From an uncultured Holdemania sp. (lineage in GTDB: Bacteria > Bacillota_I > Bacilli_A > Erysipelotrichales > Erysipelotrichaceae): a stretch of 64,000 nucleotides of DNA. Below, piece by piece: positions 1 to 64,000 of the stretch. Both the position numbers and the translations under genes were made by a program. The stretch spans positions 1 to 64,000 of the forward strand of contig CAJFOC010000024.1 in the NCBI GenBank assembly GCA_904395815.1. Reading direction: 5' to 3'. Positions within the stretch are counted from its first letter, which is position 1. The number at the start of each line of letters is the position of its first letter. Below the pieces are notes generated by a model. That model did no database searches. It worked only from the letters and a program-made list of their open reading frames with translations, and was not told the origin of the DNA.

Positions 1-49
1 TAAAAGAGTCGAAAAAAAAAGGGAATTCTGAGGAAAGATATTGTTAAAT

Positions 50-2593
50 AATAAGGAATCTTGTAAAATTGATCTGTGCTTAATCCGAAAAGTTTACTAA
101 ATACAATAGAACATTAATAAGGAATCTTGTAAAATTGATCTGTGCTTAATCACATTGACGCCAAGATAACACGAGCGCAAGAATAAGGAATCTTGTAAAA
201 TTGATCTGTGCTTAATCACAGGAAGGATGAAAAATTGAACCTTTGCGAATAAGGAATCTTGTAAAATTGATCTGTGCTTAATCTTATCGGCAAATTTGCG
301 CGTAAATACGTTGAATAAGGAATCTTGTAAAATTGATCTGTGCTTAATCGTCAACAGAGTCTTTATCTCGATTTACTGAATAAGGAATCTTGTAAAATTG
401 ATCTGTGCTTAATCCAGACCTTGATCGCGCCGCCACCCAGCGCCAATAAGGAATCTTGTAAAATTGATCTGTGCTTAATCGACGCTGGCAAACAGGCGAT
501 TTCTTCTTTTAATAAGGAATCTTGTAAAATTGATCTGTGCTTAATCGGGGTGTGATCGGGGTCATCGTAACAATCGAATAAGGAATCTTGTAAAATTGAT
601 CTGTGCTTAATCATCGCCTCGAAATAAAAAGACCCAGACGGAAATAAGGAATCTTGTAAAATTGATCTGTGCTTAATCGCCGCCCTCCATGTAGAAAGGC
701 TCGCCCTGAATAAGGAATCTTGTAAAATTGATCTGTGCTTAATCCACGTTGGCCTGCATGGTGCCGGTCGTGATAATAAGGAATCTTGTAAAATTGATCT
801 GTGCTTAATCTCAAGCCGTATCAGGAAGAGCAGGCCACCGAATAAGGAATCTTGTAAAATTGATCTGTGCTTAATCGGTCATGGTTGACGTCGTCCACTT
901 TTGTGGAATAAGGAATCTTGTAAAATTGATCTGTGCTTAATCCTGGCGGGACGGCTTGCACACGAACAAAAGAATAAGGAATCTTGTAAAATTGATCTGT
1001 GCTTAATCGAAGGGTGCGTGGTGATCGACAACCCGCGGAATAAGGAATCTTGTAAAATTGATCTGTGCTTAATCGACAGTACTCACTTTCCGCAGCCAAC
1101 GTGCAATAAGGAATCTTGTAAAATTGATCTGTGCTTAATCGCGCTTGCTTCGATTCCCAGTTTTTCATAGAATAAGGAATCTTGTAAAATTGATCTGTGC
1201 TTAATCATGTGTTAAAAAAAGCTGCTGAATTTGGAAAATAAGGAATCTTGTAAAATTGATCTGTGCTTAATCGGAAAATCTGGCTAAATTGGCTGACAAA
1301 AAAATAAGGAATCTTGTAAAATTGATCTGTGCTTAATCTTGCATCTTACGGTATGCCGGTTGGCGTTAATAAGGAATCTTGTAAAATTGATCTGTGCTTA
1401 ATCCAAATCGCCGTCGATGTGATGAAAGAACTGAATAAGGAATCTTGTAAAATTGATCTGTGCTTAATCGAATTCGAAAATGATTTTCAATTTTCATTGA
1501 ATAAGGAATCTTGTAAAATTGATCTGTGCTTAATCTGACATTACCGAGGAAATCGCAACAGTAGCAATAAGGAATCTTGTAAAATTGATCTGTGCTTAAT
1601 CCCATTTAGCATCCGTGTTACATAACTGTATAATAAGGAATCTTGTAAAATTGATCTGTGCTTAATCAAACCGTCATGGGATCGTGGTAAGCAGGCAAAT
1701 AAGGAATCTTGTAAAATTGATCTGTGCTTAATCTCGAATAAACCCGTCAGCTGAAATTTTTTTAATAAGGAATCTTGTAAAATTGATCTGTGCTTAATCC
1801 AGGATGTCCGCCTCTCCTGCCGCTTTATAAATAAGGAATCTTGTAAAATTGATCTGTGCTTAATCGAAAGCATTCCGGAAAGCTCTTCCTCCGAATAATA
1901 AGGAATCTTGTAAAATTGATCTGTGCTTAATCTTTTCTGCGCAAATCTGCACTAAATCTGAAAATAAGGAATCTTGTAAAATTGATCTGTGCTTAATCTC
2001 CATGTCGTAAAATGTTACACCAACCGCGAATAAGGAATCTTGTAAAATTGATCTGTGCTTAATCAAAGCATCCCGGAAAGCTCTTCTTCTGAGTAATAAG
2101 GAATCTTGTAAAATTGATCTGTGCTTAATCGAAGATCCTTTTTTAATCGTTCGATTTTGTCAATAAGGAATCTTGTAAAATTGATCTGTGCTTAATCGAT
2201 CTTTACTTAAACGATTTGATTCAGCGCAATAAGGAATCTTGTAAAATTGATCTGTGCTTAATCACGACGCGACGATCAGACAAGCGCTGATTGAATAAGG
2301 AATCTTGTAAAATTGATCTGTGCTTAATCGAAGAAATGGAGCGGTTATTGGCAAGAGCTAATAAGGAATCTTGTAAAATTGATCTGTGCTTAATCCAGCT
2401 CAATGTAGTAGCGTTCGTTCTGATTAATAAGGAATCTTGTAAAATTGATCTGTGCTTAATCCTCTGCCTGGATTGCATGAGCAACCTGGGCAATAAGGAA
2501 TCTTGTAAAATTGATCTGTGCTTAATCGTATCGATGGAATGTACAGCCAAATATCAAAATAAGGAATCTTGTAAAATTGATCTGTGCTTAATC
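50..2593. CRISPR. CRISPR array, 39 repeats / 38 spacers; repeat AATAAGGAATCTTGTAAAATTGATCTGTGCTTAATC (36 bp) as written on +; spacers mostly 30 nt (29 nt at 350 and 1339; 31 nt at 1866 and 2131)
   Basis: Repeat starts located by hand at 50,116,182,248,314,379,445...1303,1368...1830,1897...2095,2162...2558 with essentially constant 66-bp period; repeats look identical throughout, spacers are unique. Repeat and spacer sizes and imperfect terminal palindromy (GATTAAG...CTTATT on minus) fit type II best; subtype and transcription direction not established. Confidence 0.98.
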
Positions 2594-2645
2594 TATCGAC
2601 TAACGGAATCCTTACAGAGAATTTCCAGCTATACTTTATTAAAAA

Positions 2646-2680
2646 TACCCTCTTTACTGGATAGTCCAGTTTGGAGGGTA
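2646..2680 (-). terminator. Rho-independent terminator (minus strand)
   Basis: TACCCTC...CTGGA-TAG-TCCAG...GAGGGTA hairpin followed on minus strand by TTTTT; lies downstream of the minus-strand pepF/73-aa gene pair. Confidence 0.65.
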
Positions 2681-2730
2681 CATATCGATCGTCGCATTTT
2701 TTTCTTGATTTATCTGTCACAGACCCTTGC

Positions 2731-2952
2731 TTATTCTTCATCATTCAAAAACAAAACAGTGTCATAAATCCTTTGAGCTTCGTCGTAAAACTTGTTTGGT
2801 TCATCGAGAGGTCCACTAAAGCAGTGAATAAGCATCCACTTGTCGATAGCAAGCAGGAGTTCGTCCGCGTCTTCAACCTGAAGAAGATCAGCAGACAGAT
2901 TTTTTTCGACAAATTCCCTGACCTCGCCCGTGTACTTAATCATATTCACCAC
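2731..2952 (-). CDS. hypothetical protein, 73 aa
   Basis: ORF directly downstream of pepF on the same strand; acidic, no recognised domain. Confidence 0.6.
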   Translation of the reverse strand: MVNMIKYTGEVREFVEKNLSADLLQVEDADELLLAIDKWMLIHCFSGPLDEPNKFYDEAQRIYDTVLFLNDEE

Positions 2953-2961
2953 CCTCAGAGC

Positions 2962-4725
2962 TTATCCCTGCATCAGCCGCTCGAATTCATTCAAGGTCTG
3001 TTCAAAATAGCGGAAGGCATCTTCATACACCTGCTCCTTACGCGGATCAGCTCCAGCCTCGATCAGCTGATCGATCGGAGCACAGCTGCCGCCACGGGTC
3101 AAAAAGCGCAGATAATCCTGTACATCCCCTTTAAGAATCCGCGAAGCGAAGGACAGCGCCACCGACATTCCTACGGTATATTTATAAACATAGAAGTTGT
3201 AATAGAAATGCGGGACAGAATAACATTTGTACTTCTCCAGCTCATGAACTTTCACCGCTGGTCCATAGTATTCCTGCGTCAGTTTCAGATAATATGAAGT
3301 CAGATCCGAAGAAGACAAAGCCTTGCCCTGCTGCAGCTGCTGGTGCAGCCACACCTCAAACTGAGCGAACATCGGCTGCCGGTACAGCGTCCCCACTAAC
3401 TGTTCCAGCATGTTGTACAGCAGGGAAGCCCGCATCGCTGGATCTTCGTTCTGCTGCAGCATGTACCGGTTCAGCAGCACTTCATTGACAGTAGACGCCA
3501 CTTCGGCCACAAAGATACGGTATTCCGCCAGCATCGGACGATTCGCCCGATGTGAAAAATAGGAATGCATGGAATGTCCCAGCTCATGAGCCAGCGTACT
3601 CAGCGAATCGTAACCGCCGGTAAAGTTGGTCAGAACAAACGGATTGGAGTCGTAGGTGCCCCAGGAATAAGCCCCGCCCCGTTTTCCCTGATGCGGATAG
3701 AAATCAATCCAGCGCTCAGAGCGGGCCCGTTTCAGCAGCGCCCGGTATTCCTCGCCTAACGGAGAGAGCGCCTGATCCAGAATTTCAAAACATGAATCCA
3801 GATCATAATGAGCCTCCACCGCCTGAACCAGCGGAACATTCAGATCGTAACTGGTCAGATCTTCCAAACCCATCCACTTCTTTTTCAGATCATTGTAGCG
3901 CCAGAAAGCGGCATGATATTTTTGGTTGGCCATGTCCAGTACCTGCTGAAACAAAGCCGGATCCGCCCCATCCTCGAACAAGCTGGCTTCCAGCGCGCCG
4001 GAAAAATGATGCAGCCGGGCCTGCAGCACCTGTCCCTGGGCATGACCGATCAGCGTGGAACAGAAAACGTTCTGATGGCGTCGATATTGCTCATAAAAGT
4101 TTTCGAAAGCCTGCCGGCGCACTTCGCGATCTTTATGATGCAGCAGCTGATTCATAATAGCCTGATTTAAAAATTCTTCCCGGCCCTCGACCATGACCGG
4201 CTGAAATTCCGGAACAAAGGCCTTGAATGTTTTTTCCGGATTCTGGAACAGATCCTTCATCTGCGCCAGCAGCTGTTCAGTCTGAGCATCCGGCCGGTGT
4301 GGAATCGTGCGGAAAAGTTCTTCAATCGGATAACGATAATCCGCGCAGTCTTCCGCTGACAGATACGTTTCCACCACTTTCTGATGTTCAATCAGTTCCT
4401 GATCGACAAACGTTGTCGCGGCAGCCACCTGGTTGATCAGTGCGGCGGAGCGGGCAAGATTCTGCTGAACCTGCGGGTCTTCCGGCTCCACATCCGCCCG
4501 CATCTGGGCGTATACGGCCACATTTTCACATTGGCGCTGCAAGGTTTCCTGCAGATCCATAAACTCAATGAAAGCCTCGCGGCTTTCGGTGATGACTCCC
4601 TGCCGTTTGACAAGCTGTTCCAGCAGCCGCCGGATTTCCGCTTCCGCGGCGTCAAACTGGCTCTGATCCGCAAACAATCCGCTCAGATCCCATGTATCCT
4701 GAACGGCAATTTCTTTTCTTTCCAT
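2962..4725 (-). CDS. pepF: oligoendopeptidase F, M3 family metallopeptidase
   Basis: 587 aa; HELGHSMHSYFS zinc-binding motif and M3-type architecture. Confidence 0.93.
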   Translation of the reverse strand: MERKEIAVQDTWDLSGLFADQSQFDAAEAEIRRLLEQLVKRQGVITESREAFIEFMDLQETLQRQCENVAVYAQMRADVEPEDPQVQQNLARSAALINQVAAATTFVDQELIEHQKVVETYLSAEDCADYRYPIEELFRTIPHRPDAQTEQLLAQMKDLFQNPEKTFKAFVPEFQPVMVEGREEFLNQAIMNQLLHHKDREVRRQAFENFYEQYRRHQNVFCSTLIGHAQGQVLQARLHHFSGALEASLFEDGADPALFQQVLDMANQKYHAAFWRYNDLKKKWMGLEDLTSYDLNVPLVQAVEAHYDLDSCFEILDQALSPLGEEYRALLKRARSERWIDFYPHQGKRGGAYSWGTYDSNPFVLTNFTGGYDSLSTLAHELGHSMHSYFSHRANRPMLAEYRIFVAEVASTVNEVLLNRYMLQQNEDPAMRASLLYNMLEQLVGTLYRQPMFAQFEVWLHQQLQQGKALSSSDLTSYYLKLTQEYYGPAVKVHELEKYKCYSVPHFYYNFYVYKYTVGMSVALSFASRILKGDVQDYLRFLTRGGSCAPIDQLIEAGADPRKEQVYEDAFRYFEQTLNEFERLMQG

Positions 4726-4802
4726 TGTGGTTTCACCTCTGTTTATTATGGTACATGATTTGACGCCGGCTTCCTAGCCGATCTGATGAAAAAACACAAA
4801 AA

Positions 4803-5516
4803 TCATTGTTGAAATCGCGAAAGGTTTCCGTCAGACTTGCCGGCATCGTCCGCTGACAGCGCAGCGGAAGCGATCATCAGCGGCAGCCGCAGTGGGAAAG
4901 CCTTTTGCCTGGCTGACTTTGCGAGACGCTGAATGACGGCAACCAGCAGCACCAGACAGGGCAGATAGAACAGCCACCGGGCCATCGCAAACCAGAAGAC
5001 ATCCGGATACAGAAAGAACAGGGCGACATGCAGATCGCAAAGCGCCAGCAGAAAACAGGCTACTGCCAGAGCCAGCGGAATGCGCTGCTGAAAAAAGCGC
5101 CGCCATGAGAAAATCAGATTGCATATCAGCCAGCCCCCGTACCCTGCCGCCAGTATCAGAACCGGCGTCCCTTTTCCCATAGCAGCCATGATCAGCATGA
5201 TTGTGCCGCTGATCCCCGCGCCCCAGAAACCACCTTTCAGAAGAAAACTGAACATGGTCTGAAATAGAAGGAAAAAGATCAGTCCCACATCCGGGAAATC
5301 CGAAAACAACAGAAACAGATCGCCTGATGTCGCCGCCGCCAGCATCAGCGTCAGACAGTGTGAATCGCGTGAAAAAGAGGGAGAAAGGCGCAATCCCTGC
5401 AGAAAACATCCCAACACGGCAATCCATTTCCACAGATCGCTTTCCAGCCCGCCCCGTCCTGTTCCATCCAGAATCAGAAATCCGCTGTACAGCAAAAGCT
5501 CAAGAAAATAAAACAT
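4803..5516 (-). CDS. integral membrane protein, possibly YhhN/lysoplasmalogenase-like
   Basis: 237 aa, multiple hydrophobic segments; family assignment weak. Confidence 0.55.
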   Translation of the reverse strand: MFYFLELLLYSGFLILDGTGRGGLESDLWKWIAVLGCFLQGLRLSPSFSRDSHCLTLMLAAATSGDLFLLFSDFPDVGLIFFLLFQTMFSFLLKGGFWGAGISGTIMLIMAAMGKGTPVLILAAGYGGWLICNLIFSWRRFFQQRIPLALAVACFLLALCDLHVALFFLYPDVFWFAMARWLFYLPCLVLLVAVIQRLAKSARQKAFPLRLPLMIASAALSADDAGKSDGNLSRFQQ

Positions 5517-5633
5517 GCGGTCACCTTCCGCTGTCAGTGTTCCCTGTTTTTTCGTACTGTATCCGGCCTGTGCTGGATATTTCTTTGTTTCTGTTTCCTT
5601 TTTCTTCTCTTATTGCAGAAAAAACGCGACGCT

Positions 5634-6302
5634 TCAGCCTTTGGCCGGCTGCAGGTCGCGCTTTTTTCTCGAAGGGTCGGAAGCGGCAAGGGAAGAGCGA
5701 ACCGGAATGGGTTCATCATGGATCAGCTGAGGCTGGGATTGGGAAATATCCAGCGTCAGAATGTACCCCAGTCCGTTTGGCGTCGAAAGAGTAGGGAACG
5801 CCGTGGGTTCCAGATGGCGCAGCGTCAAAAGCAGTGTGCGGATGACGCCGGAATGCGTGACGACGGTGACACTGCTGACTTTTTCCTCACGGCAGCAGCG
5901 AATCAGGCTGGTCAGCGCGTTCATGATCCGCGTGCGGAAAGTCTCAAAGCTCTCCCCATCGCCAGTGGGCTGACCGCTGAGCCAGGCAGAGAAAAACTGG
6001 CGTGAGGAAACCTCTGTTTCACGGCTGTTTTCCAGCGAACCGAAATAGATTTCCCGAAACTGAGGCAGCAGTCCGTTCAAGGATGCCCGGCCATCGTACA
6101 GCAGATGAAAGGTTTCCGTACAGCGGCACAGATCGGAACTGTAATATTGTTCCGTCGCAGGATATTCTGCGCTCAGCCGCAGCTGACGCAGCTGCTGCCG
6201 GCCGAAATCCGTCAGCGGCACATCGCTCCATCCGCTCAACAGATGCTGCTCATTGCCCAAGGAATAGCCATGACGAACCAGTACAAGCTGAAGTTGTTTC
6301 AT
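5634..6302 (-). CDS. histidine phosphatase family protein
   Basis: N-terminal LVLVRHGYSLGNE RHG motif. Confidence 0.88.
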   Translation of the reverse strand: MKQLQLVLVRHGYSLGNEQHLLSGWSDVPLTDFGRQQLRQLRLSAEYPATEQYYSSDLCRCTETFHLLYDGRASLNGLLPQFREIYFGSLENSRETEVSSRQFFSAWLSGQPTGDGESFETFRTRIMNALTSLIRCCREEKVSSVTVVTHSGVIRTLLLTLRHLEPTAFPTLSTPNGLGYILTLDISQSQPQLIHDEPIPVRSSLAASDPSRKKRDLQPAKG

Positions 6303-7043
6303 TTACTTTTCCTCCCAATCCAGGGTCATCAGTTTTTTTGCCATCAGCAGCTGACCGTGAAAATGCTGCTGAGCCTGAATTCGCAGCTGATCCAGATCGC
6401 CATACAGCGGCAGATGGGTCAGAAGCAGCCGCGGACAACCTGCCTGCTGCGCCAGCTGACCCGCCTGTTCGCTCGTCATGTGTCCCGCCCGTTCGCCATG
6501 CCCTCCGGCATACAGGCTGCATTCGCTGATCAGCAGATCCGCTCCCCTTGCAAAGTCGATCAATTCCGGGAAAAAGGCGGTATCGGCAGTATAGACGACG
6601 CACTGCCCGCCCGCTTCTGCTCGAATTGCCAGACAGTCAACGGGATGCTTTGTTTTCAGAAACGTACAGGTAAACGGACCGATGTGCAGCACGCTGTCTG
6701 CAGTGATGGCGGTGGCTTGCGAATACGGATCCCAGGTCAGTTCCGGGAATTTGTGCTGATCATCCAGCGCGTAGAAATGCAGTTTCTGATCTGTTTTTCC
6801 GATCTGGGTGTTGACCAGCCGGGCGTAGATGGCGCTGCCGGCATCGCTGTAATGATCAAAATGATAATGCGACAGAAAAATGTGATGCAGATCATTGAGA
6901 TCCAGCACGTTCTGCAGCACGCTGAGCACCCCGCTGCCGCAATCCAGCAGAAAAGGGAAACCGTCATGGCTCAGCAGCACACTCGAACACGCTTCCTCTT
7001 TGCGGCAGCAGCCGCCCCAGCTTCCGATTACAGTGCAGCGCAT
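6303..7043 (-). CDS. MBL-fold metallohydrolase
   Basis: SHYHFDHYSD HxHxDH motif; 246 aa. Confidence 0.87.
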   Translation of the reverse strand: MRCTVIGSWGGCCRKEEACSSVLLSHDGFPFLLDCGSGVLSVLQNVLDLNDLHHIFLSHYHFDHYSDAGSAIYARLVNTQIGKTDQKLHFYALDDQHKFPELTWDPYSQATAITADSVLHIGPFTCTFLKTKHPVDCLAIRAEAGGQCVVYTADTAFFPELIDFARGADLLISECSLYAGGHGERAGHMTSEQAGQLAQQAGCPRLLLTHLPLYGDLDQLRIQAQQHFHGQLLMAKKLMTLDWEEK

Positions 7044-7843
7044 AACGAATCCTCCGCAAACAGTGAGCTGCGAATCAGCCGGGCCGTGTAGGCCTGGGAT
7101 GGATGACGCATGACCTGAACTCCGTCACCCTGCTCGATTACCTGTCCGCCCACCATCACCAGCACATAATCCGACATGTAATGAATCACTCCCATGTCGT
7201 GAGAGATAAACAGATAGCTCGTTCCATAGCGGCGCTGCAGGGACTTCAGCAGATTCAGAATCTGCGCCTGAACGGAAACATCCAGCGCGGAGACGCATTC
7301 ATCGCAGACGATCACCTCCGGGTTAAGCAGCAGCGCCCGGGCAATGGCAATCCGCTGACACTGCCCGCCGGACAGTTCGTGCGGATATTTGCGGATGCAG
7401 TCCGGCTCCATGCCGACCTGCGGCAGGATGTCGAGAATTTTCTGCCGGGCATAGGCCGGCGTAAACTGTTCATCCAGCAGTTTCATCGGCTCAGTCAGAA
7501 TTTTCTCAATAGTGAAATACGGATTCATCGATTCCTTTGGATTCTGGAAGATGAACTGAATGTTGCGGCGATATTGCCGCCGCTGGCGGCGGTCCATCTG
7601 ACGCAGGTCCACTCCCCGATACAGAACGCAGCCCTGCGTCGGGTTCTGCAGCCCGCCCAGGATTTCCCCCAGGGTAGACTTGCCGCTGCCGCTTTCTCCG
7701 ACGATGCCGATCGTCTGTCCCCGGCCCAGCTGCACATCCACGCCGGCGACAGCCCGCAGCGTTTTCTTTTTTTCCCAGAAGACTTCCTTTTTCAGCGCGA
7801 AGTCTTTGACGATCTGTTTTCCTTCAAGAATGATTTCCTTCAT
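7028..7843 (-). CDS. peptide/nickel-type ABC transporter ATP-binding protein (OppF/DppF-like)
   Basis: Walker A GESGSGKST, LSGGQ signature; likely start MKEIILEGK at 7843, giving 4-bp overlap with upstream ATPase gene. Confidence 0.9.
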   Translation of the reverse strand: MKEIILEGKQIVKDFALKKEVFWEKKKTLRAVAGVDVQLGRGQTIGIVGESGSGKSTLGEILGGLQNPTQGCVLYRGVDLRQMDRRQRRQYRRNIQFIFQNPKESMNPYFTIEKILTEPMKLLDEQFTPAYARQKILDILPQVGMEPDCIRKYPHELSGGQCQRIAIARALLLNPEVIVCDECVSALDVSVQAQILNLLKSLQRRYGTSYLFISHDMGVIHYMSDYVLVMVGGQVIEQGDGVQVMRHPSQAYTARLIRSSLFAEDSLCAAL

Positions 7844-8808
7844 CCTGCCATTCCTCCTTCCTGCAGAATGCACCGCGAAAAATGCGGCAGAGCATCGCTG
7901 AACTGCAGCGGCTGGCGGCACTGCGGCTGACAATGCGCGCAGCGATCGGCGAACAGACAGCTCGTCCGGCCGCGATTCTTTTCCGGCACATAACCCGGAA
8001 TCTCCGTCAGCGGCACGTTCGGATCCTGATCCAGACGCGGAATCACGGAGATCAGCGCCCGGGTGTACGGGTGATGAGGATGGTCAAAAATTTCCTGAGC
8101 GCTGGCCGCTTCCACGATCTGACCGGCATACATGACGATGATGCGGTCGCAGTATTTTTTCAGCATGGTCAGGTTGTGCGAAATCATCAGAATCGCGGTG
8201 TTGCGCTGCTGATGCAGCTGGAAGAACAGCTCGGTCACCTGCTGCTGAACGATGCAGTCCAGCGCGGTTGTCGGCTCATCCGCGATGATCAGCTGCGGAT
8301 CGCACATCAGCGCCATGGCGATGTTGACCCGCTGCCGCATGCCGCCGGAAAGCTGTCCCGGATAGCTGTTCATCACCCGTTTCGGATCGCGGATGCCAAC
8401 CGAAGCCAACAGCTGTTCCGCTTTTGCCTGTCCCTGCTGACGGGTGCCCCGCCCGGCCTGGACAAACCCATCGGCAATCTGATTGCGGATGCGGATCAGC
8501 GGATGCAGGTAGGCTACCGTGTTCTGCGGAACAAAGCCGATTTCCTGTCCGATAACGGCGCGCTTCTGTTTTTCATTCATTGTCAGAAGATCCTGGGAAC
8601 ATAACGACATCTGCCGCGCGCTCAGCTTCAGATCCTTGGACAACAGCCCCAGGATGGCCCGGGCGGTCATCGTCTTGCCCGATCCCGACTCACCGATAAT
8701 GCCGACGCATTCATGCGCGCCGACAGAAAGCGAAACGTCGTGAATCAGCACGTTGTCGCGGGCATCGGTGACGGTGCAGCCCTGCAGCTGCAATACCGGG
8801 GCGCTCAT
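7840..8808 (-). CDS. peptide/nickel-type ABC transporter ATP-binding protein (OppD/DppD-like)
   Basis: Walker A GESGSGKTM, LSGGMRQRV signature, C-terminal Cys-containing oligopeptide extension. Confidence 0.92.
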   Translation of the reverse strand: MSAPVLQLQGCTVTDARDNVLIHDVSLSVGAHECVGIIGESGSGKTMTARAILGLLSKDLKLSARQMSLCSQDLLTMNEKQKRAVIGQEIGFVPQNTVAYLHPLIRIRNQIADGFVQAGRGTRQQGQAKAEQLLASVGIRDPKRVMNSYPGQLSGGMRQRVNIAMALMCDPQLIIADEPTTALDCIVQQQVTELFFQLHQQRNTAILMISHNLTMLKKYCDRIIVMYAGQIVEAASAQEIFDHPHHPYTRALISVIPRLDQDPNVPLTEIPGYVPEKNRGRTSCLFADRCAHCQPQCRQPLQFSDALPHFSRCILQEGGMAG

Positions 8809-9620
8809 GCCCGGCCTCCCCGCTGTACCAGCCGGTCATTCAGCCCGTCGCCCAGCAGGTTGAATCCCAGCACGGCGACCAACAGCACGACGCCAGGCGC
8901 GATGGCGATGAACGGATAGGACAGCACATACTGCCGGGCTTCGCTGAGCATCATACCCCAGCTGGCAGAAGGCGGCTGAATTCCCAGCCCAAGAAAAGAC
9001 AGCGACGATTCAGTCAGGATCGCTCCGCCGATGGAAGAGGAAAACTGCGTGATCAGCCGCGGCAGCATGTCCGGGAAGATGTGACTGACAACGATGCGCA
9101 CCGGTCCGCAGCCATAGCTGCGGGCGGCCTTGATATGCAGGCGGGTTTTGTTTTCCAGAATCATGGAGTAGACCAGCCGGGAAAAGGAAGGAATCATGAA
9201 AATTCCGATAGCGATAACGGCATTGATCTGTCCCTTGCCCAGCACGGCCACCAGCATCATCGCCAGCAGAATGCCCGGGAAGGCCATAAAGCCGTCGATG
9301 ACACGCATGATCAGCGACTGCAGCCGCGGACCGGACATCGCCGCGATCGCACCGACGACCAGACCGATCAAGGCGCCGACGCTGACCGAACACAAACCGA
9401 CCAACAACGCCGAGCGGGAGGCGATCATAATCCGGCTCAGCACATCCCGGCCGAACTGATCGGTTCCCAGCAGATGTGTCATGGAAGGCAGCGCGAAGCG
9501 GTTGGCGGTATCCATGCGGTCAGGATCAAACGGCAGCCAGAAAAAGGAAACAACACACAAAAGCAGAATGATGCTGATCAGGATGGCTCCCAGGATCACA
9601 GTAATTTTTTTCTTCTTCAT
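8805..9620 (-). CDS. ABC transporter permease (OppC/DppC-like)
   Basis: LLGTDQFGRDVLSRI N-terminal motif and BPD_transp_1-type permease pattern. Confidence 0.9.
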   Translation of the reverse strand: MKKKKITVILGAILISIILLLCVVSFFWLPFDPDRMDTANRFALPSMTHLLGTDQFGRDVLSRIMIASRSALLVGLCSVSVGALIGLVVGAIAAMSGPRLQSLIMRVIDGFMAFPGILLAMMLVAVLGKGQINAVIAIGIFMIPSFSRLVYSMILENKTRLHIKAARSYGCGPVRIVVSHIFPDMLPRLITQFSSSIGGAILTESSLSFLGLGIQPPSASWGMMLSEARQYVLSYPFIAIAPGVVLLVAVLGFNLLGDGLNDRLVQRGGRA

Positions 9621-10579
9621 GACTCTTTCCCTCCGGTTTCCATGCGGATCAGCGGATTGGCGGCCGCGACCAGCAGATCGGTGATCAGATTGATGAACAC
9701 GACCATGAAAGTGATAAACAGGACGATGCCCTGCAGCAGCTCGATATCCCGCTGTTCCACGGAAGTCAGTAACAGTCGTCCGATTCCCGGCAGCGCAAAA
9801 ATTGTCTCAATGATCACCGTACCGCCAAACAGCTTGGCAGTCTGGTTGCCGATGACCGTGATCGGAGCGATGATGGCGCTGCGCAGCGCGTATTTGACGA
9901 TGGCCATGGCCCGCGGCAGGCCCTTGACCTGAGCGCTTTGCATGAAATCCTGCTGCAGAGCGCTCAGCATCGAAGAGCGGAACAGCCGGATCAGCACGCC
10001 CATTTCACCGATCGCCAGGATGATGGAAGGCAGGGCGATGCTGTGAAGAAAAGCGAAGAATCCTTCGGAAGGCGGTGTATAACCGGTCACCGGGAACCAT
10101 TTCAGCTGCGCCGCGAAGACGATCATGAAAATCATGCCCAGCCAGAAAGAAGGAATGGCGGTGCCCAGCTGCATCAAAGAGCGGGACAGCACATCGAACG
10201 GACTGTCCTTGAACAGAGCGGCCAGAATACCGATCAGCGCGGACAAGGGAACGGCGATGACCATCGAGAAGATCGTGACGGAAAAGGTGACCGGCAGCCG
10301 CTGCAGAATCAGCGTACGGACGCTTTCCCCGTAAATATAGGAGGAGCCCCAGTCGCCGTGAAACAGATTGACAAGCCAGTTCCAGTACTGCGTTGTCCAT
10401 GGCAGATTCAGTCCCATGGATTCCCGCAGCGCTTCCAGGCTTTCCTGGGAGGCTTCCGTGCCCAGAATCAGCTGCGCCGGATCGCCGGGAATCCATTTGA
10501 GTACAAAAAAGGTAATCAGGGAAACGACCAGCAACACTGCCAGGGCGCTGATCAGCCGTTTGCCGAAGATTTTGATCAT
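9617..10579 (-). CDS. ABC transporter permease (OppB/DppB-like)
   Basis: Typical OppB topology; overlaps next gene by 4 bp. Confidence 0.9.
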   Translation of the reverse strand: MIKIFGKRLISALAVLLVVSLITFFVLKWIPGDPAQLILGTEASQESLEALRESMGLNLPWTTQYWNWLVNLFHGDWGSSYIYGESVRTLILQRLPVTFSVTIFSMVIAVPLSALIGILAALFKDSPFDVLSRSLMQLGTAIPSFWLGMIFMIVFAAQLKWFPVTGYTPPSEGFFAFLHSIALPSIILAIGEMGVLIRLFRSSMLSALQQDFMQSAQVKGLPRAMAIVKYALRSAIIAPITVIGNQTAKLFGGTVIIETIFALPGIGRLLLTSVEQRDIELLQGIVLFITFMVVFINLITDLLVAAANPLIRMETGGKES

Positions 10580-10627
10580 GAACTACTTCCTTTCTAGTCC
10601 CTTAGTGGGGCAGCGGATAAAAGAGAA

Positions 10628-10650
10628 GCCTGAACCAGGAAGGTTCAGGC
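10628..10650 (-). terminator. intra-operon hairpin (possible attenuator or RNA-stabilising stem) between substrate-binding and permease genes
   Basis: GCCTGAACC-ttcct-GGTTCAGGC stem on minus followed by T/C-rich run. Confidence 0.5.
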
Positions 10651-10665
10651 CGGAATTTCCTGCGA

Positions 10666-12189
10666 TTACTGAACGAAACGAACGTTCTTCATTTCGTAGA
10701 TATCGATCGGATAGGTGGTAAATCCCTCGACGTCGCTCTGCGTGACATAGAGTGAAATCGGATCCTGGATGTACAGGGCAGGAACTTCTTCCGCCAGGAT
10801 GGCCTGAATCTGCTGGACGATCTGAGTTCTTACTGCCTCGTCCTGTTCCGACTGATAATCGCTCAGCAGCTGATCCACTTCCGGATTGCTGTAGTTGAAA
10901 TAGTTTTCTCCGCTTTGGGAATCATAGCGGGCCAGCAGGACATACGGATCCAGCCGTCCGGTATGACCGACAACGGTCAGATCGTACTGACGGTTGGTAT
11001 ACACATCGCTCAGCCAGGTTGCCCATTCCACAATCGTAATTTCGCAATGAATGCCTACCTGTTCCAGCTGATCGGCGATGACCTGACCGGCGTTGACATA
11101 AGCGGTGTAATTCTGCGGCAGATACATCTGCAGCGTCAGACCGTCGCTATAGCCGGCTTCATTCAGCAGCTCGCGGGCGCGATCCGGATCATAGGTATAA
11201 TCTTCACTGTGATCCACATATTCTTTCAGTACCGTCGGATAATGAGAACCGATCTTCTGTCCGTAGCCCCACCAGACGGTTTCAATCAGCGCGTCCTTAT
11301 CGACAGCGTAGTTGATCGCCTGCCGGACGCGCACATCCGCCAGCGCTTCGTTGTCCAGATTCATCGCCATCAGCTGCAGCGAATTGGCCGGAGCCTGGAT
11401 GACGTTGTAGTCCGGATTGTTTTCGAAAGCGGCCACCTGATCGCCGGAAACGGAGATGATATCCAGTTCGCCGTTTTGGAAAGCGGAAATCTGCGAAGCG
11501 GCGTCCGGCATCATCCGGAATTCAATGTTGTCGATGTTGACTGTACCCGGATAGGTTTCGTTGCGGGTCAGTGACAGCGACTGCTGCGGAATCCACTGAT
11601 TGAGCGTGTAAGGCCCGGTACCTACCGGCTGATTGGTCAGCGTATCGGCGACAGTGACATCCACGATCGCGGCCCATGGATAGGCGAAGGAAGACAGGGC
11701 GGCGACATCCAGCGTTTCGGTGGTGAAGACCACAGTCCGCTCATCGGCCGCTTCCATGGAAACGATGTTGGCGTAGTCCGCCGCCCGCGGGCTGTCCTCG
11801 GCCTTCAGGCGCTGGAAGGAAGCGATGACCGCTTCGGCGTCGCATGGATTGCCGTTGGAGAACTGCGCGTTTTCACGCAAAGTGAAGGTCAGCGTCAGAC
11901 CATCTTCGCTGACTTCCCAGGAATCCGCCAGCGCGCCGGTCAGCTCACCCTGGTCTGTCACTGTCAGCAGCGGTTCATAAATGTTGTTGGTAATCTGGAA
12001 GGTGCTGGCTGCGGTAGTCCGCTGCGGATCCAGACCATCCGGATCCACAGCCAATGCCATGACCAGTTCATTTTTTTCAGCAGCGGCACTGGGCGCGGCC
12101 GTCTCAGATTCGCTCGGAGTCGAAGAGGAACAAGCCGCCAGCCCCGCAAGGAGCAGCGTGCTGAGCCCGATTGAAATCAGTTTTTTCAT
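10666..12189 (-). CDS. peptide/nickel ABC transporter substrate-binding lipoprotein (family 5)
   Basis: Signal peptide with lipobox LAACSSS; SBP_bac_5-like sequence. Confidence 0.92.
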   Translation of the reverse strand: MKKLISIGLSTLLLAGLAACSSSTPSESETAAPSAAAEKNELVMALAVDPDGLDPQRTTAASTFQITNNIYEPLLTVTDQGELTGALADSWEVSEDGLTLTFTLRENAQFSNGNPCDAEAVIASFQRLKAEDSPRAADYANIVSMEAADERTVVFTTETLDVAALSSFAYPWAAIVDVTVADTLTNQPVGTGPYTLNQWIPQQSLSLTRNETYPGTVNIDNIEFRMMPDAASQISAFQNGELDIISVSGDQVAAFENNPDYNVIQAPANSLQLMAMNLDNEALADVRVRQAINYAVDKDALIETVWWGYGQKIGSHYPTVLKEYVDHSEDYTYDPDRARELLNEAGYSDGLTLQMYLPQNYTAYVNAGQVIADQLEQVGIHCEITIVEWATWLSDVYTNRQYDLTVVGHTGRLDPYVLLARYDSQSGENYFNYSNPEVDQLLSDYQSEQDEAVRTQIVQQIQAILAEEVPALYIQDPISLYVTQSDVEGFTTYPIDIYEMKNVRFVQ

Positions 12190-12429
12190 CTCTTTTGTTT
12201 TCTCCTTTTGTCTTCTTCAAGACGTAGAGAATTGTAGCAGGGCATTGTTAAGGAAAAATTGTCCTTCAGTTAAAATACGGTAAAGAGGCAATGGAGAAAG
12301 GAAAGGGGAAAGCGATGGGAAAATCTGTCTGACCGGTGGTCAGGGACGGCTCTTTTCGCTTTTTCCGATGGAAAACGCGCCTGGTTTGCGATCCGCGTTG
12401 AACCGGGTGAACGGGGTTGTCCTGCTCAA

Positions 12430-12455
12430 AAAAACGGGCTGTCGTTTCAGCCCGT
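12430..12455 (-). terminator. Rho-independent terminator of feoAB
   Basis: AACGGGCT...AGCCCGTTTTTTT on minus strand downstream of feoB. Confidence 0.8.
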
Positions 12456-12515
12456 TGATGCGTAAGCAGAATTTCGGTTACTGTCGCCGTAAAAAGGGGA
12501 AAAGAAAGCGTCTGA

Positions 12516-14597
12516 TTACATCCACAGCCGTCCGATCATCGCGACCAGCGCGCAGCATAGACATCCGCAGGCCGCCGGCAATGCGATCGCCGCCAGAGTC
12601 CAGCGCAGACTGCCGGTTTCCTTCCAGATCGTCAGGCAGGTAGTGGAGCATGGCCAGTGAAACAGAACAAACAACATCGTACACAACGCGGTCAGCGTGG
12701 TCCATCCCTGAGCGCTCAGCAATTCTCTGATCGCGGCCAGGTTGTCCATGGGCGCCAGCGCCCCCTGGGACAGATAGGCCATGATGATGATCGGCATGAC
12801 GATTTCGTTGGCCGGGAAACCAAGAATAAAGGCCAGCAGGATGACGCCGTCCATGCCCAGCAGCCGTCCCAGCGGATCCAGCGCCGAGCTGGCCCAGACT
12901 AACGGCATCTGTCCGTTGATGCAGGTATTGGCCATCAGCCACAGCAGCAATCCGGCTGGCGCGGCTACGCTGATCGCCCGTCCCAGAACCAAGACGGTTT
13001 TCTCCCGCAGCGAGCGCAGAAGAACTTTTCCCGGCTGCGGTGGGCGGTAGGAAGGCAGCTCCAGCGTCAGCGAGGAAGGCAAACCCTTCAGCACGGTTGC
13101 CGACAGCAGACGGCTGATCAGAAAAGTCATTGCCAGCGCGATCAGAATCGCCAGCAACAACAGCCCCGCGCAGCGCAGCGACGCCATCCAGCCGGATTGC
13201 GAGCCGGCCAGAAACAGACTGATGAGCGTAATCAGCGTCGGAAAGCGTCCGTTGCAGGGAATGAAGCTGTTGGTCAGGATGGCGATACGCTGTTCCCGGC
13301 GCGAATCAATGATGCGGCATCCGGTGACCCCGACCGCGTTGCATCCCAATCCCATGCACACGGTCAGCGCCTGTTTGCCGCAGGTTCGGGCTTTGGCAAA
13401 CAGATGATCGAGATTGAAAGCGATGCGCGGCAGCACGCCCAGCTCTTCCAGCCAGGTGAACAGCGGAAAGAAGATGGCCATGGGCGGTAACATTACCGAA
13501 ACCACCCACGCCGCCGAACGATACATCCCCTCACACAACATCCGCACGCCCCATTGCGGCAAGCCCAGCTGCGTCAGTCCCTGTGCCAGCGGCGCTTCCA
13601 GGGAAAACAGAAAACAGGATAACCATTGGGAAGGCAGATTGGCGCCAGCCAGCGTAAGCCACAGCACCCCACCCAGCATCAATAACATCAGCGGAATGCC
13701 GAATCGCCGGCTGAGCAGAATCCGGTCGAGGCGGCGATCGGTTTCCATGATGCGCTGCGGATCCTGATGCCGGCATGCAGACGCGATTTTTTGCGCCTGT
13801 TGATGGAAGCGCTGAGCAGGCAAATCCTGCCATAAGGATGGCCAGACATGTTCCAGCACAGCCTGGCTGCGTCTGGCCAGCGTCAGCAGCGCCTGACAAT
13901 CCACCTGACGCAGACGGCCTGTTTTCTGCAGCAGAGAAAGGGCAGATTCAGGATGACAGATCAGCTGCAAGGCAATCCAGGGGCAGGCCCACGAGGGATT
14001 GAGCTGCTGCAGCTGCTGTTCCATGCGATCCATCTCTCGCTGCATCGCCAGCGGCCAGTCAAGGCGAAGCGCAGGACGGCGGGGCTGATCGGCGAGCTTG
14101 ACCGCCGCCGCCAGCGTTTCCTTCAATCCGCTTCGCTGGCGGGCTGAGGCCGGGATAACCGGTACCTGCAGTTTTTCCGACAGCGCCTGCACATCGATCT
14201 GAATGCCCTTTTTTTCAGCCTCATCCATCAGGTTGAGGCAGACGACGACGCTGGAGGTGATCTGCAGGATCTGCAGCAGGAAGACAAGATTGCGCTGCAG
14301 CGCGGTAGCATCGCAAACGACGATGATCGCCTGGATGGGCTCCAGCAGCAGCGCTTTTGCGGCGATGGCCTCCTCCGGGCTGGCCGTATTCAAAGAGTAG
14401 GTGCCGGGCAGATCCACCAGCGTGATCTGCCGCTGTCCGACACAGGCTGTGCCGCAAGCCAGCGCCACCGTTTTGCCGGTCCAGTTGCCGGTGTGCTGGC
14501 GAAGGCCGGTCAGCGCGTTGAAAACCGTGCTTTTGCCGACGTTGGGATTGCCGGCCAGGGCGATCCGTGTTTCGCTGGATGAGGTCATGCGCTTCAT
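12516..14597 (-). CDS. feoB: ferrous iron transport protein B
   Basis: GNPNVGKSTVFNALTGLRQHTGNWTGKTV G-domain; FeoB membrane domains; 693 aa. Confidence 0.95.
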   Translation of the reverse strand: MKRMTSSSETRIALAGNPNVGKSTVFNALTGLRQHTGNWTGKTVALACGTACVGQRQITLVDLPGTYSLNTASPEEAIAAKALLLEPIQAIIVVCDATALQRNLVFLLQILQITSSVVVCLNLMDEAEKKGIQIDVQALSEKLQVPVIPASARQRSGLKETLAAAVKLADQPRRPALRLDWPLAMQREMDRMEQQLQQLNPSWACPWIALQLICHPESALSLLQKTGRLRQVDCQALLTLARRSQAVLEHVWPSLWQDLPAQRFHQQAQKIASACRHQDPQRIMETDRRLDRILLSRRFGIPLMLLMLGGVLWLTLAGANLPSQWLSCFLFSLEAPLAQGLTQLGLPQWGVRMLCEGMYRSAAWVVSVMLPPMAIFFPLFTWLEELGVLPRIAFNLDHLFAKARTCGKQALTVCMGLGCNAVGVTGCRIIDSRREQRIAILTNSFIPCNGRFPTLITLISLFLAGSQSGWMASLRCAGLLLLAILIALAMTFLISRLLSATVLKGLPSSLTLELPSYRPPQPGKVLLRSLREKTVLVLGRAISVAAPAGLLLWLMANTCINGQMPLVWASSALDPLGRLLGMDGVILLAFILGFPANEIVMPIIIMAYLSQGALAPMDNLAAIRELLSAQGWTTLTALCTMLFVLFHWPCSTTCLTIWKETGSLRWTLAAIALPAACGCLCCALVAMIGRLWM

Positions 14598-14893
14598 GAG
14601 AGATCCTCGCTGTATTCCATCACGATCTGCCGGGCGTCGTCGTTGCGCAGAGCGATCACCGTACCTGCAACCAGGTAGGCGGTCGGATCCCAGGCCCAGC
14701 TGCGAAACAGCGGAATCAGTTCGGCACCCGGAACCAGTCCTATCTCCAGCAGCCGGGCGCGGATGGCGCCGGGGTGATTCAGCCGCACAATACGGCAGCG
14801 TCGGCCCAACGGAACCTGAGGAAGTTCGACTTCGATTCTGTTCATAGGATGGTCCTCCTTGTCTGTTGAGGAAAGGGAATTTCCCACTATCAC
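14594..14893 (-). CDS. feoA: ferrous iron transport protein A; likely start is the internal MNRIEVELPQ at about 14845
   Basis: Small SH3-like FeoA protein overlapping feoB by 4 bp. Confidence 0.85.
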   Translation of the reverse strand: MIVGNSLSSTDKEDHPMNRIEVELPQVPLGRRCRIVRLNHPGAIRARLLEIGLVPGAELIPLFRSWAWDPTAYLVAGTVIALRNDDARQIVMEYSEDLS

Positions 14894-14955
14894 CCTATGA
14901 ACCTGATTGCTTTGCGGGCTGGGCCCTCATCGGGTTTCCGGTGTGATCCTGTTAA
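14876..14955 (-). ncRNA. candidate structured leader RNA upstream of feoAB, resembling the NiCo (czcD) riboswitch
   Basis: Minus strand AACAGGATCACACCGGAAACCCGATGAGGGCCCAGCCCGCAAAGCAATCAGGTTCATAGGGTGATAG; outer ATCAC/GTGAT pairing, CCC-gatga-GGG hairpin and a CAGCCCGCAAAGCAA-CAGG-TCATAGGGTGA core resembling the NiCo consensus as I remember it. Confidence 0.45.
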
Positions 14956-14980
14956 AAAAACGGCGGTGGCCGTTTTTTTT
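14954..14980 (-). terminator. near-symmetric intrinsic terminator after proC
   Basis: AAAAAAACGGC-GGTG-GCCGTTTTTTT, 11-bp stem. Confidence 0.8.
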
Positions 14981-15004
14981 AGCGTAACGTCATGGTTTTT
15001 TCAA
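14976..15004 (-). promoter_or_regulatory. possible feoAB promoter inside the proC 3' end
   Basis: Minus strand TTGAAA-N17-TAAAAA directly upstream of the candidate leader RNA. Confidence 0.35.
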
Positions 15005-15758
15005 TGATGGCATCCAACGCCTGCATCATGGCCTGCCGTAATCCCTGCTGCTCCGCTCGCTGAACCCCGACGATGGTGGTGCCGGAAGGGGAGCAGACCT
15101 GATCTTTCAAGATTGCCGGATGTGTCTGAGTTTCCAGAACCATCGCTCCGGCGCCTTTCATCGCCTGGGCGGCCATGGCGTAGGCTTCGCTGCGGGATAA
15201 GCCGTATTTGACGCCGATATCTCCCATGGCTTCCAGCAGCATGTACAGCAAGGCCGGAGAACTGCCGGTCAGCGCGGAGACGATGTCCATCTGCGATTCA
15301 TTGACTTGCCGCACCGTCCCGCTCATCTCAAACAGACGCTGTGCCAGCGCCAGCTGAGCTTCGCTGACCCGCTGGTCTGCACAAAGCGCGGTGAACCCTT
15401 CCAGAACCCGGGCGCAGGTGTTTGGCATTGCCCGGATGATGGCGTTGCCGTTCAAATACTGATGATACCAGCTCAGCGGCAGCGCTACTGCCACGGTGAT
15501 GATCAGCGTGGAAGGAGCCAGCGATTTCTCGATTTCATGCAGCACCTCTTCCATCTTGTAGGGCTTGACAGCCAGAAACAATACGTCGCTGCGGCGGGCC
15601 ACCTCCGCATTGTCTGCGCAGGCCTGAGCCGGGAAACCGCTTTTTTCCTTCAGATGCGGCGACCATGCCAGCATCTCAAATTCTCGGCTCTGACGCACGA
15701 TTCCCTGCAGAATGGCAGACGCCATGTTGCCGGTGCCGATCCATCCGATTGTCGTCAT
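14979..15758 (-). CDS. proC: pyrroline-5-carboxylate reductase
   Basis: Start MTTIGWIGTGNMASAILQGI at 15758 (259 aa); the longer ORF in the track is antisense run-on over the neighbouring gene. Confidence 0.9.
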   Translation of the reverse strand: MTTIGWIGTGNMASAILQGIVRQSREFEMLAWSPHLKEKSGFPAQACADNAEVARRSDVLFLAVKPYKMEEVLHEIEKSLAPSTLIITVAVALPLSWYHQYLNGNAIIRAMPNTCARVLEGFTALCADQRVSEAQLALAQRLFEMSGTVRQVNESQMDIVSALTGSSPALLYMLLEAMGDIGVKYGLSRSEAYAMAAQAMKGAGAMVLETQTHPAILKDQVCSPSGTTIVGVQRAEQQGLRQAMMQALDAIIEKTMTLR

Positions 15759-15866
15759 GATTGATGACCTCCTTTTTTCTTTCATTATACCTTGTTTTGG
15801 AGCGTCGAATTGTATTTTCATGACTGAAAAGGTACAATGAAGACAAACAGACAGGGGGGGAAGACG

Positions 15867-17093
15867 ATGCTGGAAACGATGAATGAAGTCAAGGTTTTGC
15901 GCGATCCGATTCACGGCTATATTCATGTGCGGCTCAATGTGGTCTGGGAGTGCATCAACAGCGCGCCTATGCAGCGGCTGAAACGAATCCGTCAACTGGG
16001 CGGCGCCTTTCAGGTTTATCATACGGCGGAACACTCCCGTTTCTCTCATTCGCTGGGGGTGTATGAAATTACCCGCCGGATGGTAGAGGAAATTCAGGAT
16101 CTGCGTCAGGGGCTCAGCGAGGAGGAAAAGGTCACGGTGATGCTGGCGGGACTGCTGCATGATCTGGGGCACGGGCCGTTTTCGCACGCCTTTGAATCGG
16201 TGACGATGACCCATCACGAACAGATGACCCGCCGGATCATTCTGGAACCTTCTGAGGTGCATGACGCGCTGGTACGCTGTGATCCCTCGCTGCCGGAAAA
16301 GGTGGCGTCGGTGATCGATCATACTCATCCCAACCCGGTGCTCAGTCAGATGATCAGCGGTCAGCTGGACGCCGACCGCATGGATTACCTGCTGCGGGAC
16401 GCCTATTTTACCGGAACCAAATACGGTGAGTTTGATCTGGAACGGATTTTGCGTACGCTGCGGGTACGGCAGGGAAAACTGGTCGTCAAGGAAAGCGGCA
16501 TGCATTCGGTGGAAGATTACATCATGGCTCGTTATCATATGTACTGGCAGGTGTATTTTCATCCGGTCTCCCGCAGTTTTGAGGCAATGCTGACCAGCCT
16601 GTTCTGCCGTCTGAAACAGATGGCCCGGCAGGATCATCCGGATCTGAAACGGCTGCCGTTTCTGATTCCGTTTCTGTCGGATGGACCGGTGAGCGTTCAG
16701 GATCATTTTCTGATGGATGAGCCGGCGTGCAATTACGGGTTCAACTGTCTGAGGATGTCTGAAGATCCGATCGCTTCCGATCTGGCTGGGCGGCTGCTGG
16801 ACCGCCGGCTGTTTCAGGACGAGGCTTTAAGCGAGAAGGGACAACGGGAGAGGCTGCGCTGTCTTCTGATGGAGCAGGGCTGGGATCCGGAATACTACCT
16901 GTTGTCTGATGAAGTACGTCAGCGGCCGTATCAGCCTTATCAGGGAATGGAGAACTCCATGGCCTGGGTATTGATGGAAACCGGTGAAATCCGGGAACTG
17001 TCGCAGGCATCCGAGATTGTGGAGGCGCTGGTGCAGGGACAGTCCCGCAACGATCAGCGGCTGTATTATCCGCGGCAGCTTCAGCGTTATTAA
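15867..17093 (+). CDS. HD-domain phosphohydrolase (YwfO-like)
   Basis: NEVKVLRDPIHGYIHV and HSLGVYEI...LLHDLGHGPFSHAFE HD motif. Confidence 0.9.
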   Translation: MLETMNEVKVLRDPIHGYIHVRLNVVWECINSAPMQRLKRIRQLGGAFQVYHTAEHSRFSHSLGVYEITRRMVEEIQDLRQGLSEEEKVTVMLAGLLHDLGHGPFSHAFESVTMTHHEQMTRRIILEPSEVHDALVRCDPSLPEKVASVIDHTHPNPVLSQMISGQLDADRMDYLLRDAYFTGTKYGEFDLERILRTLRVRQGKLVVKESGMHSVEDYIMARYHMYWQVYFHPVSRSFEAMLTSLFCRLKQMARQDHPDLKRLPFLIPFLSDGPVSVQDHFLMDEPACNYGFNCLRMSEDPIASDLAGRLLDRRLFQDEALSEKGQRERLRCLLMEQGWDPEYYLLSDEVRQRPYQPYQGMENSMAWVLMETGEIRELSQASEIVEALVQGQSRNDQRLYYPRQLQRY

Positions 17094-17195
17094 ATAAGAA
17101 AGACCGGCAAGGCGATCTGGATAAGAAGGACAGGATCTGATTGCGGGTCGAGGCGAAAGAGACTTCTTGTGTCACAAAGAGGAAACTTAATCTGA

Positions 17196-17223
17196 CAGCC
17201 GGGAAAAGCAGTTTTCCCGGCTG
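17196..17223 (+). terminator. intrinsic terminator
   Basis: CAGCCGGGAAAA-gcag-TTTTCCCGGCTG followed by TTTTGG. Confidence 0.75.
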
Positions 17224-17284
17224 TTTTGGCTTTGAACTCTTCTGTCAAAAAAGTTTGCTTTTTTTGACAGAGGGGAGATCGATC

Positions 17285-18070
17285 ATGAAAGAATTATGGG
17301 TATCGGAAACGGAGTACGCGCTGTTGGCGAAACGGGGAATTCTGGCAGATCCGCGTTTTCTGGATCCGGGATGGCAAAAAGGAAAGCGACATCGCTTTTT
17401 TCTGCTGCGGCAGCAGGAAGAAGAAACGATGGCCGGCGTGCTGTTCTGGCAGTCAGGGCAGTACCTGGCCGGGGGTTTTGTCCGGCTCAAGGCGGATGGG
17501 GATGTCGCGGCGCTGGCCGATTTTTTGAGGAAAAGAACGCTGCTGGCTCTGAAAACCGATATCGGTCTTGTTCCCCCGCCCTGCATTCAGCCCGTTTCCT
17601 TTGCCTCGCTGCCGCCGGCACTGTTTCTGGAATTCTGGATTGAACAGCTGGAACGGGCGGAGGGAATGGAGGCGGGAACGATTGTCACCCGCCCGGATCT
17701 GGTCCGCTCAGCCCAGGCTCTGGATCAGCGGATACTGGCTTACCCTTCGCAGGCAATCGCACAACGCCAGCGGCTGATCGGTCAGGCTCATCAGCTTCAG
17801 CGTCTTCTGCCGGATGCAGACGGAATCCGGCCTTGCCAGCAGCTGCGTTATCTGAAATGGAAGGGGAAAATCTTCTTGTTTCCGCTGGCGTCCTGCAGTC
17901 GCTGGCATCTGAGTCCGGAAGCGCTGATGGCGCTGGCTCAGCGCTGCCTGCAGGAAAGCCGATCCTCGCTGGTAATGATGCGCACTTCGGCACCGGAACG
18001 GGTCAGCGTGACCTCCTCTTTTTTGCTGCGGCGATCTCTGCGGCAGATCGTCTATCCATCTACCGGATAG
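17285..18070 (+). CDS. hypothetical protein, 261 aa
   Basis: ATG preceded by GAGGGGAG RBS; no recognised family; convergent 19-bp overlap with the PBP gene. Confidence 0.7.
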   Translation: MKELWVSETEYALLAKRGILADPRFLDPGWQKGKRHRFFLLRQQEEETMAGVLFWQSGQYLAGGFVRLKADGDVAALADFLRKRTLLALKTDIGLVPPPCIQPVSFASLPPALFLEFWIEQLERAEGMEAGTIVTRPDLVRSAQALDQRILAYPSQAIAQRQRLIGQAHQLQRLLPDADGIRPCQQLRYLKWKGKIFLFPLASCSRWHLSPEALMALAQRCLQESRSSLVMMRTSAPERVSVTSSFLLRRSLRQIVYPSTG

Positions 18071-19992
18071 GCGTTTTCTTCCGCAGTGGGAGAAGCGGAA
18101 GGCAGCGGGTCCGTTTTGCGGAACCAGTACAGCGAGCCGCTGTCGCTGGGCAGACCGGTAATGGGATCCACACGCCGCTGCTGCAGCTGGGGACTGAGCT
18201 GATACCAGGGACCTGGCTGTTCCTGCGGAAACACCGTATTGAAAATCTGCTGCCAGATCAGCTTGGGAACTTTGCGTTCGTCATTGGTTTCCAGCTTTTC
18301 ATTTTCATCATAGCCGCTCCACAGCACGACCGTCAGCTGCGGATTGTAGCCGGCGATCAGGCTGTCCCAGTCGCTGGAACCGGATTTGGCCGCGGTTGTC
18401 GTATACGGTTCATAACCGAGAAGAGAAGGCGTCATGACTCCCATGTTTTTGATGTCAAACGGTGCTCTGAGCATCTGCGAAAGCATCAGCGTTTCATCCC
18501 GGCGCAGCAGCTGTTTGGGTTCGCACTGACGCTGATACAGGATGTTGCCGTCGTTATCGGTAATCATTTCAATCAGCGCCGGTTCCTCCACCAGCCCTTC
18601 CGAGGCGAAGGTGTTGTAGATTTTCGCCAGATCGATCAGCGGGAACTGGGTCGCTCCCAGCGCCATGGCGGCGGTCGCCTGCTGATCTTCAATGCCAAAC
18701 GCTTCCAGTGCCTGCGCCAGCATATCCACCCCCAGAAACAGATGGGTTTTGACCGCGTAAATGTTATCGGAAACGCCGATCGCGTTGATCATGGAGATTT
18801 CCTTTTCCGGATACACATCCCGATAATTGGTCGGAGCATACGTCACATCCTGCGTGATCTGAAACTGGGTAGCGGTGGACAGGAAGGTGGAGGAAGGAGA
18901 CAACCCCTGCTGCAGCGCGATGTAGTACAGTAACGGTTTTAAAGTGGAGCCGACCTGGCGGGTGGAAGAGAGCGCCCGGTTGTATTGGGAAGCGGTATAA
19001 TCCCGGCCGCCGACCATGGCCAGCACATCGAAGGTAAAAGGTTCCAGGATCAGACCGGCAACCTGCTGGTCGGTTGCGGGCATGTTGTCGTCTACGGCAT
19101 CCTGCAGGATCTGCTGCATGCCGGTATCCAGACAGGTGTAGATATTCAGCCCCTTTTCCAGATAAGGTTCCTCAAAAAAGCCCATCTCCCGCACCTGCTG
19201 CAGCACGGCGTCCTTGTAGTATCCGCTGGAACCATAGACTTTCTGCGAGGCGGAAAATTCTGCCAGCTGAACAGGCTGGTTTTGGGCCTGCTGCGCCTGC
19301 TGCTCGCTCAGCTTGCCGTTATCCACCATGGCCTGCAGCACGACGGCCTGCCGCTGGCGGGCGTTATCCATGGAAATGAACGGCGAGTAAAGCGAAGGAC
19401 CGTTGGGAATTCCTGCCAGCATGGCCATTTCCGCCAGCGTACAGTCGCCTAACGCCTTGCCGAAAAAGAATTCCGCCGCCCGGCGGATTCCATATACGCC
19501 ATGACCGTAATAGATCGTATTGAGATAGGTTTCCAGAATCTGATCTTTGGAAAAATGCATTTCCAGCCGGGCAGCGTACACCGCTTCCTGCAGCTTTCTG
19601 GACCAGGTCTGATCCAGTGTCAGAAACAGATTGCGGGCAACCTGCTGGGTGATGGTGCTGCCCCCTTCCACAATATCCTGATTCTGCAGGTTGACTAACA
19701 ATGCCTTGGCGATGCGAATCGGATCGAAACCGACATGCTGGTAAAAACGCCGGTCTTCGATGGAAATGACGGCGTCGATCATCGTCTGGGGAATTTCTTC
19801 CAGGCTGATCCACTCGCTGTTTTTCTGAAAAGAAGATTCATAAAAGACATTGCCCTGGTTATCATAGAGACGGACACGGCTGTTTTCTCCTAACAGCGGA
19901 ACGTAGGAAAAATAGGCGGTGACATAGAATCCCAGCAGGAAAATCATCCCGCAGATCAGCAGGGAAAAAGCGATTCGCAACAGCTTTTTCAT
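18052..19992 (-). CDS. class A penicillin-binding protein (glycosyltransferase/transpeptidase)
   Basis: IEDRRFYQHVGFDPIRI and GGSTITQQVARNL GT51 motifs; SSTRQVGSTLKP SxxK motif. Confidence 0.93.
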   Translation of the reverse strand: MKKLLRIAFSLLICGMIFLLGFYVTAYFSYVPLLGENSRVRLYDNQGNVFYESSFQKNSEWISLEEIPQTMIDAVISIEDRRFYQHVGFDPIRIAKALLVNLQNQDIVEGGSTITQQVARNLFLTLDQTWSRKLQEAVYAARLEMHFSKDQILETYLNTIYYGHGVYGIRRAAEFFFGKALGDCTLAEMAMLAGIPNGPSLYSPFISMDNARQRQAVVLQAMVDNGKLSEQQAQQAQNQPVQLAEFSASQKVYGSSGYYKDAVLQQVREMGFFEEPYLEKGLNIYTCLDTGMQQILQDAVDDNMPATDQQVAGLILEPFTFDVLAMVGGRDYTASQYNRALSSTRQVGSTLKPLLYYIALQQGLSPSSTFLSTATQFQITQDVTYAPTNYRDVYPEKEISMINAIGVSDNIYAVKTHLFLGVDMLAQALEAFGIEDQQATAAMALGATQFPLIDLAKIYNTFASEGLVEEPALIEMITDNDGNILYQRQCEPKQLLRRDETLMLSQMLRAPFDIKNMGVMTPSLLGYEPYTTTAAKSGSSDWDSLIAGYNPQLTVVLWSGYDENEKLETNDERKVPKLIWQQIFNTVFPQEQPGPWYQLSPQLQQRRVDPITGLPSDSGSLYWFRKTDPLPSASPTAEENAYPVDG

Positions 19993-20109
19993 TGACGCTC
20001 ACCTCAGGATTATTGTGGCCGGATGAAAGAAATTTAAACTTCTTGAAAATGTCTATTGACTTCCCGGGGGCAACCGTTATAATTCATAGGGAATAAAGGA
20101 AAAAGACGG

Positions 20110-20493
20110 ATGATTTCGAAGAAGAAACGAATACAGGTTTACCGCACAGACATGAATACCGGCGTCCGGCAGCGGCTGGCGGACGGCGTTGGCGAGCTGA
20201 GCGAAGACCGCCGGCTGACTTACCGGGAAGCGTTGCCCTCCGGGTGTCGGGTGGAGGTGGAAGCCGGTGAGGATCAGCTGACGATACGCCGCTATGGCGA
20301 AGCGCATACCACACTGATTCTGCGCCGTGACGAGCGTTCTTTAACGCGGGTGGAAACCGCGGAAGGCGTTCTGGAAATTGAAAATCAGACGGAACTGCTG
20401 GAGCTGAGCAGCGAATGCTGGCGCGTGGTGTATCGCAGCGGCGAGCTGGAGCGTTTTCAGTTTGAGTGGTGGTTGAAGGAGGCAGAAGCGTGA
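20110..20493 (+). CDS. DUF1934 family (YwiB-like) beta-barrel protein
   Basis: 127 aa directly upstream of argS as ywiB is in bacilli. Confidence 0.75.
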   Translation: MISKKKRIQVYRTDMNTGVRQRLADGVGELSEDRRLTYREALPSGCRVEVEAGEDQLTIRRYGEAHTTLILRRDERSLTRVETAEGVLEIENQTELLELSSECWRVVYRSGELERFQFEWWLKEAEA

Positions 20494-22136
20494 ATCAGAT
20501 TGAAATGAATTTGAAACAATGCGTCATCGACGCGGTCAGCCGGGCTTTTGGTCTGCAGCTGAGCGCTGGGGATGTCGTCATTGAGATACCGAAAGAAAAA
20601 GCGCACGGGGATTATTCCACTAACACGGCGATGCGGCTGACCCGTCAGCTGCGTCAGAATCCGCGGCAGATTGCGCAGCAGCTGATCGATCATCTTGATC
20701 TTCAGCAGGGTTCCATTCGTCAGGCGGAGATTGCCGGACCGGGCTTCATCAATTTTTTTATGAAGTCAGACAGTCTGACGGAAGTGATTGCGACCGTGCT
20801 TCGCGAAGATGAAAATTACGGCCGCAGCAACGACGGTCAGGGACTGAAGGTCAATGTGGAATATGTTTCCGCCAATCCGACCGGAGATCTGCATCCGGGG
20901 CATGCCCGCGGCGCGGCCATGGGCGATTCGGTGACCCGGCTGATGAACTTTGCCGGCTACGATGTGACCCGGGAATACTATGTCAACGATGCGGGCAATC
21001 AGATCCGCAACATGGCCAATTCGCTGCAGGCTCGTTACCTGCAGGCTTGCGGGGTGCAGGCCGAGGTGCCGGAAGACGGTTATCACGGTCCGGATCTGAT
21101 CAAAATTGCGGAAACGCTGAAAGCGGAATACGGCGATTCGCTGGCGCATAAGGATAAAGCGGAAACCTACCCGTTTTTCCGTCAGGAAGGTCTGAAAGCG
21201 GAACTGGCCAAGCTGAAGGAAGATCTCAAGGCGTTCAGGGTGGAGTTTGACGTCTGGACCAGCGAGCAGAGCATCTATGACCGCGGCATGGTGGATCGGG
21301 CGCTGCAGCTGCTGAAGCAGCAGGGCATGACCTACGAGAGCGAAGGCGCGCTGTGGCTGAGGACGACGGATTTTGGCGACGACAAAGACCGGGTGCTGGT
21401 GAAAAGCGATGGCAGCAATACCTATCTGATGCCGGATATCGCTTATCATGTGGATAAATTTGACCGCGGTTATGACAAGCTGATCGACTTCTTCGGCGCC
21501 GATCATCACGGCTACATCGCGCGATTGAAAGCAGCGGTGCAGGCGTTGGGAAAAAACAGAGATGATCTGGAAATCGATATCATCCAGATGGCCCGGATGG
21601 TCAAGGACGGCCAGGAATTCAAGATGTCCAAGCGGACCGGTAAGGCGGTCGCGCTGAAGGATCTGGTAGAAGAAGCCGGCGTTGATGCCGTGCGGTATTT
21701 CTTCGTTTCCCGGGCGGCGGACACGCATATGGATTTTGATATCGACATGGCAAAACGCCAGACCAACGAAAATCCGGTATACTACGCGCAATATGCGCAT
21801 GCCCGGATGTGCTCCATTCTGCGCTCGGGTCAGGATCTGGCCATGGCGGACAGCTACGGGCTGATTCAGCATGAAAAGGAGCTGGATCTGCTGAAGCATA
21901 TCAACGAGTTTGCCTCGGTGGTAGCGGAAGCGGCCAGAACCCGTCAGCCGCATAAAATGTGCAATTACATCACACGGCTGGCTCAGCTGTTTCATAGCTT
22001 CTATGGGGATTGCAAGGTTCTGGATCAGCAGAACCCGGAGCTGAGTTCTCAGCGTCTGGCGCTGGTCAAGGCCGCGCAGATTACCCTGCGTAACGCGCTG
22101 GGACTGATCGGGGTCAGCGCGCCGGAAAAAATGTAA
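20490..22136 (+). CDS. argS: arginyl-tRNA synthetase
   Basis: VEYVSANPTGDLHPGHARGAAMGD HIGH-type motif; GTG start overlapping previous stop. Confidence 0.95.
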   Translation: MNQIEMNLKQCVIDAVSRAFGLQLSAGDVVIEIPKEKAHGDYSTNTAMRLTRQLRQNPRQIAQQLIDHLDLQQGSIRQAEIAGPGFINFFMKSDSLTEVIATVLREDENYGRSNDGQGLKVNVEYVSANPTGDLHPGHARGAAMGDSVTRLMNFAGYDVTREYYVNDAGNQIRNMANSLQARYLQACGVQAEVPEDGYHGPDLIKIAETLKAEYGDSLAHKDKAETYPFFRQEGLKAELAKLKEDLKAFRVEFDVWTSEQSIYDRGMVDRALQLLKQQGMTYESEGALWLRTTDFGDDKDRVLVKSDGSNTYLMPDIAYHVDKFDRGYDKLIDFFGADHHGYIARLKAAVQALGKNRDDLEIDIIQMARMVKDGQEFKMSKRTGKAVALKDLVEEAGVDAVRYFFVSRAADTHMDFDIDMAKRQTNENPVYYAQYAHARMCSILRSGQDLAMADSYGLIQHEKELDLLKHINEFASVVAEAARTRQPHKMCNYITRLAQLFHSFYGDCKVLDQQNPELSSQRLALVKAAQITLRNALGLIGVSAPEKM

Positions 22137-22153
22137 GAAAGGACTGTGGATTC

Positions 22154-22513
22154 GTGTCAAATCGTTCAATGACGGATGTTGCTTATCAGCTGTTAAGCAA
22201 GAAGAAAAACAGCGTTGCCTTCAACAAGCTGTGGGATGAGGTGTCTCAGATCATGGGTTATTCGGAAAATGTGGCGGACAGAAAAATCGCTTCATTTTAT
22301 ACGGCGATGATGCTGGACAGCCGCTTTACCTCTCTGAGCAACAACAAGTGGGATCTGCGTTCCCGTCATACGTACAATGAAACGCACTACGATACCAGCG
22401 CGATTGTGCTGGATGACGACAGCAGCGAGGATCTCGATGAGCTGGACAGCTTCGAGGAGGATAACGACCACGAGAAGCCAGCTTACGATGAAAACGCGGA
22501 AGAAAGCTATTAA
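22154..22513 (+). CDS. rpoE: DNA-directed RNA polymerase delta subunit
   Basis: HARE-HTH type N-terminus, acidic C-terminus; GTG start. Confidence 0.9.
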   Translation: MSNRSMTDVAYQLLSKKKNSVAFNKLWDEVSQIMGYSENVADRKIASFYTAMMLDSRFTSLSNNKWDLRSRHTYNETHYDTSAIVLDDDSSEDLDELDSFEEDNDHEKPAYDENAEESY

Positions 22514-22563
22514 TCTGAAATGCAGGCGGCGCAAGCCGCTTTTTGTAAACAAGGAGGGAAGTC

Positions 22564-23220
22564 ATGGCCACAGCGGTATGGGACTGGAACGGAACGTTAT
22601 TGGATGATGTGGAGGTCTGCATCGGTACGATGAATGAGATGCTGCGCCGGCGTCATCTGCCGACATTGCCCGATCGGGCAGCGTATCAGCGTGTTTTTAC
22701 TTTTCCGGTGATCGACTACTACCGGCGGGTGGGGCTGGATCTGGAAAAGGAAAGCTTTGAGCAGCTGTCGGAGGAATACATGAGCGAATATCATCGGCGG
22801 GCGGTGCACTGCGGTTTGTTTGCGGATGTTGAGGAGGGAATCGGGATGCTGCAAAAAAGCGGTATCCCGTCGCTGATTCTGTCCGCTTCCCGTCAGGATC
22901 ATCTGCGGCGGCAGACGGATCAATGCGGCTGTACCGATTGGTTCAGCGATCTGATCGGTATTTGTGATATTTATGCCCGGGAAAAGCTGAGCGCGGCTCA
23001 GGTGTGGCTGAAGCGTCATCCGCAATCGGATCAAAACATGATCATGATCGGCGATTCTCTGCATGACGCGGAGGTTGCGGCGGCGCTGGCATGGGACTGC
23101 ATTTTGATTGACCGCGGGCATCAGAGCCGCGATCTGCTGGAAACTTCCGATAGACCCGTTGTCTCCACAGTATCGGAAGCGGTATCGCTGATTCTGGCAA
23201 AGCACAAAGCGGAACGGTGA
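22564..23220 (+). CDS. HAD family hydrolase
   Basis: VWDWNGTLLDD motif I; IGDSLHDAEVAAA motif IV. Confidence 0.88.
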   Translation: MATAVWDWNGTLLDDVEVCIGTMNEMLRRRHLPTLPDRAAYQRVFTFPVIDYYRRVGLDLEKESFEQLSEEYMSEYHRRAVHCGLFADVEEGIGMLQKSGIPSLILSASRQDHLRRQTDQCGCTDWFSDLIGICDIYAREKLSAAQVWLKRHPQSDQNMIMIGDSLHDAEVAAALAWDCILIDRGHQSRDLLETSDRPVVSTVSEAVSLILAKHKAER

Positions 23221-23248
23221 TGGAAAACGAAATCATATGGTAAAAACA

Positions 23249-23289
23249 AGGATGGATATCAGGGAAATTCTCTGTCCATCCTTTTTTAT
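23249..23289 (+). terminator. intrinsic terminator
   Basis: AAGGATGGA...TCCATCCTTTTTT. Confidence 0.75.
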
Positions 23290-23398
23290 CGGAATTCTGG
23301 CTGAAAGAAAGCCGCAGATTAAACAAGTTTTGGTCATGATGAAGGGATCAAAGGGGAAGTTAGTGATGATGAGAATGATAAAAAGGAACTTTGGCTGC

Positions 23399-23444
23399 AA
23401 AAAAAAAAGACTGCGGCATCGACTTTAACAAGTCGCTGGCCGCA
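23399..23444 (-). terminator. intrinsic terminator of the DUF1846 gene
   Basis: ACTGCGGC...CGACTT/AAGTCG...GCCGCAGT followed by T run on minus. Confidence 0.8.
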
Positions 23445-23452
23445 GTGTTTTA

Positions 23453-24937
23453 TCAGCGATGATACAGTTTTTTCTTCTGATAAACCGGTTCGCAGGTCAG
23501 GTTCATGCCCAGTTTCTTGAATGTCGACAAGTCGACTTCTGAAAGCAGGACGGTGGAATGGACTTCGCAGTCTTTCAGTTTTTTCAATTGCTGCATGGCC
23601 AGATGGGAAACCGGATTGTTGGTGGCCGCAATCGCCAGCGCGATGAGAATTTCATCGGTATGCAGGCGCGGATTGTGATTGCCCAGATGCTGGACTTTCA
23701 GTTTCTGAATCGGTTCAATGACATTGGGGGAAATCAGCGGAATGTTATCGTTGATGCCGCCCAGTTCTTTCAGCGCGTTGAGCAGCGCAGCGCTGGAAGC
23801 CCCCAGCAGATCAGACGTTTTTCCGGTGATGATGCGGCCGTCATTCAGCTCAATCGCCACTGCCGGCGCTTCAGTGCAGGCGGCCTTGGCCAAAGCCGCT
23901 TCCGCGACTTTGCGGTCATGCCGGGTGATGCCGGCCTGATTCATGATCAGCTCAATTTTACCGACGGCTTCCTCAGAGCCGATATCTAGCCGCAGATCGC
24001 ACAGCGCCTGAAAATACCGGCGCAGAATCTCGTCCAGACTGGCCTGGCGGGCTGCCTCATCGTCAATGATGCAGTAGCCGGCCATGTTGACGCCCATGTC
24101 TGTCGGCGATTTGTAGGGGGAGACGCCCGCGATCTTTTCAAACAACGTATTGAGTACCGGGAACACTTCGACATCGCGGTTATAATTGATCGCGGTTTCG
24201 CCATACGCTTCCAGATGGAACGGATCGATCATGTTGACGTCGTTCAGATCGGCAGTGGCTGCTTCGTAAGCCAGGTTGACCGGATGTTTTAACGGCAGAT
24301 TCCAGATCGGGAAAGTTTCAAATTTGGCATAACCGGCCTGGATTCCGCGCTTATAATCATGATACAGCTGCGACAGGCAGGTTGCCATTTTGCCGCTGCC
24401 CGGTCCCGGCGCGGTGACGACGATCAGCTCGCGAGTCGTTTCGATGTATTCGTTGCGCCCGAATCCCTCGTCGGAAACGATGAAGGAAACGTTGCTGGGA
24501 TACCCGGCGATCGGATAGTGAAGGACAACGCGGATTCCCAGCCCTTCCAGCTTTTTCTTGAACAGATCGGCGGTAATCTGTCCGGCATACTGAGCGATGA
24601 CGACAGAACCGACGTACAGATCAATGCTGCGGAAGGCGTCGATCAGACGCAGTACATCGAGATCGTAGGTGATGCCCAGATCGCTGCGGACTTTGTTTTT
24701 TTCAATATCCGCAGCGTTAATGACAATGACGATTTCCACCGATTCCTTTAATTCCATCAGCATCTTGATCTTGCTGTCAGGATGAAACCCTGGTAATACG
24801 CGGGAAGCGTGGAAGTCGTCAAAAAGCTTGCCGCCGAATTCGAGATAAAGCTTGTTGCCGAACTGCTGGATTCGTTCTTTAATGCGCAGCGACTGCATCT
24901 GCACATATTTTTCGTTATCAAAAGCGATTTTTTTCAT
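23453..24937 (-). CDS. DUF1846 domain-containing protein
   Basis: 494 aa, [51 protein letters not shown]. Confidence 0.88.
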
Positions 24938-25064
24938 TGCGATTTCCCCTTAAAAATTCAATTCTATATTATAACAGAAAAACGGGAACGTGGCTATTGT
25001 TCCTCGCATCTTGCCGGCGGTCAAAAGAAAAGGGGAGGCTGCGGCGGCCTCCCTGACAACGCTG

Positions 25065-26681
25065 TCAGGCAAACTGAAACAGGCTTGGATAATCATGGGT
25101 AATGGCGTAGCGGCTTTCCTCGCTGCAGCGCAGAAACAGCGCCAGGCTTTCAATGCTGATCTGGCCGGCATTCATCAGCCATGCCGTCATGGAATCCGGA
25201 TCCATGCGCAGTTCCGCTTCCAGCTGTTCAATCTTTTTCAGCCCGTAGCAGTAACAGGTGAAATAGCCGAACATGTTTTCCTGAGCCAGCACCTGACCGC
25301 GGGCGGTCCGCTCGTCAAAGCCCAGCTCTTTCTGATACAGTTCGACGACCTCGCCGATTTGCCTGTTTTCCAGACGCAGCATCAGATCGGCTTTGATTCT
25401 GACGGCGGTATGATGACGGCGCAGCGCGGTAAACAGCGGAAAATAAGGATCTTCAGCGAAGATGGATTCATAGACCCGCTCGCTGCGATGGGCGGTGCCT
25501 TCGATAATCGGATCGGCTTTCGGACCGCCTTTCATCGTCTGCAAAATCGGATCGCTGCAGCTGTGGACAAACTGCAGGTGATGACCGAAATAGGCCTCAT
25601 GAATCGTATTGACCTTGATCCATCCGTCGCTGACGGCGGTGAAATTGGTTTCATTGAGGAACATTCGGCCGCGAATCGGTCTTTCATACGGGCAGCCGTT
25701 CATATAACCGCCCCAGGGGAACGATTCCCGCAGCTCTTCAGGCACGCCGGTCAGCTCGCAGCTTTCGCCTAAAGGCAGCCACAGCTTTTTCGCACAGGCT
25801 TCGCGGACCCGGCGCAGATAGCGATGACCGCGTTCAAACATTTCTTCAGCGCTGCTGCAGGGGCCGGCATGCGTATCGAGCAGTTCCCGTACCTCCTGAA
25901 GAGTGGTAACCGGATGAGCGGCCAGGCGTGAGGCGATGGCCATCATCGTACTGCGGGTCTTGTCCATCTCTTCTTCATACCAGCCCAGCAGATCGTCCAG
26001 ATCCACACCCAGACGCAGCTTCAGCACTCGTCGGTATTGCTGCGGATCGGTATGGAGCCGCTCCTGCAGGCCGCGCAGAGTTTTTTGCTGAGGGGCAGGC
26101 AGTTTCTGCTGCAGATGACAGATCAACGCCTGCAGCTGTTCGCTGTTTTCGTGCAGCACGGCAGCCAGCGCTGCCCATTGCGGTTTCAGCGTACCGATGG
26201 TGCGGACAATCTGGTTGTTGAACTCAAGCGCTCCCTGAAGTAACGCGGACTGCTGTGATTTTTCCATCGTTTCAGCTCGTTGTTGCCACAAGGCAAGACT
26301 TTCCCGCATGGCGCTGTGACGCTGCAGTAACAGGTCGAAACGCAGTGATTCACGCCGCTGATCGCGTGTCAGCAATGTTTTCAGAAACTGCTGCTGACGA
26401 GAGAACCAGTTTCCGGAACCCTCAAAAGCGTCTTCCAGATCCAATGACAACATATCGGTATAGTCAGTAAAGTGGCGGATGAAAAAGCGGTCAATCTCCG
26501 TTTTATCAGGCAGCGCCTGAATACGGCGGTTCAGCTGTGTCAGCTGCTGCCGCAGCTGATGCTGCAGCGCCGGATCCGGCCGCAGCGGTTCTGTCTGAAA
26601 TGCTCCCAGACTGAAAAGCCGGTCATGCAGCAGCGCCAGATCTCTGTCCAGTTCACGGATAGTACGGATTGAGTCGTTCAT
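25065..26681 (-). CDS. DUF885 family (putative metallopeptidase)
   Basis: HEAYFGHHLQ zinc-site-like motif and GTAHRSERVYESIFAED; 538 aa. Confidence 0.75.
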   Translation of the reverse strand: MNDSIRTIRELDRDLALLHDRLFSLGAFQTEPLRPDPALQHQLRQQLTQLNRRIQALPDKTEIDRFFIRHFTDYTDMLSLDLEDAFEGSGNWFSRQQQFLKTLLTRDQRRESLRFDLLLQRHSAMRESLALWQQRAETMEKSQQSALLQGALEFNNQIVRTIGTLKPQWAALAAVLHENSEQLQALICHLQQKLPAPQQKTLRGLQERLHTDPQQYRRVLKLRLGVDLDDLLGWYEEEMDKTRSTMMAIASRLAAHPVTTLQEVRELLDTHAGPCSSAEEMFERGHRYLRRVREACAKKLWLPLGESCELTGVPEELRESFPWGGYMNGCPYERPIRGRMFLNETNFTAVSDGWIKVNTIHEAYFGHHLQFVHSCSDPILQTMKGGPKADPIIEGTAHRSERVYESIFAEDPYFPLFTALRRHHTAVRIKADLMLRLENRQIGEVVELYQKELGFDERTARGQVLAQENMFGYFTCYCYGLKKIEQLEAELRMDPDSMTAWLMNAGQISIESLALFLRCSEESRYAITHDYPSLFQFA

Positions 26682-26736
26682 CGTTGTTCCTCCTTATCAG
26701 AATAAAAGAAAACCAGTCCGGTCAGACTGATTATTC

Positions 26737-27021
26737 TTAAGAATAAGTCTTATCGGATACCGGGGAACCGATATCTTCCTCACCGCGCTGTTCCAGTTCT
26801 TCTTCCAGACTGTAGGTAATGTCTTCCAGCGCAGAAACCATGGATTTCAGCTGTTCCCGAATCAGATTCAGCCGCGTGTAGGCAAGCTGAAGCGACGCCG
26901 CAGAGGAAGAATCGCGATTCTGACAATCCTGTTTGATCACATTCAGGACTGACGCATCCAAATTGTCCACAATGGCAGCCAGGTCCCAGGCAATATCGTA
27001 AATCTCTGAACTTTTTTTCAT
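26737..27021 (-). CDS. hypothetical protein, helical, ~94 aa
   Basis: Start MKKSSEIYDIAWDL after TTTCCTCC (minus GGAGGAAA RBS). Confidence 0.6.
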   Translation of the reverse strand: MKKSSEIYDIAWDLAAIVDNLDASVLNVIKQDCQNRDSSSAASLQLAYTRLNLIREQLKSMVSALEDITYSLEEELEQRGEEDIGSPVSDKTYS

Positions 27022-27338
27022 ACCCTTTCCTCCGGTTGGAATTCTATCCAACATTTCTTTTCAATACAATGTTTTTCAAGCAAGCGGAAATCGGACAGAT
27101 ACAGTGAAATCCGGCTGTCCTTATTATAAACAATTTTTACTCTTTCGTGGGAAAAAAAGTCACGTAATGCGACATTTTTTGTTCCCTGAGGAACAAAAAC
27201 GTTGTACAGAGGAACATTTTTTGGTACAGAAGAACATTGCAGACAGATTGTGTTCCTGTGTCAATTTACGCCGCTTGCGACTTCTCAAATCATGAAAAAA
27301 GGAGTAAAATAAGGGCGTAGAAACAGGAGGAGTAGTTT

Positions 27339-28205
27339 ATGGCATTAGTTTCCGCAAAAGAAATGATCGAAAAAGCTCACGAAGGCCACTACGCAGTAGG
27401 TGCTTTCAACATCAATAACATGGAATGGATCAAGTCGATCCTGGCTGCCGCTGAAGAAGCGAAATCGCCGGTGATGCTGGGTGTTTCCGAAGGCGCCGGC
27501 AAGTACATGGCAGGCTTCAAGAATGTTGTCGCCATGGTTCGTGAAATCCATGACTCGATGGGCATTACCGTACCGGTAGCGCTGCATCTGGATCACGGAA
27601 CATTTGAAGGCGCGAAGGCCTGCATTGAAGCGGGATTCACTTCCGTTATGTTTGACGGCTCTCATTATGATTTTGATGAGAACGTTGCCAAATCCAAGGA
27701 AATCCTGGAGCTGGCTCATTCCAAGGGCATTTCCGTTGAATGTGAAGTCGGCGGTATCGGCGGCACAGAAGATGGCGTTACCAGCAACGGAGAACTGGCA
27801 GATCCTCAGGAGTGCGCAGCGATCGCGGCGCTGGGCGTTGATTTCCTGGCTGCGGGCATCGGCAACATTCATGGCAAATATCCGGCTGACTGGAAAGGTC
27901 TGAACTTCGAAAGACTGGCTGAAATCCAGGCGTCGACACAGGGCAAACCGCTGGTTCTGCATGGCGGCAGCGGCATCCCGGCGGATCAGATTGCCAAGGC
28001 CATCTCCCTGGGCGTTTCCAAGATCAACGTGAACACGGAACTGCAGCTGGTCTTCGCGGATGCTACCCGTAAATACATCGAAGCGGGCAAGGATCTGGAA
28101 GGCAAGGGCTATGACCCGCGTAAGCTGCTGAAACCGGGCGCGGATGCGATCACCAAGAAAGTTGTTGAGATGATCCATCAGTTCGGTTCTGCCAACAAGG
28201 CGTAA
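27339..28205 (+). CDS. fba: class II fructose-1,6-bisphosphate aldolase
   Basis: HLDHGTFEGAKACIEAGFTSVMFDGSH; GSGIPADQI; GGAGGAG RBS. Confidence 0.95.
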   Translation: MALVSAKEMIEKAHEGHYAVGAFNINNMEWIKSILAAAEEAKSPVMLGVSEGAGKYMAGFKNVVAMVREIHDSMGITVPVALHLDHGTFEGAKACIEAGFTSVMFDGSHYDFDENVAKSKEILELAHSKGISVECEVGGIGGTEDGVTSNGELADPQECAAIAALGVDFLAAGIGNIHGKYPADWKGLNFERLAEIQASTQGKPLVLHGGSGIPADQIAKAISLGVSKINVNTELQLVFADATRKYIEAGKDLEGKGYDPRKLLKPGADAITKKVVEMIHQFGSANKA

Positions 28206-28218
28206 GAACAGAAATAAA

Positions 28219-28258
28219 AGTTGAGGTCTCTTCCAAAGGAAGGGCCTCAACTTTTTTG
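28219..28258 (+). terminator. intrinsic terminator of fba
   Basis: AAAAGTTGAGG...CCTCAACTTTTTT. Confidence 0.85.
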
Positions 28259-28317
28259 TAATGTATTCTTTTGCGGTGCTGTCCTTCTGCTGCATCCATG
28301 CGGAATTATCTTTTTTG

Positions 28318-30486
28318 TCAATGACTCAGCTGTCTTGAATGGGCTTTGCTGTTCTTAGCATTGATTCTTTCAATTTCCTCGTTGATGATGTTGCCTAATG
28401 TCTTTTCGTCCAATTCAAGACTTTCCTTTGCCGCTTCCGATTGATCTGCGAAAGCGTCGAAAGCTGCCTGTTTTTCCGCCAATAAAGCGGTGATGCGCTC
28501 GTCTATGGTATTCTGGCAAAGCAGCCGGTACACGAGAACATTCCTGGTCTGGCCCATGCGATAAGCCCTGGAAATTGCCTGGTTTTCAATGGAAGGCTTA
28601 AACTGAGGTTCACACAGGATAACGACGCTTGCCGACTGGATGTTCAGCCCTGTACCGCCTGCCTGAATCTGTGCTAATAAAACAGTTCCATCCGGCGCAT
28701 GATCAAATTCGTCAATGATTTCCTGCCGCCTTTGAGGGGATACGGAACCGTTGATCGGAGCGGTACATTGAGGTCCCAGCAACAAAGAGATTTTACGGAT
28801 GGTATCCAGGAAAAAAGAAAACACGATTACTTTACGTCCTTCGGATTTTGCTTCCTCAATCAATTCCAGCATACGGCCTGCTTTGGAAGAGTGATGGAGG
28901 TTATCCACATTCCAGGATACACGTCGGGCTTCATGATAATGCCTGCCCAGGACCGCTTTTTCATAGATGGCTTCTTCTTCCGGAAGCAGCGTGCACCACT
29001 CCTGGTTTTCAATCAGTTCCGGCAGTTCGGTCAGCACATCGTCCCTCTTTCGGCGATAATAGACCGGAGCCACTTTTTTTCTGAACTGAGGGGCAGAGGC
29101 AAGCGAGACCATACCTTGTACTTGAGAAGCGACAGCAGGCTGAAGAATAGAAATAAGTTCGATCATCTCATCGACTTTGTTTTCCAGGGCGGTACCTGTC
29201 ATAAATAAGAGTCTGTGGGCATGTTCGGCCAGCTTTTTAACGTTGATGGTACGACGTGCCTGCGGATTTTTGATGTAATGCGCTTTATCCACGGTCAGCA
29301 TGGAAAAATGAAATCCGTCCTCCAGTTTAAAATAGCCTGTTGTCTCATAGGTCGTTACGGCTACACCGCCGCGTTGGATCCAGGAGCGCAGTGCCGCCAT
29401 TCGACCGGCGCCATGAACCTTGGTGACGGAAAGACGACTGTGTTTACAGACTTCCCGACACCAGTTTTCAATTACGCTGGCAGGACACACCACGACAAAA
29501 TGAGTAGCTCTTGTATTTCTCAGGGATACCATGGCGGCGATTGCCTGCACGGTTTTGCCCAGACCCATTTCATCCCCCAGCAAAACCCGTTCCTGGTGGA
29601 GAATATACTTAACTCCCCATTCCTGATAACGGCGCAGCTCACAAAGCAATCCATCCGGAAAAAAGCTTTCATCTTCAATTTCACGGGCAAGATCTTCCGG
29701 AAGTCCGTATACGGCATCATCGCTTCCCAGCAAACCAGGACGAACATCCTCCAGGATATTGAAAAAGCGGATGGAGCTTTCCGAAAAATCGTCCCAGGCG
29801 CTGCTGTCGGAAATTTCGTTGACTGAAATCAGGTCGCAGAGAGCGTTCTGAACCTGGGCCCCATATTCATTAGTCAGCAGGTTGTTCAGCAGATCGTACG
29901 CTTCCTGCGCTTTTTTCTTTTTGGCCTTGGAGGCGAATAACCACCGAAAATTACTTTGAGCGGGCGCAAGATCTTCCATGGCATAACGGATAGTATGGCT
30001 GTATTGTGCCAGCATGTGGCGGCAGAATTCCGCATGAGACAGACCCCGCCTATATCTGGAAATGGCCATCACCAGCTGTGTGGCCACGGGGGTTCTTTTA
30101 TCTGTGCTGAGACGAATCTTTATTCCTTTCTGAATCTGATCCGCCAGTTCATTGACTATCCGTTTGATTCCATAGGCGCTGTCTGTGCTGATACCATGAA
30201 CGGAACCGATGCTGTAGACCGGAGCCTCGAAGAGATCTGCTATCGTACAGAAACCCTCTTCCCGCAATGCTTTTACACGAAAGCCGCGCTTGTCCCGATT
30301 GATTTCTTCAACAGGGATTTCGTGGAGAATTTTGGCTGTTTCCTGCATTACAAAATGGTTGACTGTCTGTTCCATTTCAGCACGGTACTGCTCTGAGATT
30401 GTTTCTCCCGCCTCCAGTCGGGACAGGTAATTTTTATGTTTGTCGATTAACCGATTGACCTGGGAAGAGGTAAAAGGTCTGGCCAT
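28318..30486 (-). CDS. SNF2-family helicase-like ATPase with helix-hairpin-helix-like N-terminus
   Basis: GDEMGLGKTVQAIAA Walker A, QAISRAYRMGQTRNVLVYRLL motif VI; motif II reads VDKAH (see findings). Confidence 0.9.
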   Translation of the reverse strand: MARPFTSSQVNRLIDKHKNYLSRLEAGETISEQYRAEMEQTVNHFVMQETAKILHEIPVEEINRDKRGFRVKALREEGFCTIADLFEAPVYSIGSVHGISTDSAYGIKRIVNELADQIQKGIKIRLSTDKRTPVATQLVMAISRYRRGLSHAEFCRHMLAQYSHTIRYAMEDLAPAQSNFRWLFASKAKKKKAQEAYDLLNNLLTNEYGAQVQNALCDLISVNEISDSSAWDDFSESSIRFFNILEDVRPGLLGSDDAVYGLPEDLAREIEDESFFPDGLLCELRRYQEWGVKYILHQERVLLGDEMGLGKTVQAIAAMVSLRNTRATHFVVVCPASVIENWCREVCKHSRLSVTKVHGAGRMAALRSWIQRGGVAVTTYETTGYFKLEDGFHFSMLTVDKAHYIKNPQARRTINVKKLAEHAHRLLFMTGTALENKVDEMIELISILQPAVASQVQGMVSLASAPQFRKKVAPVYYRRKRDDVLTELPELIENQEWCTLLPEEEAIYEKAVLGRHYHEARRVSWNVDNLHHSSKAGRMLELIEEAKSEGRKVIVFSFFLDTIRKISLLLGPQCTAPINGSVSPQRRQEIIDEFDHAPDGTVLLAQIQAGGTGLNIQSASVVILCEPQFKPSIENQAISRAYRMGQTRNVLVYRLLCQNTIDERITALLAEKQAAFDAFADQSEAAKESLELDEKTLGNIINEEIERINAKNSKAHSRQLSH

Positions 30487-31011
30487 ATCTTACGCCTCCA
30501 GTTTCTTACAAGTCAGCAGCCTGTTCTGCGATTTTGCAGCTTCAGGCTCTGTTTCGATGGTTGCGGGTAACTCGCGAGGATGTTTGCGGCGAATGATACA
30601 GGTTTGTTCTTCTTTCTGGAAGAGCCGCTTTTCTGCAGTGTGACGGATGTTGGCAAAGGGGGTGGATCGGTTGGCGTCGTGTTGAAAACGGTATGGAGCG
30701 GCTCGCGGTATTCGTTAACTGAACATGCGATTTTCGTCTGTGTCCATGTGCTGTTGGCTTTTCCGATTGATAAGAATAGAGCTGGTCAACAGGCTTTGTC
30801 GTGCACAGTATAATGGATCCCTGTTTTTTCGTCAATGAAATGCCATGTCATTCCATGAGAAAGATGATTACCGCTTATTTGTTTAAATGAAGCACAGATC
30901 AGCCTGATGATATTTCGCGCAGGAGGGCAAAAACGAGAATCATCATTGTAAGTTGACAAAGAAGTTGATCGATCGACCACTCTTCTATCACGATTCCAAA
31001 AGAAAATAAAA

Positions 31012-31033
31012 ATCACCGGCCATGGCCGGTGAT
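31012..31033 (-). terminator. intrinsic terminator of nrdDG (perfect 22-bp palindrome)
   Basis: ATCACCGGCCATGGCCGGTGAT followed by TTTTATTTTCTTTT on minus. Confidence 0.75.
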
Positions 31034-31049
31034 GGAAAGAATCACAATC

Positions 31050-31580
31050 TCAGTTTGAGTCCAGGGTAAGAAGCTGGACTTTTCCTGTTAAAAGCGTGGC
31101 AGGCATATCGATCAGCCGCTGATTGCGGGAACCGCGGAAAACCAGCCGCAGGTCTTTCTGCGCTTCAATAAAGGGACCGTCAACCAGCACATCCAGCTGC
31201 TGCAGCAGCGTATCGGTCCATTCTGTCCGCCAGGGGCTGGGCTGCCAGAGGTCTGTTTCCAGCACCCCGCCGGTAAAACACCAGATTGTTTTGTGAGGCA
31301 GCCGGCTGCGAATCAGCTTCAGCAGCTCGCACACGTCTTTCTGATTTTCCGGTTCAAACGGTTCTCCCCCCAGCAAGGTGAAGCCGCTGATGAAATCCGG
31401 TTTCAAATCGTTCAGAATCTGTTCCGCCTGTTTTGACATAAAAGGCTGTCCATAACGGAAATCCCAGGTTTCCCGATTGAAACAGTTCGGACAGTGGTGA
31501 CGGCAGCCGGAAACAAACAGGGAAACCCGGACGCCGGGACCGTTGGCGATGTCGCGCCGCTTGATTTCTCCGTAATACAT
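31050..31580 (-). CDS. nrdG: anaerobic ribonucleoside-triphosphate reductase activating protein
   Basis: Radical-SAM cysteine cluster SGCRHHCPNCFN. Confidence 0.93.
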   Translation of the reverse strand: MYYGEIKRRDIANGPGVRVSLFVSGCRHHCPNCFNRETWDFRYGQPFMSKQAEQILNDLKPDFISGFTLLGGEPFEPENQKDVCELLKLIRSRLPHKTIWCFTGGVLETDLWQPSPWRTEWTDTLLQQLDVLVDGPFIEAQKDLRLVFRGSRNQRLIDMPATLLTGKVQLLTLDSN

Positions 31581-31583
31581 GAA

Positions 31584-33743
31584 TTACAGGTGTTCGACAC
31601 GATCGCGGATTTCTTCTGTCCGGCCCTGATTCCAGAACTGAGTGCCGATGTATCCGCAAGTACGGCGGGCGACATTGAGCTTGGACTGATCGGTGTTGCC
31701 GCAGTTCGGACATTTCCAGATCAGTTTGCCGTTTTCCTCTACGATTTCAATTTCCCGATCATATCCGCATTCCTGACAATAATCGCTCTTGGTGTTCAGT
31801 TCGGCATACATGATGTTGTCATAGATGAACTTCATGATGGCCAGCACGGCGTCGAGGTTGTTTTCCATGTTCGGCACTTCGACATAACTGATCGCGCCGC
31901 CGGTGGACAGCGCCTGGAACTGCGCTTCAAACGACAGTTTTTCAAACGCGTCGATCGGTTCGGTAACATGGACATGATAGCTGTTGGTGATGTAGCTTTT
32001 GTCCGTCACTCCCGGAATTACGCCGAAGCGTTTCTGCAGGCATTTGGCAAATTTGTAGGTTGTGCTTTCCAGCGGAGTGCCATAGATGCCAAAACCGATC
32101 GTCGTTTCCTTCTTCCAGCGGTCGCAGGCGTCGTTCATGTGCTTCATTACCTGCAGCGCAAACGGTGTGGCTTCTGGATCGGTGTGGGATTTGCCGGTCA
32201 TGTAGCGTACGCATTCGCACAGTCCGGCATATCCCAGAGAAATGGTCGAATAACCGCCGACCAGCAGTTTGTCGATCGGCTCTCCTTTTTTCAGCCGGGC
32301 AATCGCGCCATGCTGCCAGAGAATCGGAGCGGCATCGGAGAGCGTTCCTTTCAGCCGGTTGTGGCGGCACATCAGCGCTTTGTAGCACAGCTGCAGCCGT
32401 TCGTCAAAAATCTTCCAGAACTGATCCATGTCTCCCTTGGAGGACAGCGCTACATCGACCAGATTGATGGTCACGACACCCTGATTGAAACGCCCGTAGA
32501 ATTTATAGTTGCCGTTTTCATCTTTCCACGGGCTGAGGTTGCTGCGGCAGCCCATGACAGGGAAGCAGTTGCCTTCCTTCAGCTCTTTCATCTTCTTTTC
32601 CGAAATGTAATCCGGAACCATACGCTTGGCCGTGCATTTGGCCGCCAGTTTGGTCAGATAATAATAAGGAGAATCTTCGTGGATGTTGTCTTCTTCCAGC
32701 ACGTAGATCAGCTTCGGGAAAGCCGGCGTAATCCAGACGCCCTGTTCGTTTTTAACGCCCTGATAGCGCTGCTTCAGCGTTTCCTCAATGATCAGCGCCA
32801 GGTCTTTTTTCTCCTGTTCGTTTTTTGCTTCATTCAGATACATGAAGACGGTGACAAACGGCGCCTGACCGTTGGTCGTCATCAGGGTTACGACCTGATA
32901 CTGAATGGTCTGCACGCCTTTGCGGATCTCTTCCAGTAACCGCCGCTCAACGACGTCGTTCATCTGCTGCTCGGATACGGTCACGCCGAATTCCTTCAGC
33001 TCCTGCTGCAGTTCGCTGCGAATTTTATCCCGCGACACCTGAACAAACGGCGCCAGATGCGCCAGCGAGATGCTTTGACCGCCGTATTGATTGGAAGCGA
33101 CCTGAGCGATGATCTGGGTGGCGATGTTGCAGGAAGTTGAGAAACTGTGCGGTTTTTCGATCATGGTATCGGAGATCACAGTGCCGTTTTGCAGCATGTC
33201 TTCCAGATTGACCAGATCGCAGTTGTGCATGTGCTGGGCATAATAGTCCATGTCATGAAAATGAATGATTCCCTGTTCATGCGCTTCGACGATATCCTGC
33301 GGCAGCAACAAACGGCGGGTCAGATCCTTGCTGACTTCACCGGCCATGTAATCGCGCTGGACGCTGTTGACCGTCGGGTTCTTGTTGGAGTTTTCCTGCT
33401 TGGCTTCTTCGTTGTTGCATTCAATCAGCGTCAGAATCTGATTGTCCGTCGTGTTGGCCTTGCGGACCAGTGAACGGGTATAGCGGTAGCGAATGTAACG
33501 CTTGGCTACCTCAAAAGCCTGATGCGACATCAGCTGAGTTTCGACCATCTCCTGAATTTCCTCTACCGACAGGGCGCGGCGCATCTGGGCGCAGGCCTCC
33601 TCGATGGTGCAGGCGATGTCATGAATCACCTCGTCGCTCAGCTCCGGCTGACCGGTGCCGGCCAGGTTGGCTTTGCTGATGGCGCGTTCGATTTTGGTTT
33701 TGTCAAATTCGGCTTCCATGCCATTGCGCTTGATAATTTTCAA
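31584..33743 (-). CDS. nrdD: anaerobic ribonucleoside-triphosphate reductase, large subunit
   Basis: RRTCGYIGTQFWNQGRTEEIRDRV glycyl-radical loop, CxxC zinc site; TTG start (LKIIKRNGMEAEFD) at 33743 with AGAGAGGA RBS more plausible than the ATG at 33809. Confidence 0.93.
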   Translation of the reverse strand: MKIIKRNGMEAEFDKTKIERAISKANLAGTGQPELSDEVIHDIACTIEEACAQMRRALSVEEIQEMVETQLMSHQAFEVAKRYIRYRYTRSLVRKANTTDNQILTLIECNNEEAKQENSNKNPTVNSVQRDYMAGEVSKDLTRRLLLPQDIVEAHEQGIIHFHDMDYYAQHMHNCDLVNLEDMLQNGTVISDTMIEKPHSFSTSCNIATQIIAQVASNQYGGQSISLAHLAPFVQVSRDKIRSELQQELKEFGVTVSEQQMNDVVERRLLEEIRKGVQTIQYQVVTLMTTNGQAPFVTVFMYLNEAKNEQEKKDLALIIEETLKQRYQGVKNEQGVWITPAFPKLIYVLEEDNIHEDSPYYYLTKLAAKCTAKRMVPDYISEKKMKELKEGNCFPVMGCRSNLSPWKDENGNYKFYGRFNQGVVTINLVDVALSSKGDMDQFWKIFDERLQLCYKALMCRHNRLKGTLSDAAPILWQHGAIARLKKGEPIDKLLVGGYSTISLGYAGLCECVRYMTGKSHTDPEATPFALQVMKHMNDACDRWKKETTIGFGIYGTPLESTTYKFAKCLQKRFGVIPGVTDKSYITNSYHVHVTEPIDAFEKLSFEAQFQALSTGGAISYVEVPNMENNLDAVLAIMKFIYDNIMYAELNTKSDYCQECGYDREIEIVEENGKLIWKCPNCGNTDQSKLNVARRTCGYIGTQFWNQGRTEEIRDRVEHL

Positions 33744-34064
33744 ACCCGGGTTCCTCTCTTTCTGCTCTTGTTTATGGAACTGCCGGCAGCATGATCTGAA
33801 CAACATCACCCCGGCAGGATTGGACCATTGTCTTAATCATAAACCAACGGCGGTCAAAAAGAAACAAGGACGCCCGAAAAAAATTGACTGTCCCGAATGA
33901 CAGCGAAACGCTGCCGCGTTATACAGGGCGGTTTTCCGGGACGGCTGACGAAATGGAAATTTCTGCCTTTGCCAGAGCGGTGCAGCGTAACTTCCGCAAG
34001 GGCGGGGGTAGCATCCGCACCGCCTTCACGGTATAATAAAGAAAAAAGAAAAGGATGAGGTGTC

Positions 34065-34514
34065 ATGCAGAGTCAGCGGGAGTTTCCGTGTTCGGATCTC
34101 CAGTTCTTTAATTATATAGCCCGTCGGATCTGCCGGGATGTTCAGATGGAAACCGGCAGGAAGATCGAACTGAGACAGCTGGAAGAAGGATTCCAGTATG
34201 AGAAGAAGGTACAGATCACGCAGCGAAGGAAGATTGTGGGCCGGATGACGGTAAGCGTGTTTCAGCGGCCTTCCTGTATCCGTCTGGAATATGAGATGGA
34301 AGACGGAACTCAGACGCAGGATTATCAGATCCGCCCCTTGCAGCGAGGGTGTCAGGTGTTGTATCAGGAACGGTTTCATGCCCGTCAGATTTCCCGCAAG
34401 CTGATGAGCGCAGTCAATGAACAGCTGCGGGGAAAGACTCATCGGCGGAAAATGGAAGAGATGATGAACAGCTGGGAGAAAGAGATCCGTCAGCTGTATT
34501 CATCACACTTCTGA
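34065..34514 (+). CDS. hypothetical protein, DUF3284-like
   Basis: 149 aa; domain guess weak. Confidence 0.65.
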
Positions 34515-34558
34515 GCAGGCGCAATAGTATGGTAATAGAAGGAAAGGAGCCCAACGGA

Positions 34559-35821
34559 ATGGAAGAAGTGTTTAAAATTGAAGGAAGGCATCCGCTGAAG
34601 GGAGAAGTCCGAATCAGCGGGGCGAAAAATGCGACGGTCGCGCTGATCCCGGCTTCAATTCTGGCCGGCGGTCCGGTGACGATCTGCGGCGTGCCGGATA
34701 TCGCGGATGTGGAATCCCTGGCGGTTCTTCTGAAGGAACTTCATGTGGAAGTGGTCCACAAGGATCGCGGACACCTGGTGATTGATCCGACCGGCATGCG
34801 CAACATCCCGCTGGTGCATCCGGCGGTAACCCGGTTACGAGCTTCCTATTATTTTATGGGGGCGCTGTTAGGAAAATACCGGCAGGTCAAAATCAAGATG
34901 TCCGGCGGCTGTTATCTGGGGCCCAGACCGATCGACCTGCATCTGAAAGGGTTTGAGGCATTGGGCGCGACCATCGATTATCAGAAGGGCTGTTATGAGA
35001 TCCGGGCTGAGGAGCTGGTCGGCACCAAAATCTTTCTGGATATTTCTTCTGTGGGCGCGACGATCAACATCATGATGGCGGCCGTCTATGCCAGAGGACG
35101 CACGACCATTGAAAACGCGGCCAAGGAGCCGGAGATCATTGATGTGGCGACGCTGCTGAACAAAATGGGAGCGCAGATTCGCGGCGCCGGCACCAATGTG
35201 ATTACCATCGACGGAGTGACGTCGCTGTCAGGCTGTTTTCATGAGATCATTCCGGATCGGATCGAGGCGGGAACGTTCATCATCATGGCGGCCGCGGCGG
35301 CGGAACAGATGAAAATTGCCAACATCATTCCGCAGCATCTGGAATCGCTGTTATCCAAGCTGCAGGAAATGGGCGTGGATATGGAAGTGGATGTGGATTG
35401 CGTGACGATTCGGGGCGGCCGGAAGCTGCAGGGCGTGGATATCAAGACATTGCCTTATCCGGGGTTTGCGACCGATCTGCAGCAGCCGCTTTCGGCGCTG
35501 CTGACTCAGGCGGAAGGCAAGTCCACGATCCGGGAAACGATTTATCCGGAACGGTTCAAGCACTGTCTTGAGCTGCAGCGGATGGGCGCCAACATCACAG
35601 TCGGTCAGGGCAGCTGTACGATTGAGGGCATCACCCCGCTGTATGGCGACCGGGTGACGGCGACCGATTTGCGCTGCGGAGCGAGTCTGGTGGTGGCCGG
35701 CTTGCTGGCGGAGGGCATCACGGAAATTCATGAGATTTATCATATCGAACGCGGATACGATAATCTCGATGGCAAGCTGCGGGCGCTGGGCGCGAAAATC
35801 TGGCGCGAACGCGTGCAGTAA
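34559..35821 (+). CDS. murA: UDP-N-acetylglucosamine 1-carboxyvinyltransferase
   Basis: [23 protein letters not shown] catalytic-Cys loop; EPT-type repeats. Confidence 0.94.
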
Positions 35822-35836
35822 AACCGGAATTCTGCA

Positions 35837-35867
35837 GGACGCAGGGAAAAGCCCGGCGTCCTTTTTT
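35837..35867 (+). terminator. intrinsic terminator of murA
   Basis: GGACGC...GCGTCC TTTTTT. Confidence 0.75.
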
Positions 35868-36108
35868 GCCTTCTGAGCCGCAGCGCGAAAAGAAGCGGGG
35901 CAGAAGCGGTTTCCATGATCGCAGTCAATATAAAATAAGGAACAGGATTGTCAGCGAAAGGGCTTTGTCAGATTGCGATTAGGACATCGATGACAAATGA
36001 AAGGGATTGTCATGACTTTTGACAGGTCGGTCCGGTTGTCACTTTTGAAACGGGAAAAAAAGAACTATGATAAAGATGAAATCAGAAAGAGATCTGATCA
36101 AGGGAGTG

Positions 36109-36648
36109 ATGAAATTGAAAAACTCAATGACACGTGTTTTGTGGATCATCGCGGGAATTCTTCTGATTCTCTCCGGTGTGACCTTGTTGCTGAATCCGGA
36201 AGTTTCGCTGTTGTCCATGGCGGGAATGATCGGTTTTGTCATTCTGCTTTCCGGTATTTTTGATCTGGCCATTTACTTCAGTTTCAGCAAGTCGATGCTG
36301 GGCGCCGGATGGCAGTTATTGGATGGCATTCTCGGAGTGATCATCGGCTTCATGTTTATATTAAACAATGTGCTGGTGGCGGCGGTCTTACCGTACATCT
36401 TCGGCATGTGGATTCTGTTTTCCGGCGTTTCCAAAATCGTCAGCGGTTTTGATTTGAAGAAACTTGGCTTTTCGAAGTGGGGCTGGATCGTGGCTCTGGG
36501 CGTGTTAATGACGGGGGTCGGTGTGATCAGCTTCTGCAGACCGGTGCTGAGCGCGGTGGCGCTGTCGGCGCTGCTGGCGATCGGTCTGATTGCCGAAGGC
36601 GTGCATGCGATTTTCCGGGGATTGGTTTATCGCGGTTTCTGGCTGTAA
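36109..36648 (+). CDS. HdeD/DUF308 family membrane protein
   Basis: Repeated TM hairpins, [18 protein letters not shown] motif. Confidence 0.8.
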
Positions 36649-36875
36649 ATCGGATTCAGAAAGCCAGACAAAACAAGCTCTTCCTTTTCTTTCAGAAGGG
36701 AGAGCCTTTTTGGTTAAGGGAAAAACGGTTTATGTTGTTTTCCGGCTCTTTTTCACTTTGGATAAGCGATTTATTGAATAAAATGGGATTGCATTCAAAA
36801 ACGGGTTATGCTAAGATATATGAGCACTTACTTTGGATCCGAAGGCGATTCAAGGCGGAAGGAGAGAAAACGAAC

Positions 36876-37082
36876 ATGAAAAAAGGCATTCACCCGAATT
36901 ATCAGAAGACCAAGGTGACCTGCACAACCTGCGGAAGCACGTTTGAAACCGGTTCTGTGAAAAAGGACATCCGTGTCGATACCTGCTCAAACTGCCATCC
37001 GTTCTTTACCGGAAGACAGCGTTTCGCGGCAGCTCAGGGCCGGATTGAGAAGTTCAATCAGAAGTACGGACTCAAGAAATAA
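36876..37082 (+). CDS. rpmE: 50S ribosomal protein L31 (zinc-binding, C+ type)
   Basis: [23 protein letters not shown]...[12 protein letters not shown]. Confidence 0.95.
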
Positions 37083-37215
37083 GAAACGGCAGATTCAGCA
37101 AAGAGGGCGGTACCGCCTTCTTTTCTTTTGCCGGCCGGCATCGACATCTGGAAACACGGCGCTGATTCCTGTACAATAGATAAGAAGTAAGAAAAGGAAC
37201 AGGAGAGGAAAAGGC

Positions 37216-37821
37216 ATGATGTATCATCAGTACCGGCCGGGATATGTGGAAGTCATTTCCGGCTGTATGTTTGCGGGGAAGACGGAGGAACTGATCCGCC
37301 GGATCAAGGTTCTGGAATTTGCGAAAAAGAAAGTCATGGTCTTCAAACCGGCTATCGACAATCGTTACAGCGAGACACGGGTCGTTTCTCATGCCGGCAG
37401 CTCAGTGGAAAGCATCGTTGTCGGCAGCGCCTGTGAGATCGTGGAGCATGTGGAGGCGCAGACCGATGTGATCGCGATCGACGAGGTGCAGTTTTTCGAT
37501 GAGGATATCATTGAGATCTGCGATTACTATGCCAAGCGGGGCAAGCGGGTGATGGCGGCCGGTCTGGACATGGACTTTCGAGGCGAACCGTTTGGCGTCA
37601 TGCCGGTTTTGATTACCAAGGCGGAATTTGTCACCAAGCTGACCGCGGTATGTACAGTGTGCGGGGCTCCGGCGACCCGGACGCAGCGGCTGGTCAACGG
37701 GGAGCCGGCCAGCTATGATGATCCGGTCATTCTGGTGGGGGCGGCGGAAAGCTATGAAGCGCGCTGCCGTCATTGTCACCAGGTCAGAAACCGGCCGTCC
37801 CATCTGGGGTTGCCGCTATGA
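37216..37821 (+). CDS. tdk: thymidine kinase
   Basis: [18 protein letters not shown]-loop; [11 protein letters not shown]; CxxC zinc site. Confidence 0.95.
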
Positions 37822-39197
37822 GCAGCCGCTTTCGAAAAAGGTGGCTGGGACCGCCGTCATTTTATAAAAAGGTACTGGTGATTTCCGTGCCGCTGGCGCT
37901 GCAGCAACTGCTCAACAGCGCGATGGGCATCACTGACAGCATCATGGTTTCCTGGATTGGGCAGGTCAGCGCGGTAGGAACGGCCGCTCAGCTGGAAAAT
38001 CTGATGATGACCGTCGGATTCGGCGTGGCCAGCGGCGCCGGGATTTTCATGTCGCAGTTCTTTGGCCGTCACGATCTGGCTGGCGAACGCAAGGCGTTTG
38101 GCCTGGGACTGATTCTGAGTCTGATCAACGCGCTGGTCTGGATGATGGCGGCGCGGCTGCTGGGCCGGCAGATTATGAGCTTTTACATTCAGGATCCGGC
38201 GGTGATTGAATCCGCGCTGCAGTATCTGAACATCGCGATGATTTCCTACCTGCCGGGTGCGCTGATCACGATGTTTTCCTTTGCCTATCGCTGCATTCAG
38301 AAAACGCATGTGCCGATGCTGATCGGGTTGTGCAGCATGGTGGTCAACGTCGTGCTGAATTATTGCCTGATTTTCGGCCATTTCGGTTTTCCACAGCTGG
38401 GAGTAAGGGGCGCGGCGCTGGGAACCTTGTGCGCTCAGTGTACCGGGTTGCTGATCCATGGAATCTATGCCTGGCGGACGCATCAGCCGTTTGTCGGCAC
38501 ACCGGGGCAGATGTTTGCCATCCGTGCTGATTTCGCGGTGCCGGTATTGCGGAGAGCCTGGCCGCTGATTGTCAACGAGCTGCTGTTTGGCTTTGGCAAC
38601 ACGCTGTATATCCGGGCTTTTGGACGGCTGGGAACGGAAGCGATGGATGCGTATTATGTCGGCAATCAGATTTCCAATATGTTTTTCTTTATCGTTCAGG
38701 GGCTCAACAGCGCCAACGGCGCGATTCTCGGCGCTTCGCTGGGCAAGGGCGATCTGACGCTGGCCAGACAGCAGGGAAACTGGTTTGTGGCGCTGGCGGT
38801 CGTGCTGTCCGCGCTGTCTTCGGTGCTGATTCTGACTTTCGCTCAGCCGATGGTCAGTCTGTTCGGCTTGCAGAATCCGCGGGTATTTCAGGATGCGGTC
38901 TTGATCGTACGGATTTTCTCGCTGCGCATTTCCCTGCGGATGTTCAATGTACTTGTGTTTTCCGCGCTCAGAGCTGGCGGGGATTCCAAATATCTGGCAT
39001 TTCTGGATGCCGGAATCATGTGGCTTGTCGGCCTGCCGCTGGCCTTTGTGCTGGTGGAAGGTTTCCATCTGACCAGTATCGCGCTGGTCTTCCTGATCAT
39101 CCAGGTCGAACAGCTCGTCCGGATGGTGATCGGGCTGAAACGGTATTTCAAAGGAGTCTGGCTGGTCGATCTGACCCGCGAGGTCAAAACGGTTTAA
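37818..39197 (+). CDS. MATE family efflux transporter
   Basis: 12-TM MatE pattern; start MSSRFRKRW overlapping tdk stop. Confidence 0.9.
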
Positions 39198-39211
39198 AGG
39201 AGGAATAGGAT

Positions 39212-40294
39212 ATGGACGCAATAACACAGAGACTGGAATCGATTGCGAAGCGTTACCAGGAAATCAACGAAGAAATGCTCAGACCGGAAATTGTTTCCGA
39301 TCCGAGACAGCTGGCGAAGCTGGGGAAGGAACAGGCTTCGCTGCGGCAGTCGGTCGAGGCGTATGAGGAGCTGAAAAATCTGAATTCTCACATCGATCAG
39401 GCGCTGCAGATGGAAAAGGAAAGCGATCCGGAACTGAAGGAAATGGCGCAGATGGAGCTGGAAGAGCTGCAGCCGCGCCGTCAGGAACTGCTGAAAAAGA
39501 TTGAAGTGCTGCTGATACCGAAGGATCCGGATGATGATCACGACTGCATTGTGGAAATCCGCGGTGCTGCTGGGGGCGATGAAGGCAATATCTTTGCCGG
39601 AGATCTGTATCGGATGTATACCCGTTATGCGGAAGCGCAGGGCTGGAAGGTTCAGGTTCTGGAAATGAGCGAATCGGAAGCGGGCGGATTCTCGCAGATT
39701 TCCTTTCTGATCAAAGGCAATGAAGTGTATCGTCATCTGAAATTTGAATCCGGAGCGCACCGTGTTCAGCGGGTGCCCAAGACGGAAACCCAGGGACGGA
39801 TTCATACGTCCACGGCGACCGTGCTGGTGTTGCCGGATGCGGAGGAAGCGGACATTGAAATCGATCCGGCGGATCTAACCATTGAGACGCATCGGGCCTC
39901 CGGCGCTGGCGGGCAGCATATCAACAAAACGGATTCGGCGGTACGTATTGTCCATGTGCCGACCGGGATCACGGTCAACTGTCAGGATGGCCGTTCTCAG
40001 CACGAAAACCGGGAAACGGCGATGCGTCTGATCCGCGCCCGGGTGTATGAGGAAATCAGCCGCCAGCGGGAAGAAGCAGAAGGGGCGCAGCGGCGGGCCA
40101 AAATCGGAACGGGTGACCGTTCGGAAAAGATCCGTACTTACAATTATCCGCAAAACCGGGTGACCGATCATCGCATCGGCTACACCGTCAATCAGCTGGA
40201 CAGGATTATGGAAGGACGGCTGGATGATCTGATTGCCGCTCTTTTGGCGGAGGAGCAGCGTCAGAAACTGGCCGGGGAGAAACAGGATGCCTAG
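39212..40294 (+). CDS. prfA: peptide chain release factor 1
   Basis: ASGAGGQHINKTDSAVRI GGQ motif. Confidence 0.96.
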   Translation: MDAITQRLESIAKRYQEINEEMLRPEIVSDPRQLAKLGKEQASLRQSVEAYEELKNLNSHIDQALQMEKESDPELKEMAQMELEELQPRRQELLKKIEVLLIPKDPDDDHDCIVEIRGAAGGDEGNIFAGDLYRMYTRYAEAQGWKVQVLEMSESEAGGFSQISFLIKGNEVYRHLKFESGAHRVQRVPKTETQGRIHTSTATVLVLPDAEEADIEIDPADLTIETHRASGAGGQHINKTDSAVRIVHVPTGITVNCQDGRSQHENRETAMRLIRARVYEEISRQREEAEGAQRRAKIGTGDRSEKIRTYNYPQNRVTDHRIGYTVNQLDRIMEGRLDDLIAALLAEEQRQKLAGEKQDA

Positions 40295-41153
40295 TTACCG
40301 TCAGCTGGTACATCAGTGGGATGCGCAGCTGCAGCAGCATCAGATTCCGCTGGAAACCGCCCGTGTGTTTCTGCTGGAGCTGACCCGGCAGCAGGATGTG
40401 GATCTGTATCTGAATTATGAACAGCCGGCCTCGGAATCGATCATTCAGGCGTTTGAAGCCGGGATGGCGCGGATTGTGAAGCAGGAACCGCTGGCCTATG
40501 TGCTGGGGTATTCCTGGTTTTACGGTTATCCGATTCAGGTGAATGAAGATGTGCTGATTCCCCGCCCGGAAACCGAAGAGCTGGTCGCTCAGATTCTGGC
40601 CCGTACGGACGAGCTGTTTACGGATTCTTCGTTTATTGAAGCAGCGGATATCGGCACCGGCAGCGGAGCGATTGCGCTGGCCTTGGCGAAAGAGGAGCCC
40701 AAAATGCGGATGGTGGCCACTGATATCAGTGAAAAGGCGATTGCGGTGGCGCAGACCAATGCCCGTGCTTTGGCGGTGCCGGTTCGGTTTCTGGTTGGCG
40801 ATATGGCTCAGCCATTGATCGAGCAGCGGCTGAAGCTGGATCTGGTGGTCTGCAACCCGCCTTACATTCCCGATCAGGAAGTGCTGGAAGCTTCCGTGGC
40901 GGAGTATGAGCCGCACGTGGCGCTGTTTGGCGGAGAGGATGGCCTGAAGTTTTACCGTCAGGTGTTTGCCGCCGCGCCGTTGATTCTGAAAGACAAGGCG
41001 CTGATGGCGTTTGAAATCGGATGGAATCAGAAAGAGGCGCTGTTACAGGAGGTGGCGGCCGCTTTTCCTGAGGCTCAGGCGGAAGTGGTGCGCGATATCA
41101 ACGGCAAGGATCGGATGCTGTTTGTGACCTTTTCTGGCGGACAGCAGGAATAA
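40287..41153 (+). CDS. prmC: peptide chain release factor N5-glutamine methyltransferase
   Basis: IGTGSGAIALALA and CNPPYIP motifs; follows prfA. Confidence 0.94.
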   Translation: MPSYRQLVHQWDAQLQQHQIPLETARVFLLELTRQQDVDLYLNYEQPASESIIQAFEAGMARIVKQEPLAYVLGYSWFYGYPIQVNEDVLIPRPETEELVAQILARTDELFTDSSFIEAADIGTGSGAIALALAKEEPKMRMVATDISEKAIAVAQTNARALAVPVRFLVGDMAQPLIEQRLKLDLVVCNPPYIPDQEVLEASVAEYEPHVALFGGEDGLKFYRQVFAAAPLILKDKALMAFEIGWNQKEALLQEVAAAFPEAQAEVVRDINGKDRMLFVTFSGGQQE

Positions 41154-41201
41154 AACAGGAAAATCCGTCCATCCTGAAGACCACAGGAAAGGACGGATAG
41201 G

Positions 41202-41579
41202 ATGCGTAAAGCAGGGGTATTGATCGTGCTGCTGATGTTTTGTTCGGTGTGTACGGTGATCGGAGAAACGCCTCAGGTTCACTGGCGGATTCAGGCGGAT
41301 TCCCGGACTAACGAGGAAGCGGCGCTGAAAGTGAAAATTGCGGATCTGTACGTTCAGCTGACCGAAGGCGTGGATGAAAAATCCCGGCCGGTACTGATCG
41401 CGCAGAGTCTTGACTGGTTTGAGTTTGATGAGGATATCCACGCCAGTTATGAAGCGGATACGCTGGTGATTGTACAGGGCGATGGCCAGGGCAGTCAATT
41501 CAGCGGTACCTTTGACACCTTCAGCTGCGGCCGGCCGGTTCAGCCGCGCTCCTGGTTTGCCGAACTGCTGGGCGGCTGA
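41202..41579 (+). CDS. small secreted protein, SpoIIR-like in sequence and position
   Basis: Signal-peptide N-terminus; HWRIQADSRTNEEAALKVKIAD and YEADTLVIVQGDGQGSQFSGTFDTFSC resemble SpoIIR blocks; located after prmC. Confidence 0.5.
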   Translation: MRKAGVLIVLLMFCSVCTVIGETPQVHWRIQADSRTNEEAALKVKIADLYVQLTEGVDEKSRPVLIAQSLDWFEFDEDIHASYEADTLVIVQGDGQGSQFSGTFDTFSCGRPVQPRSWFAELLGG

Positions 41580-41649
41580 ATCCAGGATGTATTGGGCTTA
41601 GCCTGTGCGCCAGAGGCCGAAGAGAAGGACTTGTATCGCGAAACAGCCG

Positions 41650-41684
41650 GGTTTTCCCTTTTTTGGGGAAGCCCGGTTTTGTGT
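41650..41684 (+). terminator. intrinsic terminator
   Basis: CCGGGTTTTCCC...GGGGAAGCCCGG TTTTG. Confidence 0.65.
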
Positions 41685-41727
41685 TATAATGAAATCAGAG
41701 GATTTTCTGTGGAAAGGGTGGGATCCA

Positions 41728-42408
41728 ATGGAAATACGTCAGCTCAAAGATCATTTTTACAGCATCGAGGAAGGTCATGTGCGCTGTTTTCTGGCTGTGG
41801 GAGAGCGCGAGGCGCTGGTAATTGACGCCGGGATTGAAAAAGGACTGAAGGAAAAGGTCAGAACCGTGACGGATTTGCCGCTGCGGCTGATTCTGACCCA
41901 TGCCGATCCGGATCATACTACCGCGGCATCGGAGTTTGATACCGTTCTGGCACATCCCTCGGAAATGGCTTACCTGCGATCAAGACAGAAGGAAGTGCTG
42001 AGACCGCAGCCGGTCTGGGAAGGCGACCATTTCGATCTGGGACGGTTTGATTTTGAGGTCATTCTGATCCCGGGACACACGCCGGGAAGCATTGCGCTGC
42101 TGGAAAGAAAACACCGTTTTCTGCTGTCTGGAGACAGCGTACAAAACGGCGTCATCTATCTGTTTGGCGATGCCCGCAATGATGAAGCGTTCATCAGCAG
42201 CATGCACAAGCTGCGCCGGCGTCAGGAAGAGTTTGATCTGATTTACGGCTCGCATGGAACGGTGGAGGTGCCGTTGTGCCGTATTGATCAGTGCCGGGAG
42301 ATGGTGGAGCGGATTCAGTCCGGTCAGCTGAACGGCGTGATTGCGGATCGCTTTGACAACGGCGTTTGCGAGTTCCACTGGAAAGAAGCCGGCTGTTACC
42401 ACTTCTGA
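41728..42408 (+). CDS. MBL-fold metallohydrolase
   Basis: LTHADPDHTTA and LIPGHTPGSIALLE motifs. Confidence 0.88.
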   Translation: MEIRQLKDHFYSIEEGHVRCFLAVGEREALVIDAGIEKGLKEKVRTVTDLPLRLILTHADPDHTTAASEFDTVLAHPSEMAYLRSRQKEVLRPQPVWEGDHFDLGRFDFEVILIPGHTPGSIALLERKHRFLLSGDSVQNGVIYLFGDARNDEAFISSMHKLRRRQEEFDLIYGSHGTVEVPLCRIDQCREMVERIQSGQLNGVIADRFDNGVCEFHWKEAGCYHF

Positions 42409-42522
42409 GGCGTTCGTCGTGACGGTCTGGAATTCAGAATTGCACTCTTTCAGACGAGGGGGAAGCTTTTTTGGACCAGCCGTAAACCAATCCGGCAATA
42501 ACACGAATCCGGTTGCGTTATG

Positions 42523-42549
42523 GATCATCCGATGCGGATGATCTTTTTA
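42523..42549 (+). terminator. intrinsic terminator
   Basis: GATCATCCG-ATG-CGGATGATC then TTTTTAT. Confidence 0.8.
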
Positions 42550-42554
42550 TATAA

Positions 42555-42762
42555 AAAAAACCTAGATAGTCTAGGCGTAAGAGAAAGCTTAAAGCGGAGA
42601 GATCATGCAAAAATGAGCCTCCCTGCATATAATTCGTATGTGGTCTGCAAACTGCAACGAAAACAAGGAGGAAAAAGAATGTCTCAGAAAAACTGAAGAC
42701 TTACATAGTTTATCACATACGAAATGGAATTGTAAGTATCACATAGTATTGTCAAACATCGT
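42555..42762 (+). mobile_element. IS200/IS605-family remnant: left-end hairpin plus truncated, frameshifted tnpA start
   Basis: CCTAGA-TAG-TCTAGG hairpin at 42561-42575; 42679 ATG TCT CAG then, after one extra A in an A-run, K-T-E-D-L-H-S-L-S-H-T-K-W-N-C-K-Y-H-I-V, the IS200 TnpA N-terminus. Confidence 0.75.
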
Positions 42763-43146
42763 ATGCTCGATATGACATTTGCGAATATACCCGATACAAA
42801 AGGAATCCTGATTCACAGTGATATGGGATGGCAGTATCAACATAAGAATTATAGAGATAAACTAAAAGAACAGGGTATGATTCAATCCATGTCAAGGAAA
42901 GGCAATTGTTTTGATAACTGTATTATGGAATCTTTTTTTGGACGAATGAAGACGGAAGTGTACTATGGACATGAAAAAGAGTATCTATCGTTTGAAGAGT
43001 TCAAGAAAGCTGTTGATGAATACATCGACTACTACAACAACAGAAGAATTCAATCCAAAACAAAATGGATGCCTCCCGTAATCTACAGGGAAACATCCAT
43101 AAGTTCATAGAAATCTAAATCTTTTGTGTCCAGAATTCTGGGTACA
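42763..43146 (+). pseudogene. IS3-family (IS150-like) transposase orfB C-terminal fragment with right end
   Basis: GILIHSDMGWQYQHKNYRDKLKEQGMIQSMSRKGNCFDNCIMESFFGRMKTE...YIDYYNNRRIQSKTKWMPPVIYR; N-terminal part missing. Confidence 0.85.
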
Positions 43147-43163
43147 TATCATCAGGCGGAGTT

Positions 43164-43934
43164 TCAGGCGTCAGTATGCGGACTGAGCAGCTGATGATAG
43201 GTGGACTGACGGATTCCGGCGTTGACAAACAGCGCGACGGCCGGAGCGGTGAACAGAAACAGCGGCGCCGCGTGCGCATCGTGGGGAGAAAACAGCGCTT
43301 CCAGCAACAACAGACAAGCCAGTCCGATCAGGATCAGAAAGACGCCGCCGGCGATCATCAAGGGAAAATCCCGCTGGGCAAAGCGCTGATATTCATCCTG
43401 AAGATCGCACAGCACCTCGCCATCCAGATGCAGCTGGCGGTGTTCTTTTTTCGTGCTTTGCGAGTAGCGCAGGGAAGCGTGAACCACAATCAGAACGCCT
43501 ACGCCTACCGGAATGATCATCAGCGCCGCGCCCAGATCATCGCCCCACAATAGCGGAAAGAGGACCGAGACGATCAACAGCGCGATCCCGGCGCTCAGAC
43601 CGCGGGCAAAGTCGTCACTCTGATGAAGCCGCTGTTCCACCTCCTGACGGCAAGGCTGCAGCACAAAGCGCTGAATCAGAGAATCTTCTCCGTTTTCCGC
43701 CGGCAGATCTTCCATCGACTGGGGCCGGGCGGCAGTTTGCGGTCCTTTCATCAGTTCATCGAGGGAAAGCTGAAGAATTTCGCTCAGCAGGCAGAGTTTT
43801 TCCACTTCCGGGTATCCCTGACCGCTTTCCCATTTGGACACGGCCTGGCGGGAAACGTTCAGTTCCAGAGCCAGCTGTTCCTGAGAAAGACCCAGTTCTT
43901 TACGGCGGGCCTGTAAAGTCTGTCCGAATTTCAT
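43164..43934 (-). CDS. XRE-family transcriptional regulator with C-terminal membrane segments
   Basis: FGQTLQARRKELGLSQEQLALELNVSRQAVSKWESGQGYPE HTH; hydrophobic C-terminal half. Confidence 0.88.
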   Translation of the reverse strand: MKFGQTLQARRKELGLSQEQLALELNVSRQAVSKWESGQGYPEVEKLCLLSEILQLSLDELMKGPQTAARPQSMEDLPAENGEDSLIQRFVLQPCRQEVEQRLHQSDDFARGLSAGIALLIVSVLFPLLWGDDLGAALMIIPVGVGVLIVVHASLRYSQSTKKEHRQLHLDGEVLCDLQDEYQRFAQRDFPLMIAGGVFLILIGLACLLLLEALFSPHDAHAAPLFLFTAPAVALFVNAGIRQSTYHQLLSPHTDA

Positions 43935-44121
43935 TGAAGATCACCATCCTGAGTCTCATTGTATCCAATCGCGGACAAAAAAGCTACCAATTCACGTTTG
44001 CGTTTTGTCCGCAACCTGAGGTTGACAGAAGGAAAATGAAAGTTGGAATAATAATTCAATAAGTACTGGACTTTTTTGAATAAAGCATTTACAATAGAAC
44101 CAGATAAAGGAGGAAGCAAAG

Positions 44122-44826
44122 ATGGAAAATAAGGTATTCCCGACAGTCCGTGAGCTGGTAGATCAGGTAGAGGCCACTCAGCAGGAAAATATTGAAGCTG
44201 CCGCGCAGGCCATGGCCGAATGCGTGATGAACGGCGGTATCATTCAGGCCTGGGGCGGAGGACATTCGCTGGCAGGCGCGATGGAAATTGCGCATCGTGC
44301 CGGTGGATTCATTCCAACCAAGAGAATCAACGAACCTTCCGGCGGAGCTTATGAGACGGTAGAAGGCGCCGGTACGGTCTTCATGAAGAAAGTGGATATC
44401 CGTCCAGGCGACGTTGTTTTCCTCGTTTCCAATTCCGGCCGGAACCCGCTGTGCATCGACATTGCGCTGGCAGCGAAAAAGAAAGGCGCGAAGCTGATCG
44501 CGATCACGGCGCTGGAAGCGTCCAAGCATCTGACGCCGAAGCATTCCTGCGGCAAGAATCTGTATGAGGTTTGCGACATCGTGCTTGACAACTGCACGCC
44601 GGAAGGCGACTGCTGCATCGATCTGGAAGGCTTTGACGGCAAGGTCTGCGGCATGTCGATGTTCACGACGTCGGTTCTCGTTCAGGCGGCGACGTACCGC
44701 GCTGCGCAGATTCTGGTGGAAAAGGGCATTGTTCCGCCGATGTACAAGTCGCAGAACATTGATGGCGGCCCTGAGTTCAACGAAGCTCTGGAAGCCAAAT
44801 ATGTCGATCGACTGAATCGTATTTAA
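44122..44826 (+). CDS. SIS-domain protein (UPF0309-like sugar isomerase)
   Basis: 234 aa, VFLVSNSGRNPLCIDIALAAKKKGAKLIAIT. Confidence 0.85.
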   Translation: MENKVFPTVRELVDQVEATQQENIEAAAQAMAECVMNGGIIQAWGGGHSLAGAMEIAHRAGGFIPTKRINEPSGGAYETVEGAGTVFMKKVDIRPGDVVFLVSNSGRNPLCIDIALAAKKKGAKLIAITALEASKHLTPKHSCGKNLYEVCDIVLDNCTPEGDCCIDLEGFDGKVCGMSMFTTSVLVQAATYRAAQILVEKGIVPPMYKSQNIDGGPEFNEALEAKYVDRLNRI

Positions 44827-44845
44827 TCATTGTATTCTGTCAGAA

Positions 44846-44893
44846 ACAATCCGGATTGTCACAACAGACAGTCCGGATTGTTTTGTTTTTTTA
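44846..44893 (+). terminator. intrinsic terminator
   Basis: AACAATCCGGA...TCCGGATTGTT TTGTTTTTTT. Confidence 0.8.
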
Positions 44894-45054
44894 ATGGGCC
44901 GGAATCTGCTGATCTGTCTTTTGAAAAGGAGCGTTGTTATCATGATTTTGACTGATATCCTTTTTTTTCTGAGCAGAATTGGACAAAATTATGACCATAT
45001 GCTTAAATGGATTTAACAAAACAAAGTCTTGATAAAAAGGAGGAGGTAGACCCA

Positions 45055-45849
45055 ATGACAAAATGGCTGATTTCAGATCTTGATGGGACGTTGTACCCAC
45101 GCAAAGAGAGTTCTAATCCACGGCAGCTGGAAGAAAATCTGGAGGCGGTACGCCGTTGGGTGAAGCAGGGTCATCACTTTGTTGCGGCGACAGCGCGGGG
45201 ACTGCGTCATTATGCTTCGCTGGCAGAAAAGCTGGGTTTTGAGTTCAATTATATTGGCTGTAATGGCGCGGAGGTTCGTTTGGAAACCGGGGAAACGATC
45301 GTCAAACAGATGCCAAATCGTATTTTTATTGATCTGTGCAACCTGATCCTGAAAAGCGATTGGGACGCCAGTGTGGCAACCGGGATTGACGATCAATGGG
45401 TCTGGTCATCACTGGATCGTTATCCATGTAATCGCGAAACAGTGAAGCCCTTCTGGTCATCAGCGGTCGTGGCGGATCTTAAAAAAATCGATCCTCAGTC
45501 GAAAACGGAACGAATTCAGATCTTTGTTCCGGCTGGGCAGCGCGAGGCATTGAAAGATCTGCTGCTGAACCGAAAAATTCCGGCGGGAATCACTACCAGT
45601 GATGTGGATATGATCGATATCGGTCCGCTGAACTGTTCCAAAGGCATTTCCATTCAGGAAATCTGTCAGCGATTTGGTGTTCACCGTGATCAGCTGATCG
45701 TAGCGGGGGATTCGCAGAATGATATTCCAATGTTTGAAATGACCGAACACAGTTACTGCATTGATTTGGCGGATCCGCAGGTACTCTGTCACGCTTCTCA
45801 GGCCGTATCTTCACTGGCTGAGGTGATCCGGCTGGAAGAGATGCGGTAA
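45055..45849 (+). CDS. HAD-superfamily (Cof-like) hydrolase
   Basis: ISDLDGTLYPRK motif; VAGDSQNDIPMFEMTEHSYCI. Confidence 0.88.
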   Translation: MTKWLISDLDGTLYPRKESSNPRQLEENLEAVRRWVKQGHHFVAATARGLRHYASLAEKLGFEFNYIGCNGAEVRLETGETIVKQMPNRIFIDLCNLILKSDWDASVATGIDDQWVWSSLDRYPCNRETVKPFWSSAVVADLKKIDPQSKTERIQIFVPAGQREALKDLLLNRKIPAGITTSDVDMIDIGPLNCSKGISIQEICQRFGVHRDQLIVAGDSQNDIPMFEMTEHSYCIDLADPQVLCHASQAVSSLAEVIRLEEMR

Positions 45850-46032
45850 TGGAAAGGCTGACGAAGGGAAAGGGCTGTGGCAGAGGTAAAGAACCGGTAA
45901 AAAATACATCAGAAGAATCCGGATTTCAGGAAGTCAGCTCTTGCAATTTGTCCATTTCCTGAAATAATGAAAGAAGAAAGAGGAAAAGAGGAACGCTGGA
46001 TGAAATCCGGCGTTCATTTGTGGAGGAAAGAG

Positions 46033-48111
46033 ATGAAAAAACTGAAAATCGCGCTGGCCGCGCTGTTGTTGTGCGCCGGCTGTTCCAGTCCGGCCGAAGC
46101 GCCGCAGTCAACGTCGACCTCTTCGCCCCAGCCGGTTGTGGAAACTGAGGAAATGGCGGAACTGGCGCAGCAGCAGGCTCAGATGCTGGTCTCATCGGGC
46201 GGAGCGCTCAGCGTACAATATGCGCTGATGAAAGACGGGGAACTGCTTATATCCGGTCAGGCTGGAACGTTCAGTCCCAGTCAGCAGCGCGAACTGAGCG
46301 CACAGGATCAGTATACGATCGGTTCGGTCAGCAAGATGTTTGTGACGGCGGCGGTGATGAAGCTGCAGCAGGAAGGCAAGCTGTCCCTTTCGGACAAGGT
46401 GGTGGATCTGCTGCCGGAATTTGAAATGGCGGATGAGCGTTACACGCAGATTACCGTGCGGATGCTGCTGAACCATTCGTCCGGGCTGCCGGGATCTTCG
46501 TTTACCAACGGATTTACATTCAGTTACGAAACCGATACGCACGATACGTTTCTGGATCATCTGAAAGAGTCCCGCCTGCAGGCGGATCCGGGCGCGTATT
46601 CCGTATACAGCAACGATGGTTTTATGCTGGCGGAGCTGGTGGTGGAAGCGGTCAGCGGCCAGAGCCTGACGGAATATCTGCGTGAAAACTTTTTTGAGCC
46701 GCTGGGCATGACAAGCACACAGACGCCGGCGGAACCGCTGGACACGGAAAAAACAGCCCGGCTGGTGACGACGGGAGGACGCGAAGTAGAAGCGGACATC
46801 GTCAACATGATCGGCACCGGCGGAATTCTGTCCACCGCGGAAGATCTGTGCCGCTTCGGTCAGATTTTCATGCCGGGCAATGAAGTGCTGACCGATGCGT
46901 CGCTGGAAGCGATGATGAACAGGGAATATGCCCGGGGAATCTGGCCGAGCCAGCAATGGAATTCGCTGGGTTATGGTCTGGGCTGGGACAGCGTGGATCT
47001 GTATCCGTTTGCACAGTCGGGCGAAGGCATTACAGCGCTGACCAAAGGCGGCGATACGCTGTTGTCCCATGCGGCCTTTACCGTAGTGCCTCAATACGGT
47101 CTGACCGCGGTCGTACTCAGCTCCGGGGGCAGCAGCGCAACCAATCAGCTGATGGCCAACTCGATGCTGACGCAGGCGCTGATCGCGCAGAACGCGATGT
47201 CGGAACCGGCTTCCGCGGTATTGCCGGATGAGCCGGAAGTCAGTCAGCCGATCGACCAGCAGCTGGCCGCGATGGCCGGAGTCTATGCGGATTCCACCTC
47301 GCTGTATACCATTGCCTTTGAAGAAGACGGCACGCTGACGCTGACTTCGGAACTGCTGCCGGATCAGCCGATTTCCGCCAAGCATCTGGGAGATGGGAAA
47401 TTCCTGTATCCGTCGATGATGAACGATCAGCTGTTCAGCTTTGAACAGCAGGGTGGCCATACCTATCTTAAGGTGGAAGCCGTTTCCATGGTGCTGGGGC
47501 TGGGATCGGTCGCAACGACGGTGTACTATGTGATGAAAGTGGAAGACAATCCGCTTGATGCGCAGGTTCAGGCCGCCTGGGAAGCCCGCAGCGGTCAGAA
47601 TTATCTGCTGGTCAGTGAGAAGCCGACTTCCCAGCTGCTGGAAATGATGCTGCCGGCTGCGCCGGTGACGCTGAGCACGTTTGCGGAAGGCTATGTCAAC
47701 GCGCATCAGATTGTGGATGAAAACCGGGCTTTGGCCATCGTTCAGATTCCGGGTACCGGCAGCCGCGATCAGTTTGACTATCATTTCTTTACCGAAGAGG
47801 GTGTGGAATATCTGAGCGCAGCCGGAGATCTGTACATCAGTACGGCAGCGGTTCCGGCGCTGGAAAAGGGAACTACCCAGGTTCAGGGAAAGGATCAGGG
47901 GCATATTCAGTGGCTGAGCATCGATCCGCAGCTTGCTTCTCTGACACTGAATGTCACGACCCAGGATGTTGCCTTTTTGGTTTACGATCAGAACGGCAGC
48001 TGCGTTTTTGACAGCGTGCTGGATGAGGGCCGCGAGGTTTCGCTGCCGCAGGGCGGCTGGCTGGCTCTGTGCCCGCAGGCCGGACAGAGCGTGGAACTGA
48101 CGGTACGCTGA
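46033..48111 (+). CDS. serine hydrolase lipoprotein (class C beta-lactamase-like)
   Basis: Lipobox LLCAGCSS; YTIGSVSKMFVTAAVM SxxK; YSN-type motif VYSNDGFMLAELV. Confidence 0.88.
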   Translation: MKKLKIALAALLLCAGCSSPAEAPQSTSTSSPQPVVETEEMAELAQQQAQMLVSSGGALSVQYALMKDGELLISGQAGTFSPSQQRELSAQDQYTIGSVSKMFVTAAVMKLQQEGKLSLSDKVVDLLPEFEMADERYTQITVRMLLNHSSGLPGSSFTNGFTFSYETDTHDTFLDHLKESRLQADPGAYSVYSNDGFMLAELVVEAVSGQSLTEYLRENFFEPLGMTSTQTPAEPLDTEKTARLVTTGGREVEADIVNMIGTGGILSTAEDLCRFGQIFMPGNEVLTDASLEAMMNREYARGIWPSQQWNSLGYGLGWDSVDLYPFAQSGEGITALTKGGDTLLSHAAFTVVPQYGLTAVVLSSGGSSATNQLMANSMLTQALIAQNAMSEPASAVLPDEPEVSQPIDQQLAAMAGVYADSTSLYTIAFEEDGTLTLTSELLPDQPISAKHLGDGKFLYPSMMNDQLFSFEQQGGHTYLKVEAVSMVLGLGSVATTVYYVMKVEDNPLDAQVQAAWEARSGQNYLLVSEKPTSQLLEMMLPAAPVTLSTFAEGYVNAHQIVDENRALAIVQIPGTGSRDQFDYHFFTEEGVEYLSAAGDLYISTAAVPALEKGTTQVQGKDQGHIQWLSIDPQLASLTLNVTTQDVAFLVYDQNGSCVFDSVLDEGREVSLPQGGWLALCPQAGQSVELTVR

Positions 48112-48124
48112 AATCCGTTTTTTT

Positions 48125-48153
48125 GAGGATCAGATTTTTCTGATCCTTTTTCA
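48125..48153 (+). terminator. intrinsic terminator
   Basis: GGATCAGA-ttttt-CTGATCC TTTTT. Confidence 0.75.
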
Positions 48154-48233
48154 TCTTTCATCATCCCCGCCGTCTTTTCCAGGGCGGGTCGTGCTATAAT
48201 CTAAAAGGATGAACATCAATGGAGGAAAGCAGA

Positions 48234-49463
48234 ATGAAAGATCAACAGCTGAGTCAGCTCATCGCGCGGGAAACCCGGCGGCAGACGCAGAACATCGAGC
48301 TGATTGCCTCAGAGAATTATGTTTCTGCCGATGTGCTGGAAGCGGTAGGCTCCATCCTGACCAACAAGTATGCGGAAGGCTATCCTGGCCGGCGTTATTA
48401 TGGCGGCTGCGAGGAGGTCGATCAGGTGGAAAATCTGGCCAGAGAGCGGCTGTGTCAGCTTTTTGGTGCGGAACATGCCAACGTTCAGCCCCATTCCGGT
48501 TCCCAGGCCAACATGGCGGTGTACATGACGGTGCTGAATCCGGGCGACAGGGTGCTGGGCATGGATCTGAATTCCGGCGGACATCTGACGCATGGTCACA
48601 CGCTGAATTTTTCAGGCCGGCTGTATGAATTTCACAGCTATGGCGTGGATCGGGAAAGCGAACAGATCCATTATGACGAGGTGCTGAGTATTGCCCGCCA
48701 GGTTCGGCCGAAGCTGATTGTGGCCGGCGCCAGCGCGTATCCGCGGCAGATTGATTTCCGGCGGTTTCGCGAGATTGCCGATGAGGTGGGCGCGGTTTTG
48801 ATGGTGGATATGGCGCATATCGCCGGACTGGTGGCTGCAGGCGAGCACATGAATCCGGTGCCGTATGCGGATTTTGTCACGTCCACCACCCACAAAACGC
48901 TGCGCGGTCCGCGCGGCGGAGTGATTCTGTGCAGACAGCAGTTTGCCCGGGATCTGGATCGCAACGTCTTTCCGGGCATGCAGGGCGGACCACTGATGCA
49001 TGTCATCGCCGGCAAGGCGGTCTGTTTTTACGAGGCGCTGCAGCCGGAATTCAAAGACTATGCCCGTCAGGTGATCCGTAACTGCCAGGCGTTTGCGCAG
49101 GCATTGCAGCAGCAGGGATTCCGGCTGATCAGCGGCGGATCAGACAATCATCTGATTCTGGCCGAGGTGAAAGGCCCGTTTGGACTCAGCGGCAGACAGG
49201 CGGAAGCGCTGCTGGATGAAATTCATATCACCTGCAACAAAAACGCCATTCCGTTTGATCCGGAAAAACCGATGGTCACCAGCGGGATCCGGCTGGGAAC
49301 CGCGGCGATGACGACCCGTGGATTTAAAGAAGAGGAATTCCGTCAGGTCGCCAGATGGATGGGGCAGGTGCTGTCAGAGCCGGACAACACGGCGCTGAAA
49401 GAGCGGCTTCGTCAGGAAGTGATCGAGCTGACTTCCCGGTATCCTTTGATCCGCAATGATTGA
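48234..49463 (+). CDS. glyA: serine hydroxymethyltransferase
   Basis: [26 protein letters not shown]-lysine motif. Confidence 0.96.
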
Positions 49464-49480
49464 CAGAAAGGAAGAAAGAA

Positions 49481-50653
49481 ATGTTGAGAATTATCAATGC
49501 GAAATGGGTGACGCCCCATGGTATTGTTGAAGGACAGGATTGTCTGATTCAGGATGGCGTTTTTGTTGAGAAGCTGGACGGGGATGGCGAGGTGCTGGAT
49601 GCGGAGGGCTGCTATCTCTGCCCGGGGCTGATCGATATTCATACGCACGGACGGATGGGCAGTGATTTCATGGATGCGACGGAAGAGGCGATCGACACCA
49701 TCGCGCGGGCGCATCTGGAACAGGGAACGACGACGATCATTCCGACTTCGCTGGCCGGCAGTCTGGATGAAACGCTGCGTTTTCTGGAAGTGTTTTCCAA
49801 AACGGAAAAACGCCGAACAGGACGGGCGGATATGCCTTCTGTTCATCTGGAAGGACCGTATTTTTCACCGGCTCAGAAGGGAGCGCAGCCGGAAAAATAT
49901 CTGCGTGATCCGGATCCGCAGGAAGTGCAGATTCTTCTTGAACGGTATGGCCGCTGGATTGGCCGCTGGAGCGCAGCCAGCGAGCTGAACGGAATGAAGG
50001 AATTTGCGAAAGCCTGCCGTCAGCAGGGGATCCTTGTCTCGTATGCGCACAGCGACGCCACTACCCAGCAGGCGATGGAAGCCAACGACTGGGGATTCAG
50101 TCATTTCACTCATCTGTATTCCTGCATGAGCAGCGTGCATCGCCGTCAGGGAAGACGGTTTGGCGGACTGGTGGAAGCCGCCTATCTGATGCCGCAGACC
50201 ACCGTGGAACTGATCACGGACGGCATGCATCTGCCGCCGGAGCTGGCAGAGCTGGCCTGGCGCTGTAAGGGAGCGGACCGGGCCTGTCTGATCACGGATT
50301 CAATGCGTGCGGCGGGCTTGCCGGAAGGGGAGTATGTGCTGGGATCCAAGGACGGCGATCATCGGGTCATCGTCAAGGATGGCGTAGCCTGGATGCCGGG
50401 TTTTGAATCGTTTGCCGGCAGTGTTTCTTCGATGCTGCAGGTATTGCGGATTGCGGTGCAGCGCTGCAACATTCCACTGCGCGATGCCGTGCTGATGGCA
50501 ACCCGGACGCCGGCGACGATCATGGGTTTGTCCCATAAGGGCCGGCTTGAGCCGGGATGCGACGCCGACTGCATTCTGCTCGATCAGAATCTGCAGCTGA
50601 CCTGCGTGATCCAGCATGGACAGCGGATCATCAATCAGAAGGAGGCAAAATAA
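49481..50653 (+). CDS. nagA: N-acetylglucosamine-6-phosphate deacetylase
   Basis: GLIDIHTHGRMGSDFMDAT; HLEGPYFSPAQKGAQ; upstream of nagB. Confidence 0.92.
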   Translation: MLRIINAKWVTPHGIVEGQDCLIQDGVFVEKLDGDGEVLDAEGCYLCPGLIDIHTHGRMGSDFMDATEEAIDTIARAHLEQGTTTIIPTSLAGSLDETLRFLEVFSKTEKRRTGRADMPSVHLEGPYFSPAQKGAQPEKYLRDPDPQEVQILLERYGRWIGRWSAASELNGMKEFAKACRQQGILVSYAHSDATTQQAMEANDWGFSHFTHLYSCMSSVHRRQGRRFGGLVEAAYLMPQTTVELITDGMHLPPELAELAWRCKGADRACLITDSMRAAGLPEGEYVLGSKDGDHRVIVKDGVAWMPGFESFAGSVSSMLQVLRIAVQRCNIPLRDAVLMATRTPATIMGLSHKGRLEPGCDADCILLDQNLQLTCVIQHGQRIINQKEAK

Positions 50654-51411
50654 TGAGAATAACACATCAGGATCGACTGGAAATCCGTATTTTTCCAGAT
50701 CGTGACGAGCTGGGAAAAACCGCGGCAGCCGATGTGGCTGACGTCATGCGCCAGCTTCTGACTCAGAAAGAGGAAATCAGCGTAATTTTCGCATCGGCCC
50801 CGTCACAGAATGAATTTCTGCGTTATCTGGGCGAACAGTCGCTTCCGTGGGAGCGGATTACAGCGTTCAACATGGATGAATATGTCGGAATCGACCCGCA
50901 GGCGCCGCAGGGATTCGGCGAGTTTCTGCAGCGTTCGCTGTATTCCCGGGTTAATCTGAAACAGGTGCATCTGTTTGATTGCCAGAGCGAGGATCCGCAG
51001 CAGGAATGTCTGCGCTATGGATCGCTGCTGGAGGTAGCGGATCCGGATATCTGTATTTATGGTATCGGAGAAAACGGCCATCTGGCGTTCAACGATCCGC
51101 CGGTAGCGGATTTCCAGGACCCGAAAACGGTCAAGATTGTGGAGCTGGATCCTGTGTGTCGTCAGCAGCAGGTCAATGACGGCTGTTTTGCGACGCTGGA
51201 GGAGGTTCCGCACTTCGCTTATACTCTGACTATTCCGACGCTGCTGAAAGCGCGCTGGATGTTTGGCATGGTGCCGGGGCCGACCAAGATTGAAGCGGTG
51301 GACAGAGCGGTGAACGGTCCGGTGAGCACGCAGTGTCCGGCCAGCATTCTGCGTTCGCACCCGCGGGCTGTGCTGTATCTGGATGAAGTCAGCGCGCAGA
51401 AGGTACGCTGA
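50653..51411 (+). CDS. nagB: glucosamine-6-phosphate deaminase
   Basis: FNMDEYVGI; YGIGENGHLAFNDPP. Confidence 0.92.
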   Translation: MRITHQDRLEIRIFPDRDELGKTAAADVADVMRQLLTQKEEISVIFASAPSQNEFLRYLGEQSLPWERITAFNMDEYVGIDPQAPQGFGEFLQRSLYSRVNLKQVHLFDCQSEDPQQECLRYGSLLEVADPDICIYGIGENGHLAFNDPPVADFQDPKTVKIVELDPVCRQQQVNDGCFATLEEVPHFAYTLTIPTLLKARWMFGMVPGPTKIEAVDRAVNGPVSTQCPASILRSHPRAVLYLDEVSAQKVR

Positions 51412-51427
51412 TAAGGGTCGGGTAAAG

Positions 51428-52057
51428 ATGGAAACCAAACTGCTGACACAGCAGGATATGACGGAAATTGTCGCTATCCTGCAGCGCGGCGGCCTCGTCG
51501 CTTTTCCGACCGATACGGTCTACGGACTGGCGGTCCGCTATGATGATCCCCAGGCCATCGTCCGGCTGAAACAGGCCAAGCAGCGGCCGGAAACCAAACC
51601 GTTTCCGATGATGGTCGCTTCCCGCGCCCAGATTGAAAGAGTAGCGGTGGTGGATGCGCGCAGCCGTTGTCTGATTGATGAGTGGATGCCGGGAGCGTTG
51701 ACGCTGGTTTTGAGAAAAAGACCGGAGGTGGATCCGGAGGTAACCAATGGATTGGCGACGATCGGTCTGCGCATGCCGGACGACGAGCTGGTTCTGGAAA
51801 TCATTAACCGCGTTGGCGTTCCGCTGCTGGTACCCAGCGCCAATCTCAGCGGTCAGCCAGCCTGCACGACTTCAAAGCAGGTCATGGAACAGCTGGCCGG
51901 GCGTATTGACGCCATCGTCGTCGGGGAAAGCGCGGGCAGCACTTCCAGTACGGTCTGCGATGTGACTGGAACGACGCTGAACATCCTGCGGCAGGGGCCG
52001 ATCCGGCTGGAAGATCTGGAAAAAACACTGCAGAAAACAAAGGAGGAACATGTATGA
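51428..52057 (+). CDS. tsaC: L-threonylcarbamoyladenylate synthase (Sua5/YrdC)
   Basis: GGLVAFPTDTVYGLAVRYDD; KQRPETKPFPMMV. Confidence 0.92.
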   Translation: METKLLTQQDMTEIVAILQRGGLVAFPTDTVYGLAVRYDDPQAIVRLKQAKQRPETKPFPMMVASRAQIERVAVVDARSRCLIDEWMPGALTLVLRKRPEVDPEVTNGLATIGLRMPDDELVLEIINRVGVPLLVPSANLSGQPACTTSKQVMEQLAGRIDAIVVGESAGSTSSTVCDVTGTTLNILRQGPIRLEDLEKTLQKTKEEHV

Positions 52058-52512
52058 AAATCGCAATTGCCTGTGATCATGGCGCATATGACAACAAGGA
52101 ACAGCTGAAACGCAAGCTGATTCAGGAAGGGTATGAGATTGAAGATTTCGGCTGTTTCAGTGCGGACAGCGTCGATTACCCGAAAATGGCATATCCTTGT
52201 GCCAAAGCGGTCAGCGAGGGACGTGCTGATCGGGGAATTGTTCTGTGCGGCACCGGAATCGGGGTCAGCATTGTCGCCAACAAGGTTCGCGGCATCCGCT
52301 GCGCTCACGTCCATGATCCGCAAAGCGCCCGTCTGACTCGTGAGCACAACGATTCCAATATGCTGGCGATGGGCGGCCGGATTCTCTCTCAGCCGCAGAT
52401 TGAGGAAATCGCTGAAATCTGGCTGAAGACGCCGTTTTCCAATGAAGAACGGCATCAGCGCCGGATTGCGATGATCGCCCAGATCGAAGAGGGAACGTTT
52501 GACGCTGAATAA
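52054..52512 (+). CDS. rpiB: ribose-5-phosphate isomerase B
   Basis: IAIACDHGAYDNKEQLK; GIVLCGTGIGVSIVANKVRGIRCA. Confidence 0.94.
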   Translation: MKIAIACDHGAYDNKEQLKRKLIQEGYEIEDFGCFSADSVDYPKMAYPCAKAVSEGRADRGIVLCGTGIGVSIVANKVRGIRCAHVHDPQSARLTREHNDSNMLAMGGRILSQPQIEEIAEIWLKTPFSNEERHQRRIAMIAQIEEGTFDAE

Positions 52513-52640
52513 TTTTCGTAGGCGGCTATCCTGACAACACGAGCGAAGGGAGCAAAGATCCGCTGCGGCATGGTTGGAAGACTGCCGCAGGAGAGTTCTA
52601 ATGCAGCGGTATTCAAAAAGAGGAAAAGGGGTGTTGAAAA

Positions 52641-53273
52641 ATGAAATTAAAAATGATTGTTATTGGCTTTTTCTGTCTGCTTTTTTCCGGATGTTCACCA
52701 ACAGCAGCTCCGCAAAATACGCTGACTCCTTCACCGGAAATTACGCCTGCAACAGCACCGCAGAATACACAAAGTTCTGTGCTTGAAACGCCCGCTGCTG
52801 AAGCGATCGAACAGGGTAAAGAACGCTACTTCACGCTTTCTTATAGGGTGTCGGGGTCTCCGGTGGAGAATCTTCTGGAAGATCGATTTTCATATAGTCC
52901 TACCACAATCGATATCATTATTTCGAACGATGACAAATATATAGGTTTTATCTATGAATATGGAATCGATACGCTTACTGCTGAAGATTTTGATGCCATT
53001 GTGGAACGGGATGCCTTTGGAAATCGTTATCTCTATTATGGTGAACTGACTAAGATTTCGGATGAAGAGATACATAGTTTTAATATTTATCAATCGAAGG
53101 GATCCTTCATTCCTTCATGGAAGGAGTTTGAAAGAACCGTTTCTGATGATATCGACTTTTATGTCATCCAGGAAGATGAGTATTTATCAATCAGTTTTTC
53201 AGAAGATTCTTTACCTTCTTCGCTGAATCCGGCTGAATGTGCTTCATTGAATTTTTCCAGTTTGCTCAGGTAA
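52641..53273 (+). CDS. hypothetical lipoprotein
   Basis: MKLKMIVIGFFCLLFSGCSPT lipobox; T/P/Q-rich linker; no family recognised. Confidence 0.75.
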   Translation: MKLKMIVIGFFCLLFSGCSPTAAPQNTLTPSPEITPATAPQNTQSSVLETPAAEAIEQGKERYFTLSYRVSGSPVENLLEDRFSYSPTTIDIIISNDDKYIGFIYEYGIDTLTAEDFDAIVERDAFGNRYLYYGELTKISDEEIHSFNIYQSKGSFIPSWKEFERTVSDDIDFYVIQEDEYLSISFSEDSLPSSLNPAECASLNFSSLLR

Positions 53274-53499
53274 ACGGTTTTGTTTTATGGATTTCGGCAG
53301 TTCTGACGCGGTGAAAATGGATGCCTCAGCCTGTTGATAAAATTTCCTTTATTCATGACAGATACCTCTCAAACTGGGTCATCCCGTAAGGAGGGGATTT
53401 GAAAATAAGTATAGCTGGGAATGGATTCAGAAAATGGATCGAAAACCATAAAAGAGAGGAATACGCATGTCAGTGCCTGAGAATTGTAAAAGTCTTCAG

Positions 53500-53608
53500 G
53501 AACAATAGAAGAATCCAATCCAAAACAAAAAAGAGGCCTCCCGTAATCTGCAGGGGAACATCCCTGGGTTAAACCTGAAGCTAAATCCTATGAGTCCAGA
53601 ATTCTGAA
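53500..53608 (+). mobile_element. eroded copy of the same IS3-family 3' end found at 43035-43140
   Basis: AACAATAGAAGAATCCAATCCAAAACAAAA...CCTCCCGTAATCTGCAGGGGAACATCC...GTCCAGAATTCTG, clearly alignable to 43035-43140. Confidence 0.75.
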
Positions 53609-53905
53609 CCGACCCCCAAAAGTTAGACCAAAATTCTAACGATCAGGTGGTCGGTTTTTTATGGCCAAGATTCGTTGGAAAAGAGGTACAACGGAAATCC
53701 ACACTGCAGTTTTGATGAACTGAAAGAAGCGATTGAAATACATTGTGGATTACAACGAAGAACGCGCTAAAGAAAAGCTGGGTTGGAAGAGTCCTGTTGA
53801 ATATACGCTCTCTGCCTTGGCTGCATGAAAAGAGCGCAACAACCATTAAAATTGCTACGCTTAAAAGTCTATTTTTTGAAGGTTGACTCATTCCCGGGTA
53901 CAGAT
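53609..53905 (+). mobile_element. second, internally deleted IS3-family remnant (orfB C-terminus, frameshifted)
   Basis: Left-end-like CCGACCCCCAAAAGTTAGACC; readable YNGNPHCSFDELKEAIE then, after a frameshift, YIVDYNEERAKEKLGWKSPVEYT. Confidence 0.7.
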
Positions 53906-54043
53906 CATCATGGTGTTTTTCGTATCCGAATCCAGATTTGAATATCCAAACATGACCTTACAACAGAGGTTACAGTGTTTTGTGACAAGTGATCTGATGA
54001 CAGGTCGCTCAGTTTTCTACTGTTTCGAATCTGAAAAAAAGGA

Positions 54044-54071
54044 TTGACAAACAGGCGGATCATAGTATCAT
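54044..54071 (+). promoter_or_regulatory. sigma-70-type promoter for the GPP34-like gene
   Basis: TTGACA-N16-TATCAT. Confidence 0.55.
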
Positions 54072-54078
54072 TATATCG

Positions 54079-54117
54079 TAAGTGGTAAGTGATAAGTGAT
54101 AAGTGATAAGTGATAAG
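54079..54117 (+). repeat. heptanucleotide tandem repeat (TAAGTGR, five full copies plus TAAG)
   Basis: TAAGTGG TAAGTGA TAAGTGA TAAGTGA TAAGTGA TAAG, running into the AAGGAGG RBS. Confidence 0.95.
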
Positions 54118-54129
54118 GAGGATTACAAA

Positions 54130-54792
54130 ATGAAAGATTTATCCATTACGCAGGAGTACATGATTTGCACAGTCAATGGAAAAGGTACAATACCAAGCTA
54201 TAATCAAAAAGCAGTTGCGTGTCTGATTGTCAGCGGCTTGCTGGAAATGGAATTGGCAAAATGCATTTCCATTAATGATAAAAAGGTCAGCGTCTGTGCT
54301 GAACTGCCAGCGGGGTTGGCTTATCTCAGGCCGCTTTACAATGTGATAAATCAGGACAAACCTGTGAAAATAGCAAAGGTAGTAGAAGCTTTTACGATTG
54401 CTTTTACAAATAAAAAGTTGCGTGAACTTGAGAATGCGTTGATGACCAGTCTGCAGGAAGCCGGCGTTGCAGAACCTGTTAAAGCTGGGATTTTAGGGAA
54501 TAAAGACTGCTACGTTCCTCAAAAAAATATTGTTACAGGGGTTATTGAAAAAATTCGTGCAGAATTACTGGAAGATGGCGAAATATCAGAAGACGTAATT
54601 ATATTGACAGCGCTTATGGCCAAGGCAGGAAATTTGAAAGATTATTTTTCAAAGTATGAGCGGAAAGAATTAAAAAACAGGATAGAAGCAATCAAAAAGA
54701 GCGAAGCAGGAACACTTGCGAAAGAAATGATCCAGCATATCGAGGCATTGGAAATGACAGCATTTATTTCTACAATGTTCTCTAATATTTAA
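54130..54792 (+). CDS. GPP34 (Golgi phosphoprotein 3)-like family protein
   Basis: LSITQEYMICTVNGKGTIPSYNQKAVACLIVSGLLEMELAKCISINDKKV resembles GPP34 N-terminal pattern; AAGGAGG RBS. Confidence 0.55.
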   Translation: MKDLSITQEYMICTVNGKGTIPSYNQKAVACLIVSGLLEMELAKCISINDKKVSVCAELPAGLAYLRPLYNVINQDKPVKIAKVVEAFTIAFTNKKLRELENALMTSLQEAGVAEPVKAGILGNKDCYVPQKNIVTGVIEKIRAELLEDGEISEDVIILTALMAKAGNLKDYFSKYERKELKNRIEAIKKSEAGTLAKEMIQHIEALEMTAFISTMFSNI

Positions 54793-54810
54793 CTGACGAG
54801 GTTGATTGAT

Positions 54811-55068
54811 ATGTCCAGGCAAAGAAGCATGGAGGTCATTGAAAATTCTGAATATGTAACCATTGGTGAATTAGTCAGACTTACAAATCTGCGATACAGT
54901 ACATTGAAATATTATACGGAGGAAGGGATGTTGCCCTTTGAACAGGCGGAGGAGAATTTAACACGGCGCTATAAGCGAGAGCAGAGCGTGGTGCGCATTC
55001 AAAGAATTAAGGATTTGCGTCAGGCGGGAAAATCCATCTCAGAAATTAAGGGAATTCTGAAAGAATGA
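54811..55068 (+). CDS. small MerR-like HTH protein
   Basis: YVTIGELVRLTNLRYSTLKYYTEEGMLPFEQAEENLTRRY; lacks a long effector domain. Confidence 0.75.
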   Translation: MSRQRSMEVIENSEYVTIGELVRLTNLRYSTLKYYTEEGMLPFEQAEENLTRRYKREQSVVRIQRIKDLRQAGKSISEIKGILKE

Positions 55069-55215
55069 TGTTGATCAGACACTTCATTTTTTGATTCTGT
55101 TTCTCTTCTTTCTGTCTGATGAACACAATCCATGCCATACTGAAAAAGGGAAGGCTCTGGCTGTGAAGCGCAAAGCATTCCCTTTTGTTTCGGTCTGATC
55201 TGATTGGTCTTTTCT

Positions 55216-56829
55216 TTATTTGCTGATCGTATCGAGAATCACCGGCAGAACCTGCTTTTTGCGTGAGATCAGATCATCGGCGAACCCGTTATGCAGCACC
55301 TGCTTGAAGCCCTCTTCAATCACCCAGCTTTTTTTGCCGGTGTACAGGAAATGCGAACCTCTACCCGTCGGATCGGTAAACAGGATCAGCAAAAGATCAT
55401 ACTGATGCTGCAGGTTCTGCTCTTCCAGATAATGCAGAAACGGCTGGCGGATACGATGATATTCCTCGCTGTCGCGGCAGACGACCTGGCCGATGGCCAC
55501 TTTGCTGTCGGCGATGCGGTATTCCTTGAAGTCCTCATACATCAGTTCCTGATAGGATTTGTTCAGCAGCGAATCCGAAGTGGCGACCAGCTCATCCGCC
55601 AGCACATCGATGTCCTGATGGGAAAGTTCAGCCAGCCACAGGGCAATCTTCCGATCCAGATCGGTGGTGGTCGGTGATTTCAGATTCATCGTGTCAGACA
55701 ACATGCCTGCCAGCAGCACCCCGGCAATATCCTGAGGAATGGCGACCTGATGCTGCTGGAACAGCTGGGCGATGATCGTGCAGGTGGAACCGACAATCTG
55801 ATTGATAAAGGTGATCGGACTCTGGGTTTCCATGCCGCCGATACGGTGATGATCGACGATTTCCACAATTTCCCCGAAATCCAGATCGTTGACGCTCTGT
55901 TCTTTTTCATTATGATCGACCAGGATGAACTGCTTGCGCCGGTAGTTGAACAGATGGAAGCGGGAAATCGCTCCGATGACCTGCTGTTTTTCATTGATGA
56001 CCGGATAGGTGCGGAACCGGGTCTTGGCGATACGCTGACTGGCGCCGTCCACATTCTCACTGTTGCGGAAAACGACGATATCGCGGGTCATGACCTCTTC
56101 TACGCTGGGACTTTGAAAAATCCGGTGAGCGACGGAAATGGCGCTCAGCGGCGTGTGAATGACCGGCACCTGCTGGGCCTTCGCCATTTCCAGCGTGATC
56201 GAATCGATCCAGTTTTCACCGCAGATCACCAGCAGGGAAGCCTTTTGTCGCAAAGCGGTTCGCTGCACGTCCGGGTTGTTGCCGACGATGACGATTGTTC
56301 CCGGCTCCAGCGAACTGTTCTGACACAGGCTGGGCATCAGATGCACCTTGCCGTTGGTCGTAAACGGTGCGTCGTTGAGAATCTGAGCCTGCGTTGTTTT
56401 GACGATATTGGACAGCGGAACACGTTTCATCAGCTCCTGCAGGGAATCTTCGCTGGCGGTCCACAGGCTGGTCAGGTCGGAAACCGAAACGATCCCTTCC
56501 AGATGACGCTGGGAATCGGTGACGAAAACCCCCTTATTTTTCCGCTGCAGAATGGCGTCGAGCGCCTCTTTCATCGTCGTATCGCGGCGGATCAGGACCG
56601 CCTCATCCTTGTCGATTTCCGCCAGCGTGCATTTGGCACTGCGGATCAGCTCCGGCACCGGCTGATGAAACCGTTTCAGGATGTACTGACTTTCATGGTT
56701 CAGCGGACCGAGCCGGGCTGGCCGGGCCGGGATGCCAAGCTGATTTTTAAGCCAGGCGTAAGCGATGGACGAACAGATGGAATCGGCGTCGGGATTTTTA
56801 TGACCAATGATCATGACAGGTTGTTCCAT
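55216..56829 (-). CDS. ppaC: family II manganese-dependent inorganic pyrophosphatase with inserted CBS/DRTGG region
   Basis: MIIGHKNPDADSICSSIAYA, VDHHRIGGM DHH motif; long regulatory insertion, 537 aa. Confidence 0.9.
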   Translation of the reverse strand: MEQPVMIIGHKNPDADSICSSIAYAWLKNQLGIPARPARLGPLNHESQYILKRFHQPVPELIRSAKCTLAEIDKDEAVLIRRDTTMKEALDAILQRKNKGVFVTDSQRHLEGIVSVSDLTSLWTASEDSLQELMKRVPLSNIVKTTQAQILNDAPFTTNGKVHLMPSLCQNSSLEPGTIVIVGNNPDVQRTALRQKASLLVICGENWIDSITLEMAKAQQVPVIHTPLSAISVAHRIFQSPSVEEVMTRDIVVFRNSENVDGASQRIAKTRFRTYPVINEKQQVIGAISRFHLFNYRRKQFILVDHNEKEQSVNDLDFGEIVEIVDHHRIGGMETQSPITFINQIVGSTCTIIAQLFQQHQVAIPQDIAGVLLAGMLSDTMNLKSPTTTDLDRKIALWLAELSHQDIDVLADELVATSDSLLNKSYQELMYEDFKEYRIADSKVAIGQVVCRDSEEYHRIRQPFLHYLEEQNLQHQYDLLLILFTDPTGRGSHFLYTGKKSWVIEEGFKQVLHNGFADDLISRKKQVLPVILDTISK

Positions 56830-57005
56830 AGGCTACCTCACTTAATTTCATCATACTGAAGTTTGTTCGGAAATACAAGAGCGACCGGGGAAACAGATCG
56901 TGTGAAATCGTGTGAAAACTCACAAGCTTAACCGATGTTTTTCTCATTTTCTGATGGTATAATAAAAAATGATAACGCTTTACTGAAAAGAAAAGGAGAG
57001 ATCCG

Positions 57006-57626
57006 ATGTTACATGTACTGAACCATCCGCTGATCACGCACAAGCTGACGCAGATGCGCAAAACCGAAACCAAGACCAAGGACTTCCGCCAGAATCTGGA
57101 CGAAATCGCCGGATTGATGGCTTATGAAATCTGCCGCGATCTGCCTGTGCGCAAAGTGACGATCCAGACGCCGATCTGCGAATGCGTCACGGAGGAGTTG
57201 TCGCGGGAGATCGTGCTGATTCCGATTCTGCGGGCCGGCCTGGGCCTGGTCAACGGCATTGCGGATCTGATTCCTACCGCCAAGGTGGGGTTCATCGGTC
57301 TGTATCGGGATGAACAGACGCTGCAGCCGCATGAATATTTCGCCAAGTTTCCTTCCACGATGCCGCAAGCGGTCAACATGGTGCTGGATCCGATGCTGGC
57401 GACCGGCGGTTCCGCTGTGGCGGCCATCGACATGATCAAAAAGCGGGGAGCGAAAACGATCAAGCTGGTGTGTCTGGTCGGCGCTCCGGAAGGCGTCAGC
57501 GCTGTGGAAGCGGCGCATCCGGACGTGGATATCTATCTGGCGGCGCTGGATGATCATCTTAACGAACAAGGTTACATCGTTCCGGGACTGGGGGATGCCG
57601 GCGACCGGATTTTCGGTACCCGATGA
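57006..57626 (+). CDS. upp: uracil phosphoribosyltransferase
   Basis: [45 protein letters not shown]. Confidence 0.95.
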
Positions 57627-57802
57627 AAACGTGGGTCAGGGCGATGACGCTGGGGACGACGGTCTGCGGCTGCATCCTGACGGGAACCGCACTGGGCCTG
57701 GCGGCGGACCGGTGGCTGTCCATCCGTCCGGCGGGAGTGTTGTGCGGTGTCGTAATCGGAACGGGAGGAGCGTTGGCCGCGCTGTGGCGGCTGACCCGCT
57801 GA
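57623..57802 (+). CDS. AtpZ/AtpI-like small membrane protein (59 aa; below the ORF-track cutoff)
   Basis: [59 protein letters not shown]; overlaps upp stop by 4 bp. Confidence 0.65.
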
Positions 57803-58147
57803 TGGACAGACCGACGTTTTCTCTGGCGGCGCTGATCTGCGCCGGAGTGGCGGGAATCGGCTTGCTGACAGACTGGCGGATCAGCACCGGGTTTCTGCTG
57901 GGGGCGTTTGTTTCCGTATTGCTGTACTGGCGGACGGTGCAGTTTTGCGAAACGGTGCTGCAGCGGCAGCACAGCAGCGTTGCGGGAACGGTCGGACATT
58001 TTCTGTTCAGCTACGTTCTGATGGCGCTGCCGTTACTGATCAGCGCGCTGGCTCCGCAGTGGTTTCAGATTTTCGCTGCCGCCGCCGGATTGCTGCTGAT
58101 CAAACTGGTTCTGCTGCTGAAGACTCTGACGGAAAGGAGGAAAGCTC

Positions 58148-59124
<977 letters not shown>

Positions 59125-59169
59125 GTTTGGTGAGATGGGAATTCAGCCATCCAGGGCAGGAGGGAAGAT

Positions 59170-59694
59170 ATGATTGAAGTGGATGTTATCGGCCAGCTGC
59201 TTCCCAATCCGATAACCATGATTACCCAGCTGTGTTCAACGCTGGTGCTGTTTCTGGTCATCAGAAAGTTTCTGTGGGCCAGTGTGAAACGGTTTCTGGA
59301 CCAGCGGGCGGACAAAATGCAGCAGCAGCTGACTCAGAGCGAAACCGATCTGCAAAGGGCGGCTCAGGATCGCCGGCAGGCGGAAAACGAACTGAGACTG
59401 GCTCGGGAACAGTCGTCGCTGATCCTGCAGAAAGCGGCTGAGGAAGCCCGGGACACGCGGGAAACCTTGCTGCGGCAGGCACATCAGGAGGCAGAAGACC
59501 AGCTGACGCGGGCGCGCGGACAGATGGAAATGGAACGGCAGCGCATGCAGAGCGAAATGCGCCGGGAAATGGTGGAGATCGCTCTGAGCGCGACAGAAAA
59601 ACTGATTGCGGACAAGGCTGACGCCCAGGATGACCGCCGGGCGATTGAACAGCTGATCGAGGAAGCCGGAGCTTATGGCCAGTCAGGTCGCTGA
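59170..59694 (+). CDS. atpF: F0F1 ATP synthase subunit b
   Basis: N-terminal TM plus long coiled coil; operon position. Confidence 0.93.
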   Translation: MIEVDVIGQLLPNPITMITQLCSTLVLFLVIRKFLWASVKRFLDQRADKMQQQLTQSETDLQRAAQDRRQAENELRLAREQSSLILQKAAEEARDTRETLLRQAHQEAEDQLTRARGQMEMERQRMQSEMRREMVEIALSATEKLIADKADAQDDRRAIEQLIEEAGAYGQSGR

Positions 59695-60217
59695 GCGCTA
59701 CGGTCAGGCGCTGTTTGAGCTGGCGCAGGAAGAAAACTGTCTGCTGCGCTGGCAGCAGCAGGCGAAGGACGTGATCGCCCTGCTGCGGGAAAATCCCAAG
59801 CTGATCACTTTGCTGAAGGCCGTGCGGATCAGCGCGGCGCAGAAAAAACAGGAAATAGAAACGCTGTTTCAGCCGCTGGCTGACCGGCAGCTCCGGCATT
59901 TTCTCTGCCTTCTGATCGATAAAAAACGCATCGGCAGCGCAGTGGAGATGCTGCAGGTATTCGTTTCTCTGGTCAATCAGCAGCAGGGAGTGCAGGAAGG
60001 GGTTGTCATTTCCGCCCGGCCGTTGCCCGCCAGTGAAATTCAGCGGCTGCAGCATGCGCTGAGCGAGCGCAGCGGCAAGCGGACAGAACTGATCAACCGG
60101 GTGGATCCCCGGTGCATTTCCGGGGTGCGGGTCATCGTGGACAACGAGGTGATCGACGCCTCGATGAAGACGAAGATCGAAAGGCTGAAACAGGAATTGC
60201 TGAAGGAAAGCAGGTGA
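59675..60217 (+). CDS. atpH: F0F1 ATP synthase subunit delta
   Basis: [16 protein letters not shown]; operon position. Confidence 0.92.
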
Positions 60218-60221
60218 AAAA

Positions 60222-61745
60222 ATGAGTTTGAGACCGGATGAGATCAGCGCGCTGATCAAGGAGCGGATCCGGCATTATGAAGAACAGATTCAGGCTGACG
60301 ATGTCGGCTATGTCATCCGCGTCGGCGATGGCATCGCGCTGATTCAGGGACTGGACAAGGCGATGGCCTCGGAATTGCTGTTGTTTCCTCATGATGTCTA
60401 CGGAATGGTGCTCAACCTGGAAGAGGATCATGTCGGAGCCGTGCTGCTGGGAGAGGATACGCTGATTAAGGAGGGCGACGAAGTCCGGCGTACGGGACGG
60501 ATTGTCGAGGTTCCGGTAGGCGATGGTTTGCTGGGAAGAGTGGTCAACGCGCTGGGACAGCCGATTGACGGCAAAGGTCCGATCGAAGCGCGGAAAACCC
60601 GGCCGGTAGAACGGGTCGCCCCGGGGGTGATGAGCCGGCGCAGCGTGAATCAGCCGCTGATGACCGGCTTGAAAATCATCGATTCCATGATCCCGATCGG
60701 CCGCGGTCAGCGGGAGCTGATCATCGGCGACCGGCAGACCGGAAAAACGGCGCTGGCGATTGATACGATTCTCAATCAGAAAGATCAGAATGTGCTGTGC
60801 ATCTATGTGGCCATCGGTCAGAAAACCAGCACCGTGGCGCAGATCGTGGAAAAGCTGCGTCAGCATGACGCGCTGAGCTACACCACCGTCGTGGCGGCGA
60901 CCGCCAGTGAAAGCGCGCCGATGCAGTATCTGGCGCCGTATGCCGGTTGCGCGATGGGCGAGGAATGGATGGAACAGGGCCGGGATGTGCTGATCGTTTA
61001 TGACGATCTGTCCAAACATGCGGTTGCTTACCGGACGATGTCGCTGCTGTTGCGCAGACCGCCGGGACGGGAAGCCTATCCGGGCGATGTGTTCTATCTG
61101 CATTCCCGTTTGCTGGAACGGGCGGCCCGGCTGAACGAGGAGCTGGGCGGCGGATCGCTGACGGCATTGCCGATCATTGAAACGCAGGCAGGCGATATTT
61201 CGGCTTACATTCCCACCAACGTGATTTCCATTACCGACGGACAGATCTTTCTGCAAAGCGAGCTGTTCAATGCCGGCGTACGGCCGGCGGTGGACAGCGG
61301 ATTGTCGGTATCCCGGGTTGGCAGTGCGGCGCAGACCGCGGCTATGAAGCAGGTTTCGTCCTCATTGAAGCTGCAGCTGGCTCAGTATCATGAAATGCTT
61401 GGCTTCGCGCAGTTTGGCTCGGATCTGGACGCGCTGACCCGCTCTGCCATTGATCATGGCGCGCGATTGACGGAATTGCTGAAACAGGGACAGTATGCGC
61501 CGCTGTCGCTGGGATTGCAGGTTGTGTCGCTGTATGCCGCCCAGCAAGGATATCTCAAATCGATTCCGACCGCGCAGATCAGCGCTTTTGAGGCGTTTCT
61601 GCACCGCATCGCCAAAACGGAGCAGGCAGAACTTCTCAAGCGGATAGAAAAAAGCGGCAAGCTGGATGAAGAAACGGAAACGCAGCTGAAAAAAATGCTG
61701 GAGGATGGGCTGCAGCAATTTCGGCTGATGAACGGGCTTAGCTGA
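60222..61745 (+). CDS. atpA: F0F1 ATP synthase subunit alpha
   Basis: [19 protein letters not shown]-loop. Confidence 0.97.
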
Positions 61746-62587
61746 TGGCACAGGGAAAACAGGCGCTGAAAAGCCGCATCCGCTCGGTGCGGGCGACCCG
61801 CAAGATCACCAGCGCGATGGAACTGATGGCCAACGCCAAGCTGCAGCGCCAGCGTGGCCGCATGGAGAAAAACCGGGAGTACGTGGCGGCATTGCGGCAG
61901 ATCACCGGCCGGATTCTGGCGGATCAGCCGGAAAGCGATTGCGTGTATCTGCAGCCGGGCCGCTCTTCCCGCACGCTGAGTTTTCTCTTTCTTTCCGATA
62001 TGGGATTGTGCGGCGGCTACAACAGCAGTCTGATCCGGCTGGCAGAGGAAACGCTGAATCCGCAGGATCCGTTAATTGTGATCGGAACCCGGGGCAGCCG
62101 GTCGTTACAGGACAGGGGACTGACATCGATGCGGGAGCCGATCAGCTCCGATCAGCTGAGCGCGGCGGAGTGCGGCAAGCTGGCCGATCAGGCGCTGACG
62201 ATGTTTGTTCAGGGCCAGATCGGAACCATTCAGGCGTTGTTTTGCAGCTATGTCAATGCCGTGACCTTTCAGCCGCAGTGCCAGACGCTGTTGCCGCTGG
62301 CAATCAGCGCCGAAAACGAAACGGCCATGAAGGTGCAGACACTGTTTGAGCCGGGGCCGGATGAAATTCTGAACGAACTGATTCCGATGGCAGTCCGTTC
62401 GCAGCTGTACAGCGTGTATCTGCAAACCAAGACGGCAGAGCAGGGATGGCGGCGGATGGCGATGGAGTCGGCAACCGACAACGCGGATGAGCTGGCCGGT
62501 CAGCTGACGCTGCAATACAATCAGGCACGGCAGGCGGCGATCACCCAGGAAATCACGGAAATTGTGGCGGGCGCCGACGCGTCGTAG
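61745..62587 (+). CDS. atpG: F0F1 ATP synthase subunit gamma
   Basis: LKSRIRSVRATRKITSAMELMANAKLQR; C-terminal ITQEITEIVAGADA. Confidence 0.95.
   Translation: MAQGKQALKSRIRSVRATRKITSAMELMANAKLQRQRGRMEKNREYVAALRQITGRILADQPESDCVYLQPGRSSRTLSFLFLSDMGLCGGYNSSLIRLAEETLNPQDPLIVIGTRGSRSLQDRGLTSMREPISSDQLSAAECGKLADQALTMFVQGQIGTIQALFCSYVNAVTFQPQCQTLLPLAISAENETAMKVQTLFEPGPDEILNELIPMAVRSQLYSVYLQTKTAEQGWRRMAMESATDNADELAGQLTLQYNQARQAAITQEITEIVAGADAS

Positions 62588-64000
<1,413 letters not shown>

Follow-up and report, generated by a model that had tools for sequence, protein, structure and literature searches.

Spacers 28 and 31 of the CRISPR array in the analysed 64,000-nt stretch of DNA (the window) resemble each other more closely than expected by chance, and the pair is probably best read as two independent captures of one site, taken from two diverged copies of a gene. 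Spacer 28 (window 1866-1896, + strand, 31 nt, GAAAGCATTCCGGAAAGCTCTTCCTCCGAAT) is the leader-proximal and presumably newer member of the pair, and spacer 31 (window 2065-2094, + strand, 30 nt, AAAGCATCCCGGAAAGCTCTTCTTCTGAGT) is the older one. The coordinates and sequences given for both spacers in an earlier note on this DNA are exact, and its count of 26/30 identical positions, with differences at positions 8, 23, 26 and 29, was reproduced. The two spacers have a common PAM-side end, and at the PAM-distal end spacer 28 is longer by a single G.

Comparisons among all the spacers gave this pair a score of 18 and the next best pair a score of 6, whereas no score above 8 was reached in 100 shuffles. 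A chance resemblance of unrelated targets, or an assembly artefact, would fit with the lack of a protospacer and with the division of the host genome assembly into 63 contigs, and otherwise nothing speaks for either. Both are very improbable given the score relative to the shuffles, the different unique spacers that neighbour each member, and a longest exact run common to the two spacers of 14 nt.

The array and its cas locus

The array (window 50-2593, + strand) consists of 39 identical 36-nt repeats (AATAAGGAATCTTGTAAAATTGATCTGTGCTTAATC) separated by 38 spacers of 29-31 nt, 34 of which are 30 nt long. The only two 31-nt spacers (window 1866-1896 and 2131-2161) both start with GAA, which is too few cases to judge. 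The leader side of the array (window 1-49, + strand) lies within the 87 nt at the start of the window that exactly overlap the end of contig C1, which bears the cas genes. Upstream of the array, contig C1 carries cas9, cas1, cas2 and csn2 in this order, and the locus is a complete type II-A system with an adaptation module of Cas9, Cas1, Cas2 and Csn2. Cas9 (1220 aa) matches TIGR01865 (E=1.7e-159) and also PF18541 and PF13395, and Cas1 and Cas2 match the models TIGR03639 and TIGR01573 and are assigned to Cas1_II and Cas2_II by PADLOC. The Csn2 candidate is a 318-aa protein encoded after cas2 (L009:9398-10354 on contig C1, outside the window). It matches the PADLOC Csn2 model PDLC01597 over residues 7-271 (E=1e-13) and none of the NCBIfam and Pfam Csn2 models. 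An apparently intact Walker A motif (GPSSCGKST) is present in this protein, and ABC/AAA ATPase models also match it, weakly.

The tracrRNA is located upstream of cas9 (L009 about 4284-4412, contig C1). Its anti-repeat pairs with most of the repeat, forming a repeat:anti-repeat duplex of -37.7 kcal/mol, and terminator hairpins and a T-run follow in the + orientation only. On this evidence, the crRNA strand is the + strand of the window, with the leader at the csn2 end. Each spacer has its PAM side at the 3' end. Type II-A arrays gain new spacers at the leader; thus, spacer 1 should be the newest, and spacer 28 should be newer than spacer 31.

The type II-A loci of Streptococcus thermophilus and S. 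mutans likewise have the gene order cas9-cas1-cas2-csn2, a leader beside csn2 and 36-nt repeats. The spacers of S. mutans are 30 nt long with occasional 31-nt ones, variable at the PAM-distal end (PMC8265633), and the same is observed here. In comparison with the Streptococcus models, Cas9 of this locus differs in its length, its best PDB sequence matches being Cas9 chains of about 1050-1150 aa, and the PAM is represented by one protospacer only. This protospacer belongs to spacer 14 (window 943-972, + strand), which matches 30/30 to G003:C14:38354-38383 in a sister species of the genus, and its 3' flank GTAACATG is the sole PAM datum. The target is a phosphoadenosine phosphosulfate (PAPS) reductase-like gene in a prophage that carries integrase, RecE, RecT, terminase, portal and head genes. 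The exact match of spacer 14 to a prophage of the genus indicates that the array records phages of the genus.

Silent differences and the coding strand

The four differences between spacers 28 and 31 all share a codon phase and change no residue in either frame +2 or frame -2. Frame +2 reads SIPESSSSE in both spacers. The earlier note was right that the differences are silent, but not that they are silent in one frame only, since the antisense frame -2 shares its wobble positions with frame +2 and reads SEEELSGML in both spacers. In a simulation, sets of four random substitutions were introduced and the six frames were scanned for silence: 4.5% of the sets changed no residue in one or more frames, and 2.2% fell in one codon phase. 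The former figure, for silence arising by chance in some frame, counts against the reading of two captures, and the silence of the differences alone is moderate evidence.

Codon usage cannot choose between the two strands. The posterior of the antisense frame was 0.33 for spacer 28 and 0.51 for spacer 31 with the host genes as training, and 0.63 and 0.73, respectively, with the genes of a prophage of the genus as training. Type II-A spacers prefer the template strand (59%, PMC8482600), a preference that leans slightly towards the strand chosen by the earlier note. The proposal that the pair reveals the coding strand together with a peptide of nine residues is nevertheless not upheld, and SIPESSSSE falls as a bait because its antisense counterpart is just as likely. 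This calls for caution with spacer-based baits in general: wobble-only differences do not reveal the coding strand, as the antisense frame can be equally silent.

Origin of the spacer pair

The pattern of the differences, the invariant repeats, and the shared PAM-side end with a length difference of one base at the opposite end favour two acquisitions from one conserved gene in diverged relatives. The earlier note had proposed this without drawing on the repeats or the spacer ends, and its phage label is adopted by analogy with spacer 14. We infer that the Cas1-Cas2-Csn2-Cas9 machinery would have taken the same PAM-defined site of one protein-coding gene twice. The sources would be two mobile elements related to each other, with phages as the likeliest candidates, and their identity at the captured site would be about 87%. 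Spacer 31 would have been captured first and spacer 28 later, with two other captures between them, and purifying selection on the target gene may have kept the differences silent. The coding context is read from the pattern alone, because neither spacer gave a protospacer.

Two similar spacers would also result if a repeat-spacer unit were duplicated within the array and then mutated, and duplicated units are known in CRISPR arrays. However, the 39 repeats show 0 changes over 1404 nt, whereas four would have accumulated in one 30-nt spacer. With uniform in-array mutation, four changes would hit this spacer and spare the repeats with a probability of about 2e-7, and the identity of all the repeats makes in-array mutation very unlikely. 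In addition, the adjacent spacers were not duplicated together with the pair, the lengths of the two members are unequal (31 vs. 30 nt), and array DNA offers no reason for mutation to be silent in one codon phase. Duplication followed by mutation is thus hardly credible.

The number of same-site pairs expected is m(m-1)/2S, where m is the number of spacers from one phage family and S is the number of candidate sites. For a 40-kb genome, the expected number is 0.009 with m=10 and a 2-nt PAM, 0.15 with m=20 and a 3-nt PAM, and 2.2 with m=38 and a 4-nt PAM. With the PAM left open, a same-site double capture needs no special cause. The pair is ordinary CRISPR biology: a standard type II-A array has kept the trace of repeated meetings with elements related to each other. 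Acquisition in S. mutans P42S is primed or linked to interference, with repeat captures from phages that are already partly matched, and four mismatches likewise separate the native spacer 3 of S. mutans from its phage (PMC8265633). The new spacers of S. mutans P42S derive from sites near the old one, whereas here the identical site appears to have been retaken.

Two copies of a gene in a single mobile element, paralogous or repeated, would explain the shared site, the silent differences and the two captures equally well, and captures from such an intragenomic pair would look the same as captures from two elements. However, this origin requires an intragenomic near-duplicate, and we consider it improbable.

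Two captures from related elements may also have been causally linked. In this special case of the two-capture reading, a phage lineage hit by spacer 31 would have gained silent changes in the seed and escaped, and the site would then have been retaken as spacer 28. Counted from the PAM side, the differences at 23, 26 and 29 are at positions 8, 5 and 2, and the changed wobble positions comprise all of those in the seed vs. 1/7 of those elsewhere (chance 0.033-0.048, noticed post hoc). The order of capture also fits an escape, with spacer 28 being leader-proximal. Mismatches in the seed are those that matter for Cas9, and, if the seed rules hold, spacer 31 would probably not protect against the donor of spacer 28. 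The mismatches of acquired type II-A spacers in S. mutans are mostly located outside the seed (PMC8265633), which is in line with this weight of the seed. However, one change in the seed or the PAM is normally enough for escape, and a set of three seed changes and one distal change is more reminiscent of ordinary divergence. Escape followed by recapture is therefore rather unlikely, though it carries some weight. If true, the pair would be a fossil of CRISPR-driven silent escape, in which every silent seed position was changed and the escaper was recaptured. Under the broader reading of two captures, a target, if found, would make the pair a small record, in order, of how a single host met two sibling elements at the same site. 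It would also provide a natural experiment on whether this Cas9 is defeated by silent changes in the seed.

Protospacer searches and flanking palindromes

Searches for a protospacer of spacers 28 and 31 in viral contigs, GTDB genomes, phages, plasmids, and samples of the genus, family and order yielded none, and the check for homologous protospacers suggested in the earlier note was thus negative throughout these collections. The missing hit says little about the identity of the target, because the genus sample comprised three other genomes and close relatives of the gene targeted by spacer 14 were not found in the viral collection. Relatives of the terminase of the spacer-14 prophage are present in viral contigs, and these contigs showed no convincing spacer match. 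Exact and wobble-degenerate patterns of the pair, searched on both strands, had no match in the viral contigs or the GTDB genomes. Comparison of the spacers with the host genome outside the array gave no convincing match, comparison of the concatenated spacers with phages gave nothing, and literature searches on near-identical spacers yielded little.

Several weaker matches were inspected and set aside. A pattern relaxed to the peptide SEEELSGML had nine matches in genomes. Most of them are within long frames that belong to unrelated bacterial genes, with a DNA ligase and an ABC transporter apparently among these, and one of the nine is an open frame of 10 residues. A second pattern had one viral match, in an SbcC-like protein with LEEELSGMF, and this match and the nine in genomes were taken as chance. 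Allowing up to 2 mismatches in the family genomes gave 7 matches outside the host, all in short open frames and likewise taken as chance. The phage record MT836500 matches spacer 28 at 22/25 positions (E about 3) within a 996-aa SbcC-like frame reading RQEELSGEL, a match at the chance level and not a homologue. Matches with E values of 0.004-0.01 per genome (297 genomes) are also at the chance level; three of them fall in apparently one conserved housekeeping gene (IEEELSGME).

The trailer end of the array (window 2594-2700, no strand assigned) contains a palindromic element at about 2640-2690 that resembles a palindrome upstream of the tracrRNA gene on contig C1. Members of this palindrome family are located at window 2640-2690, C1:49976-50017, C62:27-84, C62:60255-60312 and window 53365-53422, and the core TACCCYCTTTACTGGA is present in four of them. 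The CRISPR-cas locus has one palindrome on either side, and another two are positioned ~60 kb apart on contig C62.
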